NCBI GenBank assembly: GCA_020444325.1
Contig: JAHLLD010000002.1
Span: forward strand, 186,001 to 250,000
DNA: 64,000 bases
Source of the DNA: a bacterium
Lineage (GTDB): Bacteria; Bacteroidota; Ignavibacteria; SZUA-365
Reading direction: 5' to 3'
Made by a program: the position numbers and the translations under genes. Below the pieces are notes generated by a model. That model was not told the DNA's origin, did no database searches, and saw only the letters and a program-made list of their open reading frames with translations. Each line of letters opens with the position of its first letter. Position 1 is the stretch's first letter. Of this stretch, positions 1-64,000 are shown in pieces.

Positions 1-321
1 GCACTAACGGAGGTCGCTGCACGCGTCTGGACTGAACCGAAGCTGCAGAACGCCGAGATCGCGAAGGAACTTGGTTTGAGTACGTCTCAACTGTATCGCC
101 AATCCATCGCAGTCACCGGACGCGCGCCGAGTCGATTCATGCAGGATTACCGCCTCGAGAAAGCGGCCTGCTCCATCGAAAGACGTGAAGGGACGCTGAG
201 TGAAATCGCGTTCGCTTCCGGTTTCTGCAGTCTTTCCTATTTCTCGAAATGCTTTAAAAAGAAGTACGGCCTGCTCCCATCACATTACGCCGCACAGCTC
301 GCGCATATCTCGACTGTCTGA
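1..321 (+). CDS. AraC-family transcriptional regulator, C-terminal DNA-binding domain (5' end outside window)
   Basis: The frame is open from the first base of the window, so only the last 106 residues are seen. They form a typical AraC/XylS DNA-binding domain with two helix-turn-helix units. The first recognition region is around NAEIAKELGLSTSQLYR, and the second holds LSEIAFASGFCSLSYFSKCF followed by a KKYGLLPSHY ending, which is the usual AraC signature. Whatever sensor or response-regulator domain precedes it lies outside the window, so the signal sensed cannot be named. The frame is already open upstream of an internal TTG at position 76, so that codon is not the start. Confidence 0.85.
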   Translation, partial: ALTEVAARVWTEPKLQNAEIAKELGLSTSQLYRQSIAVTGRAPSRFMQDYRLEKAACSIERREGTLSEIAFASGFCSLSYFSKCFKKKYGLLPSHYAAQLAHISTV

Positions 322-408
322 CGCTGCCGAAATGTCCCGTCCCATCGTATTGATCGAATAGTACAAACATCTGGTTCAATCGTTGTAGCGCGATTACGCC
401 AGTGCGGT

Positions 409-416
409 TAGATTTG
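409..416 (+). promoter_or_regulatory. possible -7 box upstream of the globin gene
   Basis: TAGATTTG matches the Bacteroidota -7 consensus TAnnTTTG exactly and lies about 110 bases before the globin start. The nearest TTG (383-385) is 23 bases upstream, longer than the 20 seen elsewhere in this window, so this is a weak call. Nothing else was recognised in the 206 bases between the AraC-type gene and the globin gene. Confidence 0.3.
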
Positions 417-527
417 AGGTCAACGCAGCATCATTCTCCATGCGCAATGAGGAAGCAACGTTCGCGGACCGTGATCGTGTTCCATGCTGCTGTGACATTC
501 AGTTCAACAGACATCGAGGAGTACGCA

Positions 528-914
528 ATGGAAAATAGAGCACAGGATACGCTGTACGCGCGCCTGGGTGGCACAGAGGGAATTACCGCGCTCGTCGACG
601 ATATTGTCGACCAGCATATGAGCAATCCAGCAGTCTCCGCGCGCTTTCTTCCCTATAAGGAGAAGCCGGAACTCCTTTCCCAGATAAAAAAACACACCGT
701 TGATTTTTTTAGTATGGGCAGTGGGGGACCGGCAGCGTACAAGGGACGGGACATGGAAACGACGCATCGCGGTATGAATATCAGCGAGGCGGAGTACATG
801 CACGTCGTCGACGACATCATGGCCGTCTGCGAAAGACGTGAAATCGACGATCAGAGTAAGAGCGAAGTCCTTTCTATCGCATGGTCGCTGAAAGAACAGA
901 TCATGCATAAGTAG
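528..914 (+). CDS. truncated hemoglobin (group I-like)
   Basis: A 128-residue globin of the short 2/2 type. The start at 528 is chosen because a GAGGAG ribosome site lies just upstream and the product then begins at MENRAQDTLYARLGG, the usual start of the fold. The heme-binding proximal histidine is H80 in TTHRGMNISEAEY. The Phe-Tyr pair normally found at positions B9-B10 in group I proteins appears replaced by Ile-Val (VDDIVDQHM), so distal-pocket oxygen chemistry may differ from the nitric-oxide-detoxifying members. It stands alone with its own hairpin terminator. The family handles O2 or NO; the actual ligand is not decided by the sequence. Confidence 0.8.
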   Translation: MENRAQDTLYARLGGTEGITALVDDIVDQHMSNPAVSARFLPYKEKPELLSQIKKHTVDFFSMGSGGPAAYKGRDMETTHRGMNISEAEYMHVVDDIMAVCERREIDDQSKSEVLSIAWSLKEQIMHK

Positions 915-934
915 CAACGGCGAACACGGAGAAT

Positions 935-968
935 GGAAGGCAGGGCGTTCGTCCTGCCTTTCTATTTC
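935..968 (+). terminator. intrinsic terminator after the globin gene
   Basis: AAGGCAGG (937-944) pairs with CCTGCCTT (953-960) around an 8-base loop, followed by a T-rich but interrupted tail. It separates the globin from mtaB and argues against translation of mtaB starting as early as 933. Confidence 0.5.
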
Positions 969-995
969 CGCGAAATTTTCCTTTTTTACAGGCTT

Positions 996-2342
996 ATGAA
1001 ACGCGTAAGCATGCATACACTGGGCTGCAAGCTCAACTACACCGAGACCGTGACGCTGCGTGAGCAGTTTACAGGTGCGGGATTCGACGTTGTTGATTTC
1101 AAGGACAGCAGTGACGTCGTCCTGATCAACACCTGCTCGGTGACGTCGAAGGCGGATGCTGAAGCGCGCAAGCTGGTGCGGCAGGCACTCAGGCGTTCAC
1201 CCGATGCCTATGTGATTGTGGTCGGCTGCTACGCACAGCTGCGTCCCGAGGAGATTGCTTCCATTGAGGGCGTGGATCTCGTGCTTGGCTCGAAAGAGAA
1301 ATTCCATGTGATGGACTACCTCAATCCGGCACTGGAGAAACAGGGTCCGCGCATCATCGTCGATGATGTGGATGACGTCACCGAGTTTGGTCCCTCCGCG
1401 GCAGCGGACGCAGACGAACGCACTCGCGCTTTCCTGAAGGTGCAGGATGGCTGCGACTACAGCTGTTCGTTCTGCACCATCCCCATGGCCCGGGGCGGCA
1501 GCCGAAGCGACAGCATTGCCCGTACTGTCGATCACGCGCGACACATTCTTGGCCAGGGCTTCCGGGAAATCGTGCTGAGCGGTGTGAACGTCGGAGACTT
1601 CGGAAGCGGCACCGATGAGGATCTCTACCAGTTGCTGCTTGCGCTCAATGAGCTGGACGGCGATTTTCGCCTGCGCATCAGCAGCATCGAACCCAATCTG
1701 CTCACCGACGACATCATCCGGCTGACCGCGGAGTCTGACCGCATGTGCAATCACTTCCACATCCCGCTGCAATCGGGAAGCGATGATGTGCTGCGCCTCA
1801 TGCGCCGGCGTTACAACACCCGCCGTTTCCGCGAGCGTATCGATGCGATACTCACCGCCGTGCCCGACTGCGGCATCGGCATCGACGTCATCGTCGGCGC
1901 TCCGGGAGAAACCGACGAACGCTTCGAGGAGGGATATCGATTTCTGACGGACATCCCACTCGAATACCTGCACGTGTTCACGTACTCGGAGCGTCCCGGA
2001 ACGGATGCGCTGGAAATTGAGGAGCAGGTGCATCCAAAGCAGCGAGCGGAACGCAATCGTATGCTGCGTTCGCTTTCGCAGAAAAAGCGCCGCGCCTTTT
2101 ACCAGTCCCAGCTCGGCCGCACGCTGGACGTACTGTTCGAGAAAGTCGACGATCACGGCATGATCGGCGGCTTCACGAGTAACTACGTACGCGTTGAAAT
2201 CCCTTACCAGCCCGGTATGGAAAACAGCATCCTCCCCGTGCGCCTCGACCGCATCGAACGCGGCGTCGTCCGCGGCACGTTGCTGTCCGCACCCGACACG
2301 CAGACTTCCTACCTTTCCCTTCCCGTTATTGCAGTGGACTGA
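996..2342 (+). CDS. mtaB: tRNA (N6-threonylcarbamoyladenosine37-C2) methylthiotransferase MtaB
   Basis: A 448-residue radical-SAM methylthiotransferase that adds a methylthio group to t6A37 of tRNAs. The N-terminal UPF0004 domain has the three iron-sulfur ligands C11 (LGCKLN), C47 (NTCSV) and C78 (GCYAQ). The radical-SAM cluster motif CDYSCSFC supplies C153, C157 and C160. The C-terminal 70 residues or so would be the TRAM-like RNA-binding part. LGCKLN rather than LGCQMN at the first ligand favours MtaB over MiaB. The start at 996 (MKRVSMHTLGCKLN) follows the globin terminator; an in-frame start at 933 would sit inside that hairpin. Confidence 0.92.
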   Translation: MKRVSMHTLGCKLNYTETVTLREQFTGAGFDVVDFKDSSDVVLINTCSVTSKADAEARKLVRQALRRSPDAYVIVVGCYAQLRPEEIASIEGVDLVLGSKEKFHVMDYLNPALEKQGPRIIVDDVDDVTEFGPSAAADADERTRAFLKVQDGCDYSCSFCTIPMARGGSRSDSIARTVDHARHILGQGFREIVLSGVNVGDFGSGTDEDLYQLLLALNELDGDFRLRISSIEPNLLTDDIIRLTAESDRMCNHFHIPLQSGSDDVLRLMRRRYNTRRFRERIDAILTAVPDCGIGIDVIVGAPGETDERFEEGYRFLTDIPLEYLHVFTYSERPGTDALEIEEQVHPKQRAERNRMLRSLSQKKRRAFYQSQLGRTLDVLFEKVDDHGMIGGFTSNYVRVEIPYQPGMENSILPVRLDRIERGVVRGTLLSAPDTQTSYLSLPVIAVD

Positions 2343-2452
2343 TTCCATCCTTTTCTTTCTTACATCATTCCTGCAGACAGTCGCTTCGTAACCGATTCAC
2401 GCTATTGGTGTCCACTTATTGCTGATTGACATCAAGAGCCTGGAGGGTATGC

Positions 2453-2729
2453 ATGAGATCTGTCTACTTGCTTTTTCTCATGGTATGCACGTTGTCCGCC
2501 ACAACGGACGCGCAGACATACTGGCAGAACGATTTTGGCCCATGGGGCGGTGCAGCTCCGGCTCTATGACATCCTCGGCAGACAGCTGCGCACGGAGATC
2601 GATCGCTTATCCACTTCCGGCACGCATTACCATTCCGTCGATGTCACGTCGCTCGCACCCGGCACCTACATCGCCGTACTCACATACCGGGAAAACACTC
2701 GTGATGTCACCTTCCAGGTACTTCGGTAG
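2453..2729 (+). pseudogene. remnant of a T9SS-secreted protein: signal peptide joined out of frame to a sorting domain
   Basis: Reading starts at ATG 2453 behind a good GGAGG site (2442-2446) and gives a clear signal peptide (MRSVYLLFLMVCTLSATTDAQ), then TYWQNDFGPWGG, and stops at TGA 2567-2569. From about 2550 a different frame (codons in phase with 2550) encodes a complete-looking type A T9SS C-terminal sorting domain, with LYDILGRQLR, LAPGTYIAVLTYR and VTFQVLR ending at TAG 2727-2729. Both ends of a secreted protein are therefore present with the middle missing and the frame broken at about 2545. The W..GPWGG start resembles proteins with beta-propeller repeats, but the original function is unknown. 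Confidence 0.7.
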
Positions 2730-2876
2730 ATAAGCGATCATTTGGAGGAAGAGACGAGAATCCTGCATGACTCCTCATCGGGTAATTTCCCTTCTCACCC
2801 TCATTGGGAAAATTCCTGTAACTTCCTTATTTTTCTTAGCTAGTACGGTTGTAAACAATCAGTACGCAAGAAGAAT

Positions 2877-4208
2877 ATGTTTGAAGCACTGTCCGACAGA
2901 TTAGAAGATGCCCTTCGCCGCGTAAAGGGGCAGCACCGCATTTCGGAAGACAACGTCTCCGAAACCCTGCGGGAGGTGCGCCGTGCCCTGCTGGAAGCCG
3001 ATGTGAACTTCCAGGTGACGAAGGATTTCATTGAAAATGTAAAGGAAAAGGCGCTCGGGCAGGATGTGCTCAAGAGCCTGACGCCCGGACAGCAGATCGT
3101 CAAGGTGCTGCATGACGAGCTGGTCTCGCTCATGGGCTCGGAGCGTGTGGATCTGAATTATGCGCGGACGGGACCGACCATCATCATGGTGGCGGGTCTG
3201 CAGGGCTCCGGTAAAACGACGTTTAGTGCCAAGCTCGCGAAGCATCTCAAGAGCAGTGGCCGGCAGCCGCTTCTGGTCGCAGGTGACGTGTATCGTCCCG
3301 CGGCTATCGGACAGCTGAAGCAGCTGGCCGGACAGATTGACATCCCGGTGTACTCGGGCGATGAGAAAAACCCGGTCAAGATCGCCGAGGAGTCGCTGGA
3401 ATACGCGCGCAAGAATCTCTGCAATGTCATCATCATCGATACGGCGGGACGTCTCTCCATCGATGAGCAGATGATGCAGGAAGTCGCCGATATCAAGAAG
3501 CGCGTCAATCCCACCGAAATCCTGTTCGTGGTCGACTCAATGACGGGTCAGGATGCTGTCAATACGGCCAAGGCCTTCCACGACCGTCTTGACTATCACG
3601 GTGTGGTGCTGACGAAGCTCGATGGTGATACCCGTGGCGGTGCGGCACTCTCGATTCGCCGCGTGGTCGACAAACCGATCAAGTTTGCGTCCATCGGCGA
3701 GAAGCTCGAAGCGCTCGAAGCCTTCCATCCCGACCGCATGGCCTCACGCATCCTCGGCATGGGCGATATCGTCACCCTCGCCGAAAAGGCGCAGGAGCAG
3801 TTCGATGCCGACGAAGCAGCCAAGCTCGAACAGAAAATGCGGAAGAACCAGTTCACGCTGGAGGATTTCTATTCGCAGCTGCAGGCCATCAAGAAAATGG
3901 GTCCGCTCTCGTCGGTGATGGAGATGATACCCGGACTCGGCAAGGCCCTCCGCGGTGTGGAAATCGATGACCGCTCTTTCGTCCAGATCGAAGCGATGAT
4001 ACAGTCGATGACGCCCGAAGAGCGGCAGAAACCCGCGATCATCAACGGAAGCCGACGCAAGCGCATCGCCGCGGGCAGCGGCACGACGGTGCAGGATGTC
4101 AACCGCCTGCTCAAGCAGTTCACCGATATGCAGAAAATGATGAAACGCCTGACGCGCGGCGGCATGCGCCAGTTCGCCAAAGGCATGATGAACCAGAAAT
4201 TTTCATAA
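2877..4208 (+). CDS. ffh: signal recognition particle protein Ffh (SRP54)
   Basis: A 443-residue SRP GTPase, the usual length. The N-domain covers about residues 1-90. The G-domain carries the P-loop GLQGSGKT (107-114), DTAGR (188-192) and TKLDGD (246-251). The methionine-rich M-domain runs from about 300 to the end and contains Ser-Gly/RRKRIAAGSGTTV-type SRP RNA-binding segments. It targets membrane and secreted proteins co-translationally to the translocon together with 4.5S RNA and FtsY, neither of which is in this window. It opens the ffh-rpsP-rimM-trmD-rplS run, an order conserved in many bacteria. Confidence 0.97.
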   Translation: MFEALSDRLEDALRRVKGQHRISEDNVSETLREVRRALLEADVNFQVTKDFIENVKEKALGQDVLKSLTPGQQIVKVLHDELVSLMGSERVDLNYARTGPTIIMVAGLQGSGKTTFSAKLAKHLKSSGRQPLLVAGDVYRPAAIGQLKQLAGQIDIPVYSGDEKNPVKIAEESLEYARKNLCNVIIIDTAGRLSIDEQMMQEVADIKKRVNPTEILFVVDSMTGQDAVNTAKAFHDRLDYHGVVLTKLDGDTRGGAALSIRRVVDKPIKFASIGEKLEALEAFHPDRMASRILGMGDIVTLAEKAQEQFDADEAAKLEQKMRKNQFTLEDFYSQLQAIKKMGPLSSVMEMIPGLGKALRGVEIDDRSFVQIEAMIQSMTPEERQKPAIINGSRRKRIAAGSGTTVQDVNRLLKQFTDMQKMMKRLTRGGMRQFAKGMMNQKFS

Positions 4209-4247
4209 ACGTCTACAACTAATCATTCTCCCTGGAGGTTCAATTCC

Positions 4248-4793
4248 GTGGTTAAACTTCGTATGCAGAGAAGAGGCCGTAAGAAACTGCCGATCTACAA
4301 GATCGTAGCCGCCGATTCTCGTTCGCCCCGTGATGGTCGTTTTATTGAAGCAATTGGTCAGTACAAGCCGCTGACGGTTCCGGCAGAGCTGGAAATCGAC
4401 AAGGAACGCGCACTGTACTGGCTCGGCGTCGGCGCCCAGCCGTCCGATACCGTTCGCAGCCTTCTCAGCGACCAGGGCATCATGCTGCACTTCCACCTTC
4501 TCCGCAAGGGCAAGAGCGAAGATGAAATCGCTCAGGAGCTCGAGGCCTGGCAGAAGGCGAAGGATGAGCGCAAGGCGAAGACCGTTTCCAAGAAGCAGCT
4601 CCGCGCCCAGCGCCGCGCCGAGGCGGAAGCCAAGGCAAAGGCCGAGGAAGAAGCCAAAGCCAAGGCCGAAGCAGAAGCAAAGGCGAAGGAAGAGGCTGAG
4701 GCCGCTGCCGCCGCTGCTGCTGAAGCACCCGCCGAAGAAGCACCGGCTGAGGAAGCTGCTGCTGACGACGCCGCTGAAGAAAAGGCGGAATAA
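4248..4793 (+). CDS. rpsP: 30S ribosomal protein S16
   Basis: A GTG start preceded by a strong GGAGG (4234-4238). Residues 1-85 or so are the S16 core ([20 protein letters not shown], then [14 protein letters not shown]). The protein is 181 residues, about twice the minimal S16, because of a long C-terminal tail almost wholly of Ala, Glu and Lys that is likely an extended charged helix. Such tails are common in S16 of Bacteroidota. It lies 39 bases after ffh and 33 before rimM, so co-transcription is likely. Confidence 0.97.
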
Positions 4794-4826
4794 GACCGTC
4801 GTTTCCCACGGCAGTCCGCTGATGTC

Positions 4827-5354
4827 ATGGCACAGGAACTCTGTCTGATCGGAAGCATTGTCGCCGCGCACGGCATTCGTGGCGCGGTGAAAGTGCAGTC
4901 CCATTCCGACATCCCCGGTCGATTTGAAAGCCTCGAGCAGGTGCTCGTCGGCGAGGAGGCTGAGAATGTCCGCACAATGGAGATTTCAACCGTCTCGGAA
5001 CAGCCTGCTACCGTTTTTGTACAGTTCGCCGGCGTTGAGGACCGCGATGCCGCGGAAGACCTCATCGGTTTGAACCTCTATGTGACGGAAGACGAGATGG
5101 AAGCGCCGCCTGAAGGACGCTACTTCGTCCATGATCTGATCGGCTGCAAGGTGGAAACGCCTGAAGGAGAAGCGCGGGGAAGCGTGCGCGACGTGTTGCT
5201 GCTCCCCGCCAACGATGTGTACGTGGTCGAGTACCACGGTTTCGAGGTCCTGGTCCCCGCCGTGCCGGACTTCATCCAGAGCGTGAACACGGCGGAAAAA
5301 CGCATCGTGGTAACGCCCGTGCCCGGGCTGTTCGAGGATGTCGATGAGGATTGA
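4827..5354 (+). CDS. rimM: 16S rRNA processing/ribosome maturation factor RimM
   Basis: 175 residues. The N-terminal RimM beta-barrel starts CLIGSIVAAHGIRGAVKV (about residues 5-22) and the C-terminal half is a PRC-barrel (RYFVHDLIGCKVETPEG through VLVPAVPDFIQSV). RimM binds S19 in the 30S head and helps late 16S maturation. Its stop overlaps the trmD start, which indicates translational coupling. Confidence 0.94.
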   Translation: MAQELCLIGSIVAAHGIRGAVKVQSHSDIPGRFESLEQVLVGEEAENVRTMEISTVSEQPATVFVQFAGVEDRDAAEDLIGLNLYVTEDEMEAPPEGRYFVHDLIGCKVETPEGEARGSVRDVLLLPANDVYVVEYHGFEVLVPAVPDFIQSVNTAEKRIVVTPVPGLFEDVDED

Positions 5355-6048
5355 TGTCATTACCGGCCACCCGTCGCTGTTCACGGGTCCACTGAGCGAG
5401 AGCATCGTCAAACGCGCGCAGGAAGGCGGCTACGTGCAGATCGAACTGCACGACCTCCGCGACTTCACGCATGACAAGCATCGCACGATTGATGACACAC
5501 CCTATGGCGGCGGCGCAGGAATGATTCTCAAACCGGAGCCGCTGTTTGAATGCATCGAGATGCTGCAGCAGCAGCGCAGTTACGATCAGGTTATTCTCAC
5601 CACGCCCATGGGCGAGGTCTACGATCAGAACCGCTGCAAGCGGCTGTCGATGCACGAGAACCTGATCATCATCTGCGGACACTACAAGGGCATCGATCAG
5701 CGCGTCATCGACCAGCTGGTTACCATGGAGCTCTCCATCGGCGATTATGTGCTGACCGGTGGGGAACTGGCCGCGGCGGTCATTATTGATTCCGTGGTCC
5801 GCCTCATCCCCGGAGTGATCGGGGATGGAGAATCGCTGCTCAGCGATTCATTCATGGACGGAGAGCTGGACTGCCCCTACTACACACGTCCCCCGGAATA
5901 CCGCGGCAGTCGCGTGCCTGAGGACCTGCTCTCCGGCGATCACAAGCGCGTGGAGAAGTGGCGACGCAAGGAAGCGGCCCGCATCACGCGACAGCGCAGG
6001 CCGGATCTGCTGGATGAGGCGCCCCGGCGGCGAAACAGAAATGATTGA
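5344..6048 (+). CDS. trmD: tRNA (guanine37-N1)-methyltransferase TrmD
   Basis: 234 residues from ATG 5344 (MRIDVITGHP); an ATG two codons upstream (5338) is also possible. The trefoil-knot SAM site is visible as CGHYKGID (111-118) and SIGDYVLTGGELA (131-143), followed by VVRLIPGVIGD. The C-terminal half has the usual DSFMDG and RPPEYRG elements and a basic RITRQRRPDLL end. It methylates G37 in tRNAs reading CNN codons to prevent frameshifting. It overlaps rimM by 11 bases and is followed by rplS after 51 bases. Confidence 0.96.
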   Translation: MRIDVITGHPSLFTGPLSESIVKRAQEGGYVQIELHDLRDFTHDKHRTIDDTPYGGGAGMILKPEPLFECIEMLQQQRSYDQVILTTPMGEVYDQNRCKRLSMHENLIIICGHYKGIDQRVIDQLVTMELSIGDYVLTGGELAAAVIIDSVVRLIPGVIGDGESLLSDSFMDGELDCPYYTRPPEYRGSRVPEDLLSGDHKRVEKWRRKEAARITRQRRPDLLDEAPRRRNRND

Positions 6049-6099
6049 GAATTGCAGTATATTGAATCTATTGGACGAGATACATCGTAGGAGAACACC

Positions 6100-6438
6100 A
6101 TGAACAAAGTCGATCTCATTGAACAGTCCATGATGCGCAGCGACTTGCCGGAATTCGCACCGGGTGATGTCGTGAACGTACACGTGCGCGTCAAGGAAGG
6201 GAACAAGGAACGTATCCAGGAATACCAGGGTATCGTCATTGGCATCAAAGGCGCCGGACTCAAGCGTACCTTCACCGTGCGCAAGGTTTCCAACGGCGTC
6301 GGCGTCGAACGTATTTTCCCCATCCACTCACCGTCCATCGCCAAGGTGGTGAAGGTGCGTCAGGGAAATGTGCGCCGCGCCAAGTTGTTCTATCTTCGCA
6401 ACCTTGCCGCCAAGCAGGTTCGCGCGAAGACCACGTAA
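6100..6438 (+). CDS. rplS: 50S ribosomal protein L19
   Basis: 112 residues with the standard L19 pattern: FAPGDVVNVHVRVKEGNKER, then IQEYQGIVI, FTVRKVSNGVGVERIFP and the basic C-terminus RRAKLFYLRNLAAKQVRAK. A GGAGA ribosome site lies just before ATG 6100. It closes the ffh operon. Confidence 0.97.
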   Translation: MNKVDLIEQSMMRSDLPEFAPGDVVNVHVRVKEGNKERIQEYQGIVIGIKGAGLKRTFTVRKVSNGVGVERIFPIHSPSIAKVVKVRQGNVRRAKLFYLRNLAAKQVRAKTT

Positions 6439-6460
6439 ACAGGACTGTTTTTTTCTCATT

Positions 6461-6492
6461 GAAAGGAGACATGCCCGTGCGTGTCTCCTTTC
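6461..6492 (+). promoter_or_regulatory. perfect 11-bp hairpin enclosing the ribosome site of the next gene
   Basis: GAAAGGAGACA (6461-6471) pairs perfectly with TGTCTCCTTTC (6482-6492) across a 10-base loop. There is no T-run after it on the plus strand, and on the minus strand the flank would be A-rich, so it is not an ordinary terminator in either direction. The only Shine-Dalgarno sequence before the MqnA-like gene (AAGGAG) is inside the left arm, and its GTG start (6481) sits at the loop edge. Control of translation is possible; transcript trimming after rplS is the alternative. Confidence 0.5.
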
Positions 6493-7311
6493 GTCATAAT
6501 GCAAATCATGCCAGTACTCAGCACACAGGAACACAAACGCAACCGCGACCTGCTCCGCGCCTTCGAAATGGAAGCGGGTCCCATGCTCGACCGCATCGAA
6601 CAGCAGCCCGCCGACACCGCCTGGAAGCTTCTCGAGGGGGAAGTAGACATGGCTCTGGCCTCGCCGCTGCTCTTCGCGCAGAGGGAGGGTGATCTCGTCA
6701 TCATGCCCGGCGCGTGCGTCGCCGCGACAGGAGAGACAGGCGAGGTGCTCCTGCAGTTCCGGAAAGGACTGCGGGAAATCAGCAGCGTCGGCTATTACGG
6801 TGAACCCGGTATCGATACCATGCTCGCCGAGGTGATTCTCAAGGAGAAATACCGGATGTATCCGCGCTTCTTTCCCATGAAGCAGGAGCCCGGAGAAGCC
6901 CTCGCGGCTGTCGATGCACTGCTGTTCCCCTCGCATGAAGAGCGCAGGCCGGAAGGCGATGCCTCGGTGATTGACATGATCGATGAATGGTTCGACCTCA
7001 CACAGCTGCCCTTTGTACGTGAAATCTTCATCGGCTGGGAAGCCCGCATGGATTCCGCGATAGACGATGCTGTACGGCGTGCCGGAGACAGCGTTGACAG
7101 CGACGTGCTCGTTGCACTTGATGAGGCTCTGCAGGAACACAGACTGCGTACGGATGTCACGTCTGCTTTGCCACCCCACTACCGCTACCGCTTCACACCG
7201 GATGCGCAGGAGGGATTGCAGAACTTTTTCCAGATGGCCTTTTTCCACGGCCTCCGCACCGATATTCCCAACTTCACGTTCTGGGCGCCGGAAGAGGAAG
7301 GAGAGGGCTGA
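6481..7311 (+). CDS. MqnA/MqnD-like protein (possible chorismate dehydratase of the futalosine pathway)
   Basis: 276 residues from GTG 6481; ATG 6499 and ATG 6508 are alternative starts and the true one is uncertain. The pattern fits the periplasmic-binding-like fold of MqnA: a LLEGEVDMALASPLLFA segment, a YGEPGIDTMLAEVILKEKY segment where MqnA has its substrate-pocket helix, then EWFDLTQLPFVREIFIGW matching the hallmark W-x-x-x-TGLPFVFAVW, and a C-terminal YRFTPDAQEGLQNFFQMAF. MqnA removes water from chorismate to begin futalosine-type menaquinone synthesis. The N-terminal strand is not well matched and no other mqn gene is adjacent, so the exact reaction is inferred from family resemblance only. 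Confidence 0.6.
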   Translation: MSPFVIMQIMPVLSTQEHKRNRDLLRAFEMEAGPMLDRIEQQPADTAWKLLEGEVDMALASPLLFAQREGDLVIMPGACVAATGETGEVLLQFRKGLREISSVGYYGEPGIDTMLAEVILKEKYRMYPRFFPMKQEPGEALAAVDALLFPSHEERRPEGDASVIDMIDEWFDLTQLPFVREIFIGWEARMDSAIDDAVRRAGDSVDSDVLVALDEALQEHRLRTDVTSALPPHYRYRFTPDAQEGLQNFFQMAFFHGLRTDIPNFTFWAPEEEGEG

Positions 7312-7389
7312 TCCGGGTACACGCTGCTTCGATGATGAAGCGCGGTGTCCACTGCATGGTCGTTTTGAAATGAAGGACCGTATCCTGCC

Positions 7390-7419
7390 TTGCAAGTCAC
7401 CCGGGCAAGGTCTAGATTG
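7390..7419 (+). promoter_or_regulatory. candidate promoter for recN
   Basis: TTG (7390-7392), a 20-base spacer, then TAGATTG (7413-7419), a close match to the Bacteroidota TTG-N20-TAnnTTTG form. It lies 32 bases before the recN start, in the otherwise featureless 140-base gap after the MqnA-like gene. Confidence 0.4.
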
Positions 7420-7451
7420 CTCCAACTGTTACTGGAAGCTACAGGGTTTAC

Positions 7452-9152
7452 ATGCTGACCTCGCTTGTTATCAGGAATTTCGCGCTGATCGAGGAAATCC
7501 GCATTCCTTTCGGACCGGGATTGACGGTCATGACAGGGGAGACCGGGGCGGGAAAATCCATTGTCATTGATGCGCTCGGACTCGTACTCGGCGAACGCGC
7601 CGACACGACCATGGTGCGCCAGGGGAGTGCCAAGGCGGTTGTCGAGGCTGAACTCGATGCGTCCGTCATTGAGCATATGCGTCCCGCTCTCGAGGAAATG
7701 GACATCGACTGGCAGCCGGTGCTCATCCTGCGACGCGAAGTCTCCGCAAAAGGGATCAGCCGCGCCTTCATCAACGATACGCCCGTACAGGTCCATGCCC
7801 TTCGCACCTTTGGTGATCGTCTCGTCGACATTCACGGTCAGCACGAGCATCAATCCCTTCTCCGGCCGGAAACCCATCGCGATATTCTCGACTCCGACCC
7901 CGCCGTCGCCGGCAAGCTCTCCTCCTACGCCGCGCTGTACGCTGACTTCACCGCCGCGGTGAAGGAACTCGCCGAAGCGCTTCGCACCCGCGATCGTATA
8001 GACGAACGACGTCTCGTGGCTGAGCATCAGCTGAAAGAAATTGCCATGGTCGCTCCGGAAGAAGGAGAGGACGAAGCAGTCGAACGCGATCTCAAGGTGG
8101 TCGAGCATGCGGAAAAGCTGGCTGTCTCGGCTAACGCCATCCTTGATCTCCTGTACGACGGGGATCAGAACGTTGTCGACATGCTGGGCCGCTGCGACAG
8201 GCATTTTACCGAGCTGCGCAATATCGATGACAGTTTCGAGGAAATGCAGAAAGAAGTGGAAGGCGCATCTGCCGGACTCGCGGAAATTGCGCGCTCGGTG
8301 CGGGATTACCTTGAGAGTATCGATTTTTCTCCTGATCGGGCCGAGCAGCTGCGACACCGTCTGGCGGAGTTGACCGGGCTGAAACGGAAATTCCGTGCCA
8401 CGCTTTCGGAGCTTCTCGAAAAGCGCGCTCAGCTGCAGGAAGAACTCGACGGACTCGATTCCATCGACGACCGCATTGAAGACCTGCAGCGGCAGACCGA
8501 AACCTTGCGAGCGAAAACATCCACCGCGGCGTCAGCGCTCAGTGCAGCCCGCAGGAAAGCCGCAGCCACGCTGTCGAAAAGTGTATCGGCCGAACTTGCG
8601 GAGCTGGGTATCAAGCACGCAGTGTTTGAGACACAACTCGGCCAGCAACCCGCGACCGCTGCTGATGAGCGGCATCTTCTGCAGGACGGTGTTCCTGTCT
8701 CCGCGGATGAGTATGGCTGGGATGACATAGAGTTTCAGCTGTCCACGAACCTGGGAGAGGAAGTGAAACCGTTGCATAAAGTGGTTTCCGGCGGTGAGGT
8801 CTCGCGCATCATGCTTGCGTTGAAATCCATCTTTGCGGGGCGTGACCGCATTCCCATCATGGTGTTCGATGAGATCGACGTTGGTGTCAGTGGCGGTATC
8901 GCCAAGAAGGTCGGCAACGCCATGAAGAAGCTTGCGAAAGAACATCAAATACTTACCATCACACACCTCCCGCAGATTGCAGGTGTCGGCAATGCGCATC
9001 TTCTGGTCGAAAAGCACGTAGGAAACGGAAGGACGTCCACCGCCGTGACCGTACTCGACAGGGAAGAGCGCACCCGTGAAATCGCACGCCTGCTGAGCGG
9101 CGACAAGGTGACCGACGCCGCCTTACAGAGTGCGCGCGAGCTGATGGTGTAG
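7452..9152 (+). CDS. recN: DNA repair protein RecN
   Basis: 566 residues, the normal RecN size. The N-terminal half-ATPase has the Walker A motif GETGAGKS (29-36). Long coiled-coil segments fill the middle (about 160-370). The C-terminal half-ATPase shows the ABC signature VSGGEVSRIMLALKSIF and Walker B VFDEIDVGVSGGIA. RecN is an SMC-like protein that tethers DNA ends during double-strand break repair and is commonly part of the SOS response; no dyad like the one at lexA is evident upstream here. Confidence 0.95.
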   Translation: MLTSLVIRNFALIEEIRIPFGPGLTVMTGETGAGKSIVIDALGLVLGERADTTMVRQGSAKAVVEAELDASVIEHMRPALEEMDIDWQPVLILRREVSAKGISRAFINDTPVQVHALRTFGDRLVDIHGQHEHQSLLRPETHRDILDSDPAVAGKLSSYAALYADFTAAVKELAEALRTRDRIDERRLVAEHQLKEIAMVAPEEGEDEAVERDLKVVEHAEKLAVSANAILDLLYDGDQNVVDMLGRCDRHFTELRNIDDSFEEMQKEVEGASAGLAEIARSVRDYLESIDFSPDRAEQLRHRLAELTGLKRKFRATLSELLEKRAQLQEELDGLDSIDDRIEDLQRQTETLRAKTSTAASALSAARRKAAATLSKSVSAELAELGIKHAVFETQLGQQPATAADERHLLQDGVPVSADEYGWDDIEFQLSTNLGEEVKPLHKVVSGGEVSRIMLALKSIFAGRDRIPIMVFDEIDVGVSGGIAKKVGNAMKKLAKEHQILTITHLPQIAGVGNAHLLVEKHVGNGRTSTAVTVLDREERTREIARLLSGDKVTDAALQSARELMV

Positions 9153-9186
9153 CACACGCATTTTCACAATCAAATCAGATCCATTT

Positions 9187-10584
9187 ATGTCCATCGCTTT
9201 CTACAATACGCTCTCGCGAAAAGTCGAATCCTTCACCCCGATCAGCGAAGGCGAGGTGCGGATGTACACCTGCGGTCCCACGGTGTACGATTTCTTTCAC
9301 ATCGGCAACGCACGTTCTTTCGTCATGTCCGATATCATCCGGCGCTATTTCGAATTCCGTGGTTTCCGGGTGACTTACGTGATGAACATCACGGACATCG
9401 ACGACAAAATCATCAACCGTGCAAATGAGGAAGGAGTGTCTTCCTCGCAGGTGGCAAATACGTTTGCAGACGCTTTCCTTAAAGACACCGCGCGTTTCGG
9501 TATTCGTCCCGCAGACGTGCATCCCCGCGCAACGGAAACGATGGAGGAAATCATCACGCATATCCAGGGACTCATCGACAGCGGTTCGGCTTACGTGGTA
9601 GACGGTGATGTGTTTTTCCGTGTCTCCGCTTTCGATGGCTATGGCAAACTCAGCCGCAAGAATATCGACGACCTCGTCGTGGGTTCCCGCGTCGAAGCGG
9701 ATACGCGCAAGGAAAATCCTGTCGATTTCGCACTGTGGAAGAGCGCCAAGCCCGGTGAACCTGCCTGGGATGCACCCTGGGGCAGCGGCCGTCCGGGCTG
9801 GCATATCGAGTGCTCGGTGATGTCGCAGAAATTCCTCGGCGAAACGTTCGACATCCATGCCGGCGGCAACGATTTGATTTTCCCGCATCACGAAAACGAG
9901 ATCGCGCAGAGCGAAGCCCTCACCGGTGCACCGTTCGCGCATTACTGGATCCATTTCGGTTTCCTGAACATCGACAACGAGAAAATGTCGAAGTCGCTCG
10001 GGAATTTCTTCACCGCCCGTGAAATCCTGGAGAAGTATCCCGCCACCGTGCTGCGTTTCTACTACCTGCAGACGCATTACCGGAGTCCGCTGAATTTCAC
10101 GCACGAAGGACTCGAGGCTGCGAAAACCGGGCTCCAGAAACTGCAGGGTCTCTACGATACGCTGCGTGCTACCGCAGCAGGGACGCAGGCCTTCGATGTC
10201 GCCGCATGGGAAACCCGCTTTACCGATGCGATGGATGATGACTTCAATACTCCCGCCGCCTTCGGTGCGCTGTTTGAAATGACGCGCGAGGCGAACAGTG
10301 TGCTGCGAGCAGACGATGGCATGTCCGATGCATCACGCCATGCGCTTGCCGATTTTCTCCAGCGCGTCGGCGTGACGCTGTTCGGCGTTCTTCGCGAGGA
10401 AGCCGAGGTGCAGGGCGGCGATGAGAAGCTCGAGGGCGTGATGCAGCTGCTCATCGATCTCCGTACGGAAGCGCGGAAGGAAAAGCAGTTCGCACTGTCC
10501 GACAGGATTCGTGACGGACTCAAAGAGCTGGGTATCGTACTCGAGGATTCGCGGGAGGGGACAACCTGGAAATTCACGTCCTAG
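9187..10584 (+). CDS. cysS: cysteinyl-tRNA synthetase
   Basis: A 465-residue class I aminoacyl-tRNA synthetase. It has HIGN (38-41) and KMSKS (266-270), and the zinc-site residues of the family: C29 in CGPTVYD, C209 in WHIECSV, H234 in HHENE. The C-terminal helical region (about 300-465) is complete. It charges tRNA-Cys in the cytoplasm. The next gene starts 7 bases downstream. Confidence 0.97.
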   Translation: MSIAFYNTLSRKVESFTPISEGEVRMYTCGPTVYDFFHIGNARSFVMSDIIRRYFEFRGFRVTYVMNITDIDDKIINRANEEGVSSSQVANTFADAFLKDTARFGIRPADVHPRATETMEEIITHIQGLIDSGSAYVVDGDVFFRVSAFDGYGKLSRKNIDDLVVGSRVEADTRKENPVDFALWKSAKPGEPAWDAPWGSGRPGWHIECSVMSQKFLGETFDIHAGGNDLIFPHHENEIAQSEALTGAPFAHYWIHFGFLNIDNEKMSKSLGNFFTAREILEKYPATVLRFYYLQTHYRSPLNFTHEGLEAAKTGLQKLQGLYDTLRATAAGTQAFDVAAWETRFTDAMDDDFNTPAAFGALFEMTREANSVLRADDGMSDASRHALADFLQRVGVTLFGVLREEAEVQGGDEKLEGVMQLLIDLRTEARKEKQFALSDRIRDGLKELGIVLEDSREGTTWKFTS

Positions 10585-10591
10585 GATAGCC

Positions 10592-11125
10592 ATGGCCGAT
10601 CAGGAACAACATCAACCGTCATCCTTCCTCTGGGGCAGCTTCTTCCAGCGCGACCCGGAGAAGAATCTCCTCACACTGCTGCGCGGCGTCCCGATTTTTG
10701 AAGGACTCTCACGCAGCGATCTCAAAGCGGTGGAGCGCATCCTGCACCGGCGCAAGTATCACGCGGGTGAGTATGTGTTCCGTGAAGGCGATCCCGGTCT
10801 CGGCATGTACATCGTCGAAGCTGGGGAAGTGTCGATTGTCAGCGAAAGCCGCTCTACGGAAATAGCGCGCCTGTCGAAAGGCGATTTCTTCGGAGAAATG
10901 TCACTGTTCAATGAGCGTCCCCGCAATGCCAGCGCCGTGGCCTATGAAGACACCAAGCTCTTCGGATTTTTCCAGCCGGATCTGTTCTCACTTCTGGAAA
11001 CGCGTCCCAGGATCGGTGTGAAGGTGGTCGCCAAACTCGCCGGTATTCTGGCGGAACGCCTCTACAAGGCAAGCGTGGAAAACGCTCGTCTGCTAGCTGA
11101 GATCGCAAGGAAGGAAGCACCCTGA
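10592..11125 (+). CDS. cyclic nucleotide-binding domain protein without a DNA-binding domain
   Basis: 177 residues from ATG 10592. The central part is a cNMP-binding jelly roll: LRGVPIFEGLS, GEYVFREGDPGLGMYIVEAGEVSIV, then LSKGDFFGEMSLFNERPRNA, which is the phosphate-binding cassette region. What follows is one long helical segment with no helix-turn-helix, so it is not a CRP-type regulator. It sits between cysS and an AI-2E-family permease, starting 7 bases after the one and ending 1 base before the other. It may regulate the permease or another partner by nucleotide binding; that is inference. The ligand is unknown. Confidence 0.8.
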   Translation: MADQEQHQPSSFLWGSFFQRDPEKNLLTLLRGVPIFEGLSRSDLKAVERILHRRKYHAGEYVFREGDPGLGMYIVEAGEVSIVSESRSTEIARLSKGDFFGEMSLFNERPRNASAVAYEDTKLFGFFQPDLFSLLETRPRIGVKVVAKLAGILAERLYKASVENARLLAEIARKEAP

Positions 11126-11126
11126 G

Positions 11127-12164
11127 ATGCTGACCAACACCAAGATCCTCATCGTACTTCTCCTGCTCGCCGTAGCACTGCTGCTGGCACTGACGGTGTA
11201 TACCATTGGCTCCATCGTGGCGATACTGCTGCTGGCCATGCTGTTCGCATTCGTCATCACGCCTGCTGTTGACTGGCTCGAGAGCCATGGCATGCCACGG
11301 CTCCTCGCGTCGACCGTCATGTTTCTGCTATCGCTCGGGGCGTTCCTCGTTGTGGCATATTTCCTCTCGCCGCTGCTGTACGATCAGGTCATGGTGCTGC
11401 AGGAACGCGTGAGCTTCGGTGAAATGCGTAAGAGTATTCCGCAGCTCGAGAAGCAGATTGTCAGCTCACTCTCGTTTCTTGGCGTCCGCGATCTGCATCT
11501 GACCACACGGATTGAAGATCTGGTCAGCATGATGTTCGACAACATCCTGAACATCGCCTCGGGAATTGTAGGACTGATGATTTTCGTGGTGATGACGCTG
11601 ATCTCCACATTCTTCATGCTCAAGGACAGCAGGAAGCTGAAGAAGTCTCTTATCGAAATCGTCCCGAACCAGTTTTTTGAAATGTCGCTGAGCATTCTGC
11701 ACAAGATCGACTGGTCGCTCGGGGCATATCTTCGTGGCCTTCTCCTCGACGCATTTGTGATCGGCATTGTGACGACGTTCTCGATGTGGCTCCTCGATAT
11801 TCCGAACTACATGCTCATCGGACTGGTCGCTGCCATGGCGAATCTTGTGCCCTACCTCGGTCCACCTACGGCTGCACTGGTCGCGAGCACAATCTCCGTC
11901 ATTACACTCGGCACCTTTGAACAGGTTCCGCTGATCCTGATCACCTTCACGCTGATTCGTCTTCTCGACGATTCCATCATTCAGCCGCTGACCATCTCGC
12001 AGAGCGTGCGGCTGCATCCCCTGACCATTATTTTTACCATTCTGATCGGGGGGCAGCTGTTCGGCATTCTCGGCATGCTTTTCGCCGTGCCCGTCGCCAG
12101 TGTCATCAAGGTGATCACCTTTGAATTGTACTCCGGCCTGAAGCGCTACAGGGCGGTGTACTGA
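11127..12164 (+). CDS. AI-2E family (PerM-like) membrane transporter
   Basis: 345 residues with about seven or eight membrane segments: two at the N-terminus (residues about 5-50), one near 65-85, a soluble loop, then a cluster from about 145 onward, including the conserved GLVAAMANLVPYLGPP region and the PLTISQSVRLHPLTIIFTIL stretch typical of the family. Members export autoinducer-2, or in other lineages act as ion exchangers, so the substrate cannot be assigned. The start lies 1 base after the cNMP-binding gene, making a shared transcript likely. Confidence 0.85.
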   Translation: MLTNTKILIVLLLLAVALLLALTVYTIGSIVAILLLAMLFAFVITPAVDWLESHGMPRLLASTVMFLLSLGAFLVVAYFLSPLLYDQVMVLQERVSFGEMRKSIPQLEKQIVSSLSFLGVRDLHLTTRIEDLVSMMFDNILNIASGIVGLMIFVVMTLISTFFMLKDSRKLKKSLIEIVPNQFFEMSLSILHKIDWSLGAYLRGLLLDAFVIGIVTTFSMWLLDIPNYMLIGLVAAMANLVPYLGPPTAALVASTISVITLGTFEQVPLILITFTLIRLLDDSIIQPLTISQSVRLHPLTIIFTILIGGQLFGILGMLFAVPVASVIKVITFELYSGLKRYRAVY

Positions 12165-12197
12165 TCCCACTATTGTCTCAGCCACATTACCGATTCC

Positions 12198-13634
12198 ATG
12201 TCTGAAAATACGTCCGAAGTCCCTGTCATCAGACGGGGCGATGTTCTTGAAATCGATGTAGAAAAAGCCGCGTTTGAAGGACGCTCGATGGCCCGTGTGG
12301 GTAACATGGTGGTGTTCGTCGACGGCGCCGTGCCCGGCGACCGTGTCAAAGCGCAGGTGTACAGGAAAAAGAAGCAGTTTGCCGAAGCACGGGTGGAAGA
12401 ACTGCTCTCACCGTCGCCTGACCGCGTCGATCCCGCCTGCCGGCATTTCGGCGTCTGCGGTGGCTGCAAATGGCAGCACATGGATTACGGCAAACAGCTG
12501 TACTGGAAACGGGAGCACGTGATCGATGCGTTTACGCGCGTCGGCGGCTTTGAGACTCCTCCAGTGCAGGACACGCTCCCGGCGATTGAGCCTTTCTGGT
12601 ATCGCAACAAGATGGAGTTCTCTTTCGGAGAAATGCGCTGGCTCATGCCGGATGAACTGGGTGTGATCGACCGCGATGCCGAGTTGTTTGCACTCGGACT
12701 GCATATCCCGAAACGCTACGATCGCATCCTTCATATCGACGATTGCCGCCTGGAGTCGCCCGAGAGCAATGCGATTCTCAATGCGACGCGCACGTTTTTC
12801 CTCGAGCATGACGTACCCGCGTATTCTACGCGCACGCATACAGGAGATCTGAGGAACCTGGTTATCCGGGAAGGCAAGCACACCGGCGAGCGCATGGTGT
12901 ACCTGGTTTCGACGCATCGGCGTGAGGACATTATGCCGCAGTACGCGGAGCTTCTCCAGCGAGAGGAATTCGGTGTTACCACTTTCGTGCACGGAGTGAC
13001 CGACCGCAAGTCATCCGTTGCGATTGGTGATGAGGACATTGTGTATTTCGGGGAGGGCAGTATTCGGGATCAGCTCGGAGAGAATATTTTCCGTATTTCC
13101 CCGACATCGTTTTTCCAGACCAATACCCTGCAGGCGGAGCGACTATACAGTCTCGCCGAGAAGGCCGCGGCACTGCTGAAGGATGACATCGTCTGGGACC
13201 TCTATTGCGGCACCGGTACGATATCATTGTTTATCGCCCGGCACGTGCGGCATGTCGTCGGTGTGGAACTCAACGCATCGGCCATAGAAGACGCAAGAAA
13301 GAACGCACAGGACAATGCCATAGACAATACCGAGTTCCATTGTGCCGACATCGTGAACTTTCTCGGGGACGAGGCACCGCCGGACGTTCCCATACCTGAT
13401 GTCATCATTACGGATCCGCCTCGTGCCGGCATGCACACCAAGGTTGTCGAGGCCATTGGGAGCTCTGGCGTTGAGCGGCTCGTGTATGTGTCCTGCAATC
13501 CCGCCACAAGCGCGCGTGACTGCGGCATGCTGCGGGAGTACGGCTACGCCGTCGAAAACATCACTCCAGTAGATATGTTCCCTCACACCTATCATATCGA
13601 ATGCGTCATCACACTGCGCAAACATACCGACTGA
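12198..13634 (+). CDS. rlmD: 23S rRNA (uracil-5)-methyltransferase, RlmD-like
   Basis: 478 residues. An N-terminal TRAM domain (about 10-68) is followed by iron-sulfur ligands C81, C87 and C90 in CRHFGVCGGC and C183 in DDCRLESPES. The SAM-binding motif is DLYCGTGTISLFIA, then DPPRAGMH and VSCNPATSARD, whose cysteine is the catalytic nucleophile. The family makes m5U in 23S rRNA; RlmC, RlmD and RlmCD types are not told apart reliably by eye, so the symbol is approximate. The last 34 bases overlap the next gene. Confidence 0.88.
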   Translation: MSENTSEVPVIRRGDVLEIDVEKAAFEGRSMARVGNMVVFVDGAVPGDRVKAQVYRKKKQFAEARVEELLSPSPDRVDPACRHFGVCGGCKWQHMDYGKQLYWKREHVIDAFTRVGGFETPPVQDTLPAIEPFWYRNKMEFSFGEMRWLMPDELGVIDRDAELFALGLHIPKRYDRILHIDDCRLESPESNAILNATRTFFLEHDVPAYSTRTHTGDLRNLVIREGKHTGERMVYLVSTHRREDIMPQYAELLQREEFGVTTFVHGVTDRKSSVAIGDEDIVYFGEGSIRDQLGENIFRISPTSFFQTNTLQAERLYSLAEKAAALLKDDIVWDLYCGTGTISLFIARHVRHVVGVELNASAIEDARKNAQDNAIDNTEFHCADIVNFLGDEAPPDVPIPDVIITDPPRAGMHTKVVEAIGSSGVERLVYVSCNPATSARDCGMLREYGYAVENITPVDMFPHTYHIECVITLRKHTD

Positions 13635-14440
13635 CGATTGCACTGGTGCTCGTGTATCTGTGCATGACGGTGTCTGGCGTTCATGCGCAGGGCAGGGTGT
13701 CAGGCGCTATCGATCATGATTTCGATGTGTTCGTGGATGATGCCGGAGATATCTTTTCCGCTCCCGCTGATTTTGATGGGCGAGACTGGCTGACGGCCGG
13801 ACTTATCGCCGCGGCCGGAGTGGCGGCCTGGACAGTGGATGATGATGTTCGCAGCTGGTCGCAGGAACATCGGACGGAGGCGACGGACGATTGGCTGGTG
13901 GTAGGAGACTATTACGGGAGCGGACTCACGGGTGGTGTGCTTGGACTCGGGATGTATGGCGGGGGACTGGCGTTCGACGATGAGTGGACCCGTGTGACAG
14001 GGCGTATGATCATTCAGTCACAGATTTACAGCACCTTCATCACGCATCTGCTGAAAACCATTCTGGGCCGCGCTCGTCCATTCACCGACGAAGGGAAAGG
14101 GGCCTTCCATTTTTTCCGCTTCGATGAAGCGTACTGGTCTCATCCATCCGGCCATGCCACATCCGCATTCGCACTTTCCTCCACGCTCTCGCGCCGCGTG
14201 GGCAGTCTCCCCCTGTCTGTTTTCCTCTATACATTTTCCACAGTAACCGTGCTGCAGCGTGTGATGGCAGACAAGCACTGGCTTTCTGACACCATCGTCG
14301 GTGCGGCGATTGGAACCGTTGTCGGACTCGCTGTTGTGCAGCTCGAAGAAAGCCGTGAGGTCGAAGATTCGGATAGATATCCCATATCCGCAGGATTCAG
14401 CCCTCATCGTCCTGCAGTCCGGATCATCCTTCCCCTCTAG
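13601..14440 (+). CDS. PAP2-family phosphatase, exported or membrane-associated
   Basis: 279 residues beginning with a hydrophobic signal segment (about 11-30, ending VHAQ). The three PAP2 motifs are present: K152 to R159-P160 (KTILGRARP), P182-SGH (HPSGHATSAF) and R220 to H226/D230 (RVMADKHWLSD). The enzyme should dephosphorylate a lipid phosphate or pyrophosphate, such as undecaprenyl pyrophosphate or phosphatidate, outside the cytoplasm. The start at ATG 13601 lies within the 3' end of the RlmD-like gene in another frame and has no clear ribosome site, so translation may depend on coupling. Confidence 0.85.
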   Translation: MRHHTAQTYRLTIALVLVYLCMTVSGVHAQGRVSGAIDHDFDVFVDDAGDIFSAPADFDGRDWLTAGLIAAAGVAAWTVDDDVRSWSQEHRTEATDDWLVVGDYYGSGLTGGVLGLGMYGGGLAFDDEWTRVTGRMIIQSQIYSTFITHLLKTILGRARPFTDEGKGAFHFFRFDEAYWSHPSGHATSAFALSSTLSRRVGSLPLSVFLYTFSTVTVLQRVMADKHWLSDTIVGAAIGTVVGLAVVQLEESREVEDSDRYPISAGFSPHRPAVRIILPL

Positions 14441-14463
14441 GCAACGTCCTTTCCGTCCGGGCC

Positions 14464-15144
14464 TCATCCCCTTCGTATATCATTTCCCAGGAGCAGCCAG
14501 CGATCGCCGGGCAGCCGGTGCAATTGTGCGCGTGCAATGATGGGGCGGTTTGCCGGACCGATGAAATGCAGATCGATTTCGCCCGGTTCTTCCGCGGCGT
14601 GCAATGCCGCCCGCAGTGTGGCTGCGTCCTCTGTGTCGGCGGAGAGAACGTCTAGCAGATTCTGCCGCGAGATTTCGCCCGGTACGCTTCCAAGTCGCGC
14701 GGCCGTGTCCGCATCCGTTGCATGAATATTAAGGTGCGCGTCGATCTGGAAGTAGAAGGGACGTGCGCGGTAGCGATGCGCGTTGCGTTTCAGGTGTCCA
14801 TGCAGTGCCTTGACCAACGCTGCATTCTCTTCGGTCCGAGCGTCCTCCAGCTCTGCCAGCACGCTTTCCGCATCGGTATCCCTGTCGAGGAGGGACGTGA
14901 TGCGATCGAGCGGTACCGATGAGCTGCCAGACGCCCAGAGAGCACCGAGTCCTGCAAAACCGATGAGTGCCAGGACGACGGGAACGAGAATGATGGGTGA
15001 GCGCTGTATGTAGAGGGAAAGTCCCTCGACGAACAGGTAATCGAGAAGCACCACGACGGTAACGAAGCTGAGGAGCAGCAGAAAGAGCTGTGCCAGCAGG
15101 ACCCGATGGAACAGCGGTGGATGCTTCTTCAGGGGGGTGGACAT
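14464..15144 (-). CDS. membrane protein with two transmembrane segments, third gene of the Trk operon
   Basis: 226 residues. Two membrane helices (about 14-40 and 46-70) are followed by a charged helix with LDRITSLLDRDTDAESVLAELEDAR, reminiscent of a HAMP-type linker, then a soluble domain in which FQIDAHLNIHATDADTAARLG and the final IIARAQLHRLPGDRWLLLG resemble a PAS-like fold. No kinase or cyclase domain is attached. Its start is one base after the end of trkA, so it belongs to the same transcript and could sense conditions for, or modulate, potassium uptake. The family is not recognised. Confidence 0.7.
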   Translation of the reverse strand: MSTPLKKHPPLFHRVLLAQLFLLLLSFVTVVVLLDYLFVEGLSLYIQRSPIILVPVVLALIGFAGLGALWASGSSSVPLDRITSLLDRDTDAESVLAELEDARTEENAALVKALHGHLKRNAHRYRARPFYFQIDAHLNIHATDADTAARLGSVPGEISRQNLLDVLSADTEDAATLRAALHAAEEPGEIDLHFIGPANRPIIARAQLHRLPGDRWLLLGNDIRRG

Positions 15145-15145
15145 C

Positions 15146-15820
15146 CTAATCCTTCACCAGCCTTTCTATACTGTTGCGTTCTCCCATCAGAATCAGCGTG
15201 TCGTGCTTTTCAATTTTCGTATCCGCCATGGGCACACCGATGATGTCTTCGGGTCCGTCCGAAATGACATCCTTTTTTCGTTTGATGGTGATGAGGTTGA
15301 CATTGTGCTCACGCCGCAGATCGAGTTCCTTCAGCGTACGACCTTCCATGAACGTGGGGGCCTTGACCTGCAGGATGCTGTAGCGGTCGGTGAGCGGAAT
15401 GGCATCGAGAATGCTGGTGCTGATCAGGGAGCCCGCCAGTCGCTGTGCCATATCGAGGTCAGGCGATACGATTTTGTGCACGCCCACGCTCTTGAAAATA
15501 CGCGTGTGAATCGGAGATGTGGATTTGACGATGATGTTCTTGCAGCCGAATTCGAGCAGCAGGACGCAGGTCAGGAGTGCATTCTCGAAATCCTCGCCGA
15601 TGGATACGATGACCCCGTCGAGGTCTTCGAGCCCCTGGTTGCGCAGGGTTTTTTCATCCGTACTGTCGAGTCGAACGGCATACGCGACTTCATCCTTGAT
15701 CTCTTCGATTTTTGTCATCGTATTGTCGATAGCGATGACCTCCGCACCATTCTGGGTGAGTTCACGCGCGAGATTCTTTCCGAAATAGCCGAGTCCGATG
15801 ACGGCAAAACGCTTAACCAT
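15146..15820 (-). CDS. ktrA: potassium uptake regulatory subunit TrkA/KtrA
   Basis: 224 residues with an RCK N-domain of Rossmann type (VIGLGYFGKNLA at about 7-18, the nucleotide-binding glycines, ending in an acidic AIDN) and a TrkA-C domain from about residue 140. It is the single-RCK form, as in KtrA, not the double-length TrkA of enterobacteria. It should bind ATP/ADP or NAD(H) on the cytoplasmic side and gate the membrane pore encoded by the gene 15 bases upstream. Confidence 0.92.
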   Translation of the reverse strand: MVKRFAVIGLGYFGKNLARELTQNGAEVIAIDNTMTKIEEIKDEVAYAVRLDSTDEKTLRNQGLEDLDGVIVSIGEDFENALLTCVLLLEFGCKNIIVKSTSPIHTRIFKSVGVHKIVSPDLDMAQRLAGSLISTSILDAIPLTDRYSILQVKAPTFMEGRTLKELDLRREHNVNLITIKRKKDVISDGPEDIIGVPMADTKIEKHDTLILMGERNSIERLVKD

Positions 15821-15835
15821 GAGAATTCTCCGGGT

Positions 15836-17617
15836 TTATCCGACGACGATCTGTTCCGTGGGGTAATCATACCTGCTGAGTGGCGCACGTCGCGTGAGCG
15901 CCATCATCATGGTAAGTGTACCGACACGTCCGATCAACATCGTAAATACGAGAATGATTTTACTTGCATCCGTCAGGGCAAATGTGATGCCCCGTGAGAG
16001 TCCGACCGTTGCTGCTGCCGACACGGCTTCAAATGTGATATCGAGCAGCGGGAACGGTTCGAAAAAGCTCAGCAGGAATACTGTCAGAACAATGAGTCCG
16101 AGCCCGAACAGGAGCGCGGCATACGCGCGTTCGATCGATGCCGGCTGCACGCGCCGTTTTGCTATGGAGACCGCGGGTTTTCCACGCACATGATTCATGG
16201 CTGAGAGAAATACCAGCGACGCCGTTGTTGTCTTGATGCCACCGCCGGTGGAGCCCGGTGAAGCGCCGATAAACATGAGGACGAGGAAGAGCAGCGTGGA
16301 AGGGACCGCCATGCCACCGATATCCGTGGTGTTGAAGCCTGCGGTGCGGGTGGTGACAGATTGGAAAAATGAAGCCAGAATTTTTTCCCACCAGCTGAGT
16401 GTATGCAGCGTGTTATTGTATTCGATGAAATAAAACAGGAGCATGCCTGCTGCGATAAGGATGCCGCTGCTGGCGAGTACGAGACGCGTATGCGCGGTGA
16501 GGCGGTAGCGCAACCGGCTTCCAGGTCGGCCCCAGGGACGCACACGAACGACATTGACGATGGCGATGAATCCGAGACCGCCCAGGATGATCAGTGACGT
16601 GATCACCAGGTTCAGCTGCACGTTCATCGCTGCACCCGATACCGCGAGATTGTCACTGAAGAGCGAGAATCCCGCATTGCAGAATGCGGAAACGGAGTGG
16701 AACAGTGAACTGAAGATCTTTGCACGTTCCGAGCCGAAGGCGACGTCGCCCCAGCTGTAGTAGAGGAATACTGCACCGATGAGTTCGATCAGCAGTGTGA
16801 CGGCGATGATATTCCTGAGTGTCTGCCGCACTTCGCCGAGACTTTCCCTGTTGAGCATCTCCTGCATGAGAACGCGTTCCTTGATGCTGAGGCGTCCGCT
16901 GAACAAAGTGAAAAAGGTCGTGAACGTCATCAGTCCCAGTCCACCGATCTGAATCAGCATGAGAATGACGATCTGTCCGAAAGGCGTGAACGCCGTGGCG
17001 GTATCCACGACGATGAGTCCCGTCACGCACACGGCACTTGTCGATGTGAACAGTGCGTCGGTGGCGGAAATTCCGTGCACGGTCGCACGCGGGAGGAGCA
17101 GGGCGACGGTCCCGGTCAGAATCACGAGCACGAAGCTTGCGATGAAAATGCGTGCAGGCTGGATGTGCAGACTGCTGAGACGCCGGCTCATGCGTACGGC
17201 CCCGAAAATGATATCCGCGAGGATGACCGACTGGGCGAGCACGATGTACACGGAAGTCAGGCTGCCCACACGCCAGCGCTCGGGAAGGGCTTCATAGCTG
17301 CTGATAAGCAGCGGGTAGAGGGCCACGGCGAGGAGAAGAGAAAATGTCAGCAGGTATTCTACACGGCGCGCAGACAAATAGGCCCAGCGGTCCGGTGCGA
17401 TCAACAGCTTGAACATCTGCTGCACCATGAACGCGAACAGCACGACGAGATCCACGATACGGAACACCTGCTCGTAGCTATCCGAGAAGTAGAAGCCATA
17501 TTCGAGGACGAGGCTCGTCAGGGCGAGTCCGATCAGCAGCAGCATGACGAGGTTGATCCGCCTGCTGCGCTCTTCGAATTGGGCGGGTGATACTTGCAGC
17601 CTGGGAAGAAATCGCAT
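15836..17617 (-). CDS. ktrB: potassium uptake membrane subunit TrkH/KtrB
   Basis: 593 residues. The pore part (from about 150) has the four pseudo-repeats with P-loop segments around SAVCVTGL, CNAGFS, RTAGFNTTD and TVGLSRG, whose glycines form the K+ filter. The N-terminal extra 130 residues carry about four further hydrophobic helices, so the protein is longer than a minimal KtrB of about 450 residues. It forms the first gene of a three-gene minus-strand operon with trkA and a small membrane protein, and is transcribed divergently from the phosphohexomutase gene. Confidence 0.92.
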   Translation of the reverse strand: MRFLPRLQVSPAQFEERSRRINLVMLLLIGLALTSLVLEYGFYFSDSYEQVFRIVDLVVLFAFMVQQMFKLLIAPDRWAYLSARRVEYLLTFSLLLAVALYPLLISSYEALPERWRVGSLTSVYIVLAQSVILADIIFGAVRMSRRLSSLHIQPARIFIASFVLVILTGTVALLLPRATVHGISATDALFTSTSAVCVTGLIVVDTATAFTPFGQIVILMLIQIGGLGLMTFTTFFTLFSGRLSIKERVLMQEMLNRESLGEVRQTLRNIIAVTLLIELIGAVFLYYSWGDVAFGSERAKIFSSLFHSVSAFCNAGFSLFSDNLAVSGAAMNVQLNLVITSLIILGGLGFIAIVNVVRVRPWGRPGSRLRYRLTAHTRLVLASSGILIAAGMLLFYFIEYNNTLHTLSWWEKILASFFQSVTTRTAGFNTTDIGGMAVPSTLLFLVLMFIGASPGSTGGGIKTTTASLVFLSAMNHVRGKPAVSIAKRRVQPASIERAYAALLFGLGLIVLTVFLLSFFEPFPLLDITFEAVSAAATVGLSRGITFALTDASKIILVFTMLIGRVGTLTMMMALTRRAPLSRYDYPTEQIVVG

Positions 17618-17636
17618 GTAAATTCCAGATAATCAT

Positions 17637-17668
17637 CAAAAACTAGCCAAGAAGCGTTAAAAGTGCAA
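17637..17668 (-). promoter_or_regulatory. candidate promoter of the Trk operon
   Basis: On the minus strand, TTG (17668-17666), a 20-base spacer, then TAGTTTTTG (17645-17637), near the TAnnTTTG consensus. It would leave only a short leader before the trkH start at 17617. It lies back to back with the phosphohexomutase promoter. Confidence 0.4.
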
Positions 17669-17685
17669 TAGGGCGATGCTGAAGG

Positions 17686-17717
17686 TTTGACTCTTGCGGT
17701 GCCCCTTTGTAGTTTTG
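17686..17717 (+). promoter_or_regulatory. Bacteroidota-type promoter of the GlmM-like gene
   Basis: TTTG (17686-17689), 20 bases, then TAGTTTTG (17710-17717): both boxes match the Bacteroidota housekeeping consensus TTTG-N19/21-TAnnTTTG exactly. Transcription should begin near 17725, which rules out the upstream in-frame start at 17694 and supports ATG 17766. Confidence 0.65.
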
Positions 17718-17765
17718 ATTCAAGAACACGAGGTCGATTCCCGGAACATCACGATTATTCCATTG

Positions 17766-19145
17766 ATGAAAACACTCATCAGGAGCATTTCAGGCATTCG
17801 CGGCATCGTGGGGGAGACGCTGGTCCCGGAAACTGTGCTCACATACGTTTCCGCCTTCGCACGATGGTGCGGTGGGGGACCCATTGTCCTCGGGTATGAC
17901 GGACGTCCCCATGGCCGCGCACTCACCGATCTAGCACGGGCCGTCCTGCAGTTCAACGGCATTGACGTGCTGGAACTGGGCATGGTGCCGACACCTACCG
18001 TGCAGTTGCATGCCGAACACAGCAACGCGCGCGGTGGCATCGCCATAACGGCCAGTCACAATCCGGAGCAGTGGAACGGTCTGAAATTCCTCAACGCCTC
18101 CGGCGTATTTCTCGACGCCGAAGAAAATGCCGAAGTATTTGCAATGGCCGACAGAGGCTCGGCCCTGTCCGTTGCCTGGGACACGCTCGGATCAGTATTG
18201 CCGGTCGAGAAACCGTTGGACGAGCATATCGCCCGCGTTCTCGCCATTCCATTCCTGGATCTTGAAGCCATCCGCGCGCGCCACTTTCGCGTCGCTGTTG
18301 ATGCTGTCAACGCATCCGGCAGTATTGTCGTGCCGCGTCTGCTCGAATTGCTGGGTTGTGACGTCATTCCCGTGGCCTGCGACGGCAGCGGCGTGTTTCC
18401 GCACACACCCGAGCCCCTCCCGCAGAACCTCGTTTCCCTGGGAGAAGCCGTACGCGAGCATCACGCGGATCTCGGGATCGCCGTGGATCCTGATGCCGAC
18501 AGGCTGGTGCTGTTTACCGAGAATGGCGAACCGTTCGGAGAAGAATACTCGGTGACAACGGCAGTGTACAGCGTGCTTTCTTCCATGCAGGCGGACGAGG
18601 GTGTTCCGGCTGTTGCGGTCAACCTATCTACGACGCGGGCGGTGGACGATGTGGCGGAGCTGTTCGGTGCGCGTGTGCTGCGTTCTCCGGTCGGAGAAAT
18701 CAATGTCGTGCGGCGTATGCGCGAGCACAATGCGATCGTGGGCGGCGAAGGGAGCGGTGGAGTCATTCTTCCCACCGTACATGCGGGACGCGATTCCCTT
18801 GTCGGAACGGCTCTGGTGCTGCACGCGCTGGCAAAGCATGAAGGTCCCGCCTCAGCCTTCCGTGCCACTCTCCCGCATTATGAAATCCGGAAGTTCAAGT
18901 ATTCGACGGCGGGACTCGATACCGAAGCCGTGCTCGGCGCTGCGCGTGAAAGCTATGCCGCCGAGCGCATTAACAGCGAAGACGGCGTGCGTGTGGATTT
19001 CGCCGAAGGCTGGGTCCATCTTCGCGCCTCCAACACCGAACCCATCATGCGTATCATCGCTGAAGCCCCGACCGCAGAGAAAGCGGAGCAGCTCGCAGCC
19101 GGTGTTGCCGCCCGCGTGTTCGGTCCGGAAGTCAAACCCCTGTAA
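17766..19145 (+). CDS. glmM: phosphoglucosamine mutase / phosphohexomutase (GlmM-like)
   Basis: 459 residues from ATG 17766 (MKTLIRSISGIRGIVGETL). The catalytic phosphoserine is S97 in TASHNP (95-100), the metal-binding loop is D241-P-D243-A-D245-R, the sugar-specificity loop is GGEGSGGVILP, and the phosphate-binding end is RASNTEPIMRIIAEAPT. It should interconvert hexose 6- and 1-phosphates. The SGIRGIVGE start and E-G-S-G-G-V loop fit the GlmM/archaeal-type branch, which makes glucosamine-1-phosphate for cell-wall precursors, but a phosphoglucomutase/phosphomannomutase role cannot be excluded. It is followed by eno after 41 bases. Confidence 0.82.
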   Translation: MKTLIRSISGIRGIVGETLVPETVLTYVSAFARWCGGGPIVLGYDGRPHGRALTDLARAVLQFNGIDVLELGMVPTPTVQLHAEHSNARGGIAITASHNPEQWNGLKFLNASGVFLDAEENAEVFAMADRGSALSVAWDTLGSVLPVEKPLDEHIARVLAIPFLDLEAIRARHFRVAVDAVNASGSIVVPRLLELLGCDVIPVACDGSGVFPHTPEPLPQNLVSLGEAVREHHADLGIAVDPDADRLVLFTENGEPFGEEYSVTTAVYSVLSSMQADEGVPAVAVNLSTTRAVDDVAELFGARVLRSPVGEINVVRRMREHNAIVGGEGSGGVILPTVHAGRDSLVGTALVLHALAKHEGPASAFRATLPHYEIRKFKYSTAGLDTEAVLGAARESYAAERINSEDGVRVDFAEGWVHLRASNTEPIMRIIAEAPTAEKAEQLAAGVAARVFGPEVKPL

Positions 19146-19177
19146 CAGATTTTCACATTCGTTCATAGAGGAAGTGA

Positions 19178-20485
<1,308 letters not shown>

Positions 20486-20488
20486 TCT

Positions 20489-21610
20489 GTGAACGTTCTC
20501 GTCGCACCGGATTCATTCAAGGGTTCGATAAGTGCCATACGAGCCGCCGAAGTCATCGCGGAGTCCATTCACCGCAGTGACCCGGCGGCTCGCTGTATTC
20601 TGCTGCCGCAGGCTGACGGTGGGGAAGGAACACTCGAAGTCGTGGAACGCGCACGCGGAGGCTCACGGCATGCGGCAACGGTGCAGGATCCGTCGGGAAA
20701 CAGCATCGAAGCTGCCTGGCTCGAAATGCGTGATGGACGCGCGCTGATCGAAAGTGCCGCCGTTCTCGGCTACACACTGGTCGCCGACAGCGAACGTGAT
20801 CCCCGCCATCTGCGCAGTACAGGACTGGGACAGCTGATCGCTGCAGCGGCTCACGCGGGGGCACGGTCCTGCCTGGTCGGACTCGGTGGCAGCGCCACGA
20901 ATGATGCCGGACTCGGTTGCGCACAGGCGCTTGGGTATGCGTTTACGTATGCTGACGAGACGGGACAGGATGTGTACACATCCCTCGAGCGTGTGCGTGC
21001 AGTGAAGCATGCCGCATCCCTGCAGTTGCCTCCAATCACTGCGCTCGTCGACGTGCGCAATGTCCTCTGCGGCGCGCGCGGGGCGACGGCTGTGTACGGA
21101 CCACAGAAAGGCGTTGACACCGAAGACATCGGGCGTCTTGATCGGTCCATCGCCCATTTTTCGGAAGTCGTTTGCAGGGATGTACGGGACGTCGACACCA
21201 CGGCTCCGGGCATGGGCGCGGCCGGTGGACTCGGATTTGCCCTTGCCGCATTCTGTAATGCGTCCCTGCAGTCCGGCGCCGATACGGTCCGCGACCTCAC
21301 AGGATTTTCCTCCGCGCTGGATGATGCAGATATTGTCGTTACCGGGGAGGGCAGTCTCGATGCGCAGAGTGGTGAGGGAAAGGTCATTGGCGGCATCGCA
21401 CGGGAAGCGCACGCGCGCGGAATCCCCGTGGTCGCATTCGCGGGCAGGACTTCCGCTCACGCTCCGCGGCTTGCACAGGAAATGCATTTGCATGCTGTGC
21501 TTTGCATCACTCCGGAAGATGCGGATGAAGACGACGCGATGCGACAGGCGGAACAGAACCTTGCTGCCGCTGTGCACGCATACTGGTCGCAATTTTCCGG
21601 CACGGTGTAG
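20489..21610 (+). CDS. glxK: glycerate kinase (GlxK/GckA type)
   Basis: 373 residues from GTG 20489, giving MNVLVAPDSFKGSISAIRAAEVI, the hallmark start of class I bacterial glycerate kinases. Further family blocks are LPQADGGEGT, RDPRHLRSTGLGQLI, LVGLGGSATNDAGLG, YGPQKG, GMGAAGGLGFAL and VTGEGSLDAQSGEGK. It phosphorylates D-glycerate with ATP; members mostly yield 2-phosphoglycerate, the substrate of the enolase encoded immediately before it. Confidence 0.94.
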   Translation: MNVLVAPDSFKGSISAIRAAEVIAESIHRSDPAARCILLPQADGGEGTLEVVERARGGSRHAATVQDPSGNSIEAAWLEMRDGRALIESAAVLGYTLVADSERDPRHLRSTGLGQLIAAAAHAGARSCLVGLGGSATNDAGLGCAQALGYAFTYADETGQDVYTSLERVRAVKHAASLQLPPITALVDVRNVLCGARGATAVYGPQKGVDTEDIGRLDRSIAHFSEVVCRDVRDVDTTAPGMGAAGGLGFALAAFCNASLQSGADTVRDLTGFSSALDDADIVVTGEGSLDAQSGEGKVIGGIAREAHARGIPVVAFAGRTSAHAPRLAQEMHLHAVLCITPEDADEDDAMRQAEQNLAAAVHAYWSQFSGTV

Positions 21611-21658
21611 ATTATGTATCTTTCATTTTCATGTCTCGTAAATCATCACAGGTGAACC

Positions 21659-23059
21659 ATGGCTGCAATCACATTTGGAACCGACGGATGGCGCGCGCTC
21701 ATCGCCGAAGATTACACCTTCGACAATGTTCGCAGAGTTGCTCTCGCATTCGCCCGCTACTACCGCAGACATCCGAAGGCGGAGAACGGTGTTGTCGTCG
21801 GTGGTGATGCGCGTTTCGGATCGCAGGACTTTGCCGCCGCCGCTGCGCAGGTCATTGCCAGCCAGGGTATCAAGGTCTGGCTCGCCGAGAATGTGGTTTC
21901 CACGCCGATGCTTTCACTCGGCATCATCCGCAAGAAGGCGGCAGCCGGCGTTATGATCACCGCCAGCCACAATCCCCCGCAGTGGAACGGCTTCAAGATC
22001 AAGGCGGAGTTCGGCGGGTCGGCGCTGGTGAAGGACATCAAGAAAATCGAGAAGCAGGTTCACGCCATCGTGGAAAAGGGCACGGTACCGAAACTGCGCT
22101 CCATGGACGAACTGCGGAAAGAGGGACTCATCAAACCGATCGATCTGCATCGTCTCTACATTGCCGACATCAAGAAGAAAATCGATCTCGGGAAAATTGC
22201 GAAGTCGAAAATGAAGATTGCTTACGACGTCATGTATGGTGCCTCGTATGGAGTGATGCAGCATCTTCTTCCGAGTGTCACCTGTCTGCACGACGAGCAC
22301 AATCCTGGCTTCAAGGGCACCGCACCCGAACCCCTCGCAAAGAATCTATCGGAATTCATCGAACTGGTGACGAAAGAAAAATACGATATCGGACTGGTCA
22401 CGGACGGCGACTCTGACCGCTTCGGCTGCGTCGACGAGCACGGCAACTTCATCAGCACCCAGCTGCTGATTCCGATACTGCTCAAGTACCTGCATGAGGA
22501 TCTGGGGAAAAAGGGGGCCGTGGTAAAGACCGTATCGGTGACGGACATTGTGCCTCGCATGTGCGAGAAGTATGGACTCAAACTCTATGAGCGTCCCGTA
22601 GGCTTCAAGTACGTCACCGAGCTGATGCTCAAAGACCGTATCCTTATCGGCGGGGAAGAAAGCGGTGGTGTCGGGACTTCGCTGCACATACCCGAACGCG
22701 ACGGGATCTTCAACAACCTGTTGCTCTGCGAATATCTCGCGAAGAAAAAGATGACACTGGGACAGGCGGTCGAGCAGATTTTCGAGGAATTCGGCCGCAT
22801 GTGGTATGACCGTATCGACTATCACACCACCGAAAAGAAGAAAAAGGCCATCCTTGCGCGCTGCGCAAAGGGCATCGACAAGCTTGGACGCTACAATGTC
22901 ACGAGCACGGAGACAACCGACGGCTTCAAATTCCGGGTAGACGGGGGATGGTTGCTGGTGCGTGCGTCCGGCACCGAGCCTATTCTGCGTTTCTATTCCG
23001 AAGCGGATTCCGAAAGCAAAATGAAAGCCCTGCTGCGTGCAGCCACTGCCCTGGCCTGA
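21659..23059 (+). CDS. phosphoglucomutase/phosphomannomutase family protein
   Basis: 466 residues. The active-site serine is S103 in TASHNP (101-106), the metal loop D249-G-D251-S-D253-R, the sugar loop GGEESGGVGTSLHIPERDG, and the C-terminal phosphate site RASGTEPILRFYSEA. This is the second phosphohexomutase in 6 kb; its GEESGG loop and FGTDGWRALIAEDYTFDNV start place it in the phosphoglucomutase-like branch, distinct from the GlmM-like copy upstream. It would supply hexose-1-phosphate for glycogen, nucleotide sugars or polysaccharide. The stop codon overlaps the next start (ATGA). Confidence 0.88.
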   Translation: MAAITFGTDGWRALIAEDYTFDNVRRVALAFARYYRRHPKAENGVVVGGDARFGSQDFAAAAAQVIASQGIKVWLAENVVSTPMLSLGIIRKKAAAGVMITASHNPPQWNGFKIKAEFGGSALVKDIKKIEKQVHAIVEKGTVPKLRSMDELRKEGLIKPIDLHRLYIADIKKKIDLGKIAKSKMKIAYDVMYGASYGVMQHLLPSVTCLHDEHNPGFKGTAPEPLAKNLSEFIELVTKEKYDIGLVTDGDSDRFGCVDEHGNFISTQLLIPILLKYLHEDLGKKGAVVKTVSVTDIVPRMCEKYGLKLYERPVGFKYVTELMLKDRILIGGEESGGVGTSLHIPERDGIFNNLLLCEYLAKKKMTLGQAVEQIFEEFGRMWYDRIDYHTTEKKKKAILARCAKGIDKLGRYNVTSTETTDGFKFRVDGGWLLVRASGTEPILRFYSEADSESKMKALLRAATALA

Positions 23060-24105
23060 TGAAAACGCTTATCATATTCATGCTCTGTATTGCGCCGGTT
23101 CTGCCGGCGCAATCCTTTAGCGCGAAGCCGGATCCGCGTCCCTTCGATTCGGCAGCTGTGCTTCGATCCGCTGCGCGCCTGTCGGCGATTGCTGATTCCT
23201 CCGGGTCGCAGGCGCAGCAAGCACAGACTCTGCCCTTGCTTTCCCACCAGGAACTTGCGACGCAGCTGCTGGCCCAGCCGTATGACACGACGGCGGAGGG
23301 TGTGCACAGCGGACGCATGTGGCTTGTGGGCGGAACGATGTTCGCGGTGAACGCAGGCATCATGGGGTATTACTTCGCGACATTCTACAATGATGAATAT
23401 GCGGACCGCGCGCCTTTCCACTCCTTCAACGACTGGTACAACGCCGACCTGAACGTCGACAAACTGGGACATATCTGGGGATCGCAGACGTATGCGAGAA
23501 CGCTTTTCCACATGTTTCGCTGGACCGGGATGGAAGAAACGCAGAACATGTACTGGTCGAGTGCCCTGGCGCTGTTTTATCAGCTCGAGATGGAAATCAT
23601 CGATGGACTGTATGCGAAATGGGGATTCAGCTGGTGGGATATGGCGGCGAATACCGTGGGCTCAACCTGGCCGAATCTGCAGCGCATCTATCCTGCACTG
23701 CAGTCGGTCAATATCAAGATGAGCTATCATCCTTCCCCCGCCGTGAAAGCAGGATGGATCGAGCACGACTACCTGCGGGATTATGACGGCTTCACATACT
23801 GGCTTTCGTTGAGCGTCGAGGATGTCTTACCCGAGGCGGCGCAACCTTACTGGCCCGATTGGCTGAACATTGCCGTCGGCTATGGTGCAAACAATACCAT
23901 GCTTGGCGACGGCATCTTCAACTCTGCCGGAGGTGTAGGACAGGGAGAACAGGAGTGGTACCTCGCGCTGGACTATGACTTTCGCCGTCTCCCCGGCGAT
24001 TCCGCATTCATGGATTTCGTACGGGAGTCTCTGAACCTCTTCCATTTCCCCGCCCCGGCGATTCGCATCACGCCGAGTGGAATTTTCTACGGATTGTACT
24101 TCTGA
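23059..24105 (+). CDS. DUF2279 family predicted periplasmic/outer-membrane protein
   Basis: 348 residues. A signal peptide (MKTLIIFMLCIAPVLPAQS) starts at ATG 23059, which overlaps the preceding stop by one base; a longer reading from 22948 would run inside the mutase gene. The diagnostic DUF2279 block is DKLGHIWGSQTYARTLF (about 133-149), followed by EMEIIDGLYAKWGFSWWDMAANTVG and a PALQSVNIKMSYHPS segment, then beta-rich sequence. The family is widespread in Bacteroidota and has no assigned function. Its coupling to a phosphohexomutase hints at envelope glycan work, but this is only context. Confidence 0.75.
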   Translation: MKTLIIFMLCIAPVLPAQSFSAKPDPRPFDSAAVLRSAARLSAIADSSGSQAQQAQTLPLLSHQELATQLLAQPYDTTAEGVHSGRMWLVGGTMFAVNAGIMGYYFATFYNDEYADRAPFHSFNDWYNADLNVDKLGHIWGSQTYARTLFHMFRWTGMEETQNMYWSSALALFYQLEMEIIDGLYAKWGFSWWDMAANTVGSTWPNLQRIYPALQSVNIKMSYHPSPAVKAGWIEHDYLRDYDGFTYWLSLSVEDVLPEAAQPYWPDWLNIAVGYGANNTMLGDGIFNSAGGVGQGEQEWYLALDYDFRRLPGDSAFMDFVRESLNLFHFPAPAIRITPSGIFYGLYF

Positions 24106-24108
24106 GTA

Positions 24109-25173
24109 TTACTTCCCGAAGAGTACCTGCAGCACGGTAAAGCGGGTGGGATATTTCCGCTTTATCATTTCCACACCGAAGCACAGGGCGTAAATCGTTG
24201 AAAGGACCACCAGGTTCACAAAGGTGAACCAGGGGCCGGATTCGATCGCTTCCATGCCATAGGATGAGACGACCGGTTCTACAACCAGCGAACCCAGAAG
24301 CTGATGCAGGATGTAGACGAGCATGGAGTAGCGTCCGAAAAAGGCGAGGACGGCGGTGATGCCCATGTAAGGCATGCGCCGGATCAGCGTACTGAACAGC
24401 AGCACAATGCCGATCGAGGTGAAGATGTATGCAAACGTCGGGGGGTAGAAAATTTCGGAATATCCGCCTCGAGTGGTGAGAATTGCGCCGTCAGCCAGGT
24501 TGCGCACGAAGGGGAGCGGAACAAAGAGCAGGAGGAAGCCGAGTGCCGTCAGCGTTGCGCCGAGGAGGAGGAAGCGGTTCGAGACGCCGCTGTTTTCCCG
24601 GAATATCGTGCGGAATAATACGGCACCGGTGACAGCGTAACCGATCCATGGGAACAAGGGGAACCAGCCATCGATGAAGAAGCTCTGCAGCAGTCGTCCG
24701 AGCGACGGCAGAGTGATTTCGTCGAGGTACACTTCGAGCGCTTCCGTATGGTAACCGAAATACATCTGCAGCACATAGGTGGCGAGGAAAACAATAATCG
24801 CCAGCCGGAGCAGCTCAGCTCTGCTGCTGTTTCTGAGCATGTAGATCAGGGGGAGGGACAGTCCGATGATGTAAAGGACATCGAAGGACGTGAACGGAAG
24901 GATATCCCACAGAAACAGGTCGATGCAGACGCCCGTGCCGATAATGATCGCGCCGCGTTTGAGGAAGTACGCAAGGTTGTGCCGTTCGCCGGTGAGGATG
25001 ACCATGCCCGCGCTGAGCATGATGAAGGTCGGTGCTGCGAAGGATCCGAGAATGCGGAACCACATAGGGTGTGGCTCCGTGAAGTACGGGGCGAGGTTGG
25101 CCGGAACCATCAGGATAATGGCGAGACCGCGCAGGGCATCAATCCATGGGAGGCGAGTGCTGGGTTCCGGCAT
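24109..25173 (-). CDS. polytopic membrane protein, acyltransferase/DUF1624-like
   Basis: 354 residues with about ten hydrophobic helices. The start RLPWIDALRGLAIILMVPANL matches the R-x-x-x-L-D-x-x-R-G-L opening of membrane acyltransferase 3 and heparan-glucosaminide acetyltransferase (DUF1624) proteins, and the LGSFAAPTFIMLSAGMVIL helix also fits that group. The catalytic histidine expected early in acyltransferase 3 proteins is not obvious. It may modify surface glycans with acyl groups. It ends three bases from the convergent DUF2279 gene and begins 25 bases after asnB, so it likely shares the asnB transcript. Confidence 0.7.
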   Translation of the reverse strand: MPEPSTRLPWIDALRGLAIILMVPANLAPYFTEPHPMWFRILGSFAAPTFIMLSAGMVILTGERHNLAYFLKRGAIIIGTGVCIDLFLWDILPFTSFDVLYIIGLSLPLIYMLRNSSRAELLRLAIIVFLATYVLQMYFGYHTEALEVYLDEITLPSLGRLLQSFFIDGWFPLFPWIGYAVTGAVLFRTIFRENSGVSNRFLLLGATLTALGFLLLFVPLPFVRNLADGAILTTRGGYSEIFYPPTFAYIFTSIGIVLLFSTLIRRMPYMGITAVLAFFGRYSMLVYILHQLLGSLVVEPVVSSYGMEAIESGPWFTFVNLVVLSTIYALCFGVEMIKRKYPTRFTVLQVLFGK

Positions 25174-25198
25174 GTATCACCAGGGAAGGGGCACTGGA

Positions 25199-27127
25199 TC
25201 AGAAAAGCTCGCGATCGCCTTCGATCCACCAACGGTGCCAGAGTTCAAAATTATACAGCGCCCAGAGCTGAGGCGTGTAATTGATCCTTGTCCGCTCGTA
25301 CTCGTCGAGCATTCCGCGAATATATGAAGGATTATAATAAGAATGACGCGGGGAAAGCAGAATACTGCGCGCGTGGCGTAAAATTTCGTCCGTAAGCATG
25401 TTTTTCCCCGATCCGGCAAATCCGATTTTTTTGCGGTCGATGATTTCATCCGGGAGAATCCCGCGCAGTGCCTGTTTGAGGATGTACTTCGGCACGCCGT
25501 TTTTCAGCTTCAGCGATGCCGGGATGTTCATGCTGAATTCCAGCATGTTGTGGTCAAGGAAGGGCACACGCGCTTCAAGGCTGACTGCCATCGTGATTTT
25601 GTCCACTCGCATCAGCAGCAGTTCGGCAAGGCGATTTTTGATTTCCCAGTAAATGATGCGTTCGAGTTCGGAGCCATACCCTTTGCGCGCGGCGAACTGG
25701 AATTGCTCATCCGCCAGTTCATATGAGGAATACAGATCCATGCCATCGAATATTTCGAGATTGAGGGCTTTGCGTTTTTCCTTCTCATAGAAGGCAATGG
25801 CATTTCCCCAGAATGCCGGCTGCTTTTCCATGACATTACGAATCACGTTCTGCCGGTAATCGACACGCTTCATCTTCAGCAGCGGCTGCATAGCTGCGTA
25901 GGCGCCTCGGGAGAGCAGGGAGGGGACAGGCAGCATGGCGCGTCCCAATCGCATCATGCGCTGAGCGCGCAGATAACTTTCGTAGCCTGCGAACTGTTCA
26001 TCACTGCCTTCACCGACCTGGATAACAATGGTTCCATTGTCGCGCGCGAGCTTGGAAACATGATACAGCGGGAAGCAGACAGGGTCAGCCAGCGGCTCAT
26101 CCTGATGATGCACGATAGTGGGCAGCAGGTCGAGGAAACCGCTGTCGTCAATCACCACTTCATGATGGTTGGTATGATACCGTTCGGAGATGCGTTTCGC
26201 CCACTGAAATTCGTTGGTGTCTTCCTGTCCTCGAATCGCCACGGTGAAGGTGTCTACCGGACGATCCATGAGCTCGGACATGAATGCCACGTTGGCGCTC
26301 GAATCAATGCCGCCGCTCAGGAACACGCCGAATGGTACATCCGACATCATGCGTTTCTCAACCGCCGAGCGGAACAGATCGCGAATACGTTCGGTGACTG
26401 CGGACTCGTCGCTGTAGTCGAATCCTTCTTCCCGGTGTCCCAGGGCGTCCCAGTACTTCTGCAGCCGCAGCTCACCGTCTTTTTCTATGACGAGGTAGTG
26501 TCCCGCACGAAGCTTGTACACTCCTTCGTACAGCGTCCACGGTGCAGGTGTGTGGATGTAGGTGAAGTAATGATACAGCGCTTCCCGGCTGACCTCCGGT
26601 GTCAGTCCCGGCCAGCGGAGCATGGCTTTGATTTCGGAACCGAAAACCATGCTTCCCGCGCAGTCAGCATAATACAGCGGCTTGATGCCGACGCGGTCGC
26701 GGTAAAGCAGCATGCGCTCGGTGCGGGAATCCCAGATCGCGATGGCGAACATTCCTTCGAGGCGGGTGATGAACTCCTCGCCCCAGTGCTGATAAGCGTA
26801 GAGAATTGTCTCCGTGTCGGTGCGCGAGCGGTACGAGAATCCTTCTGCCTCCAGTTCCTTGCGCAGGGCGGCATGATTGTAAATCTCGCCGTTGAACACC
26901 AGCCAGACACTGCCGTCGGGAGTGGCCATCGGCTGATGTCCCGCAGAAGACAGATCGATGATCGAAAGGCGCCTGAACGAGAGTCCCGCCCGCCCGCAAT
27001 CTGAGATGTACTGTCCGTCATCATCCGGACCACGATGCCGGATGGCTTCTCCCATGTCCTCAAGCAGGGACGTGGTGACTTCCGGTCCCTGTCTGCTGTA
27101 TCTGAATACGCCTGCGAATCCGCACAT
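25199..27127 (-). CDS. asnB: asparagine synthase (glutamine-hydrolysing)
   Basis: 642 residues. The N-terminal class II glutamine amidotransferase domain begins with catalytic C2 (MCGFAGVF) and contains RHRGPDD (31-37) and VFNGEIYNH. The synthetase domain has the PP-loop SGGIDSS (271-277). This form, over 600 residues, is the kind often found in surface-glycan and exopolysaccharide regions as well as in amino-acid metabolism, so the acceptor may be aspartate or another acid. A good promoter and twin palindromes lie upstream. Confidence 0.9.
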   Translation of the reverse strand: MCGFAGVFRYSRQGPEVTTSLLEDMGEAIRHRGPDDDGQYISDCGRAGLSFRRLSIIDLSSAGHQPMATPDGSVWLVFNGEIYNHAALRKELEAEGFSYRSRTDTETILYAYQHWGEEFITRLEGMFAIAIWDSRTERMLLYRDRVGIKPLYYADCAGSMVFGSEIKAMLRWPGLTPEVSREALYHYFTYIHTPAPWTLYEGVYKLRAGHYLVIEKDGELRLQKYWDALGHREEGFDYSDESAVTERIRDLFRSAVEKRMMSDVPFGVFLSGGIDSSANVAFMSELMDRPVDTFTVAIRGQEDTNEFQWAKRISERYHTNHHEVVIDDSGFLDLLPTIVHHQDEPLADPVCFPLYHVSKLARDNGTIVIQVGEGSDEQFAGYESYLRAQRMMRLGRAMLPVPSLLSRGAYAAMQPLLKMKRVDYRQNVIRNVMEKQPAFWGNAIAFYEKEKRKALNLEIFDGMDLYSSYELADEQFQFAARKGYGSELERIIYWEIKNRLAELLLMRVDKITMAVSLEARVPFLDHNMLEFSMNIPASLKLKNGVPKYILKQALRGILPDEIIDRKKIGFAGSGKNMLTDEILRHARSILLSPRHSYYNPSYIRGMLDEYERTRINYTPQLWALYNFELWHRWWIEGDRELF

Positions 27128-27150
27128 ATCACGTTACAAGTGTAAAAAAA

Positions 27151-27181
27151 GAAAAATACTTCATCCGCGATGCCCCTCCAA
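27151..27181 (-). promoter_or_regulatory. candidate promoter of asnB
   Basis: On the minus strand, TTG (27181-27179), 20 bases, then TATTTTTC (27158-27151), one base from TAnnTTTG. The predicted start near 27144 leaves a leader of under 20 bases before asnB. Confidence 0.5.
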
Positions 27182-27223
27182 TGCAGCGTAATGCAGAAAT
27201 CAGTCCCGCACGCTGTGAACCAA

Positions 27224-27275
27224 TATGCAGAAACTGCATAATCAGGGCAGGAAAATATGCAGAAACTGCATATTT
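27224..27275. promoter_or_regulatory. two identical palindromes, probable tandem operator upstream of asnB
   Basis: TATGCAG-AAA-CTGCATA occurs twice, at 27224-27240 and 27256-27272; the second extends to 10-bp arms (27253-27275). The centres (27232 and 27264) are 32 bases apart, about three helical turns, so both face the same side of DNA. A left half-site (ATGCAGAAA) recurs at 27191-27199. They lie upstream of the asnB -33 box, where an activator or looping repressor would bind. The binding protein is unknown. Confidence 0.6.
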
Positions 27276-27303
27276 CTGCGGGGAGAAGCCTTCACGACCT
27301 ATT

Positions 27304-29418
27304 TCAGCCCTGCAATTGGCGGAGAAGGATACGGGCTTCACTGCTGTGTGCGGGGGGATTGTCATGCTCCACGCACCAGTTGAGCAATTCCGCGGCACGC
27401 CCGAGTTGAATGCCCGCACGCAGGTAATATTTGCCGAGAGTGAAGCGCAGCATCCCGTCGTTCGGATACTGTCGCACCCCTTCCTCCAAACGTGCGAGAG
27501 AAGCAGAATACTGTCCGCTCAGCGCCAGGGCATTGCCAAAAAACAGGTAAAGCGTCGGGGAAGAAAATCCCTGCCTGAGCGCCTGCTCGAACTTCACGGC
27601 GGCGCTGTCGTAGCGGCGGGATTGATACAGTGCGACGGCTTCCACGCCCGGGAATGCCCTTCCGTCACGCGTCCGGGTGGCAATGGCCTGCATCTGTCCT
27701 CTCGTCTTAGCGCGCTGCAATCCGCCATGTGCTACGGCGATCATGCCGACAGCCTGTGCGAGGGAGTCGATTTGCGAGAGCGTAAATGCGTAGGCTTTTC
27801 CGTCGACACGCTCTTCCGCGACGCCTGCATCTCTGTTCAATTCCAGGAGTATCCATTCCAACGCATCGAGCAACTGCGAAGGATCGGCGGCATCATGTGC
27901 CTGCACGAGCGAAACCAGTTCACGGTAATGCTGAGGGTAGCCGACGAGCTGCACCATACGCCTGGTGAACGCGATTTCCTTCTCTGCGTCCTGCGCGCCG
28001 TAGTCGAACTTGCGTAACGCATCGTATCCGCTCAGTGCGTAGTCGCCATAAATATGTTCATCATCCAGCGACATGATATGCTCGAAACGCTCCGCCGTGG
28101 CGCGCGGCTGCTCGTGCAGCAGCAGCCAGGGGAGCTGCAGGAAAATCGAGAGCGCGAGGAACAACGGCGCTGCATGGCGGAATGTGGATCGCTCCGCCGC
28201 GGCGAGTGCGGCGTACACGAGCGGGACAGCGGTGACCGCCGCGAGATCCCAGTCCCTCGCCAGGCCCAGCGATGCATTGATGACCAGCAGCACTCCCAGA
28301 AATGGCAATGCAGCAAGTGCATGAAAGACGTATTCCGCGTCTGCTTCCTGCTTTCGCAGTTCTGTGCGCCAGAAGAACACCAGGGCGACAATGGACAATG
28401 GTGCGAGCAGGAGAAGCAGATTCAGCACATCCGCGAGGTGCTTGAATGACAACGCGGTGTAGGTGTTCACGCCTGCATCCGTCACCTGCCTGGAAATAGG
28501 CAGCAGGATGCGATTATCCGGGAACACGTAGGAGAGAATGAGATAGACGAGAATTCCCGCTGCGACAATCGTTCTCCCTGCGGAGATGCCCTGTTTGAGT
28601 CCCCAGTTCTTCAGCGTGCTGTTCGCTCGCAACAAAAGAAAGATCAGGGAAGGGAAGAGTACGATGGCCATGTAGTGCGAGAGTACGGCGACAATCAGTG
28701 CAAGCACAGCGGGCCAGAGCGCCGCATCCTTTGCCCGCAGCACGCGCTCGGCCGCGACCATGTACACCGCTGTGGCGGCGAATACCGGCGCGTAAAATTC
28801 CACCTCACCCATGAGCAGCAGCACGCCTGCACTGGCCGCGAGTGCGGCGAGTGCGTACACGCGGTGTTTCCCGCCATAGACGCGGTGTTTCCCGCTGGTG
28901 AGTGCGATGATTGAGAGTCCCGCGCCCGCCAGGCAGAGTTTGCCCAGCCAGAAAAACGGGTACATCGCCGTGGTGATTTCCACGGTGATTTTCGGGATGG
29001 TCGTCATCAGGAACACGAGCAGCCATCCCGCGAGAGGGGACGATTTCGTGTTGAGCAGCAGCGCGGCGTTGTAATCACCGGTAACGGAATAGCGATGGAT
29101 TTCAGGGATGAGCAGCGGTCCGTCCCCATAGAAAAACGTATCCACCCCCGGCGCGAGAAGCAGGACGACGAGCATGATCCATGCAGCGATCGAAGGCCGC
29201 ACTTTCCGGCTTGCGGTCAGCCAGAGCAGGCCGCCAACCGCTGCCAGCATGATCACAGCATAAGGCACTCCCCGTGGCAGCTGAAGGTACCGCAGCATGT
29301 CCATTCCCCAGAGTCTGCCCTCAGGCAGCAGCAGCGCCAGCAGGTACAACAGCGCGATTGCTGCCGCGCCAATGACGAGGACTGTTGGAAACGAGGCTCT
29401 TTTCCGTTCGGATTTCAT
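27304..29418 (-). CDS. large polytopic membrane protein with C-terminal TPR repeats
   Basis: 704 residues from ATG 29418; an in-frame start 17 codons earlier gives a non-hydrophobic leader and overlaps the lexA promoter region. About twelve hydrophobic helices fill residues 10-450, including the pattern of a glycosyltransferase-C-like polytopic protein, though no catalytic motif was recognised. From about 600 there are TPR-like helices (YDSAAVKFEQALRQG, then YSASLARLEEGVRQYPNDG). A seven-residue internal duplication (HRVYGGK) is written by a 15-base direct repeat. The function is unknown; glycan or lipoprotein handling in the envelope is a guess. Confidence 0.7.
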   Translation of the reverse strand: MKSERKRASFPTVLVIGAAAIALLYLLALLLPEGRLWGMDMLRYLQLPRGVPYAVIMLAAVGGLLWLTASRKVRPSIAAWIMLVVLLLAPGVDTFFYGDGPLLIPEIHRYSVTGDYNAALLLNTKSSPLAGWLLVFLMTTIPKITVEITTAMYPFFWLGKLCLAGAGLSIIALTSGKHRVYGGKHRVYALAALAASAGVLLLMGEVEFYAPVFAATAVYMVAAERVLRAKDAALWPAVLALIVAVLSHYMAIVLFPSLIFLLLRANSTLKNWGLKQGISAGRTIVAAGILVYLILSYVFPDNRILLPISRQVTDAGVNTYTALSFKHLADVLNLLLLLAPLSIVALVFFWRTELRKQEADAEYVFHALAALPFLGVLLVINASLGLARDWDLAAVTAVPLVYAALAAAERSTFRHAAPLFLALSIFLQLPWLLLHEQPRATAERFEHIMSLDDEHIYGDYALSGYDALRKFDYGAQDAEKEIAFTRRMVQLVGYPQHYRELVSLVQAHDAADPSQLLDALEWILLELNRDAGVAEERVDGKAYAFTLSQIDSLAQAVGMIAVAHGGLQRAKTRGQMQAIATRTRDGRAFPGVEAVALYQSRRYDSAAVKFEQALRQGFSSPTLYLFFGNALALSGQYSASLARLEEGVRQYPNDGMLRFTLGKYYLRAGIQLGRAAELLNWCVEHDNPPAHSSEARILLRQLQG
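28860..28895. repeat. short tandem duplication inside the membrane-TPR gene
   Basis: CGCGGTGTTTCCCGC is present at 28860-28874 and again at 28881-28895 (period 21), in frame, adding seven residues (GKHRVYG unit) to a loop of the membrane protein. It looks like replication slippage. Confidence 0.8.
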
Positions 29419-29428
29419 GAACGGAAAA
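29400..29428 (-). promoter_or_regulatory. inverted repeat with the membrane-TPR start codon in its loop
   Basis: TTTTCCGTTC (29400-29409) and GAACGGAAAA (29419-29428) are perfect 10-base complements around a 9-base loop. On the minus strand the loop is ATGAAATCC, so the initiation codon of the membrane-TPR protein is its first three bases. It could regulate translation as an RNA hairpin or bind a dimeric protein as DNA. Confidence 0.5.
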
Positions 29429-29446
29429 ATACAAAAATCCACTGAC

Positions 29447-29475
29447 TTGACTTCGAACCCCGCATTCACTATAAT
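29447..29475 (+). promoter_or_regulatory. promoter of lexA
   Basis: TTGACT (29447-29452), 17 bases, TATAAT (29470-29475): a near-perfect sigma70-type promoter. Measured as TTG to TA the spacing is 20, the same as the Bacteroidota-type promoters elsewhere in the window. Confidence 0.65.
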
Positions 29476-29477
29476 CG

Positions 29478-29495
29478 GTTAGACGAATGTATAAC
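29478..29495. promoter_or_regulatory. candidate LexA operator (autoregulatory dyad)
   Basis: GTTAGAC-GAAT-GTATAAC is a dyad with 7-base arms and one mismatch, placed just downstream of the -10 box over the predicted transcription start and before the AAAGGA ribosome site of lexA. Position and symmetry fit an autorepressor site. No LexA box for this lineage is known to me to compare it with. Confidence 0.4.
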
Positions 29496-29503
29496 AAAGG
29501 AAC

Positions 29504-30145
29504 ATGCCCGTGGGCAAGGAATGGACTGACAACCGCAAGAAAGTCGCACGTTTTCTCGAGCAGTATTTCGAGCGGAACGGCCGCGCGCCGAGCATGGATG
29601 AAATCGCGAAAGGGACCGGACTGTGGAAGCGGTCCGTCGAAATCGTTCTCAAGGGATTGGAAAAAATCGGCTTTATCGAAATCACACCGGGCATCAGCCG
29701 TGGTATCAGGCTGATCGAGCAGTCCTTCCGCCGCGTACCGCTTGTGGGCGACGTCAGTGCGGGTCCCCCGGCCTGGGCGCAGGAAGAGGCCGTCGAGTAC
29801 CTGCGGGTCGACCGCAGCATCGTCCCTTTCGAGCAGCCCGTTGCCCTGCGCGTCGATGGGTACAGTATGAGGGACGCCGGCATCCTCCCCGGCGACGTGG
29901 TGCTGGTGCGTCAGCAGTCCGTGGCCAACAACGGTGAAACCGTGATCGCATATTACAATGGCGGTCTGACGGTAAAGAAGTTCGAGTACAAGGGAGAGAC
30001 CATCAGGCTGCTTCCCGCCAACCCCAGTTTCCGTGCGATGGAGGTCACTGAGGAGGACGAGTTCCAGATCGTCGGTCGCGTGATGCTGGTGCTGCGGGAC
30101 CTGGGCGACTGCTTTGAATTCCCCGTCGAACAGATGCAGAATTGA
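29504..30145 (+). CDS. lexA: LexA-like SOS repressor / S24 family autoprotease
   Basis: 213 residues. A winged helix domain (about 8-70: RKKVARFLEQYFERNGRAPS, then SVEIVLKGLEKIGFIE) precedes the S24 peptidase domain. The self-cleavage bond would be A86-G87 (VSAGPPAW), the nucleophile S121 (GYSMRDAGI) and the general base K158 (LTVKKF). The family binds SOS gene promoters and cleaves itself when RecA filaments form. An unusual Gly-rich FRRVPLVGDVSAG linker is otherwise normal. The promoter and dyad just upstream suggest autoregulation. Confidence 0.92.
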   Translation: MPVGKEWTDNRKKVARFLEQYFERNGRAPSMDEIAKGTGLWKRSVEIVLKGLEKIGFIEITPGISRGIRLIEQSFRRVPLVGDVSAGPPAWAQEEAVEYLRVDRSIVPFEQPVALRVDGYSMRDAGILPGDVVLVRQQSVANNGETVIAYYNGGLTVKKFEYKGETIRLLPANPSFRAMEVTEEDEFQIVGRVMLVLRDLGDCFEFPVEQMQN

Positions 30146-30295
30146 CCCGGCAGTGGCCTGTAAAAGCGCTGGATATGGGATGAGAAAACTCGTACTTTTC
30201 TGCATTACCCAGAGTGAACATCCGATTTCGCGTAGAAACCGACCGGAGGGTTCGCAACTGATGCCAAGTCCACTTCATGTTGTCCAGGGGAAACC

Positions 30296-33200
30296 ATGAC
30301 TTCACATCCCGCAATCCTCTCGCTGATTCTCGGCACTGTCCTGCTCTGTTCCACCCTGCAGGCGCAGGAGGTCGAACGCGTACGCAATGACGGTATGGGA
30401 TATCACGTTCTCGATGCAGAAGGTGTCTCGCTGTTCATACTTGACGGCTACGCCCCGGTATCGGGGGAGGAAATCCGCATCCCGAGCAGGATTGTGCGTC
30501 TGCGCATGCCACAGGGCGATCTTGCGGAGTATGTGATCGAGGATGTCGCGCTCTCGGCACCCATTGCCGCATCCCCATTTTATTATGTCGAAGGAAGCTG
30601 GTCTCCCGATTCAGCAGTGGTGATGAACTATCGTCCCTTCAATGGTGTGATCAACTCGCGTCCCGCCACCGATGTGCGCATCCTCCGGCAGGAATTCCAC
30701 CAGGCCGGTAATGAAGTGGAAGCCGTCATCGAACTGCCGTTGCTGACCTGGAATCCCGCCACCGGCGAAACCCGCATGGTGGAGGAGTACACGCTGCGCA
30801 GGGTGCGTCGTGATGGACTCGCGGCATCAATCGCAGCCGACGGGAAACCGCCGTATATGAGTATGCCATTCACCACGAGAAGTAATAATGTGGATACCTC
30901 GCATACTTGGATAGATTATTCTTTACCCATGTTGAAATTTTACATTTCACAGGATGGGATCTTTCACCTCACAGCGGACTGGATTCGCGCTTCTGGTATA
31001 AACCCAGCCGATGTCAATCCCGCAACTGTACAGTTGATCCGGAAGGGGCGGCCTGTTGCTATGTACGCACGTGGAATGGAGGATGGTGTTTTCGATGACG
31101 GGGATGAATTCATTTTTCATGGTACAAAGAACTACGATGAACGTGGATACAAGTTTATTCCAGAAGATTGGTTAGAACCATATCCACAATACATGAGTAT
31201 TTATACAGACTCGACTGCATACTGGCTAAGCTTTTCAGTATCTGATCCTTTGAGAGCAGAAATTGATGGTGGGATGCTACCTCTCCCTCTGGATACACTT
31301 GACTGGGCGATGGAGAAAGTGCACTTGGAACAGGAGTATCAGCTGCAGTCAGTGAGCGCAGATGTCATCCGTATCCAGGACCCACATTGGTCGCTGTACG
31401 ATACCTGGTTTTGGACATGGACAGGGCGGGGAGGTTCGGTAACAGTTCAAGCAGCAGCTGATCACATCAAGCCAGGACAAAATGCAAGAGCATGGGGGAA
31501 ACTCATGCATGAGTATGGCACACCTAGTATTAGTATGAATCACGTGGCCATCCTTCAGGTTAATAATGTCGGGACATTGGATTCTCAGAATGTTGATTAC
31601 GGGGAGCAAATGTTACTCTCTGGTAGCCTGCCTTCTGATAGCCTTCGCGAAGGCTCAAACATATTGTTTATAGATAATTTGAATATTGTCGATCCGCAGA
31701 GTGACCTTAAATTTGACTGGGCAGAACTGGAGTATCCCAGATTCCTCGAGATTTCACAAGGATGGCGGGTGTTTCAAGTTGATTCTACGATGCCTACTGG
31801 TGTTCAGCTCATAAGGTTACAGGCGCTGTCAGCAAATGATCCAGTAGTTTTGCGTGTTACAAATGATGGGAGATCGCGTGTGTTGCCGGTCGCCGGCTTC
31901 ACTTACGATAGCAGTTACACAGTTTATATTGCTGATACTGTTATCGCGGGGGCAACGTACTTTGTTGCACTGGATACGTCCATACGATTGCCACAGCCTG
32001 GTACCCTTCATGATTTTAAACCCTTATCTGCAGTGGAGGATGCTGCATCCTATGTTGTTATAACTGCTCCTGAATTTGTTTCCGTGTGCGGGCAGTATAC
32101 TGATTTTATCACGGAAAGATATGGTGTCGATACGCGTATCGTGAATATCGATGACATTTATGATGAATATAGCTATGGGATGTTCCAGCCTGAAGCGATC
32201 AAACTGTTCCTGTTCGATGCTTATCATGAGTGGGTTCAGGATTCGTTGAAATACGTATTTCTTATCGGTGATGCAAATTACAATTATAAAGCTGCTGGAG
32301 CCACCTTCGGGAGAAATTATGTGCCATCATATGGCTACCCTGTTAGCGATGTCTGGTTTGTAGCATTCGACTCACTTCAAGTGTACCCGAAAATTTCAAT
32401 TGGCCGTTTGCCGGTATCGACTCCGGGACAGATTACCGATTATCTTGAGAAGCATGATAATTATCTTGATTTGGGTTTTGACCTTTGGAATAAGACAAGT
32501 CTGCATTTTAGTGGTGGATTTCGGCAGATTGAGTATGCGTTTTACTCAGGAGTCAACTGGTCCATAATTAATGAGAGCGTAGTACCCCCAGACTACGCTG
32601 GTAATTATACGCATTTTTATAAAACTGCTGACCCGCCATCGGATTTTGGGCCATACGAGCGGCAATTCCTCAATGATCGAATCGACGATGGAGGAATCTT
32701 TATCTCATATATTGGCCATAGCGGCACAAGAATCTGGGATAATACCATTACACGTCCTTCTCAGCTTGCGAGTTTGAGCGGTCGCCCAAGCCTGTTGACT
32801 GATTTTGGATGTTCGACAGGGAAGTTTGCCGAGCCCAACTATCTGTCATTTTCTGAAGTCTTTGTTAGTACTGGAGAGGATAATAACGCCATTGCGTATA
32901 TAGGAAATGCTGCAGCCGGATTTGAAAATACCTTGACGACAATGCCGTTGATTTTTTACCGCTATTTGCTCCAGGACAATGTGCTACGGATCGGAGATAC
33001 CCACCGGTTATCAAAGAATGAAATGAGTGATATTTTTGGTGTCCAACTAACCAGTCAGATCGCGATACAGACGAATACGCTTATTGGAGATCCCATTATT
33101 TCACTTCCCATTCCACAAAAAACTAACCCGATCGTTAAGTCGACATGGATACGAACCGTGGATCCAATCATCACTGATCGCATGGATACGCTTCGATTCC

Positions 33201-35584
33201 GTGTCGCAGTAGGAAACTTTGGCAGAAAGTTGGATGATTCTCTTGACATTCGTGTCGAGGCGCTGAATGGTGGCGGGACGTGGTTCAGTCAGGACCAAAT
33301 GATTCCTTTCCCCTCAGTATTCGATACATTGCAACTTAGTGTCCCATCTCCGCAAGCCGCCGGTAAGAACTCCCTTCGTGTGACGCTCGATATCGATAAT
33401 CGAATCGAGGAGATATCGGAGTCCGATAACGTCGCCGAGTATGAGTATGATATTCTAAGTACATACTTGAATGTTGTGGATGAGCGTCTTGCAACTGAGC
33501 GAAGAGGTAATGAGAATATACAGATTCTAAATCCACTCAACGATCCAGGTGGTGTTACTGCCGTTGAGTTCGAGTTCGATACGGATCGAAAATTCTCAGG
33601 AGCGTTGAAAGCAAATGCGACATATGGTAGAACTGTCACAAAGCTTGAATCACTTCCGTTGCAGACTGGGAATAAATACTACTGGAGAGCCAGGTTGGAG
33701 AACTCCGGTGAATATGTCGGACCATTCATTCGATGGGAAGGCGATTTGATTGCTGATTACATACAATCCGATAGTACCACGTTTATTCAGGATTCCCGCC
33801 ATCTTATCAATTTGCGGTCAGACAGAGTCGAATTGCCTCCTGCGGAGCGGTATCTTTACCTGGAGTCAGGAGGCTGGGATGCTGGTATCTCCACTATTGT
33901 AACGGTGGATTATGGTCCGAACATTTTCAATGGTAAGCGGCAGGGATACGCGGTTGCAGTGCTAGATAGTGCGACACTGGAAACTAAACGATGGGATGTC
34001 TTTTATACATGGGGTAATGCTGCCGATCGCGATTCACTACGGAAATTTATCGAAAATGTTCAGTATGGAGAGATCGCAGCTGTCGTGGTTGGTGATGAGG
34101 GGTCACGTGGCGCTGGGGTATTTGCCAATGCAATGCGATCTATCGGTAGCGCGTTGATTGATAGTGTGGCGCGTTATTACCGTTCGTCATGGGCTATTAT
34201 TGGACGGCGTGGTGCCGCACCGGGTACTGTTCCGGAAGCTTTTGAACCCGGTGGGGCAAATGCAGTAACTGCTATTGTTGATACTACTATAGCGGTTGTT
34301 CCGGATACAGGTTCTATTGTATCAACCGTAATTGGTCCTGCCACAGCCTGGGGAGATGTATATCTCGAAAGACCTCCTATCACAGAGGCAAACATTCTTC
34401 TGTCCATATTAGGGATTGATACACTGGGGAATCAGAACTTGCTCATCGCGGCAGGCAATGTGTCCTCTGTTGATATTAGTTCTATCAATGCAACCCAATA
34501 TCCCTACATTCGTCTCCGGGCTGATCTTGTACCCGCTGTCGGACAGAATCCGGTTCTCGACAGCTGGGCCGTTGAGTTTACACAGCGGCCGGAGCTGGCG
34601 CTCAATTACCAGTCCATCGAAGTGATGGCGGATTCGGTGCAGCAGGGCGAGACGGTCGAGGTTGCAGTGGGGATTCTCAATGCCGGAGAGGGCGCAAGCG
34701 CGTCCTTCCCGGTGCAGCTCGATGTCGTGGGCGATGACAATATTCCGCGGCAGGTGGCGCAGTTTACGGTGGCGGGACTCGCTTCACAGTCCTGGTTCGA
34801 TTCCACCGTGACGATCAATACGGATTTCCTCCGTGGAGCGCAGCAGCTGTTTGTGCGCGTGGACAGGGAAAATGCCGTGGCGGAGCAGTATGAAGACAAC
34901 AATACGTACATCTCATCGTTCGTCGTGAAGCCGGATACCAGCCGTCCCCAGATCGAAGTGACGTTCGATGGCTACACGCCGCTCAATGGCGACTATATCC
35001 GCTACAATCCAGAGATTGTGGTCAAACTCTACAGCAATAATCCTGCACCGATTGAGAGCGTGGAAAACCTGACCGTGACGATTGACGGTGAGGAAATCGC
35101 TTTCGACAGTCTGGACTATGATTTTACGCCGTCCACGAAATCGACTCCGGCGATTCTTCGTTTCCAGCTGGAACTGGCGGATGGTATCTACTATTTCGGC
35201 TTCAACGGGGTTGACGCCAAGAGCGTGCCGGTGTATGAGGATGAGGTGCCTGAACTGCGACTGATCGTCAGTACGGAAAACCGCATCGCCGAGATGTATA
35301 ATTATCCCAACCCTTTTACCAATGAGACTTCGTTCACCTTCCTCCTTACCGGGGCTGAACCGCCGCAAGAGCTGAAGGTGAAGGTGTACACTGTTGCGGG
35401 ACGACTGATCCGCGTGCTCGATTTCCCGCCCACATCAATGCATATTGGATACAATGCTTTGAAATGGGATGGAAGGGACGAGGACGGTGACGAACTCGCC
35501 AACGGTGTGTACTTCTACAAAATCGTAGCAAATTTCACTGAAGAGACATTTGAAGAAATCGGCCGTATGGCGGTGATGCGCTAA
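30296..35584 (+). CDS. gingipain-type C25 cysteine peptidase with T9SS sorting domain (PorU-like)
   Basis: 1762 residues from ATG 30296. A signal peptide ends near TLQAQ (about 27). The propeptide-like beta region precedes a C25 catalytic domain with H808 (YIGHSGTRIWDN) and C839 (TDFGCSTGKF), the expected dyad. CARDB-like beta domains follow around 940-1040 and 1440-1540. The C-terminal 95 residues are a type A sorting domain (YNYPNPFTNET through NGVYFYKIVA). C25 enzymes are T9SS cargo proteases or the T9SS sortase PorU; the presence of a cleavable-type sorting domain favours a secreted protease. The middle (about residues 195-1420) is much lower in GC than both ends. It is followed by the DNA polymerase gene after 22 bases. 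Confidence 0.88.
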   Translation: MTSHPAILSLILGTVLLCSTLQAQEVERVRNDGMGYHVLDAEGVSLFILDGYAPVSGEEIRIPSRIVRLRMPQGDLAEYVIEDVALSAPIAASPFYYVEGSWSPDSAVVMNYRPFNGVINSRPATDVRILRQEFHQAGNEVEAVIELPLLTWNPATGETRMVEEYTLRRVRRDGLAASIAADGKPPYMSMPFTTRSNNVDTSHTWIDYSLPMLKFYISQDGIFHLTADWIRASGINPADVNPATVQLIRKGRPVAMYARGMEDGVFDDGDEFIFHGTKNYDERGYKFIPEDWLEPYPQYMSIYTDSTAYWLSFSVSDPLRAEIDGGMLPLPLDTLDWAMEKVHLEQEYQLQSVSADVIRIQDPHWSLYDTWFWTWTGRGGSVTVQAAADHIKPGQNARAWGKLMHEYGTPSISMNHVAILQVNNVGTLDSQNVDYGEQMLLSGSLPSDSLREGSNILFIDNLNIVDPQSDLKFDWAELEYPRFLEISQGWRVFQVDSTMPTGVQLIRLQALSANDPVVLRVTNDGRSRVLPVAGFTYDSSYTVYIADTVIAGATYFVALDTSIRLPQPGTLHDFKPLSAVEDAASYVVITAPEFVSVCGQYTDFITERYGVDTRIVNIDDIYDEYSYGMFQPEAIKLFLFDAYHEWVQDSLKYVFLIGDANYNYKAAGATFGRNYVPSYGYPVSDVWFVAFDSLQVYPKISIGRLPVSTPGQITDYLEKHDNYLDLGFDLWNKTSLHFSGGFRQIEYAFYSGVNWSIINESVVPPDYAGNYTHFYKTADPPSDFGPYERQFLNDRIDDGGIFISYIGHSGTRIWDNTITRPSQLASLSGRPSLLTDFGCSTGKFAEPNYLSFSEVFVSTGEDNNAIAYIGNAAAGFENTLTTMPLIFYRYLLQDNVLRIGDTHRLSKNEMSDIFGVQLTSQIAIQTNTLIGDPIISLPIPQKTNPIVKSTWIRTVDPIITDRMDTLRFRVAVGNFGRKLDDSLDIRVEALNGGGTWFSQDQMIPFPSVFDTLQLSVPSPQAAGKNSLRVTLDIDNRIEEISESDNVAEYEYDILSTYLNVVDERLATERRGNENIQILNPLNDPGGVTAVEFEFDTDRKFSGALKANATYGRTVTKLESLPLQTGNKYYWRARLENSGEYVGPFIRWEGDLIADYIQSDSTTFIQDSRHLINLRSDRVELPPAERYLYLESGGWDAGISTIVTVDYGPNIFNGKRQGYAVAVLDSATLETKRWDVFYTWGNAADRDSLRKFIENVQYGEIAAVVVGDEGSRGAGVFANAMRSIGSALIDSVARYYRSSWAIIGRRGAAPGTVPEAFEPGGANAVTAIVDTTIAVVPDTGSIVSTVIGPATAWGDVYLERPPITEANILLSILGIDTLGNQNLLIAAGNVSSVDISSINATQYPYIRLRADLVPAVGQNPVLDSWAVEFTQRPELALNYQSIEVMADSVQQGETVEVAVGILNAGEGASASFPVQLDVVGDDNIPRQVAQFTVAGLASQSWFDSTVTINTDFLRGAQQLFVRVDRENAVAEQYEDNNTYISSFVVKPDTSRPQIEVTFDGYTPLNGDYIRYNPEIVVKLYSNNPAPIESVENLTVTIDGEEIAFDSLDYDFTPSTKSTPAILRFQLELADGIYYFGFNGVDAKSVPVYEDEVPELRLIVSTENRIAEMYNYPNPFTNETSFTFLLTGAEPPQELKVKVYTVAGRLIRVLDFPPTSMHIGYNALKWDGRDEDGDELANGVYFYKIVANFTEETFEEIGRMAVMR

Positions 35585-35606
35585 TCACCGCCCGGCCACA
35601 AAGGCC

Positions 35607-38600
35607 GTGCATCTCCATTTACACAGCTTCTATTCCTTTCTCGCCGGAACGCTCTCCATTGACCGCATCATCGAGCAGGCAGGAAAGGCGGGGTATACTG
35701 CGCTCGCTCTGACCGACACCAACAATGTCACCGGCGTCATGGAGTTTTACGTCAAGTGCCGAAACGCGGGTATCAAGCCCGTCATCGGTGCCGAGCTTCG
35801 TGCAGGCGGGGTGCGTGCCGTCGCGCTGGCGAAAAACTGGGACGGCTATGCCGCAATCTGCACGGCACTCACCGAGCTGGTCGTGTCACATCCTCCGGCC
35901 CGGGTCGTCACGGACAGTGACGCATCGGATACGTCGGAGGTACCTGAGGACACGGAAGGCAATCCGCTGGCTCTGCTGCGTGATATTCTTCGTACGCATT
36001 GCGATGAGAATGTGATACTCCTTTGTTCGCATGAATGGCTCCTTTCTTCCCTCGGAGACAGTCGTTCGGAATGCTGCATCGAGTTGCTCAAGCACGAGGA
36101 GGGGAAATGGCCCTCGTTGCAGCGGCTGGGAAAGGAGAGGGGGTTTCCGCTTGTCGCTGCCAATGATGTGTATTTCGGAGCACCTGGGGGACGAAAACTG
36201 CACGGCATGCTGCGCGCCATTGCGACGAATACGACACTGGGAACGCTTCCCCAGGGTGTGCTGGCACCGGAGACCGCGTATTTCATCGGGGAAGAAGAAT
36301 TTCAGAGATGGTTCAAACATGTGCCGGAAGCGCTTGCGCAGCGGCAGCGTATAATCGATGCATGCACGACCGAATTCGATACGACCACCAGCAAATTCAC
36401 CCGGTTTCATGATGTTCCCGACTCTGCGAAGCTCGATCGGTTACGCACGCTGACCGAAGAGGGTTTTCGTTTTCGCTATCCGAACGCTTCGCACGAGGCA
36501 CGTGAACGAATCGAAAAAGAGTTTGTCATTATACGCGACCTGGGGTTTGTGGATTATTTCCTCGTGGCGTGGGACCTGGTGCGCTACGCGAAGCATCGCA
36601 ACTATCCGTATGTGGGACGCGGGTCCGGAGCCAACAGCATCATCGCATACTGCCTGCAGATTACGAACGTCGATCCGATTGAACTCGATCTGTTCTTCGA
36701 GCGCTTCCTCAATCCGGAACGTAAATCTCCACCCGATTTCGATATCGATTTTTCCTGGCGCAACAGGGACGAAATCATCGACTACGCGCTTGCGAAATAC
36801 GGCAGCGATCGTACCGCGATGATATGTACGATATCCACCTTCAATCCCCGTGGCGCACTGCGAGAGATAGGGAAAGTGCTTGGCTTCAGTGCTGCGGAAA
36901 TCAAACAGATTACTTCGCTGCTGCCTGCCTATGGTTCGGTCCGGGACCTGGCGGATGAAGGGAGTCCTGTACACCGCCAGGTCGGTTCGGTGCTGCGGTC
37001 TCCATACGGGAAGGACTGGTCGCGTGCCGCATTCGCCATCCTGGAGTTCCCAAATCACTATGGTATCCATTCCGGGGGAGTGATACTGGCTCCCGAGCGG
37101 ATGACGCGATATACGGCGACTCAGATTGCGCCGAAAGGCGTGCGCATTACGCAGCAGGATATGTTTTCCATGGAAGACTGGAGGCTGGAGAAGCTCGATA
37201 TACTCTCCACACGCGGACTCGGGACATTTGAAGATACCATGCAGGAGGTACGCAGACGAACCGGGAAACTGCCGCCGGTGATGAATTACAAAATTGCGTG
37301 TGAGGACACGCGCACGAAAGACATCATGCGGCGGGGTGAAACCGTGGGCTGTTTCTATGTGGAATCTCCGGCCATGATTCAGCTGCTGAAAAAACTTCGC
37401 ACTGATACCTTTGAAATGCTTACTGCCGCGAGTTCCATCATTCGTCCCGGGGTCGCGCAGTCCGGCATGATGCAGGCCTTCATCGAGCGTTTCCACGACA
37501 GTTCAAAGATCAATCCCCCGCATCCAAAGATGGCGGAACTGCTTCGCAGTACCTACGGAGTCATGGTGTACCAGGAGGACGTCATCAAGGTCGCACATTT
37601 CATCGGCAAGCTGAGTCTCGGTGAGGCGGATCTTTTGCGGCGGGCCATGTCGGGTAAAATGCGCTCGCACGAAGCCATGCGGGCGTTGAAGGAAACATTT
37701 TTCAGGGGATGTATCCGGGAAGGGATTGCAGAGCCGATCGTGCAGGAAATCTGGCGGCAGATGGAATCCTTCGCGGGGTATTCCTTCTGCAAGGCGCATT
37801 CGGCCTCCTACGCCGTGCTTTCCTTCCAGGAGGCGTATCTCAAAGCGCATTACCCGGCACTGTTTCTCTGCAGCGTGCTCAACAACCAGGGCGGCTATTA
37901 TCGTCCGGAAGTATACGTGCAGGAGGCGCGGCGGCTCGGACTCCGTGTGCTGCTGCCCGATGTGAACGTGAGTGACGAACTGCATTACTGTCCCGACGAC
38001 CGCAGCATTCAACTCGGGTTCCTGCATATCAAAGGACTCAGTGAACGGAGTCAGCTGAAAATCCTCGCTGAGCGGAGGGAGAACGGGAAGTTCACGGAAT
38101 TCGACGATTTCCTCGCACGCTCCGGTGCGAGCTTTGAAGACGTCGGTATCCTCGTGCGCTGCGGTGCCTGCGACTGTTTCCAGGAAGATCGTCCCGCCCT
38201 CATGGTGCGCACGCGCCTGTATTTCAACCGGCAACGGCGCAACGACAATGCCCCCGCACTGCAGCTCCACTTCGATTCATTTGATGACGAACTCGAACAG
38301 CTCGAGTCATATTCTCCTTCACAGATCGCACAGATCGAGCTGGAAACCTTCACATACACTGTGTCGACGCATGTCCTTTCCCATTTCGCTGAAGAACTGC
38401 GCAACACGGTGAAAGCCGATGCGCTTGAACGCTTTGTCGGCCGTCGAGTGCAGGTGGGAGGCTGGATGATTGCAGCCAAGCTTACGCGCACACGCAAGGG
38501 AGAACGCATGATGTTCATCAATCTCGACGATTCGGTGGGACGTATCGACGTGGTGCTGTTCCCCCGGTGTTTTTCAGAATACGCGCATCTGCTTCGCACT

Positions 38601-38693
38601 GCGGGACCGTTCATCATTTACGGGCGGGTGGCGAAGGAATATGACGTCATCAACATAGTCGCGGAACGTGTCACGCTGCTGAAGAAGGAATAA
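35607..38693 (+). CDS. alternative DNA polymerase III alpha subunit (DnaE2/ImuC-like)
   Basis: 1028 residues from GTG 35607, which has no in-frame alternative after the preceding stop. The N-terminal PHP domain begins MHLHLHSFYSFLAG. The polymerase core has catalytic aspartates D377 and D379 in PDFDIDFSW, then GCFYVESPAMIQLLKKL and SSIIRPGVAQSGMM. The C-terminal OB fold (VQVGGWMIAAKLTRTRKGE) is present. At about 1030 residues it lacks the tau-binding extension of replicative DnaE1 (about 1150 or more), so it is the accessory, probably error-prone, second DnaE of Bacteroidota. No imuB or dinB polymerase is adjacent; lexA lies 5 kb upstream. Confidence 0.85.
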   Translation: MHLHLHSFYSFLAGTLSIDRIIEQAGKAGYTALALTDTNNVTGVMEFYVKCRNAGIKPVIGAELRAGGVRAVALAKNWDGYAAICTALTELVVSHPPARVVTDSDASDTSEVPEDTEGNPLALLRDILRTHCDENVILLCSHEWLLSSLGDSRSECCIELLKHEEGKWPSLQRLGKERGFPLVAANDVYFGAPGGRKLHGMLRAIATNTTLGTLPQGVLAPETAYFIGEEEFQRWFKHVPEALAQRQRIIDACTTEFDTTTSKFTRFHDVPDSAKLDRLRTLTEEGFRFRYPNASHEARERIEKEFVIIRDLGFVDYFLVAWDLVRYAKHRNYPYVGRGSGANSIIAYCLQITNVDPIELDLFFERFLNPERKSPPDFDIDFSWRNRDEIIDYALAKYGSDRTAMICTISTFNPRGALREIGKVLGFSAAEIKQITSLLPAYGSVRDLADEGSPVHRQVGSVLRSPYGKDWSRAAFAILEFPNHYGIHSGGVILAPERMTRYTATQIAPKGVRITQQDMFSMEDWRLEKLDILSTRGLGTFEDTMQEVRRRTGKLPPVMNYKIACEDTRTKDIMRRGETVGCFYVESPAMIQLLKKLRTDTFEMLTAASSIIRPGVAQSGMMQAFIERFHDSSKINPPHPKMAELLRSTYGVMVYQEDVIKVAHFIGKLSLGEADLLRRAMSGKMRSHEAMRALKETFFRGCIREGIAEPIVQEIWRQMESFAGYSFCKAHSASYAVLSFQEAYLKAHYPALFLCSVLNNQGGYYRPEVYVQEARRLGLRVLLPDVNVSDELHYCPDDRSIQLGFLHIKGLSERSQLKILAERRENGKFTEFDDFLARSGASFEDVGILVRCGACDCFQEDRPALMVRTRLYFNRQRRNDNAPALQLHFDSFDDELEQLESYSPSQIAQIELETFTYTVSTHVLSHFAEELRNTVKADALERFVGRRVQVGGWMIAAKLTRTRKGERMMFINLDDSVGRIDVVLFPRCFSEYAHLLRTAGPFIIYGRVAKEYDVINIVAERVTLLKKE

Positions 38694-38737
38694 TATCGGC
38701 GCACAGGAAGCGAGTGGTCCGGGAATTGCCGATATTA
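38691..38737. repeat. 10-bp inverted repeat between the DNA polymerase gene and the MFS gene
   Basis: TAATATCGGC (38691-38700) and GCCGATATTA (38728-38737) are perfect complements 27 bases apart. The left arm contains the stop codon of the polymerase gene and the right arm ends 4 bases before the MFS start. There is no T-run, so an operator or an mRNA hairpin affecting the MFS ribosome site is more likely than a terminator. Confidence 0.5.
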
Positions 38738-38741
38738 GAAG

Positions 38742-39941
38742 ATGAATGACGATGCAGCACATTCGCAGACTGTGACCGGGGAAGAGCGCTTTCAGACAGG
38801 GAAAATTGTCATGATCTCCCTGGCGCATATGGTGCACGATGTGTATTCAAGCTTTCTTGCGCCACTGCTGCCGCTGCTGATCGACAAACTGGGCATGTCG
38901 TACGGACTCGCCGCTTCCCTCAGTGTGGTACAGCGGCTGCCATCGCTGCTTAATCCCGTCGTCGGCGCACTGGCTGAGCGCATGAGTGTGCGCTACTTTA
39001 TTATCGTTTCACCGGGACTGACGGCGATCGTCATGAGCCTTATCGGTGCGGCACCGCATTACGCGGTACTGGTGTTCCTGCTGCTGATAATGGGAGTGAG
39101 CGCGACGCTGTTTCATGTCCCTTCACCCGTGATGATACGCCGGGTCGCCGGGAAACGCACCGGCAGGGGGATGAGCTATTACATGCTCGGGGGGGAGTTT
39201 GCGCGGAGTATCGGTCCACTCGTCATTCTCGGGGCGGTATCGATCTGGGGACTGGAGGGCACATGGCGGCTCATGCCTTTCGGAATCGCCGCATCCGTGG
39301 TGCTGTATTTTCAATTCCATCGCATTCGCATTTCCGATCAATTTCGTGCCCGACGTGAGGGATTGCGCATCCGCGATACGTTCAGAGAGCATCGCCGTTT
39401 CCTCCTGCTCATGAGTGGTATGCTGCTGTTCCAGTCCCTGCTCAAATCCGCTCTGACAGCATTTTTACCGACGTTGATGACTGAAGAAGGGGCTTCGGTA
39501 TGGATGGGTGGTGGATACCTTTCCATCCTCCAGTTCGCCGGAGCTGCGGGGACGTTCATGGCAGGGGGATTTTCAGATCGCTTCGGACGGAAGCGCACGT
39601 TGCTGATATCCGCCGTTTCCGGTCCCGTCCTTCTCTGGATTTTCCTCTTTCTGGATGGTGCCCCCGGTATCGCCGCACTGGTGCTTCTCGGACTCGCAAT
39701 CTTCGCACCCATGCCTGTAATGCTGGCGCTCGTGCAGGATCAGGATGCAGAGCGTCCGGTCTTTCTCAATGGCGTGTATATGGGACTGAGCTTTCTGCTC
39801 GGCGCCGTCGGTGTTCAGCTCGTAGGCGCCGCGGGCGATATCCTCGGCCTGCGCACCACCTTCAATGTCACAGCGTTCCTTGCCCTGCTATCCATTCCCT
39901 GCATTCTCATGCTCAATGAACGTCCAAAACAGTCTCATTGA
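38742..39941 (+). CDS. MFS transporter, fosmidomycin-resistance (Fsr)-like
   Basis: 399 residues with about twelve membrane helices. The first helix reads VMISLAHMVHDVYSSFLAPLLPLLI, the characteristic H-x-x-x-D/H-x-Y-x-x-F-L-x-P-L-L-P start of Fsr-like exporters, and GFSDRFGRKRTLLISA in the second half is the MFS loop 8-9 signature. It should be a proton-driven exporter; the substrate cannot be read from the sequence. No clear Shine-Dalgarno sequence is present, and the start lies 48 bases after the polymerase stop. Confidence 0.82.
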   Translation: MNDDAAHSQTVTGEERFQTGKIVMISLAHMVHDVYSSFLAPLLPLLIDKLGMSYGLAASLSVVQRLPSLLNPVVGALAERMSVRYFIIVSPGLTAIVMSLIGAAPHYAVLVFLLLIMGVSATLFHVPSPVMIRRVAGKRTGRGMSYYMLGGEFARSIGPLVILGAVSIWGLEGTWRLMPFGIAASVVLYFQFHRIRISDQFRARREGLRIRDTFREHRRFLLLMSGMLLFQSLLKSALTAFLPTLMTEEGASVWMGGGYLSILQFAGAAGTFMAGGFSDRFGRKRTLLISAVSGPVLLWIFLFLDGAPGIAALVLLGLAIFAPMPVMLALVQDQDAERPVFLNGVYMGLSFLLGAVGVQLVGAAGDILGLRTTFNVTAFLALLSIPCILMLNERPKQSH

Positions 39942-39977
39942 CCGCGCATCCACTCATTTTTGACCGCGCGTCCACTC
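39938..39977. repeat. direct repeat, two copies of an 18-base unit
   Basis: TTGACCGCGCATCCACTC (39938-39955) and TTGACCGCGCGTCCACTC (39960-39977) differ at one base, period 22. The first copy overlaps the stop codon of the MFS gene, so the repeat block begins exactly at the gene end. Confidence 0.85.
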
Positions 39978-39997
39978 CTTTGGCCCAGATGACTGCT

Positions 39998-40055
39998 CAG
40001 TTCTGCAGGTGACCGAGCAGTTCTGCTGGTGACCGAGAAGTTCTGCAGGTGACTG
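39998..40055. repeat. tandem repeat, three copies of a 20-base unit, possible insertion-sequence end
   Basis: The unit CAGTTCTGCAGGTGACCGAG occurs at 39998-40017, with one change at 40018-40037, and as a shorter third copy at 40038-40055. Repeated GGTGACCG/TTCTG blocks of this kind resemble the multiple terminal repeats of IS21-family elements, but no transposase is nearby, so this would be a solo end or a small remnant. The units are contiguous with no spacers. Confidence 0.8.
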
Positions 40056-40085
40056 TAAAAAAAATCACGCGCGAACGCGTGATTT
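40056..40085 (-). terminator. intrinsic terminator of the beta-barrel gene
   Basis: AAATCACGCG (40062-40071) pairs with CGCGTGATTT (40076-40085) around a CGAA tetraloop. On the minus strand the stem is followed by a run of T (complement of the A-run 40057-40064), just past the stop at 40111. Confidence 0.8.
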
Positions 40086-40110
40086 CCGGGGAAAAGATCT
40101 GCAGATGGGA

Positions 40111-40776
40111 TCAAATCATGACCTGGAAGCCGAACAGCAGCTCAATATCATATTCATCCATCGTGACATCGCGATCCGGCAGGGCCGGCACCTCATACTC
40201 GCCTGTGCGCCAGGCACGCATGTAGCGGAGACTGGCGTCGAACACGAGGTGACGTGTCATGAAATATCCGATTCCCGCTCCGGCGTGCACCGCGACCCCT
40301 CGTGCGGACGTGCTGGCAGGCAGTTGTGTGAGTGTGCGGCTGCTTTCTTCCGTCTCACCATAATAGTGTGAGTAGCCCACGGATACTTCCGGGTAGAGGT
40401 ACCAGCGATGTGTCAGTAGCTGATACCAGCGGAAGAGGGGACCGATGAAAAGCCTGCGCTCATGCGACTCCATCCGGTAGGCATCCGGGTTGGGTGAGGG
40501 ACGCAGTTCCCCGCTGTTCTGGCGCCAGTTGAGCTCCACGCCCACGAGAAAGCTCCTCGCCGCGAAATATCCATTGCGGGTGGAGAGCTGAATCTGTTCG
40601 CTATCCCATTCCGACCCGGACTTCCCGACCTGCTGGGAAATGTCGGTATTCGAGCCCCCATTGCTGTAAAACCCGCTGACGCTGTAGGCCATGCGATAGA
40701 ATCTCATCATGCCCTGGGACTGTGCGAATGCGGGGAGACTGAGAAGCAGAAGTGCGATGCATGCTGCGGTTCTCAT
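40111..40776 (-). CDS. outer-membrane beta-barrel protein (OmpA/OmpW-like fold)
   Basis: 221 residues. A signal peptide (MRTAACIALLLLSLPAFAQSQG) is followed by alternating amphipathic strands such as AYSVSGFYSN, FAARSFLVGVELNW, RWYLYPEVSVGYSHYYG, VAVHAGAGIGYFM and YDIELLFGFQVMI. The aromatic C-terminal strand suits recognition by the BAM complex. An eight-stranded barrel would fit the length. A GAGGAGG ribosome site precedes the start, and it has its own promoter and terminator. The function is unknown; such small barrels are usually structural or adhesion proteins. Confidence 0.75.
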   Translation of the reverse strand: MRTAACIALLLLSLPAFAQSQGMMRFYRMAYSVSGFYSNGGSNTDISQQVGKSGSEWDSEQIQLSTRNGYFAARSFLVGVELNWRQNSGELRPSPNPDAYRMESHERRLFIGPLFRWYQLLTHRWYLYPEVSVGYSHYYGETEESSRTLTQLPASTSARGVAVHAGAGIGYFMTRHLVFDASLRYMRAWRTGEYEVPALPDRDVTMDEYDIELLFGFQVMI

Positions 40777-40837
40777 GCGTCCTCCTCATATATGATACGG
40801 AGTCAGGCTGTGTACTGCTGCCAGAGTGATCAATGCG

Positions 40838-40867
40838 CAAAGTACAGAGGTGACGCTACATCCGCAA
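40838..40867 (-). promoter_or_regulatory. promoter of the beta-barrel gene
   Basis: On the minus strand, TTG (40867-40865), 20 bases, TACTTTG (40844-40838). The predicted transcript would start near 40831 and carry a leader of about 55 bases ending in GAGGAGG. Confidence 0.5.
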
Positions 40868-40939
40868 CCGCCGACTGCTGGCAATCAACACGCGAGGGGT
40901 TGTGTGCTGCTTGCACGAGTGCACGGTTTTTTCGGATGC

Positions 40940-41545
40940 TCAGTCCTTGATGCTGCAGCCAATCGCCTTGGTGGATGCCACGGCAGGTTTGTCACCTGCA
41001 AGAAGCGCGTCAACGGCAGAAGCGACATAACGTTCATCTGCAGCATCCGCATCCTTGTAATTGTTGTCGATGGCGCCGATATAGCGCACGATGAGATCGC
41101 TGCTCTGCTTCTGCAGGACGAAGACATGCGGTGTGCGTGTTGCCCCGTATTTCGGGTACACATGCTGTCCATCATCGAACAGGTAGGGGAAAGGGAAGTC
41201 TTTCTGTTTCGCGCGCTCCACCATGGCATCGAATGAATCCGCCGGCTGTATCTCCGGATCGTTGGGATTGATGGCGATGACCGGGTAGCCGAGGGGACGA
41301 TATTTCTCGTCAAGTGCGATGATGCGGTCTTCATAGGCAACGGAATACGGACAGTGGTTGCAGGTGAAAATCACGATGAAGCCCTTGGCATCCGGGTAGT
41401 CGGCCATCGAGACCATACTGCCATCGATATTTTTCAGGGAAAAATCCGCAGCTTTGTCACCGACTTCATATCCCCCGGCCAGGGCCTGCGCGGTGAACAG
41501 CAGTGCAAAAAGCATCATCGCCGGTATGGTTCTGTATATGTTCAT
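40940..41545 (-). CDS. exported redoxin/thioredoxin-family protein with CNHCP motif
   Basis: 201 residues from ATG 41545; the longer reading upstream is the other frame of the preceding gene. A signal peptide (MNIYRTIPAMMLFALLFTAQALA) is followed by a redoxin fold: VGDKAADFSLKNIDGSMVSM, then FIVIFTCNHCPYSVAYEDR with the active cysteine pair, and ATRTPHVFVLQ containing the cis-proline. Proteins with F-x-C-N-H-C-P-Y are annotated as thioredoxin or peroxiredoxin-like and are usually periplasmic. It overlaps the TlpA-like gene by ATGA, so the two are co-translated. Confidence 0.85.
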   Translation of the reverse strand: MNIYRTIPAMMLFALLFTAQALAGGYEVGDKAADFSLKNIDGSMVSMADYPDAKGFIVIFTCNHCPYSVAYEDRIIALDEKYRPLGYPVIAINPNDPEIQPADSFDAMVERAKQKDFPFPYLFDDGQHVYPKYGATRTPHVFVLQKQSSDLIVRYIGAIDNNYKDADAADERYVASAVDALLAGDKPAVASTKAIGCSIKD

Positions 41546-42072
41546 GGGAGTGACTCCACTAAAGATTGTACAAGTGTAAAGAGTTCTTTGCGTGTAAAGG
41601 ATTGTTCGCGGAATTCCCTGATACCGGGACCGAGAATCAATGTGGCGGGAATGGCACCGCTCCACTCGGGTGAAACGCGATCTATCCAGCTGTTCGCGTC
41701 CGGGTCGTCGAGCACAACGACGCTGCTGTGTATGTCCTTTTTTTCGAGAAAGGGAAGCAGTCGTTTTTCGAGTTGCTTCGGGAAGTCGAGGCTGACGAGA
41801 AGGACGCGTACCTGCCCAGAGGGATACCGGGATCGGAGTTCCTCGAAATAGGGTAGTTCGGCCACGCAGGGTGCGCACCATGTCGCCCAGAAATTGATGA
41901 CCAGAATTCCTTCATCCGGTGCCTGCAGCTCAGGAAGGATGGTATCAAAGCCCTCATACACCGGGATATTCCTGCCATCAGGATCGAGGTAGGAGGCGGG
42001 GTCGCCGGAACTGGATTGTGACCAGGCGTTGGCTGTGAGAAACAGGAGGAAAACGGCGAAATACGGCCGCAT
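41542..42072 (-). CDS. TlpA/ResA-like periplasmic thiol-disulfide protein
   Basis: 176 residues. The start is placed at ATG 42072 behind AAAGGA; a start 13 codons earlier would include that ribosome site in the coding region. A signal peptide (MRPYFAVFLLFLTANAWSQ) is followed by the TlpA-type thioredoxin domain with INFWATWCAPCVAELPYF (active site CAPC) and the cis-proline region AIPATLILGPG. It likely reduces disulfides outside the cytoplasm, for instance for cytochrome maturation or protein repair. It forms a two-gene operon with the redoxin. Confidence 0.88.
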   Translation of the reverse strand: MRPYFAVFLLFLTANAWSQSSSGDPASYLDPDGRNIPVYEGFDTILPELQAPDEGILVINFWATWCAPCVAELPYFEELRSRYPSGQVRVLLVSLDFPKQLEKRLLPFLEKKDIHSSVVVLDDPDANSWIDRVSPEWSGAIPATLILGPGIREFREQSFTRKELFTLVQSLVESLP

Positions 42073-42162
42073 GCAGAATCCTTTCAATTTCAAATAAAAA
42101 GGGTACTGCATACAACAGTGCAGGAGGGACGAATGTTCCGGGAGTGTCCGCGGGAAATGGAA

Positions 42163-42909
42163 TCAGGGTACGTGCAAAGTGCGTTTGAACCGCCCCTCCG
42201 GTGTGTGGAGCAACAGGGTGTAGCTCCCTGTTGGGACCTTGGCGCAGTCGACAATGAAATCATGTTTCCCGGCTTCAAGGCGGGACGCCGCCATGACGCG
42301 GAGAAGGGTGAGTCCTTTACCGTCGATCACGGAGATCGCGGTCACACCACCTTCCTCCAGCTCCACAGTAGCGCGGAAAATCTTTCCACGATTTTCCTGC
42401 AGCTGTTCGAGCGTGAAAGAACGAAGCATGGATCCGGCAGGAACGCTTATGATGCGCGAGTACTGGACGCTGCCGTCTTCACCACGGATGCGGAGCATAT
42501 AGCGCACGTCTTCGGGCGGTGCGTTGCGGTCTGTATAATAGTATGTCTGTTCCATGGTGCTGCTGCCGAAACCGGGGACGAAGGTCAGCTTCTCCCAGCC
42601 GTGACTGAGCGAAGATGCGCGCTGCACCTCGAAACCCTGATTCCCGATTTCACGGCTTGTCATCCATTCCAGCTGCACATGGCGTCCCTCTCGTCTGCCT
42701 GAGAATTCCCCGACTATCACGCGTACGGGCGTACGCAATCCGGTGATGTCCCAGTGTTCCCGGATGGTCTTGTTTGCCCGGACTGCGCCTGCGACATGGT
42801 GTCCGGCCGCAAGGGCGAACTGCTGCTGTTCCGCCGGTGGTCCCAGCAATGTGAGCAGCAGGAATGCCGTGCCGCTGGCGAGTATGATGATCTTACCTTT
42901 CGCTCTCAT
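42163..42909 (-). CDS. secreted protein with fibronectin-like domain and probable T9SS C-terminal domain
   Basis: 248 residues. A signal or membrane segment lies at about 7-25. Residues 75-150 read LEWMTSREIGNQGFEVQR, then YYYTDRNAPPEDVRYMLRI and YSRIISVP, a repeat common in Bacteroidota secreted proteins, usually just before the sorting domain. The last 70 residues (GGVTAISVIDGKGLTLLRV, then VPTGSYTLLLHTPEGRFKRTLHV) match the shape of a type A sorting domain. No enzymatic domain is present. It may be a truncated surface protein or a small adhesin. Confidence 0.7.
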   Translation of the reverse strand: MRAKGKIIILASGTAFLLLTLLGPPAEQQQFALAAGHHVAGAVRANKTIREHWDITGLRTPVRVIVGEFSGRREGRHVQLEWMTSREIGNQGFEVQRASSLSHGWEKLTFVPGFGSSTMEQTYYYTDRNAPPEDVRYMLRIRGEDGSVQYSRIISVPAGSMLRSFTLEQLQENRGKIFRATVELEEGGVTAISVIDGKGLTLLRVMAASRLEAGKHDFIVDCAKVPTGSYTLLLHTPEGRFKRTLHVP

Positions 42910-43137
42910 AAGGATTGACCCTGTGTTTCAACCTTGACCGTAGTCATGTGTGATGTATTTTCACGAATGCAATCTACGATGCGCTTTCCTTCATGGAGCT
43001 TACATGGGGATTACATTTTCGAAAGGAAATTCTGCAAAAATAATCCAGTTTATTGAATCCTTTTGTGCGAGCTCCGCATCCGACATTTAACCTGAAATGC
43101 AAAACACCACCCACCCTCACCACCTTCCGGAGAGCGC

Positions 43138-44367
43138 ATGAAACAGCTTGTAATCCTCGGCGCCGGTACCGCTGGCACCATGATGCTCAATAAAATGCAC
43201 GAAATGCTCGATGGTGCCCAGTGGCAGATCACCATCGTTGACCAGTTCGAGACCCATTATTATCAGCCCGGATTCCTGTTCATCCCATTTGGGATTTACA
43301 CGCGGAAGGATGTCATCAAGCCCAAACGGGATTTCTTTCCGTCTGGCGTCAAGGTTGTGATGTCCGAAATTGAGCGAATCGAACGGGAACAGAACCGGGT
43401 ATTGCTCAAAAACAACGCTGTTCTCTCATACGATTTACTGATTGTAGCGACAGGAGCGAAAGTTGTACCCGAGGAAATCGAAGGGATGAAGGAGGAATTG
43501 TGGTACAAGCAGATATTCGATTTCTACACCATTGAAGGGGCCTGCGCGCTGGGTGAGTTTTTCCGGCATTGGGAGGGTGGCAAACTGGTACTGAATGTTG
43601 CAGAAATGCCGATCAAATGTCCTGTTGCGCCGCTGGAATTTGTTTTTCTTGCCGATTGGTGGTTTACGGAACGGGGAATCAGGGATAAAGTCGATATCCA
43701 CTACGTGACCCCGCTTCCGGGTGCGTTTACCAAACCACGGGCATCCGCGATTCTCGGAGATTTCCTGGACAAGAAAAACATTGGCCTGACCTCGGAGTTC
43801 AATATTGGAAGAGTGGACAACGAGAATCACAGCATCGTGTCATGGGATGAGCAGGAGGTCCCGTTTGATGTACTCGTTACGATCCCTACGAATATGGGGG
43901 ATCCCATGGTTGCCCGCTCCGAAATGGGAAATGAATTCAATTTTATTCCAACGAACAACTACACCCTGCAGTCGGAGGCGGCGGAGAATATCTTTGTGAT
44001 CGGTGATGCAACCGATCTGCCCAGCTCGAAGGCGGGATCTGTTGCCCACTTCCAGGCAGATATCCTGACAGAGAATATTCTGAGCTATATCGAGGGCAGG
44101 CCTCTCCTCGGACGTTTTGACGGGCATGCCAACTGCTTCATTGAATCGGGCTTTGGGAAAGGAATTCTTATCGATTTCAATTACGACACGGAACCCCTGC
44201 CCGGGAAGTTTCCGCTTCCTGGTATCGGACCGTTCTCGCTCCTGGAGGAGACGGAAATGAATCACTATGGAAAAATCATGTTCCGCTGGATGTACTGGAA
44301 TTTCCTGTTGCGCGGAAAGGAGCTTCCCATAGAATCCCACATGTCCATGGCAGGCAAGAGGATGTGA
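43138..44367 (+). CDS. sqr: sulfide:quinone oxidoreductase (flavoprotein)
   Basis: 409 residues. The FAD-binding start is VILGAGTAGTMM (GxGxxG, G8-G13) and the second flavin region is FVIGDATDLPSSKAGSVAH. The redox cysteines are C161 in IKCPVAP and C333 in HANCFIESG; C136 is an extra cysteine, and only two of the three classical SQR cysteines are evident at conserved places. The amphipathic C-terminus (MFRWMYWNFLLRGKELP) would bind the membrane. SQR oxidises sulfide to sulfane sulfur or polysulfide and passes electrons to quinone. It leads a cassette with DUF1641, TusE/DsrC and DsrE2 genes (gaps 1, 9 and 16 bases). Sampled rows have 43-48 % GC, below the neighbours. Confidence 0.88.
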   Translation: MKQLVILGAGTAGTMMLNKMHEMLDGAQWQITIVDQFETHYYQPGFLFIPFGIYTRKDVIKPKRDFFPSGVKVVMSEIERIEREQNRVLLKNNAVLSYDLLIVATGAKVVPEEIEGMKEELWYKQIFDFYTIEGACALGEFFRHWEGGKLVLNVAEMPIKCPVAPLEFVFLADWWFTERGIRDKVDIHYVTPLPGAFTKPRASAILGDFLDKKNIGLTSEFNIGRVDNENHSIVSWDEQEVPFDVLVTIPTNMGDPMVARSEMGNEFNFIPTNNYTLQSEAAENIFVIGDATDLPSSKAGSVAHFQADILTENILSYIEGRPLLGRFDGHANCFIESGFGKGILIDFNYDTEPLPGKFPLPGIGPFSLLEETEMNHYGKIMFRWMYWNFLLRGKELPIESHMSMAGKRM

Positions 44368-44368
44368 C

Positions 44369-45070
44369 ATGAACGAAATAAAACTGCAGGAACAGATCGA
44401 TGAGATTAACTCCAAGCTTGATATCGTCATCACCGAACTCGCGCATCAGCAGCGGCATCGTCGGGAGATGGAGGACCTGAAGGATGATCTGATGCGGGTC
44501 GGCAGGGATCTCTACAAGAGCACGGTGGAGGAACTCGAGGAGATTCACGACGAGGTCAGTACCGGAGATATGGCGCATCTCGGTAAAAAACTGCTTCGGA
44601 ATGTGAACAACATCACCCGGTCTTTCGAGCAACTCGAAAGTGTGAAAGGTTTTGTTGAAGATTTCGCTCCCGTTTCCCGCCAGCTTTCGATTGACCTCAT
44701 GCGCCGACTGCATGAGATGGATCAGAAGGGGTACTTCGAATTCTTGCGTGAATTGTCTCGCATGACGGATACCGTCGTCACAAGCTTTTCTGCCGAGGAC
44801 GTCAAACAACTCGGGGACAACATCGTGACCATTCTGAATACGATCAAAAGTTTGACCCAACCGGACATGCTGCAGGCCGTGAACAATGCGCTTGTGGTTT
44901 ACAAAAAGCTGGACATCACGATTGATGAGAAAGTATCTCTCACAACTCTTGTGCGTGAAATCAATTCCCCTGAAGTCAAGCGGGGTATTGCATTCATGCT
45001 GGAGTTTCTCAAGAACCTCGCAAACACGCCGCATGACCCAGCGGCAAACCCGCCCACCACATTAACATAA
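44369..45070 (+). CDS. DUF1641-containing protein associated with SQR
   Basis: 233 residues, mostly helical. The N-terminal 40 residues are a coiled-coil-like stretch (LQEQIDEINSKLDIVITELAHQ), and a DUF1641-type block lies at about 140-200: FLRELSRMTDTVVTSFSAEDVKQLGDNIVTI. The gene starts one base after the SQR stop. DUF1641 proteins occur beside SQR and beside formate dehydrogenases in other bacteria, and their biochemical role is not settled. Here it may help membrane docking or hand-over of sulfur. No cysteine is evident in the conserved part, so it is unlikely to carry sulfur itself. Confidence 0.78.
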   Translation: MNEIKLQEQIDEINSKLDIVITELAHQQRHRREMEDLKDDLMRVGRDLYKSTVEELEEIHDEVSTGDMAHLGKKLLRNVNNITRSFEQLESVKGFVEDFAPVSRQLSIDLMRRLHEMDQKGYFEFLRELSRMTDTVVTSFSAEDVKQLGDNIVTILNTIKSLTQPDMLQAVNNALVVYKKLDITIDEKVSLTTLVREINSPEVKRGIAFMLEFLKNLANTPHDPAANPPTTLT

Positions 45071-45079
45071 GGAGCACAC

Positions 45080-45397
45080 ATGGAGACTCGTGATCTGGCC
45101 GGAAAGTCGATAGCTTTCGATGATGATGGCCACATTGCAAATCGGGAGGACTGGGATAAAGACGTCGCACAGGCGCTAGCGGAAGAGGAGGGTGTCGGGA
45201 ACCTGACGGATCGCCACTGGATCGTCATTGACTTCATGCGCCAGGAGTTCGAGGCTAAGGGGGATGCCCCTTCGATTCGAAAGCTGACAAAGGAAAGCGG
45301 TGTCAATACCAAGGAGCTGTACCAGCTTTTTCCGAAAGGACCAGCGAAAAAAGCCGCGAAGATAGCTGGCTTGCCGAAACCGAAGGGCTGCATCTAA
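45080..45397 (+). CDS. TusE/DsrC family sulfur-relay protein with a single conserved cysteine
   Basis: 105 residues, the standard DsrC/TusE size. The family body is NREDWDKDVAQALAEEEGV, LTDRHWIVIDFMR and LFPKGPAKKAAKIAGLPKPKGCI. The penultimate cysteine C104, which carries persulfide in the family, is present. The second cysteine that defines true DsrC, expected at position 93 in the ACK(V/I)AGLPKP motif, is alanine. This fits a TusE-like or single-Cys DsrC-like carrier, not a DsrAB partner. Its place after SQR and DUF1641, and before DsrE2, suggests it takes part in moving sulfur from sulfide oxidation rather than in tRNA thiolation. Confidence 0.9.
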   Translation: METRDLAGKSIAFDDDGHIANREDWDKDVAQALAEEEGVGNLTDRHWIVIDFMRQEFEAKGDAPSIRKLTKESGVNTKELYQLFPKGPAKKAAKIAGLPKPKGCI

Positions 45398-45413
45398 CTT
45401 AACAGGAGAAATT

Positions 45414-45881
45414 ATGGCTGAACCCATCGAAAAAGTATCCATAGTGGTATCACGTGGTTCCCTGGAAGGAGTGTACCCCGGACTGATTATGGCAAATGGT
45501 GCGAGGATGGAGGGTATCGAGGCAACGTTGTTTTTTACCTTTTTCGGTCTCGATGCGATCATCGATAAACGTCTGGATAATCTGAAGGTGGCGACTGTAG
45601 GAAACCCGGCCATGCATATCCCGACGCTTCTCGGTTCCATTCCCGGCATGTCTGCATTTGCGACCTCCAAGATGAAAAAGGAAATGGAAACACTCGACAT
45701 TCCTCCTGTTCGTGAATTTTTGGAAATGATACACGACGCCGGAGGAGAGATGTATGCATGCAAAGCCACCGTTGATATGTTCCACCTGACGAAAGACGAT
45801 TTTTGTCCCCAGGTCGATGATATCATCAGTGTCGGACAGTTTTACGAGATGTCAGGTAATGCCCAGATTATTTTTACATGA
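45414..45881 (+). CDS. DsrE2-like DsrE/DsrF-family protein
   Basis: 155 residues with the DsrE fold: KVSIVVSRGSLEGVYPGLIMANGARM, then ATLFFTFFGLDAI and the final QFYEMSGNAQIIFT. C116 in GGEMYACKATVDMF is at the place of the persulfide-binding cysteine of DsrE/DsrE2 proteins; C131 is a second cysteine. The middle contains a Met-rich segment (GSIPGMSAFATSKMKKEME), as in DsrE2. Such proteins pass sulfur from rhodanese or SQR products to TusA- or DsrC-type carriers. It ends the sulfur cassette and is followed by a strong terminator. Confidence 0.85.
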   Translation: MAEPIEKVSIVVSRGSLEGVYPGLIMANGARMEGIEATLFFTFFGLDAIIDKRLDNLKVATVGNPAMHIPTLLGSIPGMSAFATSKMKKEMETLDIPPVREFLEMIHDAGGEMYACKATVDMFHLTKDDFCPQVDDIISVGQFYEMSGNAQIIFT

Positions 45882-45917
45882 TCCGGTGTGCAATTTACGC
45901 TGCCGGGGAAGCCTGCA

Positions 45918-45950
45918 AAAACCGCATTCTTTTGGATGCGGTTTTTTTTT
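45918..45950. terminator. bidirectional intrinsic terminator
   Basis: AAAACCGCATTC (45918-45929) pairs with GGATGCGGTTTT (45934-45945), with a TTTT loop, one G-T pair and nine T on the plus strand (through 45950). On the minus strand about five T follow the stem, so it can end both the sulfur cassette and the convergent CHAT gene. Confidence 0.9.
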
Positions 45951-45978
45951 ACTTCAATCGGAGAGCAGACAATATCAT

Positions 45979-48900
45979 TCAGGGACTGATGAGCGTAAAG
46001 GCTGCCCAGATTCGTGGGTCGTCATAGCGGGCGCGGAGCCGGGCGCGTGCGCCGCGTAGTGCATCGGCCAGTGAGGCGCCCGCGAGCCAGGTCGAGTAGA
46101 AATCAGCCATGAAGCCGACGGTGAGCTGATCGGGCACAACCCATAGGCTCATGAGCAGCGCGGATGCCCCGGCGGAAAAGAAGGATCGTTGCAGACCAAA
46201 AACGCCCTCGCCGATACGGATATCACCGAGTCCGGTTTCACATGCGCTGAGTGTCACGAGTTCAGTCCCGCTCAGTGGGAGTTGTGCGACCTCCATGGCG
46301 GTAAGGATGCCGTCATCCCGGTCAGGGGGGAGTGTCGTTCCGGTCCAGGCCGGATTCGCATGTGCAAGAATCAGACCCGAGCGCAGTAGTGGGTGCTGCT
46401 CGTATGCAAGGAAGGATCGTCCGCGCTGAATGCTGTCAGGAGGAGTGTCGACTTCTTTTGCCATGTCGCGGGAAGGCAGGAAAAAGCCATGCGTTGCCAG
46501 GTGGATGAAACGCGGATGTAGCGCGCAGGAAGCAGCAAGTTTCTGTTCTGTTGCATTGTCATGTTCCAGCACGGTGGTCTGCATACCGAGGGAGTCACAG
46601 ATGCCAGCGATGCGCGTGAGTTCGCGGGCGGTGCCCGGGAGCGCTTTCCAGCCTCGTCTGTCTGATGACGACGGCAGGGAAGGATCGGAGAAGTCCGGAT
46701 TTCCCAACAACAGGATGTCCCGGGCGACAGGTTGGTCGAGCAGTGAAGACTGTCGCTGATCGAGAAGCTGTTTGCTGCCTGTCAGACGGTGTAGGTCGAC
46801 CTTTGCATCGAGACAGTGCTGCCACCCGTTCAGCGTATCCGGCAGCAGCGCTGCGAACGGCAGCCTGTGAAGAAGTCCGTCAGGCACAACATACACCCGT
46901 TTGGCCTCCTTGATGTGCGGCGTGATCGGCGCCCAAACGGTATTGTACAATGCATTCATGTCACGGGGCGAAGTGAGCATCGCAGGATACCCGCCCAGTC
47001 CAGGTTTCGTGAGCACGTCCCGGATGGCATGTTCGCCGCCCAGATCCACTGCCGCGGCCGACCCGTGTTTCGAAAGTATAACGGCATAGTACTGCAGCGA
47101 ATCAGACAGGCTGTTTCGTGGAACAGCGAGATATTCCACGACAGCCTCATTCGGCCGGAGAACACGCTGAATATTCCGCCAGGTTGCGGTTTCAAGACTG
47201 CGGTGTTGGTCATAGCGCACGTTGACACTGCGCAAACGGGCGTCGAGAGAATCGATGCGCTGGATGAGGTGTCGCTTCAGCTCGTCGAGTCCCTCCTCCG
47301 CTTCATTGGAGGTACGTGAGATGAGAGATGCATACTGCGAACGTGCCTGCGTCAGTTCATCATATAACGCGTTTTCCGCAGTATGAAGATGCATCGACGC
47401 CCGCAGCCTGAGGTTCTCCGTGAGTACAGCACCCTTGAGTTTGAGAATCCCGTCGTATAGAATCTGAGCCGCTTCCGGCGGAGCCGCAGGCAGCACTGCC
47501 CATTGCGCAACTGTCGCCAGGTAGCGCGAGACCAGGTCACTGTGCAAGAGCAGCTGTTGTTCCTCACTTTCGAAGGCGAATGATGCACGCAGCCTCTCAC
47601 CGCAGGCATCGACAAGACGGGTCATGACCTCGACCGCCTCGTCATGGTTCGGGTGTCGCAGCAGCCAGGTCGCGTAGACATAGAGGCTGTTGATGAGGTC
47701 GAACTGTACATCCTCATACGAGTGTCCCAGTATCGTGATTGCCTGTCGCACATGCGTCAGTGCGCTGTCGTCTTCCCCCATTGCGAGTTCAATCGATGCG
47801 AGATTCCGCAGCATGACCCCGAGCCGAGGATGCTCTCGATCCCAGAATGCGCGATGCAGGCTGATTGCTCGCTGCTGCAGTGGATAGCCACGTTCCGGCT
47901 GTCCCTTTTCCCTGTAGAACAGTGCCAGATTGCTGAGGGGGTATATCAGGTCCCGGGCGTCCTTTCCCTGGACCTCCTCGAAAAGACGAATGGCCTCAAG
48001 GTAGTTGCCCTCCGCTTCGTCAAAACGATGCATTGCCTGGTTAATATTTCCCAGGGTTCCGAACATTTTTGCCCGGAGCAAGCGCAACACGCGTCCTTCG
48101 TCGAGCGAATCGAGAAGCTGCATGGATTTGTGCAGTATCTGCTCTGCTTGCCTGTTGCGCCCCCGCCGGAGGAAAAAGACCGTGAGGTTGTTGTAGCTCG
48201 TCACCATCACGTTCGCGCGGAATTCCTGTGGGACTCTGACGGAAAGCGATGCAGCTTCACGCAGGGCTTCTTCCGCGCCGGCACCATCACCGATGGCTTC
48301 CAGCACGTTGCCCAGTGTGAGTTGAAGGGACCACTGTGTTGTCGGTGAGACCGCGGAGGAAGGATGACGAGTGCGCTGCATGGCGTCCGTCAGTACGGAT
48401 TGCGCGTCACTGTAGCGGCCACAATGCTGATAGAAATCACCGAGTTCAAGCAGGGCATCGATGGTCGGGTTCGCGATGCGTCCATGCAGCGCTTCCTGCA
48501 TCTGGAGCTGTGTCCTGTAAGCCGCCTCACTCTGCTCGAATTTCTGAGTCAGGAACAATCCCTCTGCAAGGTAATACTGGCAGTCCGCCGCCGTGGCACT
48601 ATCGCCGAGAGCGAGGTAACACTCCTTTGCCCGCTCGAAGGTGGCTACGGCGCTGTGATAATTTCCCATCTGGTGGCGCACCAGACCGAGCCAGTACCGG
48701 TTGTCGGCGAGCTTGGTGGAGTCGGCGACGCCAAGATGTTCGAGTGTTTCCTGATTGCTTGCGAAGAATGCTTCCGCCGCGGAATAATCCTCCCGCAGCC
48801 AGGCGAACATCCCCTGACCGTTGCGTAAGTCAACGCTGAACGCCGATTCGCATGGGTACACGCTGTGGTAGAGACTGTCTGCGAGGCGATAGTGCGTGCT

Positions 48901-49260
48901 GCCCCACTGTGCATCCGTCATGGAGCGGGCATCGGCGCTGTATTTAAGTGCGATGAGCAGAGCAGGGTGTGGATCCCTTCCGAACAGCGCCTCGCTTAGC
49001 TGCAGAAGGGAATCGCTGATCAGGATGAGCGTATCCCGGTCCGTCTCCCTGACGTCGAATGCGTACAGTGAATCGCGGCGGTTGAAATCCTGCTGCAATT
49101 CCACCCATCGGAGGGAATCGGCGACATCGGGAAAGAGATACTGACGGGTTGGGGGACAGGGCGTTTCAATCACCTGCGCCTGCAGGCAGTGCAACGGAAG
49201 CACTGGTGTGAGAGCGAGAGCTGAAAGGAGGAGGAATATTGGGATGCGTATGAGTTTCAT
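45979..49260 (-). CDS. exported TPR-CHAT protein (caspase-like peptidase)
   Basis: 1093 residues from ATG 49260 (MKLIRIPIFLLLSALAL), a signal peptide ending near LQAQ. From about 90 to 560 there are repeated TPR-like helices (YSAAEAFFASNQETLEHLG, YHSAVATFERAKECYLALG, RYSDAQSVLTDAMQR and more). A helical linker (about 640-750) leads to the CHAT peptidase domain, with the catalytic pair H924 (HLATHGFF) and C1007 (LSACETGLGD), and the ending VFGLQRSFFSAGASALLMSLW. CHAT proteases are cysteine peptidases of the caspase/gingipain clan. The signal peptide places it outside the cytoplasm; no T9SS sorting domain was seen. A sensor kinase gene lies 55 bases upstream on the same strand. Confidence 0.88.
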   Translation of the reverse strand: MKLIRIPIFLLLSALALTPVLPLHCLQAQVIETPCPPTRQYLFPDVADSLRWVELQQDFNRRDSLYAFDVRETDRDTLILISDSLLQLSEALFGRDPHPALLIALKYSADARSMTDAQWGSTHYRLADSLYHSVYPCESAFSVDLRNGQGMFAWLREDYSAAEAFFASNQETLEHLGVADSTKLADNRYWLGLVRHQMGNYHSAVATFERAKECYLALGDSATAADCQYYLAEGLFLTQKFEQSEAAYRTQLQMQEALHGRIANPTIDALLELGDFYQHCGRYSDAQSVLTDAMQRTRHPSSAVSPTTQWSLQLTLGNVLEAIGDGAGAEEALREAASLSVRVPQEFRANVMVTSYNNLTVFFLRRGRNRQAEQILHKSMQLLDSLDEGRVLRLLRAKMFGTLGNINQAMHRFDEAEGNYLEAIRLFEEVQGKDARDLIYPLSNLALFYREKGQPERGYPLQQRAISLHRAFWDREHPRLGVMLRNLASIELAMGEDDSALTHVRQAITILGHSYEDVQFDLINSLYVYATWLLRHPNHDEAVEVMTRLVDACGERLRASFAFESEEQQLLLHSDLVSRYLATVAQWAVLPAAPPEAAQILYDGILKLKGAVLTENLRLRASMHLHTAENALYDELTQARSQYASLISRTSNEAEEGLDELKRHLIQRIDSLDARLRSVNVRYDQHRSLETATWRNIQRVLRPNEAVVEYLAVPRNSLSDSLQYYAVILSKHGSAAAVDLGGEHAIRDVLTKPGLGGYPAMLTSPRDMNALYNTVWAPITPHIKEAKRVYVVPDGLLHRLPFAALLPDTLNGWQHCLDAKVDLHRLTGSKQLLDQRQSSLLDQPVARDILLLGNPDFSDPSLPSSSDRRGWKALPGTARELTRIAGICDSLGMQTTVLEHDNATEQKLAASCALHPRFIHLATHGFFLPSRDMAKEVDTPPDSIQRGRSFLAYEQHPLLRSGLILAHANPAWTGTTLPPDRDDGILTAMEVAQLPLSGTELVTLSACETGLGDIRIGEGVFGLQRSFFSAGASALLMSLWVVPDQLTVGFMADFYSTWLAGASLADALRGARARLRARYDDPRIWAAFTLISP

Positions 49261-49315
49261 GCTGCGCGAGAAGACCACCGGAACGCTACAGTCAGGCATG
49301 TATCTATACGACAAC

Positions 49316-51229
49316 TTACTCGCTGGGGAGGGTTACCACAAATTCCGTGAACGTGTTTTCCTCAGAAAGCACCTCCATCGTTCCGTTGTATTTGTGAACG
49401 ATGATATCGTAACAGATCGAGAGCCCGAGTCCCGTCCCCTTGCCGGTTTCTTTCGTCGTGTAGAAGGGCTCGAAAATGCGGTTGCGCACATTTTCGGGAA
49501 TACCCGTGCCATTGTCGTGAATCCGAATCTCCACCGCGCGGTTGCGTACGGAAGTACGAAGGGTGATATGTGGAGCGTATGCGTCGTCTTCATGCTTGAG
49601 TGCGCGTTCGCGTGTTGCATCGATGGCGTTGTTGAGAATATTCAGGAAAACCTGACTCAAATCCTGCGGTACGATTTTGACAGTCGGGAGCATGGATGAG
49701 AGTTCTTTTTCGAACACCGGTTGCTCACCCAGCTGCAGCGAAGTTGTTGCATGTCCCGCTAGCTCGACGACCGATTCGAGAATGCTGTTGACGTCCGCAA
49801 ATTGTCTTTCTTCGGAAGAACTGCGTGCATGGAGCATCATGCCACGTACGATTCCATCGGCACGTTTCCCATGCTCAAGAATCTTCTCCACACTTTGCCG
49901 AAGATCATTGATGAGCTGGTGGCGCTGATCAGGCTCGAGCCCGACTTCCTGCATCTCATCGAGCAGCTCGCGCGAGACTTCGGAGAAATTCTTGATGAAA
50001 TTGAGTGGGTTTTGAATCTCATGTGCGATGCCGGCGGTGAGCTGTCCGAGCGATGCCAGTTTCTCCTGTACGATCAGCTGCTTCTGCGTTGCTTCAAGCT
50101 GCCTGTTGATCCGCGACTTACTGCGGTAAGCGCGGAAGATGATGACCGAAAAAATCAGCACGAGGAGCAGTCCCCCTGAAGTCGCGTACACGATGGTGCG
50201 CTGCAGCTGCTGGCTGCGCTTGAGCAGCATCACTTCCTGTTCGGCCTGCTCGATGCGGTAATTGGCTTCAAGCTTTGCGATGTCGAGCGCCTTCTGTTCA
50301 TCGATGATGCTGTCTTTCATCGCCGCGTACTGAATGTGATATCGGTACGCTTCTTTGAAATTCTGCATTGATGCGTAGGTCTCCGCCATCGCGGCATAGG
50401 TATCCTGCGTTTGCTGCTTGTCGCCGATTTGCCGTGACAGTGCCAGGGCACGGGAGAAATAGGACAGTGCCTTGTTGTTGTTTCCTTTTGCGGAATTCAC
50501 CTCGCCGAGACTGATGCACACGCTGGCGATGCGGCGCTGATCGCCGAGTCCCTCTCGGATCCTCAGACTCTGCAGATACTGTTTTTCCGCCCTGTTGAAC
50601 TTGAGCTGTTTTTCGTATATCCACGCAATGTTGTTGAGCGCCGTCGATTCACCAAGCTTGTCGTTCGACGCGCGGTAGATCTCGAGCGCACGTTCGGAAT
50701 ATTCGAGCGCCTGATCATAGTCTGCCCGTTCGGTGTATATGAGCCCGATATTGGCATTGGCCGTCGCCCGCTGTTGTGCGGCGGGATTCAGTTTGAGTGC
50801 ATCCTTGAAATAGCGAAGCGCGTCATCGTGATTGTCAACCTGCCAGTGTACTACCCCGATATTCAGATAGCAGGAGGCGATCCCATTGTTGTCTTCGAGC
50901 CGTTCAAAAATGCGCAACGCTTTCATGTTCGAAGTAACCGCGTCTGCATAGTTGCCGAGGATGTAGTCGACAACGCCCTCATTGCGGTACGCCCAGCCGA
51001 GTCCCTCTTCGTACTGCAGTGAGTCGGCGAGTCGCTGCGCGATCAGTGCGAGCTCGAACGCCTCATCAGGATTGTTGTGACGCAGCTCCCAGGCCAGATC
51101 GTTCATCACATCGACACGTTCCTTTCCGAGCGGAACTTCCTGAATCTTTCTGGAAAGGGTGTCGGACAGCTGTGCCATCACCGGCGAGGTGAAGGACAGC
51201 AGAAATAAAACGGACACAACAAATTTCAT
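49316..51229 (-). CDS. TPR-containing membrane sensor histidine kinase
   Basis: 637 residues from ATG 51229. A signal or membrane segment (MKFVVSVLFLLSFTSPVMAQ), then six or more TPR-like repeats in the periplasmic region (about 40-330; e.g. YADAVTSNMKALRIFERLED, YDQALEYSERALEIYRASND), a transmembrane helix at about 343-365 (YATSGGLLLVLIFSVIIF), and a kinase core. H403 in GIAHEIQNPL is the phospho-acceptor. The ATPase domain shows N-box NILNNAIDAT, then DNGTGIPE and GKGTGLGLSICYDI. No receiver domain or regulator gene adjoins. It likely shares a transcript with the TPR-CHAT gene. Confidence 0.9.
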   Translation of the reverse strand: MKFVVSVLFLLSFTSPVMAQLSDTLSRKIQEVPLGKERVDVMNDLAWELRHNNPDEAFELALIAQRLADSLQYEEGLGWAYRNEGVVDYILGNYADAVTSNMKALRIFERLEDNNGIASCYLNIGVVHWQVDNHDDALRYFKDALKLNPAAQQRATANANIGLIYTERADYDQALEYSERALEIYRASNDKLGESTALNNIAWIYEKQLKFNRAEKQYLQSLRIREGLGDQRRIASVCISLGEVNSAKGNNNKALSYFSRALALSRQIGDKQQTQDTYAAMAETYASMQNFKEAYRYHIQYAAMKDSIIDEQKALDIAKLEANYRIEQAEQEVMLLKRSQQLQRTIVYATSGGLLLVLIFSVIIFRAYRSKSRINRQLEATQKQLIVQEKLASLGQLTAGIAHEIQNPLNFIKNFSEVSRELLDEMQEVGLEPDQRHQLINDLRQSVEKILEHGKRADGIVRGMMLHARSSSEERQFADVNSILESVVELAGHATTSLQLGEQPVFEKELSSMLPTVKIVPQDLSQVFLNILNNAIDATRERALKHEDDAYAPHITLRTSVRNRAVEIRIHDNGTGIPENVRNRIFEPFYTTKETGKGTGLGLSICYDIIVHKYNGTMEVLSEENTFTEFVVTLPSE

Positions 51230-51539
51230 AATATCCTGCCGGGTTTCCCGGGGCGTACTCAATGCTCGAAAGAACAGTTATTTGTATTTGGTGAGGATGT
51301 ACACAAAAATATACGAATTCCCCTCCTATTTGCGAAGATCGAAGATAGATAAATTGCATTTGTGATGCGACCGGTCCTATTTTAATCTGTTCATCAGTTT
51401 TCATTTTCTAAATGAGCACGCTTTCGTCGGCAAGACGAGGGGGCTGTTCACATCACGGACCGCTGGCGTATCTGCGCGTCAGGTGATGCAAGTGAGAACA
51501 CGCTATGTTTCAGGCGTCGTTCCGGAAAACGGACTACAC
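51230..51539. other. divergent intergenic region (310 bases), no gene
   Basis: No coding sequence is seen. On the minus strand there is a possible promoter for the kinase gene: TTCG (51336-51333), 21 bases, then TATTTTTG (51311-51304), an exact TAnnTTTG box. The lead in the plus direction has no convincing promoter. The stretch 51290-51410 is AT-rich. Confidence 0.45.
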
Positions 51540-52460
51540 ATGCTGCGCTACGCAATCTCCTTGTTTTTGCTGTGGCTGCTTCTGGTGCCGGACGCAGCAG
51601 CACAGCGCGCTCCCAAGTATTCGGAAGAAACCACGTTCAGATACCTGGTGGAACCGTCCTTTTACTTCTCCCTGGCAACAGAGCAGCAGAAAGATGCCGA
51701 GATTCTGCTCTTGACGTTTTACAGTCAATTGCGATCGAACATGGCATTCGATGTTGGACTGCTGCATATCAAATCGTATCTCAATGCGGACTTCAAGAGG
51801 CAGGCCTATTCTGACCGCGGTCCGAGAAATCTCAGGGATGATCTCGTTGTTTCCGTTATTCCATCAGTGATTGTATCCAAGAACTACGACGTCAGTCTTT
51901 TCCTCGAAGTCACGATGGAGACGGACATGGCTCACGGTGAAACGGACGGACAGCCGACGAAGTTTATGGACCCCGCATTCTTCTATGAGACGCTGTATCT
52001 CGGACACTGGGTCGACTGGAAATCCGACAGTGAAACACAACGCCTGAGTCTGCGCTATGGCGTCGGGTATGCATTCCAGCAGACCGTCTCCTCGGGGTTC
52101 CTGCTGACGGGTGAACGGCGCCTGAACGTCGATCCGGATAACCCGCTCTCAGCGATACGCCGTGCGCGCAGCGTCAAACTCGAATCCGGTTACAGCGGTC
52201 TCGTGAACTTTGAATACCTCAATGACCTCACGGAAGATTTGCAGCTGACGTTTCGCACCTTTGGCGTTGCGCTTTCCAAGGGAAGTCTAAGCAGCTTCTT
52301 CAGTACGCCGCACGCCATTGGCGAGGCTGAGCTCAAACTTAAATACAACGTCTTTGCGTTGAACTATGACGTTCGCGTTGTCTATGATCCGAATTATTCA
52401 AAGCGCCGCCAGCTTGATCAGTCGGCATCGTTCGGAATATCTCTGCAATTCAAGGACTGA
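51540..52460 (+). CDS. secreted/outer-membrane beta-rich protein of unknown function
   Basis: 306 residues from ATG 51540 (MLRYAISLFLLWLLLVPDAAAQ), a good signal peptide; a start 19 codons earlier lacks a hydrophobic leader. The rest is a series of amphipathic beta strands (FRYLVEPSFYFSLA, RLSLRYGVGYAFQQT, LVNFEYLNDLT, LKYNVFALNYDVRVVYD, QSASFGISLQFKD), which suits a barrel in the outer membrane. It resembles the DUF3078/DUF481-type barrels of Bacteroidota, but I cannot place it in a family. The next gene, a small exported protein, starts 42 bases downstream and may be co-transcribed. Confidence 0.7.
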   Translation: MLRYAISLFLLWLLLVPDAAAQRAPKYSEETTFRYLVEPSFYFSLATEQQKDAEILLLTFYSQLRSNMAFDVGLLHIKSYLNADFKRQAYSDRGPRNLRDDLVVSVIPSVIVSKNYDVSLFLEVTMETDMAHGETDGQPTKFMDPAFFYETLYLGHWVDWKSDSETQRLSLRYGVGYAFQQTVSSGFLLTGERRLNVDPDNPLSAIRRARSVKLESGYSGLVNFEYLNDLTEDLQLTFRTFGVALSKGSLSSFFSTPHAIGEAELKLKYNVFALNYDVRVVYDPNYSKRRQLDQSASFGISLQFKD

Positions 52461-52502
52461 AAACAAACGGTTCCAACTCACATCCCTTCATAGGAGGCCT
52501 TC

Positions 52503-52916
52503 ATGAATTCGCTTAAACGATTTACCGGCATCATCGCCCTGTTGCTCGTGCTTGCCAGCATTGCATGGGCACTTGCCGACAGCAAATCTGTCAACATCCT
52601 GTTTGAACCGGCCTGGGAGGCCGACGAATCCCTGCCCGGTGGCGGGGTAATCGTCAGCAGGGGAGAGGGCAGCAATGGTGTCATCACTGTAGATCTGCCC
52701 ATGCCGCCGCCAACAGAATCTCAGAGCGAGGCGATCGAGCTCGGATCAGAACAAGTGACGCATATGGATATCTCTGTCGAGGACAACGAAGGTGTCATGC
52801 GACACTATACTGATGATCACATCTCAACGATCAACTATAGCATCGAGTTTGAATACGAGTGGGACAACGGTGTGGTCCAGGCATACGTCGTGAAACACAC
52901 TGCGGATATGCAATAA
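52503..52916 (+). CDS. small exported protein of unknown function
   Basis: 137 residues. A strong AGGAGG site precedes ATG 52503, and a signal peptide (MNSLKRFTGIIALLLVLASIAWALA) is clear. The mature part is acidic and probably beta-rich (VNILFEPAW, GVIVSRGEG, YSIEFEYEWDNGVVQAYVV), with no cysteine and no recognised domain. A strong terminator follows, so it closes the transcript begun by the barrel protein. Confidence 0.7.
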   Translation: MNSLKRFTGIIALLLVLASIAWALADSKSVNILFEPAWEADESLPGGGVIVSRGEGSNGVITVDLPMPPPTESQSEAIELGSEQVTHMDISVEDNEGVMRHYTDDHISTINYSIEFEYEWDNGVVQAYVVKHTADMQ

Positions 52917-52953
52917 GGTTCAACTCGTCTGTTAAAACTCAGGACACTTCTCT

Positions 52954-52982
52954 GGCCCGGCTGCAATGTCGGGCCTTTTTTT
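52954..52982 (+). terminator. intrinsic terminator
   Basis: GGCCCG (52954-52959) pairs with CGGGCC (52970-52975), loop of 10, followed by seven T. Confidence 0.88.
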
Positions 52983-52987
52983 CGCTG

Positions 52988-53016
52988 TTGCAGCATTCGC
53001 CGCACAGTGCTATAAT
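52988..53016 (+). promoter_or_regulatory. promoter of the DinB-like gene
   Basis: TTGCAG (52988-52993), 17 bases, TATAAT (53011-53016), with TTG-to-TA spacing of 20. It begins immediately after the preceding terminator and ends 41 bases before the DinB-like start. Confidence 0.6.
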
Positions 53017-53057
53017 AAATTTCTTCCCCATATTTTTTAATCAGTTCGGAGGTCGTG

Positions 53058-53582
53058 GTGGATTGGAAAAGTACACTTACCGGGGCAATCGAGTATAACT
53101 ACGGTGTGACGGAAAAACTCATGCGAAGAGTTGACGACAGCAGGCTCGACTGGAAGCCGGAAAGCGGAACAAACTGGATGAGTACCGGGCAACTGCTTTA
53201 TCACGTTGCCGAAGCCTGCGGCAGTAATATCAAGGGCTTCGTGACCGGCGACTGGGACTTCCCGACAGATATGCCGACGGATGCATCCGGAGAGCCCGAT
53301 ATGCTGCCGGTGGCAGACAATATGCCGGCAGTGTCTTCTGTCGAGGAAGCAGTGGAGAAACTGCTGGCGGACAAGGCACTGGCGCTCAAGATGCTCGACT
53401 CCGTTTCTGAAGAAGAACTCCACACTGTGATAGCAAAAGCACCTTGGGATCCGATGGAATTTCCGCTCGCCATTCGCATGCTGCAGATGGTCGATCACCT
53501 CAAGCAGCACAAGGGACAGCTGTACTATTACCTGAAACTTCAGGGACATACTGTGAACACCATGGACCTGTGGGGTGTGTAG
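53058..53582 (+). CDS. DinB/YfiT-like putative metal-dependent protein
   Basis: 174 residues. Two GTG codons are adjacent (53055, 53058); 53058 is better spaced from the GGAGG site at 53048-53052. The four-helix DinB fold is suggested by MDWKSTLTGAIEYNYGVTEKL and by metal-ligand histidines at H49 (LLYHVAEA), H147 and H151 (VDHLKQHKGQL). Despite the family name it is not the DNA polymerase DinB. Members bind zinc or nickel and often act as thiol-dependent S-transferases; the substrate here is unknown. It has its own promoter. Confidence 0.82.
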   Translation: MDWKSTLTGAIEYNYGVTEKLMRRVDDSRLDWKPESGTNWMSTGQLLYHVAEACGSNIKGFVTGDWDFPTDMPTDASGEPDMLPVADNMPAVSSVEEAVEKLLADKALALKMLDSVSEEELHTVIAKAPWDPMEFPLAIRMLQMVDHLKQHKGQLYYYLKLQGHTVNTMDLWGV

Positions 53583-53661
53583 CGGAGGGCAGAAAATCGT
53601 CCCCATATACCAATATTCGCAGTTCTTTCTATCTTTTCGTAAGACACACTTGTAATGCGAC

Positions 53662-53684
53662 GGTGGCCGCACGAAGCGGCCACC
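53662..53684. other. 9-bp GC-rich hairpin in the leader of the M1 peptidase gene
   Basis: GGTGGCCGC (53662-53670) pairs perfectly with GCGGCCACC (53676-53684) around ACGAA. No T-run follows on either strand. It lies between the DinB-like stop and the peptidase start and could be an mRNA leader structure. Confidence 0.55.
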
Positions 53685-53760
53685 CGCCGGTTCTCCGATC
53701 GGCAGTCAATGATGAACAGCACCATCAGTCTCCTTCCATCCGTGAACTGTGAGGTGTATC

Positions 53761-55683
53761 ATGCGCATTGCCACCAGCCGTCTTCTACTCAGTTGCATAC
53801 TTTTCCTCTCTTTTCTGCCTCGAATGCTGCAGGCACAGCATCACGAATGTGATGTCATCCGCTACAACGTGCTGCTGACATTTGATATCGAGCACCGCTC
53901 CATCGCCGGGGAAGCTGATATCCTCCTCCGCAACACCTCCCGGTCGCCAATACCAGCAGTGTCGTTCGATCTGCGTGAGAACACCGTGAGCGCAGTGCGA
54001 ATGGAGGGGAGTGATATTGCATGGTCGCAGATTGACAGCGTACTTACCGTCACCTTCCCCTCACCGCTCGCTTCACTCGATACAACCATTGTTACCGTGC
54101 ATTATGCCGGCACGCATCCCGCTGTCACACCAGGGATGTATCGTACTGGTGTGATGTTCGGGGAACATGTCGTATCCGCGAAGGCACAGTCCTCAGTCGA
54201 CTGGTATGTCTCCACCACCTGTCACTGGCTCCCGTGCAACAACGTCTTTGCGGATAAGGCCATTTACGATATCACGTATGACGTGCCCGCGGGTATCGTC
54301 GCCGCAGGACAGGGGACTCTCATCGACCAGCAGTGCGACGGAGCGCGCTCGCGTTTTCACTGGCGTATGCGCGATCCCATCCATCCGCATACCGCGGGTT
54401 GGGCAGTCGGACCGTACTATCGCATTCAGCGCGAATGCATGGGGTACCCCGTCGAATATTACGTGGAAAAAGGGTTTTCGCTTGAGGTGGACAAGTACTT
54501 TGAACGACTGCCGGACATGATCGCCACATTTGAGCAGGAATACGGGCCATATCCGGGCGAGAAAATTGGTTTTGCAATAACGGACGCCGGGTCCCAGGAA
54601 TCACACACACTCGTCATACTTGAACATGAGGACCTCGGGGAAGTTGCCAGGCCGCAAGTGGAAGCACATGAACTGGCCCATCACTGGTTCGGGAATTGCG
54701 TCACACCGATGGACCTCAGGGAGAACTGGCTGAGCGAAGGCTTCGCGATGTACAGCGAAATTCTCTATCGTGCAAACACCACGATGCAGGCGCGTCTTGA
54801 CGATCACATGCATTCCTATGTAAATCTGTATATCAAGGGAGTCGCAGTGAGCGAGGGTATCCAGCCGCTGTATAATTACATGGGGCATGGCGCACCTTTC
54901 AATTACTCGAGTGTTATCTACATCAAAGGCGCCCTGGTTCTGAACATGCTGCGGCACGTCGTCGGCGACTCTCTCTATCATGCGGCGATGCACGAGTATT
55001 TTCGACGCTACCGCTATGCGAACGTCACAACGGAAATGTTCCGCGCTGTGATGGAGGAAATCACACAGGTGCCTTTGCAGCAGTATTTCCAGCAATGGGT
55101 CTATGAAAAAGGGTGGCCGATTCTGACCGCGAAGCGTGTCGCGGCGTCATCCGGTGATCCGATGCGCATCCGGATTCGTCAGCTGCAGACGGACAGGGGG
55201 TGGTGTCTGTATGAGTTGCCTCTGGTATTCAAACTCACAATGAAGAACGGCGAGGAAGTGGAAATAACCAGATGGCTGCATCCACAGGAAGAAGACATAC
55301 TGCAGCTTCCGGGTGTGCTGGATGAAGAGGTCGTCGAATGGAGCATTGACCCGGCTGGCATTATGCTCATGGAGATGACCAAAATAACGGATGTGCGACA
55401 GGACGAAGCCGCTGCGTTGAATCCCAGCATCACGGCATGTTATCCGCAGCCTGTGCCGGCGGAAAACCGCATCCTGCATGTCGAGCTGAATGCACCGAAA
55501 GCGGCTGCCTGTGATCTGCAGCTTTATGATATGCTCGGTCGACAGGTGCGGAGCGTTTACAGTCAAGGGACGGCCGGTGCCTTGCGGCATCATGCCATCA
55601 ATACTGCAGGACTCCCGTCGGGCACGTACCTGCTTCGACTGGCAGGAGATTCTCGGACATCGCAATTGGTGGTACTACGCTAA
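53761..55683 (+). CDS. M1-family metallopeptidase with T9SS sorting domain
   Basis: 640 residues from ATG 53761, preceded by GAGGTG. A signal peptide (MRIATSRLLLSCILFLSFL to QAQ) is followed by the M1 N-terminal beta domain and the gluzincin active site: H303-E304-x-x-H307 and E326 (HELAHHW, then WLSEGFAMY). A helical region extends to about 480. The last 85 residues are a type A sorting domain (CYPQPVPAENR, then LQLYDMLGRQVRSVY and LPSGTYLLRLAGD). The G-A-M-E-N exopeptidase loop of classical aminopeptidases is not obvious; TDAGSQESHTLVILE occupies that place, so substrate choice may differ. It is predicted to be secreted or surface-bound. Confidence 0.9.
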   Translation: MRIATSRLLLSCILFLSFLPRMLQAQHHECDVIRYNVLLTFDIEHRSIAGEADILLRNTSRSPIPAVSFDLRENTVSAVRMEGSDIAWSQIDSVLTVTFPSPLASLDTTIVTVHYAGTHPAVTPGMYRTGVMFGEHVVSAKAQSSVDWYVSTTCHWLPCNNVFADKAIYDITYDVPAGIVAAGQGTLIDQQCDGARSRFHWRMRDPIHPHTAGWAVGPYYRIQRECMGYPVEYYVEKGFSLEVDKYFERLPDMIATFEQEYGPYPGEKIGFAITDAGSQESHTLVILEHEDLGEVARPQVEAHELAHHWFGNCVTPMDLRENWLSEGFAMYSEILYRANTTMQARLDDHMHSYVNLYIKGVAVSEGIQPLYNYMGHGAPFNYSSVIYIKGALVLNMLRHVVGDSLYHAAMHEYFRRYRYANVTTEMFRAVMEEITQVPLQQYFQQWVYEKGWPILTAKRVAASSGDPMRIRIRQLQTDRGWCLYELPLVFKLTMKNGEEVEITRWLHPQEEDILQLPGVLDEEVVEWSIDPAGIMLMEMTKITDVRQDEAAALNPSITACYPQPVPAENRILHVELNAPKAAACDLQLYDMLGRQVRSVYSQGTAGALRHHAINTAGLPSGTYLLRLAGDSRTSQLVVLR

Positions 55684-55721
55684 GCTCTGTTCCCATTGGT
55701 TGAGATGGGTGGATAGGCCAC

Positions 55722-56810
55722 TTATTCCCGCCACCATGCTTCCTGTGGCTGTTCGTCTGCCGGAAACATGCGCTGTCCGATTCGGGGTGTCACCAGAATG
55801 ACACCCTGGCGTTGCGCTTCCTTGCGCACGCGAACTACAGGGTCGGTCCACTCATGTGGAGCAAGCGTAAATCCTCCCCAGTGGATCGGCATCATCAGTT
55901 TGCCCTGCACATCGCGATGCGCTTCGACACTTTCTTCAGGGAGTGAGTGAATGGCGCGCCATTTCTCGTTGTACTGGCCGCATTCCATCATCGTGAAGTC
56001 GAAGGGGCCGTAGCGTTTGCCGATTTCCGTAAAGTGCGGTCCATACCCGCTGTCCCCACTGAAGAAGATGCGGATGGCTCGCCCCTGCATCACCCATGAT
56101 GCCCAGAGCGTCTTGTTGCGATCGTTCAGAGAGCGCCCGGAGAAGTGCTGTGCCGGGGTAGCTGCGATACGAATCCCATCTATTTCGGCTTCATCCCACC
56201 AGTCCATTTCCGTAATCCGTTTCCCTTCAATACCCCAGCGGCTGAGATGCGCACCGACACCGAGCGGCACATAAAAATGTCCGACCCGGTCGGCCAGTAT
56301 GGTGATGCTCTTGTGATCCAGATGGTCATAGTGATCATGAGAAATCAGCACGGCGTCCACGGGAGGTATATCCTTGAGGTTGATTCCGGTTTCGAGCGGG
56401 AAGCGCTTTCCGAATATCGGGAGGGGGGAGGCGGCGCCGGAAAGCATCGGGTCGAGCAGGAGGCGTTTGCCGTCGAGCTCGAGCATGACTGCGGAATGGC
56501 CGAACCAGGTGACGGCGTAGGAGCCATCGTCCGCAGGCGGTTCACCCCAGGCAACAGGGAAATCCGTCGGAAGGGGGTGTGACGGTTTGGTATTTTTCGC
56601 TGTGATCATCTCATACATCGCTTCCATACCTTTTGAAAAGCTCATTTCCACATCCGCTCCGTTGATGTTGCGAAATCTTCCGTCATGATACTGCGGTGAT
56701 TCCGCGATATGCCTGAGATGTTCCCCTTCCGGCTGCGCGCCGAACTGTTCCGCGCTGTGCAGGTAAGCCACACCACCGGCGATGAATCCGAGAATTATTA
56801 TGAAAATCAT
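55722..56810 (-). CDS. metallo-beta-lactamase-fold hydrolase (UlaG/NAPE-PLD-like), membrane-anchored
   Basis: 362 residues. An N-terminal membrane helix (MIFIIILGFIAGGVAYL) anchors it. The metal site is SHDHYDHLD (157-165), with further histidines in ATPAQHFSGRS and the ending PIHWGGFTLAPHEW, typical of the UlaG/NAPE-hydrolysing phospholipase D-like branch. The early TWFGHSAVMLELDG and LLLDPMLSG motifs also fit. A phosphodiester or lipid substrate is plausible; there is no decisive residue. It lies 40 bases downstream of the SDR/DUF2867 gene on the same strand. Confidence 0.85.
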   Translation of the reverse strand: MIFIIILGFIAGGVAYLHSAEQFGAQPEGEHLRHIAESPQYHDGRFRNINGADVEMSFSKGMEAMYEMITAKNTKPSHPLPTDFPVAWGEPPADDGSYAVTWFGHSAVMLELDGKRLLLDPMLSGAASPLPIFGKRFPLETGINLKDIPPVDAVLISHDHYDHLDHKSITILADRVGHFYVPLGVGAHLSRWGIEGKRITEMDWWDEAEIDGIRIAATPAQHFSGRSLNDRNKTLWASWVMQGRAIRIFFSGDSGYGPHFTEIGKRYGPFDFTMMECGQYNEKWRAIHSLPEESVEAHRDVQGKLMMPIHWGGFTLAPHEWTDPVVRVRKEAQRQGVILVTPRIGQRMFPADEQPQEAWWRE

Positions 56811-56850
56811 GTATGCACCATAGATGAATTGTCTTTGAGGAATTCACTTC

Positions 56851-58287
56851 TCAGGTCGCAGCAGCGGTTTCTGCGCTGTGGACAATCGCCCGGGCCATGC
56901 CGCGAAAGACGAGTACATGAACAGGATAGATGCCGTACCAGTACAGTAGTCCCGCGAGTCCACTCGGGTAATATTCAGCAGTTTGTATGAGGGTGGAACC
57001 CCCGTTCTTCGCCTGTTCGATACGAAATTCCAGCCAGGCACGTCCCCAGACACGCATTTCCGCACGAAGGCGGAGCCTCCTGCCGGGTTCAATTTCTTCG
57101 ACGCGCCAGAAATCCAGTGCCTCGCCCGGATGCAGTTCCGTGGGATGCCGCCTTCCGCGCCTCAATCCTACTCCGCCAGCCTGTTTGTCAATGAAGCCCC
57201 GTATGCGCCACAGCATGTTCGCATAGTACCAGCCGGTATCTCCACCGATGGAGGCGACCTTTGAAAAAAGTGTTGCTGCCGGTGCTTCGCAACGGAGCGT
57301 GCGCGAATCGCTCAGCAGATGCGAGGGATCCAGGGACTGTGGGACAGGCGGAGTGCCGGCCTGACTCCATGTCGTTTCGACGTCATACGTTTCGAGTTTG
57401 CGCAGCGCGCGTCTGACGGCCTCTTCGAATGGCATGGGCTGCAGGTCGAAAAGCTTTCGTGCGAGGTCATTGGTGACAACGGTTTCGCTTCGCACGCTTT
57501 CGATGAGCGATGTTGCCAGCGAGAAAGGAATGGGCGTAACCAGATTCACCCAGTACGACGAGAGTTTCGGCGTCAGAACCGGAACAGGGATGATAACTCG
57601 CCTGAGGCCCAGTACGCGGGCAAGCGTCAGCATCATTTCCCGGTACGTGAGCGTTTCCGGTCCGCCAATGTCTATAATTTTCCCCGTGGCGGCTTCATTC
57701 TCCACACTTTCAACGAGGTACACCAACAGATCGGCGATGGCCAATGGCTGCGTTCCTACATCCACCCAGCGTGGGGTAACCATTGCAGGAAGACGGTTGA
57801 CGAGGTGATGCATCATTTCGAAGGAGGCACTGCCGGATCCGACAATTACCGCTGCACGGAATTCCGTGACCGGGATGCCGCTCGATCTGAGTATGTCGCC
57901 GACTTCGTGCCTGCTCCTGAGATGCGGGCTCTGCTCCTCGTCGCGTTTCCCGAGTCCACCCAGGTAGACGATACGCTTCACACCAGCCGCAGCGGCGGCC
58001 TGTGACACATTCGTCGCGGCTGCGCGGTCCTGCTGTTCAAAATCCGAATTGCCAGCAGACATGGAATGGACGAGATAGAATACCTGGTCGATCCCTTCAA
58101 ACGCAGCTGCAAGTGTGTCGGGCCGCAGCACATCGCCCTGCACGATGTCTGAGGTCGCTGCATCACGTTCCGGAATCTTTTTCGGGTTCCGGACGAGACA
58201 GCGGACATCGTGACCCTGCTGCAGCAGGCGCGGCAGCAGTCTTCCACCAATATATCCGGTCGCTCCGAGGAGCAGGATTCGTGCCAT
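56851..58287 (-). CDS. NAD(P)-binding SDR-type protein fused to DUF2867
   Basis: 478 residues. The N-terminal Rossmann domain starts ARILLLGATGYIGGRLL (GxxGxxG, G8-G14) and continues as an atypical (NmrA/ComplexI-like) SDR with VYLGGLGKRDEEQSPHLRSR. From about 330 the DUF2867 domain (VASIGGDTGWYYANMLWRIRGFIDKQAGG, here shown only in part by its W-Y-x-x-x-L-W-R-I-R-G core) ends with a hydrophobic segment. This fusion is common in diverse bacteria and is annotated as an NAD(P)H-binding oxidoreductase with unknown substrate. It is followed on the same strand by the MBL-fold gene. Confidence 0.85.
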   Translation of the reverse strand: MARILLLGATGYIGGRLLPRLLQQGHDVRCLVRNPKKIPERDAATSDIVQGDVLRPDTLAAAFEGIDQVFYLVHSMSAGNSDFEQQDRAAATNVSQAAAAAGVKRIVYLGGLGKRDEEQSPHLRSRHEVGDILRSSGIPVTEFRAAVIVGSGSASFEMMHHLVNRLPAMVTPRWVDVGTQPLAIADLLVYLVESVENEAATGKIIDIGGPETLTYREMMLTLARVLGLRRVIIPVPVLTPKLSSYWVNLVTPIPFSLATSLIESVRSETVVTNDLARKLFDLQPMPFEEAVRRALRKLETYDVETTWSQAGTPPVPQSLDPSHLLSDSRTLRCEAPAATLFSKVASIGGDTGWYYANMLWRIRGFIDKQAGGVGLRRGRRHPTELHPGEALDFWRVEEIEPGRRLRLRAEMRVWGRAWLEFRIEQAKNGGSTLIQTAEYYPSGLAGLLYWYGIYPVHVLVFRGMARAIVHSAETAAAT

Positions 58288-58362
58288 TTCTCAATCCATG
58301 TGAATGCTCTTCCTTAATGCACAACAGCGTCGCGGTGAAAAAAATGCCGGAACCGGAAGGAT

Positions 58363-58398
58363 AAAAAACGGGCATCCCACCGGAGGCGGCATGCCCGT
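58363..58398 (-). terminator. intrinsic terminator of the pilin-like gene
   Basis: ACGGGCAT (58368-58375) and ATGCCCGT (58391-58398) pair perfectly; on the minus strand the stem is followed by six T (complement of 58363-58368), shortly after the stop at 58439. Confidence 0.78.
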
Positions 58399-58438
58399 AT
58401 TCGAGAAGACGGAACAGTGAATGTCTATCTGGGAGCGA

Positions 58439-59563
58439 TCATTCGTAGTACATCGCGATGCGGGGAGGCTGCGCGCCGGTTTTCCACACGCGTGTACCGA
58501 GGTCATCGGAAAGGGGGCGGTAGTAGATATCGAGCGAGCCAACATTCATCACATCTTCATGCGTGATAAGCGATCCGATGAGCATGACATTCCCGCTTGC
58601 GAAGAACGAACCCCCGCAAACAATATTGGCATGTGCCTTTGCGTCCTCGGCAAAGACATTTCCTGCGACCACGATGAGAAGTTCCTCGTCCTTTTCACGA
58701 AGAAGGTTGCGCACTTCATTCGAGTACAGGCGCAGATCGCCTTCGACGAGGAGGATGCCACAGCCGCGAACGTTTGCACGCAGGTTCAGGTGACCGCGAA
58801 TTCGCCAGACCCCGGGACTGTCGGGTGTACCGAGATTGATGTCGCCCCGCAACGTCGTGCTGGACGCGTATGTCCGGGTCGCGATGCTCCCCCAGTCAGC
58901 AGGTTCGATGGCAGGCATTTCGATTGTGGGGTGACGGAACACTCCACTGCCGCCTTCGTTGATACGCGGGGTGAAAACGCTCGCAAGCTTTGCCCCTTCA
59001 GTGCTTATTCCTGAAGTGTAGGTGCCGAAGCCCTCGACAAGTCCCTGTCCACTGACACCGAGATAGCCGTTGGTGTGCACGTTGGTGTTCCGCAGCACAT
59101 TGCCGAAATCCTGCACGAGAATCTGGTCATTGATGTTCAGACGGTTGCCGGTGTATAGCGCATAGCTGAGTGCATTCGGAAGGGCACCGTCTTTTGGTCG
59201 GTCGATGATCGCCTGCACGGTGACCTCTTCATTGTCCACAAGAGCGCGGGATGTAATGAAGCGCGCGTTCTGCAGGGGACGATTGATGTCGCAGGGATCT
59301 GAGCCACCCGTTGTTGCAACATAAAGATCGACGCCGGGCAGATCTATGCGTGTGGGTGTACTTTGCGATGCCCAGTCGGCATTGGCTTCCAGCTGCTGAA
59401 TGGCGTACTCGACGCCGCTGGCGGCCAGGTCTTTTGCCTGCAGCTCCGAACTGTTGAAGAGCTTGTCGATTTCTTCAGCAGGATTTTCACCAAATACATT
59501 GAAGGTGGTGAGGACGGTGGTTGCGACGAGCCCGATAAGTATCGTCGTAAGGATTTTGTCCAC
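58439..59563 (-). CDS. membrane-anchored pilin-like/PilX-like protein
   Basis: 374 residues. The N-terminal hydrophobic helix (ILTTILIGLVATTVLTTFNVF) followed by an amphipathic helix with SSELQAKDLAASGVEYAIQQL resembles type IV pilus minor pilins of the PilX kind and type II secretion GspK-like proteins, but no prepilin peptidase site (G before F/M-x4-E) is visible. The rest is beta-rich and repetitive (VQDFGNVLRNTNVHTNGYLGV, GILLVEGDLRLYS, LIVVAGNVFAED, GSFFASGNVMLIGSL), suggesting a beta-solenoid. No other pilus gene is near. It has its own terminator. Confidence 0.65.
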   Translation of the reverse strand: MDKILTTILIGLVATTVLTTFNVFGENPAEEIDKLFNSSELQAKDLAASGVEYAIQQLEANADWASQSTPTRIDLPGVDLYVATTGGSDPCDINRPLQNARFITSRALVDNEEVTVQAIIDRPKDGALPNALSYALYTGNRLNINDQILVQDFGNVLRNTNVHTNGYLGVSGQGLVEGFGTYTSGISTEGAKLASVFTPRINEGGSGVFRHPTIEMPAIEPADWGSIATRTYASSTTLRGDINLGTPDSPGVWRIRGHLNLRANVRGCGILLVEGDLRLYSNEVRNLLREKDEELLIVVAGNVFAEDAKAHANIVCGGSFFASGNVMLIGSLITHEDVMNVGSLDIYYRPLSDDLGTRVWKTGAQPPRIAMYYE

Positions 59564-59756
59564 GAAATCACCTCTGTTTATTCAAGAATACTGTAATCCA
59601 TCATTCAGCGGCGAAGCGATGTTCGTCCGCGGGTCGTGCATTCCCATCGATTCGAGAAAGGGCGAAGGAACGCTGACTGGGGAAAACTAACATCGCAACC
59701 TTACAGGCGGCTGAATCAGGGATTACAGTTTCCTGAACAAAACAGGCGATTCCGGG

Positions 59757-61649
59757 CTATTCTTCAAGGGTCGCGAGATTCCCGGGGTCCTCACCGAGGG
59801 CCCGGGCACGAAGAACGCGACGCATGATTTTCCCGCTTCTCGTCTTCGGCAGGGAATCAACAAAGTCGATCTTCTCCGGTTTTGCGATCGGCCCCATTTC
59901 ATGTCCCACATGCTTTCGCAGTTCCTCCTCGAGCTGTTCATGTGCCTCGATGCCCGTTTTCAGGATGACGAATGCATGAATGGCATTGCCCTTCACTTCG
60001 TGAGGAAGTCCGATTGCCGCCGCTTCGGAAACGGCGGGATGCGAAACCAGTGCGCTCTCAATTTCCGCGGTGCCCAGGCGATACCCGCTGACCTTGATCA
60101 CATCGTCCACGCGTCCGATCACCCAGAAATACCCATCCGCATCGCGTTTCGCCGCATCGCCTGTCATGTAACTGCCCGGGTAGCGTTTCCAGTACTGTTC
60201 GACGTAGCGGTCGGGATCTCCATAGATCGTGCGGAGCATTGCGGGCCAGGGATTTTTAATCGTGAGGAAGCCTTCTTCATCGGGACCGACGGGCTTGCCT
60301 GCCTCGTCCACAATTTCCATCTGCAGTCCCGGAAACGGTTTGCCTCCCGAGCCGGGTTTCAACGGATCCGAGGGGATGGGCGTAATCATGAACATGCCCG
60401 TTTCGGTTTGCCACCAGGTGTCCATGATAGGACAGCGTTCCTTGCCGATCACACGATGATACCATTTCCACGCTTCCGGATTGATTGGTTCACCGACGGA
60501 GCCAAGCAGGCGCAGGGTGCTCAGATCATGACGATCAGCCCAGGCATCGCCGAAACGCATGAGTCCGCGAATCGCTGTCGGTGCTGTATACAGAATCGTG
60601 ATGCCATAGCGTTCGATCATCTGCCACCAGCGGTTGGGGTAGGGGAAGGTCGGAGCGCCTTCGTACATGAAACTGGTTGCTCCATTGAGCAGGGGACCGT
60701 AAACGATGTACGAATGCCCTGTAATCCACCCGGGATCGGCTGCGCACCAATACCTGTCCTGATCCTGTATGTCGAATACGTATTTCAGCGTCGTATACGT
60801 GCCGACCATATATCCTCCATGAGTATGCAGGATGGCCTTGGGCTTACCAGTCGTACCGGATGTGTAGAGCAGGAAAAGCGGATCCTCCGCATCCATCACT
60901 TCCATGTTGCAGCTGCTCGACGCGATGGGAAGCATCATAAGGTCATGGTACCAAAGATCGCGACCCTGCTGCATGTTTACTTCCTGTCCCGTTCGCTTGA
61001 CCACCAGCACGCTTTGTACCGTCGCTGCGCGCTGCAGCGCCTCATCGGCGATATCCTTCAGCGGAACGATTTTTCCGCGCTGATAGGCGCCGTCGGCGAC
61101 GATCAGTACTTTGGACTGACTGTCTTCGAGTCTTTCATGCAGGGCTTCGACCGAGAATCCACCATAGACCACGGAATGGATGGCGCCGATGCGCGCGCAC
61201 GCCAGCATGGCGAGCATCAGTTCAGGGATGCGTCCCATATAAATCGTTACCCGGTCACCTTTTTCCACCCCGAGACTCTTCAGGATGTTGGCGAACTTGC
61301 AGACTTCCCGGCGCAATGCGAAGTAAGAGAGGGAACGGAATTCGCCATCCTCGCCCTCCCAGATCAGCGCGAGTTTGTTTCTTCGCGGGGTGAGCACATG
61401 GCGATCAACACAGTTGTAGACGATGTTGGTCTTTCCCCCCGTGAACCACTTGTAGAAGGGAGCGTTGCTGTCGTCAAGTACCTTTTCGTAAGGCTCAAAC
61501 CAGTCGAGTTCCTCTGCATGGCGGGACCAGAAGCCTTCGTAATCCTTCTCCGCTTCCTGCTCGAGCGTTTCACGGTCACGCACGTGAGGCTCGCCGAGAT
61601 GCTCGAATGATGGATAATACACGTCTCCGCTCAGCTTCTTGTCGGCCAT
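59757..61649 (-). CDS. acs: acetyl-CoA synthetase
   Basis: 630 residues from ATG 61649, directly behind GGAGGAG; an upstream ATG at 61661 contains that ribosome site and is unlikely. The AMP-binding motif is YTSGTTGKP (262-270), followed by the acetate-pocket tryptophan region DTWWQTETG and WYGYR-type [12 protein letters not shown]. The acetylation-sensitive lysine is K607 ([10 protein letters not shown]). It activates acetate to acetyl-CoA through acetyl-AMP. A single, monocistronic gene. Confidence 0.96.
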
Positions 61650-61792
61650 GGTCTCCTCCATATATGAGATGTTGAATGTCCGTATTCTGCAAACTCTTCA
61701 CGAAACATGCAAACGGCTGGTGTTGCATTTGCCGTTGAATTGAGCTGAAAAGGGAAAAAACTGCTGCATATGAAAAATTCGGAGAAAAAGGG

Positions 61793-61823
61793 TTGACAAT
61801 GTGCGAGGGTTATTGTACGTTTG
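61793..61823 (+). promoter_or_regulatory. Bacteroidota-type promoter driving a very short transcript
   Basis: TTGACA (61793-61798); from the TTG, 20 bases lead to TACGTTTG (61816-61823), an exact TAnnTTTG box. Transcription should start near 61828, only 15 bases before a strong terminator hairpin. The 143 bases between acs and this promoter show no gene. Confidence 0.65.
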
Positions 61824-61827
61824 ACAT

Positions 61828-61883
61828 ACCCTCCCTCCCCCCATGGGTGTTACGGCGTTATGCCGTGGCGCCCATTTTTTTTT
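61828..61883 (+). ncRNA. candidate small RNA (or leader attenuator) of about 55 nt
   Basis: Between a near-consensus promoter and an intrinsic terminator there is room for an RNA with an unpaired, C-rich 5' end (ACCCTCCCTCCCCCC, 61828-61842) and a terminator hairpin. The C-rich stretch has two CCTCC-like motifs complementary to Shine-Dalgarno sequences, as in some trans-acting sRNAs. Alternatively it is an attenuated leader of the SLATT-like gene at 61996. No start codon with a ribosome site lies inside. Confidence 0.45.
61843..61883 (+). terminator. strong intrinsic terminator directly after a promoter
   Basis: ATGGGTG (61843-61849) pairs with CGCCCAT (61869-61875) and ACGGC (61852-61856) with GCCGT (61862-61866), with a GTTAT loop and a small internal bulge; nine T follow. 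It stands in front of the SLATT-like gene. Confidence 0.88.
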
Positions 61884-61995
61884 CTTCCAAATGAGCAGAA
61901 CAAAATGGCGTGAGTGGGGAGGTGAAGGTTGTCATTGCGCCGTGAATTAGCTAATATAGGCCACCGTGTAAGACATTTGCGTCAATGAGGCGAGT

Positions 61996-62529
61996 ATGAG
62001 CGAATCCAGGGAAGGTAAGGAGGTCCAGGGTCAGCAGTTGGACGATGCCCGCAGCGCGTTGATAGCCTCGATCGAGGAAATCGGTGCGGAACGCAACGAA
62101 TACGCCGCACGTGCGCAGTGGCTGAAACGCCTCAGCGGATTGTTCAATGTGCTTATCGTCCTGCTATCCATTGCTTCTCCGGCCATGGTGACATATCTCA
62201 CGCAGCAGCCCAGTCCGGATCCCTCCCTCACACTCAAGACTATCATCCTTGTCGCGCTTACCGGCGTGGTGGCCACGCTGCGCAGCGTGCTCAAGTGGGG
62301 AGAACAGTACGGATTTGCAGTGATGACAGCGATGAAACTGCGGGAGCTGGAATCGCATGCGCGCCTGGAGATGGAGGAAGTGCTGAACACGGCCAATGAC
62401 ATGGTGGTGCATGGGAAGCTCACCGCGCTCAACCAGGAGTTGCAGGAGCGCTGGACCGCCATTGTTCGCCGTCACCTCGTCAGTGGCGGCTACGGGGGAG
62501 AGGGCAACGATGTGAATGGAAAGGGATAG
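61996..62529 (+). CDS. two-TM protein of the SLATT/DUF4231 type
   Basis: 177 residues. A soluble helix (about 10-45: LDDARSALIASIEEIGAERNEYAARAQ) is followed by two membrane helices (about 49-68 and 81-97) and a helical C-terminal half (LRELESHARLEMEEVLNTAND). This layout fits the SLATT superfamily, whose members are predicted pore-formers in defence operons or solitary membrane proteins. No partner nuclease, cyclase or nucleotide sensor is adjacent, so a defence role is unsupported here. A weak TTG-N20-TAATAT promoter (61929-61957) may precede it. Confidence 0.65.
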   Translation: MSESREGKEVQGQQLDDARSALIASIEEIGAERNEYAARAQWLKRLSGLFNVLIVLLSIASPAMVTYLTQQPSPDPSLTLKTIILVALTGVVATLRSVLKWGEQYGFAVMTAMKLRELESHARLEMEEVLNTANDMVVHGKLTALNQELQERWTAIVRRHLVSGGYGGEGNDVNGKG

Positions 62530-62564
62530 TCCGCGAACGGATTCTTCCAGTGAAAGCTCGAATT

Positions 62565-62600
62565 ACCCTTCGGTGCCTGTGTGCCGGAGGGGTTGTTTTT
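62565..62600 (+). terminator. probable terminator of the SLATT-like gene
   Basis: ACCCTTCGG (62565-62573) pairs with CCGGAGGGGT (62584-62593) allowing one bulge and one G-T pair, followed by TTGTTTTT. It overlaps the stop of the convergent beta-propeller gene. Confidence 0.6.
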
Positions 62601-64000
62601 AGTGTGGGGTACGTCGGGGATAATGCGTCGCGGTGGGGATTGTGGACAGTGTCTCAACCTGCCAGACGCGTGCGACGATGTTGTTATCAATGACTTCTTC
62701 AATAAACACCGGTCCCCTGTCCCGCGCGAAGTAAATCGTCCAGTAATAGCTGCCCGGTTGTGGACTTCCGGTTGCATCCTCGAGTGCATATCGTGCGGCG
62801 ATGACATCGTTGTACGTACCACGATCGCCAGGAAGCAGCAGTCTGTCGAAGTGCTCGAGTACACGTCCATGGAGTTCCACGCCCACGGAGCCGCCGGTCA
62901 GTACCTGCCCCGCCGTCCAGGAACTCCCTACAGCAAAGGACGCGGGAAGCAATGTCATTCCGCTCTGCTGCTGCCGAATCTGCGGGGTTGCGTCGATGCG
63001 CGTCCAGTTGATTCCGCCATCCACTGAGCGATATGTCCCAATTCCGGTTCCGCAGTAAAACGCATTGTCCTTTCCGAAATGCAGGGAGTATACATGCTGC
63101 CCTTCCAGTCCCGAACGGCGCACCGGAGAGCCATCGAAACGGTACACACCGTCTTCGGTACCGACGATGACATCGCCGCTGATATCCGACTGACAGACCG
63201 CGGTCGGACGTATCGTCGAGGGAAGCGGGACACTGGCCCAGAAGCCTGAATTTTCAGGAGTGACATACAGTACGGGGGGCATTGCGACGGCAACAGCGGA
63301 ATATGGTGAGCCGAGTGAGGCGCGAATCTGTACAATGCTTTCGGTGCCGGGATTATCAGAGGTTGTGAGCTGCGTGGGCCAGGAAGATTGCAGATGAATT
63401 TGCGCAAGTGCGCCATCATGTCTGCCGACGAAGAGCATGGAATGGGTGAAATCGTAGTTGATGATGGCGATATGCGTGACGTTTTCCGCAAGGGAGGGGA
63501 GCGGAAAGGGATCCCAGCTTGCCCGTTCCGGGTGACGCACGTAGAGATGTCCATCGATGACGACAAAGAGTGCACCGTTTCCATCACATTCGATATCACT
63601 GATGCTGCCGGCCGGCGTGGCGATGTGGGTCCATGTACTGTCGTAAATCCCGAGTCTGAATAATCCCTCAGACTCGGTCGCCACAAGCAGCTGTCCCGAA
63701 GCCCGCAGATCCCTGTTGAGTGCCGTGACGGGACTCGACCAGGCGATCTCTATCGCCTCCCACTCATCGGAGGCGGGACGAAAGCGGTACAGAGTGCCGT
63801 TTTTACCGCCGATGAATATCAGATCCCGATCCATGTTCATCCATGAGCGTGCGGCAACCTCGGGTCCTGGTACGGTGTAGAGGTAGGGCTGAAAACGCAG
63901 ATGCTCAGGCACGTACGGAAGGCTGTATGCGTTGCAGCCAAGCAGGATATCGGTTCCGTTTGTATGCTGCCGGTGCAGCGTCGTACTACCGAGCCTGCTT
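62599..64000 (-). CDS. beta-propeller protein (5' end outside window)
   Basis: The frame is open to the end of the window, so at least 466 residues are seen and the N-terminus is missing; the GTG at 63912 is not a necessary start. Repeats such as DRDLIFIGGKNGTLYRFRP, GQLLVATESEGLFRL, LFVVIDGHLYVRH, MLFVGRHDGALAQI and VIVGTEDGVYRFDG, each with a G-x-x-x-x-x-Y/L turn, point to a multi-blade propeller, with GIGTYRSVDGGINWTRID a BNR/Asp-box-type blade. The C-terminal 110 residues are a different beta domain (VGVELHGRVLEHFDRLLLPGD). It does not end in an evident T9SS domain. Likely secreted; function unknown. Confidence 0.75.
   Translation of the reverse strand, partial: SRLGSTTLHRQHTNGTDILLGCNAYSLPYVPEHLRFQPYLYTVPGPEVAARSWMNMDRDLIFIGGKNGTLYRFRPASDEWEAIEIAWSSPVTALNRDLRASGQLLVATESEGLFRLGIYDSTWTHIATPAGSISDIECDGNGALFVVIDGHLYVRHPERASWDPFPLPSLAENVTHIAIINYDFTHSMLFVGRHDGALAQIHLQSSWPTQLTTSDNPGTESIVQIRASLGSPYSAVAVAMPPVLYVTPENSGFWASVPLPSTIRPTAVCQSDISGDVIVGTEDGVYRFDGSPVRRSGLEGQHVYSLHFGKDNAFYCGTGIGTYRSVDGGINWTRIDATPQIRQQQSGMTLLPASFAVGSSWTAGQVLTGGSVGVELHGRVLEHFDRLLLPGDRGTYNDVIAARYALEDATGSPQPGSYYWTIYFARDRGPVFIEEVIDNNIVARVWQVETLSTIPTATHYPRRTPH

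Follow-up and report, generated by a model that had tools for sequence, protein, structure and literature searches.

In bacteria, mosaic genes formed by intragenic recombination have sharp in-frame breaks in composition and codon usage, and their phylogeny usually breaks as well. Among surface proteases of the T9SS type, strains of Porphyromonas gingivalis exchange catalytic-domain variants of the gingipain Kgp and of PrtT, along with alleles of RagAB and the fimbriae, which yields a mosaic unrelated to the strain phylogeny (PMC5266723). The gene that we describe here is comparable: it too encodes a predicted C25 surface protease of the T9SS type, in which a variant of the catalytic region may have been exchanged between conserved ends. 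The differences are considerable. The P. gingivalis variants are strain-level, amounting in Kgp to 21 substitutions in a region of 150 residues, and alternative alleles have been sampled (PMC5266723); here the block is 1226 codons long and is marked by a shift in synonymous composition, no alternative allele is found among the genomes we searched, and the phylogeny of the protein is native. Thus, the gene shares the composition and codon break of mosaic genes, but its phylogeny does not break. The other points of reference are the PorU2 family (NF052324) and the PorU sortase (NF033707; structure 6za2). Our protein has the same order of pro-region, C25 catalytic domain, and Ig-like domain/CTD, with the His and Cys conserved, but it stays below the cut-offs of both families and has additional N-terminal, ILEI-like, and CARDB domains.

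A PorU2-like protease gene between lexA and dnaE

The window, a 64,000-nucleotide stretch from a bacterium of the Ignavibacteria (SZUA-365), contains a C25 peptidase gene, PorU2-like (a PorU paralogue), whose 1762 codons form a single unbroken frame, as the earlier note had said (Table 1). The match to Pfam PF01364 covers the complete profile (1-374), far above its cut-off of 23 bits. The PorU2 profile is also covered in full, in two stretches, at a score that falls short of its cut-off; the congeners score 315 to 345 bits with this model and one distant relative scores 400. With the PorU sortase model, the protein reaches 214 bits (cut-off, 420). The true PorU of the genome is another gene, on contig C18, with 957 bits for NF033707, and there are two more C25 genes besides. 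In profile searches, the closest solved structure is PorU 6za2, matched best in its C-terminal part.

Table 1. Features of the C25 gene and its neighbours (positions in the window)
Feature	Position	Strand	Basis or remarks
lexA, conserved upstream neighbour	29504..30145	+	
C25/PorU2-like gene	30296..35584	+	Pfam Peptidase_C25, 183 bits; NCBIfam NF052324 PorU2, 326 bits (cut-off 450)
N end, codons 1-194	30296..30877	+	host-like GC3, about 0.65; signal peptide according to the earlier note, here a predicted N-terminal helix 6-23; beta-domain residues about 24-171
5′ composition break	30794..30905	+	GC3 fit; coincides with low-confidence linker, residues 174-201
AT-rich core, codons 195-1420	30878..34555	+	GC3 0.42; PorU-like pro-region, C25 catalytic domain, ILEI-like domain
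Peptidase_C25 domain, residues 586-937	32051..33106	+	Pfam
Catalytic His808 codon, GHSG motif	32717..32719	+	orthologue alignment
Catalytic Cys839 codon, DFGC motif	32810..32812	+	orthologue alignment
ILEI-like (POMGnT1-stem/FAM3-like) domain, residues 1216-1307	33941..34216	+	Pfam, profile match to structures
3′ composition break	34502..34589	+	GC3 fit; point where the strand ahead of CARDB meets that domain, residues about 1412-1423
C end, codons 1421-1762	34556..35581	+	host-like GC3, 0.67; CARDB domain, FlgD_ig/T9SS type A sorting tail
dnaE-type DNA polymerase III alpha gene, conserved downstream neighbour	35607..38693	+	GC3 0.65, normal
MFS transporter gene, conserved downstream neighbour	38742..39941	+	

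Pfam further places CARDB at residues 1440-1538 and FlgD_ig at 1674-1745 (score, 35.8), following the Peptidase_C25 and ILEI-like domains of Table 1. The T9SS type A sorting tail (TIGR04183) at the C terminus barely exceeds its threshold (23.4 bits versus 23). The catalytic His and Cys lie within the core, as the earlier note had placed them, and are aligned across all orthologues shown. An ILEI-like domain, kin to the POMGnT1 stem domain and FAM3B, both of which the region matches in a profile search, thus sits inside a bacterial PorU2-like protease. As for the surroundings, the genus keeps the gene order over 29504-39941, with the protease gene between lexA and the dnaE-type polymerase gene: lexA, C25, dnaE, and MFS follow one another in both congeners, G001 and G002, although in G002 lexA is partly cut by a contig end. 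In two other genera of the same family, the orthologous C25 gene is duplicated in tandem (G005:C15:13533-24171 and G007:C129:25250-35820). In two relatives, the orthologue occupies two overlapping or adjoining frames (G008:C1:421017-426261 and G006:C145:19628-24863), by frameshift or assembly error.

An in-frame break in composition and codon usage

Sliding GC is 0.41 to 0.50 over approximately 30850-34600 and 0.51 to 0.63 on either side, and the drop falls mainly at third codon positions (GC3), with 0.42 for the core compared to 0.67 for both ends taken together. By segment, GC3 is 0.65 over codons 1-195, 0.42 over 196-1415, and 0.67 over 1416-1762. Since genes of at least 200 codons in this genome have a mean GC3 of 0.65 (sd, 0.06), both ends of the gene are normal, as had been claimed, and the core is anomalous. 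The best two-break fit to GC3 has a log-likelihood ratio of 45, and a codon-usage (log-odds) fit delimits codons 195-1420. This second fit returns nearly the same core as the one first reported (30880-34555). The shift had been called abrupt at both edges; the break is indeed sharp, but the 5′ edge is blurrier than that, with an uncertainty of codons 167-204 and a GC3 that remains about 0.5 up to codon 270. In the codon-usage fit it is the 3′ edge that is blurrier, with alternatives at codons 1375-1437 within 3 log units. Overall, the edges can be placed within about 35 to 60 codons. We scored 543 ORFs with 300 codons or more, from 1.264 Mb (27%) of the genome, and this intragenic GC3 break ranks first, with a score of 45 compared to 30 for the runner-up. 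The dinucleotide profile of the core is atypical as well: its distance to the window is 101, and equal-sized pieces from the remaining window reach 77 at most.

Amino-acid composition, which the earlier note had named as one possible refutation, can be ruled out as the source, since the codon choices of the ends applied to the amino acids of the core predict a GC3 of 0.66, where 0.42 is observed. The gene therefore has an in-frame break in composition and codon usage that exceeds what its amino acids explain. An overlapping gene as a constraint on the core was rejected, there being no long ORF in another frame of the core (the longest has 116 codons). We also rejected the idea that proteins with a T9SS tail are AT-rich in general: the others bearing the tail motif have a GC3 of 0.59 to 0.78 and no such break, in a motif search that was incomplete and missed, for example, a 1147-residue protein at L146 387+ with a Pfam Por_Secre_tail and a GC3 of 0.42.

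In structure models of the two ends, built on alignments of 15 sequences, the 5′ break maps to residues 174-201, a disordered linker (pLDDT, <50). The 3′ break lies between two strands, one ending at about residue 1412 and the next starting at about 1423, where the CARDB part begins. Both breaks adjoin strongly conserved blocks, KPPY..PFTTRS..VDT..WID and PELALNYQS. Edges that match domain boundaries are what one might expect of selection on the synonymous sites of the core, be it for translation speed during domain folding, for mRNA structure, or for a DNA-level signal. We consider such selection improbable, because it would have had to affect 1226 codons, with no comparable shift in any orthologue examined or in any other T9SS-tail protein found by motif, and because the other frames of the core hold nothing longer than the short ORF mentioned above. 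A further rival is an assembly chimera of orthologues from two organisms, in favor of which it counts that the named relatives are metagenome-assembled Ignavibacteria/Bacteroidetes. This is very improbable: the frame is open, and the gene is in exact collinear register with its orthologues over both junctions, with no gap relative to G002. Furthermore, the gene lies on a 525-kb contig of an assembly with 25 contigs and 100% completeness, and the nearest orthologue, that of G002, has a nucleotide identity of about 60%, so that a mis-join would find little sequence in common.

Genealogy of the core and its ends

With one genome per species, we compared the core to 16 genomes of the taxonomic order and 391 of the class. 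It has a match in 16/16 genomes of the order, the nearest being that of G002 with 63% identity; beyond the order, the best match in the class has 34%. None of the orthologues of the order that we examined has a low-GC3 core; their core segments have a GC3 of 0.50 to 0.83 (0.71 in G001 and 0.79 in G002). At the protein level, our gene and G002 are 59% identical in the N end, 62.7% in the core, and 75% in the C end; the respective values are 42.5, 48.9, and 69.1% with G001, and 46.7, 51.2, and 73.6% between the two congeners. These distances scale in parallel, in the core and the ends alike. Residue changes unique to our gene outnumber those unique to G002 to the same degree in both parts, 62:39 for the core versus 40:25 for the ends (odds ratio, 1.006), and amino acids with AT-rich codons show only a small rise in the core.

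Separate trees of ends and core, which the earlier note had called for, turned out to be congruent. In maximum-likelihood trees (FastTree, followed by iqtree, under models of stationary composition), our gene and G002 pair as sisters throughout: for the N end, for the core as a whole and for each third of it, and for the C end, with bootstrap values of 66, 100, and 73 for N end, core, and C end. When our core is constrained to lie outside the genus, the tree is worse by 104 lnL; a position outside the family makes it worse by 230 lnL. The phylogeny of the core thus agrees with that of the ends.

These results bear directly on the cargo swap that had been proposed, in which a non-orthologous or distantly related core replaced the central protease and the export ends were kept. 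The composition break exists, and the mechanism does occur in this genome, in the DUF7948 family described below. For the C25 gene the proposal is hardly credible. The same core is found across the order, in relatives whose orthologues have a host-like phylogeny and the expected divergence, which is the very result that the earlier note had said would refute it; the core is sister, with full support, to the core of G002; placement outside the genus is rejected; and the distances to G002 and G001 keep the same proportions in the core as in the ends. As judged from sequence, the core encodes the lineage's own protease, and nothing at the protein level sets it apart.

Synonymous sites and the origin of the core

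At four-fold sites of conserved residues, our core matches that of G002 at 0.223, which is chance (expected, 0.217). The ends match G002 above chance (0.423; expected, 0.326), and so does the core of G002 with the more distant core of G001 (0.513; expected, 0.336). The excess of identical codons over within-amino-acid shuffles gives a similar picture: between our genome and G002, the ends (0.09), dnaE (0.088), and the MFS gene (0.092) all have higher values than the core (0.041), and between the cores of G002 and G001 it is 0.115. Most of the synonymous similarity to relatives, not all of it, has been lost, and in the core only. By these comparisons, codon choice changed and the protease did not.

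The codon usage of the core is nearly flat. It agrees with a simple mutation model (r = 0.86) about as closely as with the AT-rich islands of the genome (r = 0.88), and over these islands and unrelated orthologues of GC3 0.45 the agreement is 0.84 to 0.89. Since the flat model and unrelated orthologues fit equally well, the codon usage of the core names no donor. Nor is the resemblance in codons to the O-antigen-type islands of the genome evidence of a shared source: its r of 0.89 looked specific, yet the flat model and orthologues that are unrelated but close in GC3 reach 0.86 to 0.89. One AT-rich island (L062; C1:60001-80000) has a GC3 of about 0.4 over many genes, including an O-antigen-ligase-like (Wzy_C) gene. 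Another AT-rich stretch lies within a 1541-residue ORF without a Pfam match (L113 7126-11748 −; C6:87126-91748), a mosaic in codon usage whose codons of about 148-1087 are of the AT-rich type.

The reading that we prefer, tentatively, is that a close relative with AT-richer codons, not among the genomes sampled, supplied the core as an allelic block by exchange. In this reading, the PorU2-like C25 protease gene is the lineage's own, was inherited vertically, and still sits at its ancestral locus. The block in its middle, with the pro-region, the caspase-like catalytic domain, and the ILEI-like domain, would have been replaced in frame, the recombination taking place in the conserved flanks between domains. 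As donor, either a close relative or an accessory gene copy within the same clade would have had the same protein and an AT-richer, nearly flat codon usage. The protease would have kept working as before, and so would its predicted type IX export signals. Both the recombination and this AT-richer donor are inferred. Such an exchange explains why the edges are sharp, collinear, and at domain junctions; synteny with the congeners, the conserved flanks at the linker and the domain junction, the loss of synonymous similarity, and the precedent in the DUF7948 family also count in its favor. Several observations count against it. The donor must fall within the clade of our genome and G002 and yet be far AT-richer than the sampled members. 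No donor or alternative allele was found in the order (16 genomes), the class (391 genomes), the genome itself, plasmids, or phages: there was no close low-GC orthologue in the order or class, no further copy of the core elsewhere in this genome that might have served in conversion, no phage match, and a single weak plasmid match (Runella; 29% identity, 22% covered). The ratio of unique changes is the same in core and ends, the rise in AT-coded amino acids is smaller than a donor long AT-rich might give, and the nucleotide identity of our gene to G002 is low for ordinary homologous recombination.

The alternative is drift in place, in which the core never moved but, in this lineage alone, lost the upkeep of GC at synonymous sites and moved to a flat, AT-leaning mutational equilibrium. 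What was lost would be GC-biased gene conversion or codon selection; perhaps divergent alleles block recombination in the core while the ends still recombine. Drift agrees with the native phylogeny and relative rate of the core and needs no AT-rich close donor, and the flat model fits the codons of the core about as well as the AT-rich islands do. A study on how GC relates to recombination in bacteria (PMC4450053) counts, by that topic, for the same side. We still think drift rather unlikely, given that it does not explain the sharp edges, which call for a process that acts locally and stops at domain junctions, and that no relative examined has a low-GC3 core. A synonymous rewriting of the 1226-codon block in place, to AT-rich and nearly flat codons, is a shade less likely still; the local process behind it, for instance a loss of GC-biased conversion in a segment whose divergent alleles hinder recombination, would have had its edges at domain junctions and left the relative rate and genealogy of the protein unchanged, and to our knowledge, in-place AT rewriting at such a scale inside one bacterial gene has not been described.

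The DUF7948 family of the same genome bears on both readings. Two exported paralogues, C3:217056-222059 (L108 7056-12059 +) and C16:128396-133390 (L146 from 3896 +), are 99 to 100% identical in DNA over codons 61-180, 49 to 60% over codons 241-720, and 91 to 100% over codons 721-960, and both cores are AT-rich (GC3, 0.35 to 0.41). This is an in-frame exchange of cores between near-identical ends in one genome, and it fits the model of the earlier note better than the C25 gene does. Three more paralogues, L145 1434+ and L145 10785+ (C16) and L147 2514− (C1), share codons of about 1320-1668 with the C3 gene at a nucleotide identity of 0.78 to 0.93 and are divergent in the rest, which suggests that the C-terminal frame is homogenised by gene conversion. 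In several other DUF7948 paralogues, the non-converting middles have a GC3 of 0.56 to 0.74 in three and 0.46 to 0.55 in two. Isolation from conversion alone thus does not regularly make a segment so AT-rich, which argues against drift. Block exchange, then, is still the best explanation we have for the C25 gene, short of an even chance as we see it: of the replacement first proposed, the mosaic is real and recombination of the core may stand, but the protein is native and was not swapped for an unrelated one.

It is routine to take a break in composition as a sign that a new function arrived by horizontal transfer. In this gene the break is real and strong, yet the protein is native, a warning that cargo swaps are not to be inferred from composition alone. 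If block exchange is true, there would be a hidden pool of AT-rich surface-protease alleles, swapped as blocks between fixed export ends. If drift is true, the gene would be a natural test of what keeps GC at bacterial synonymous sites.
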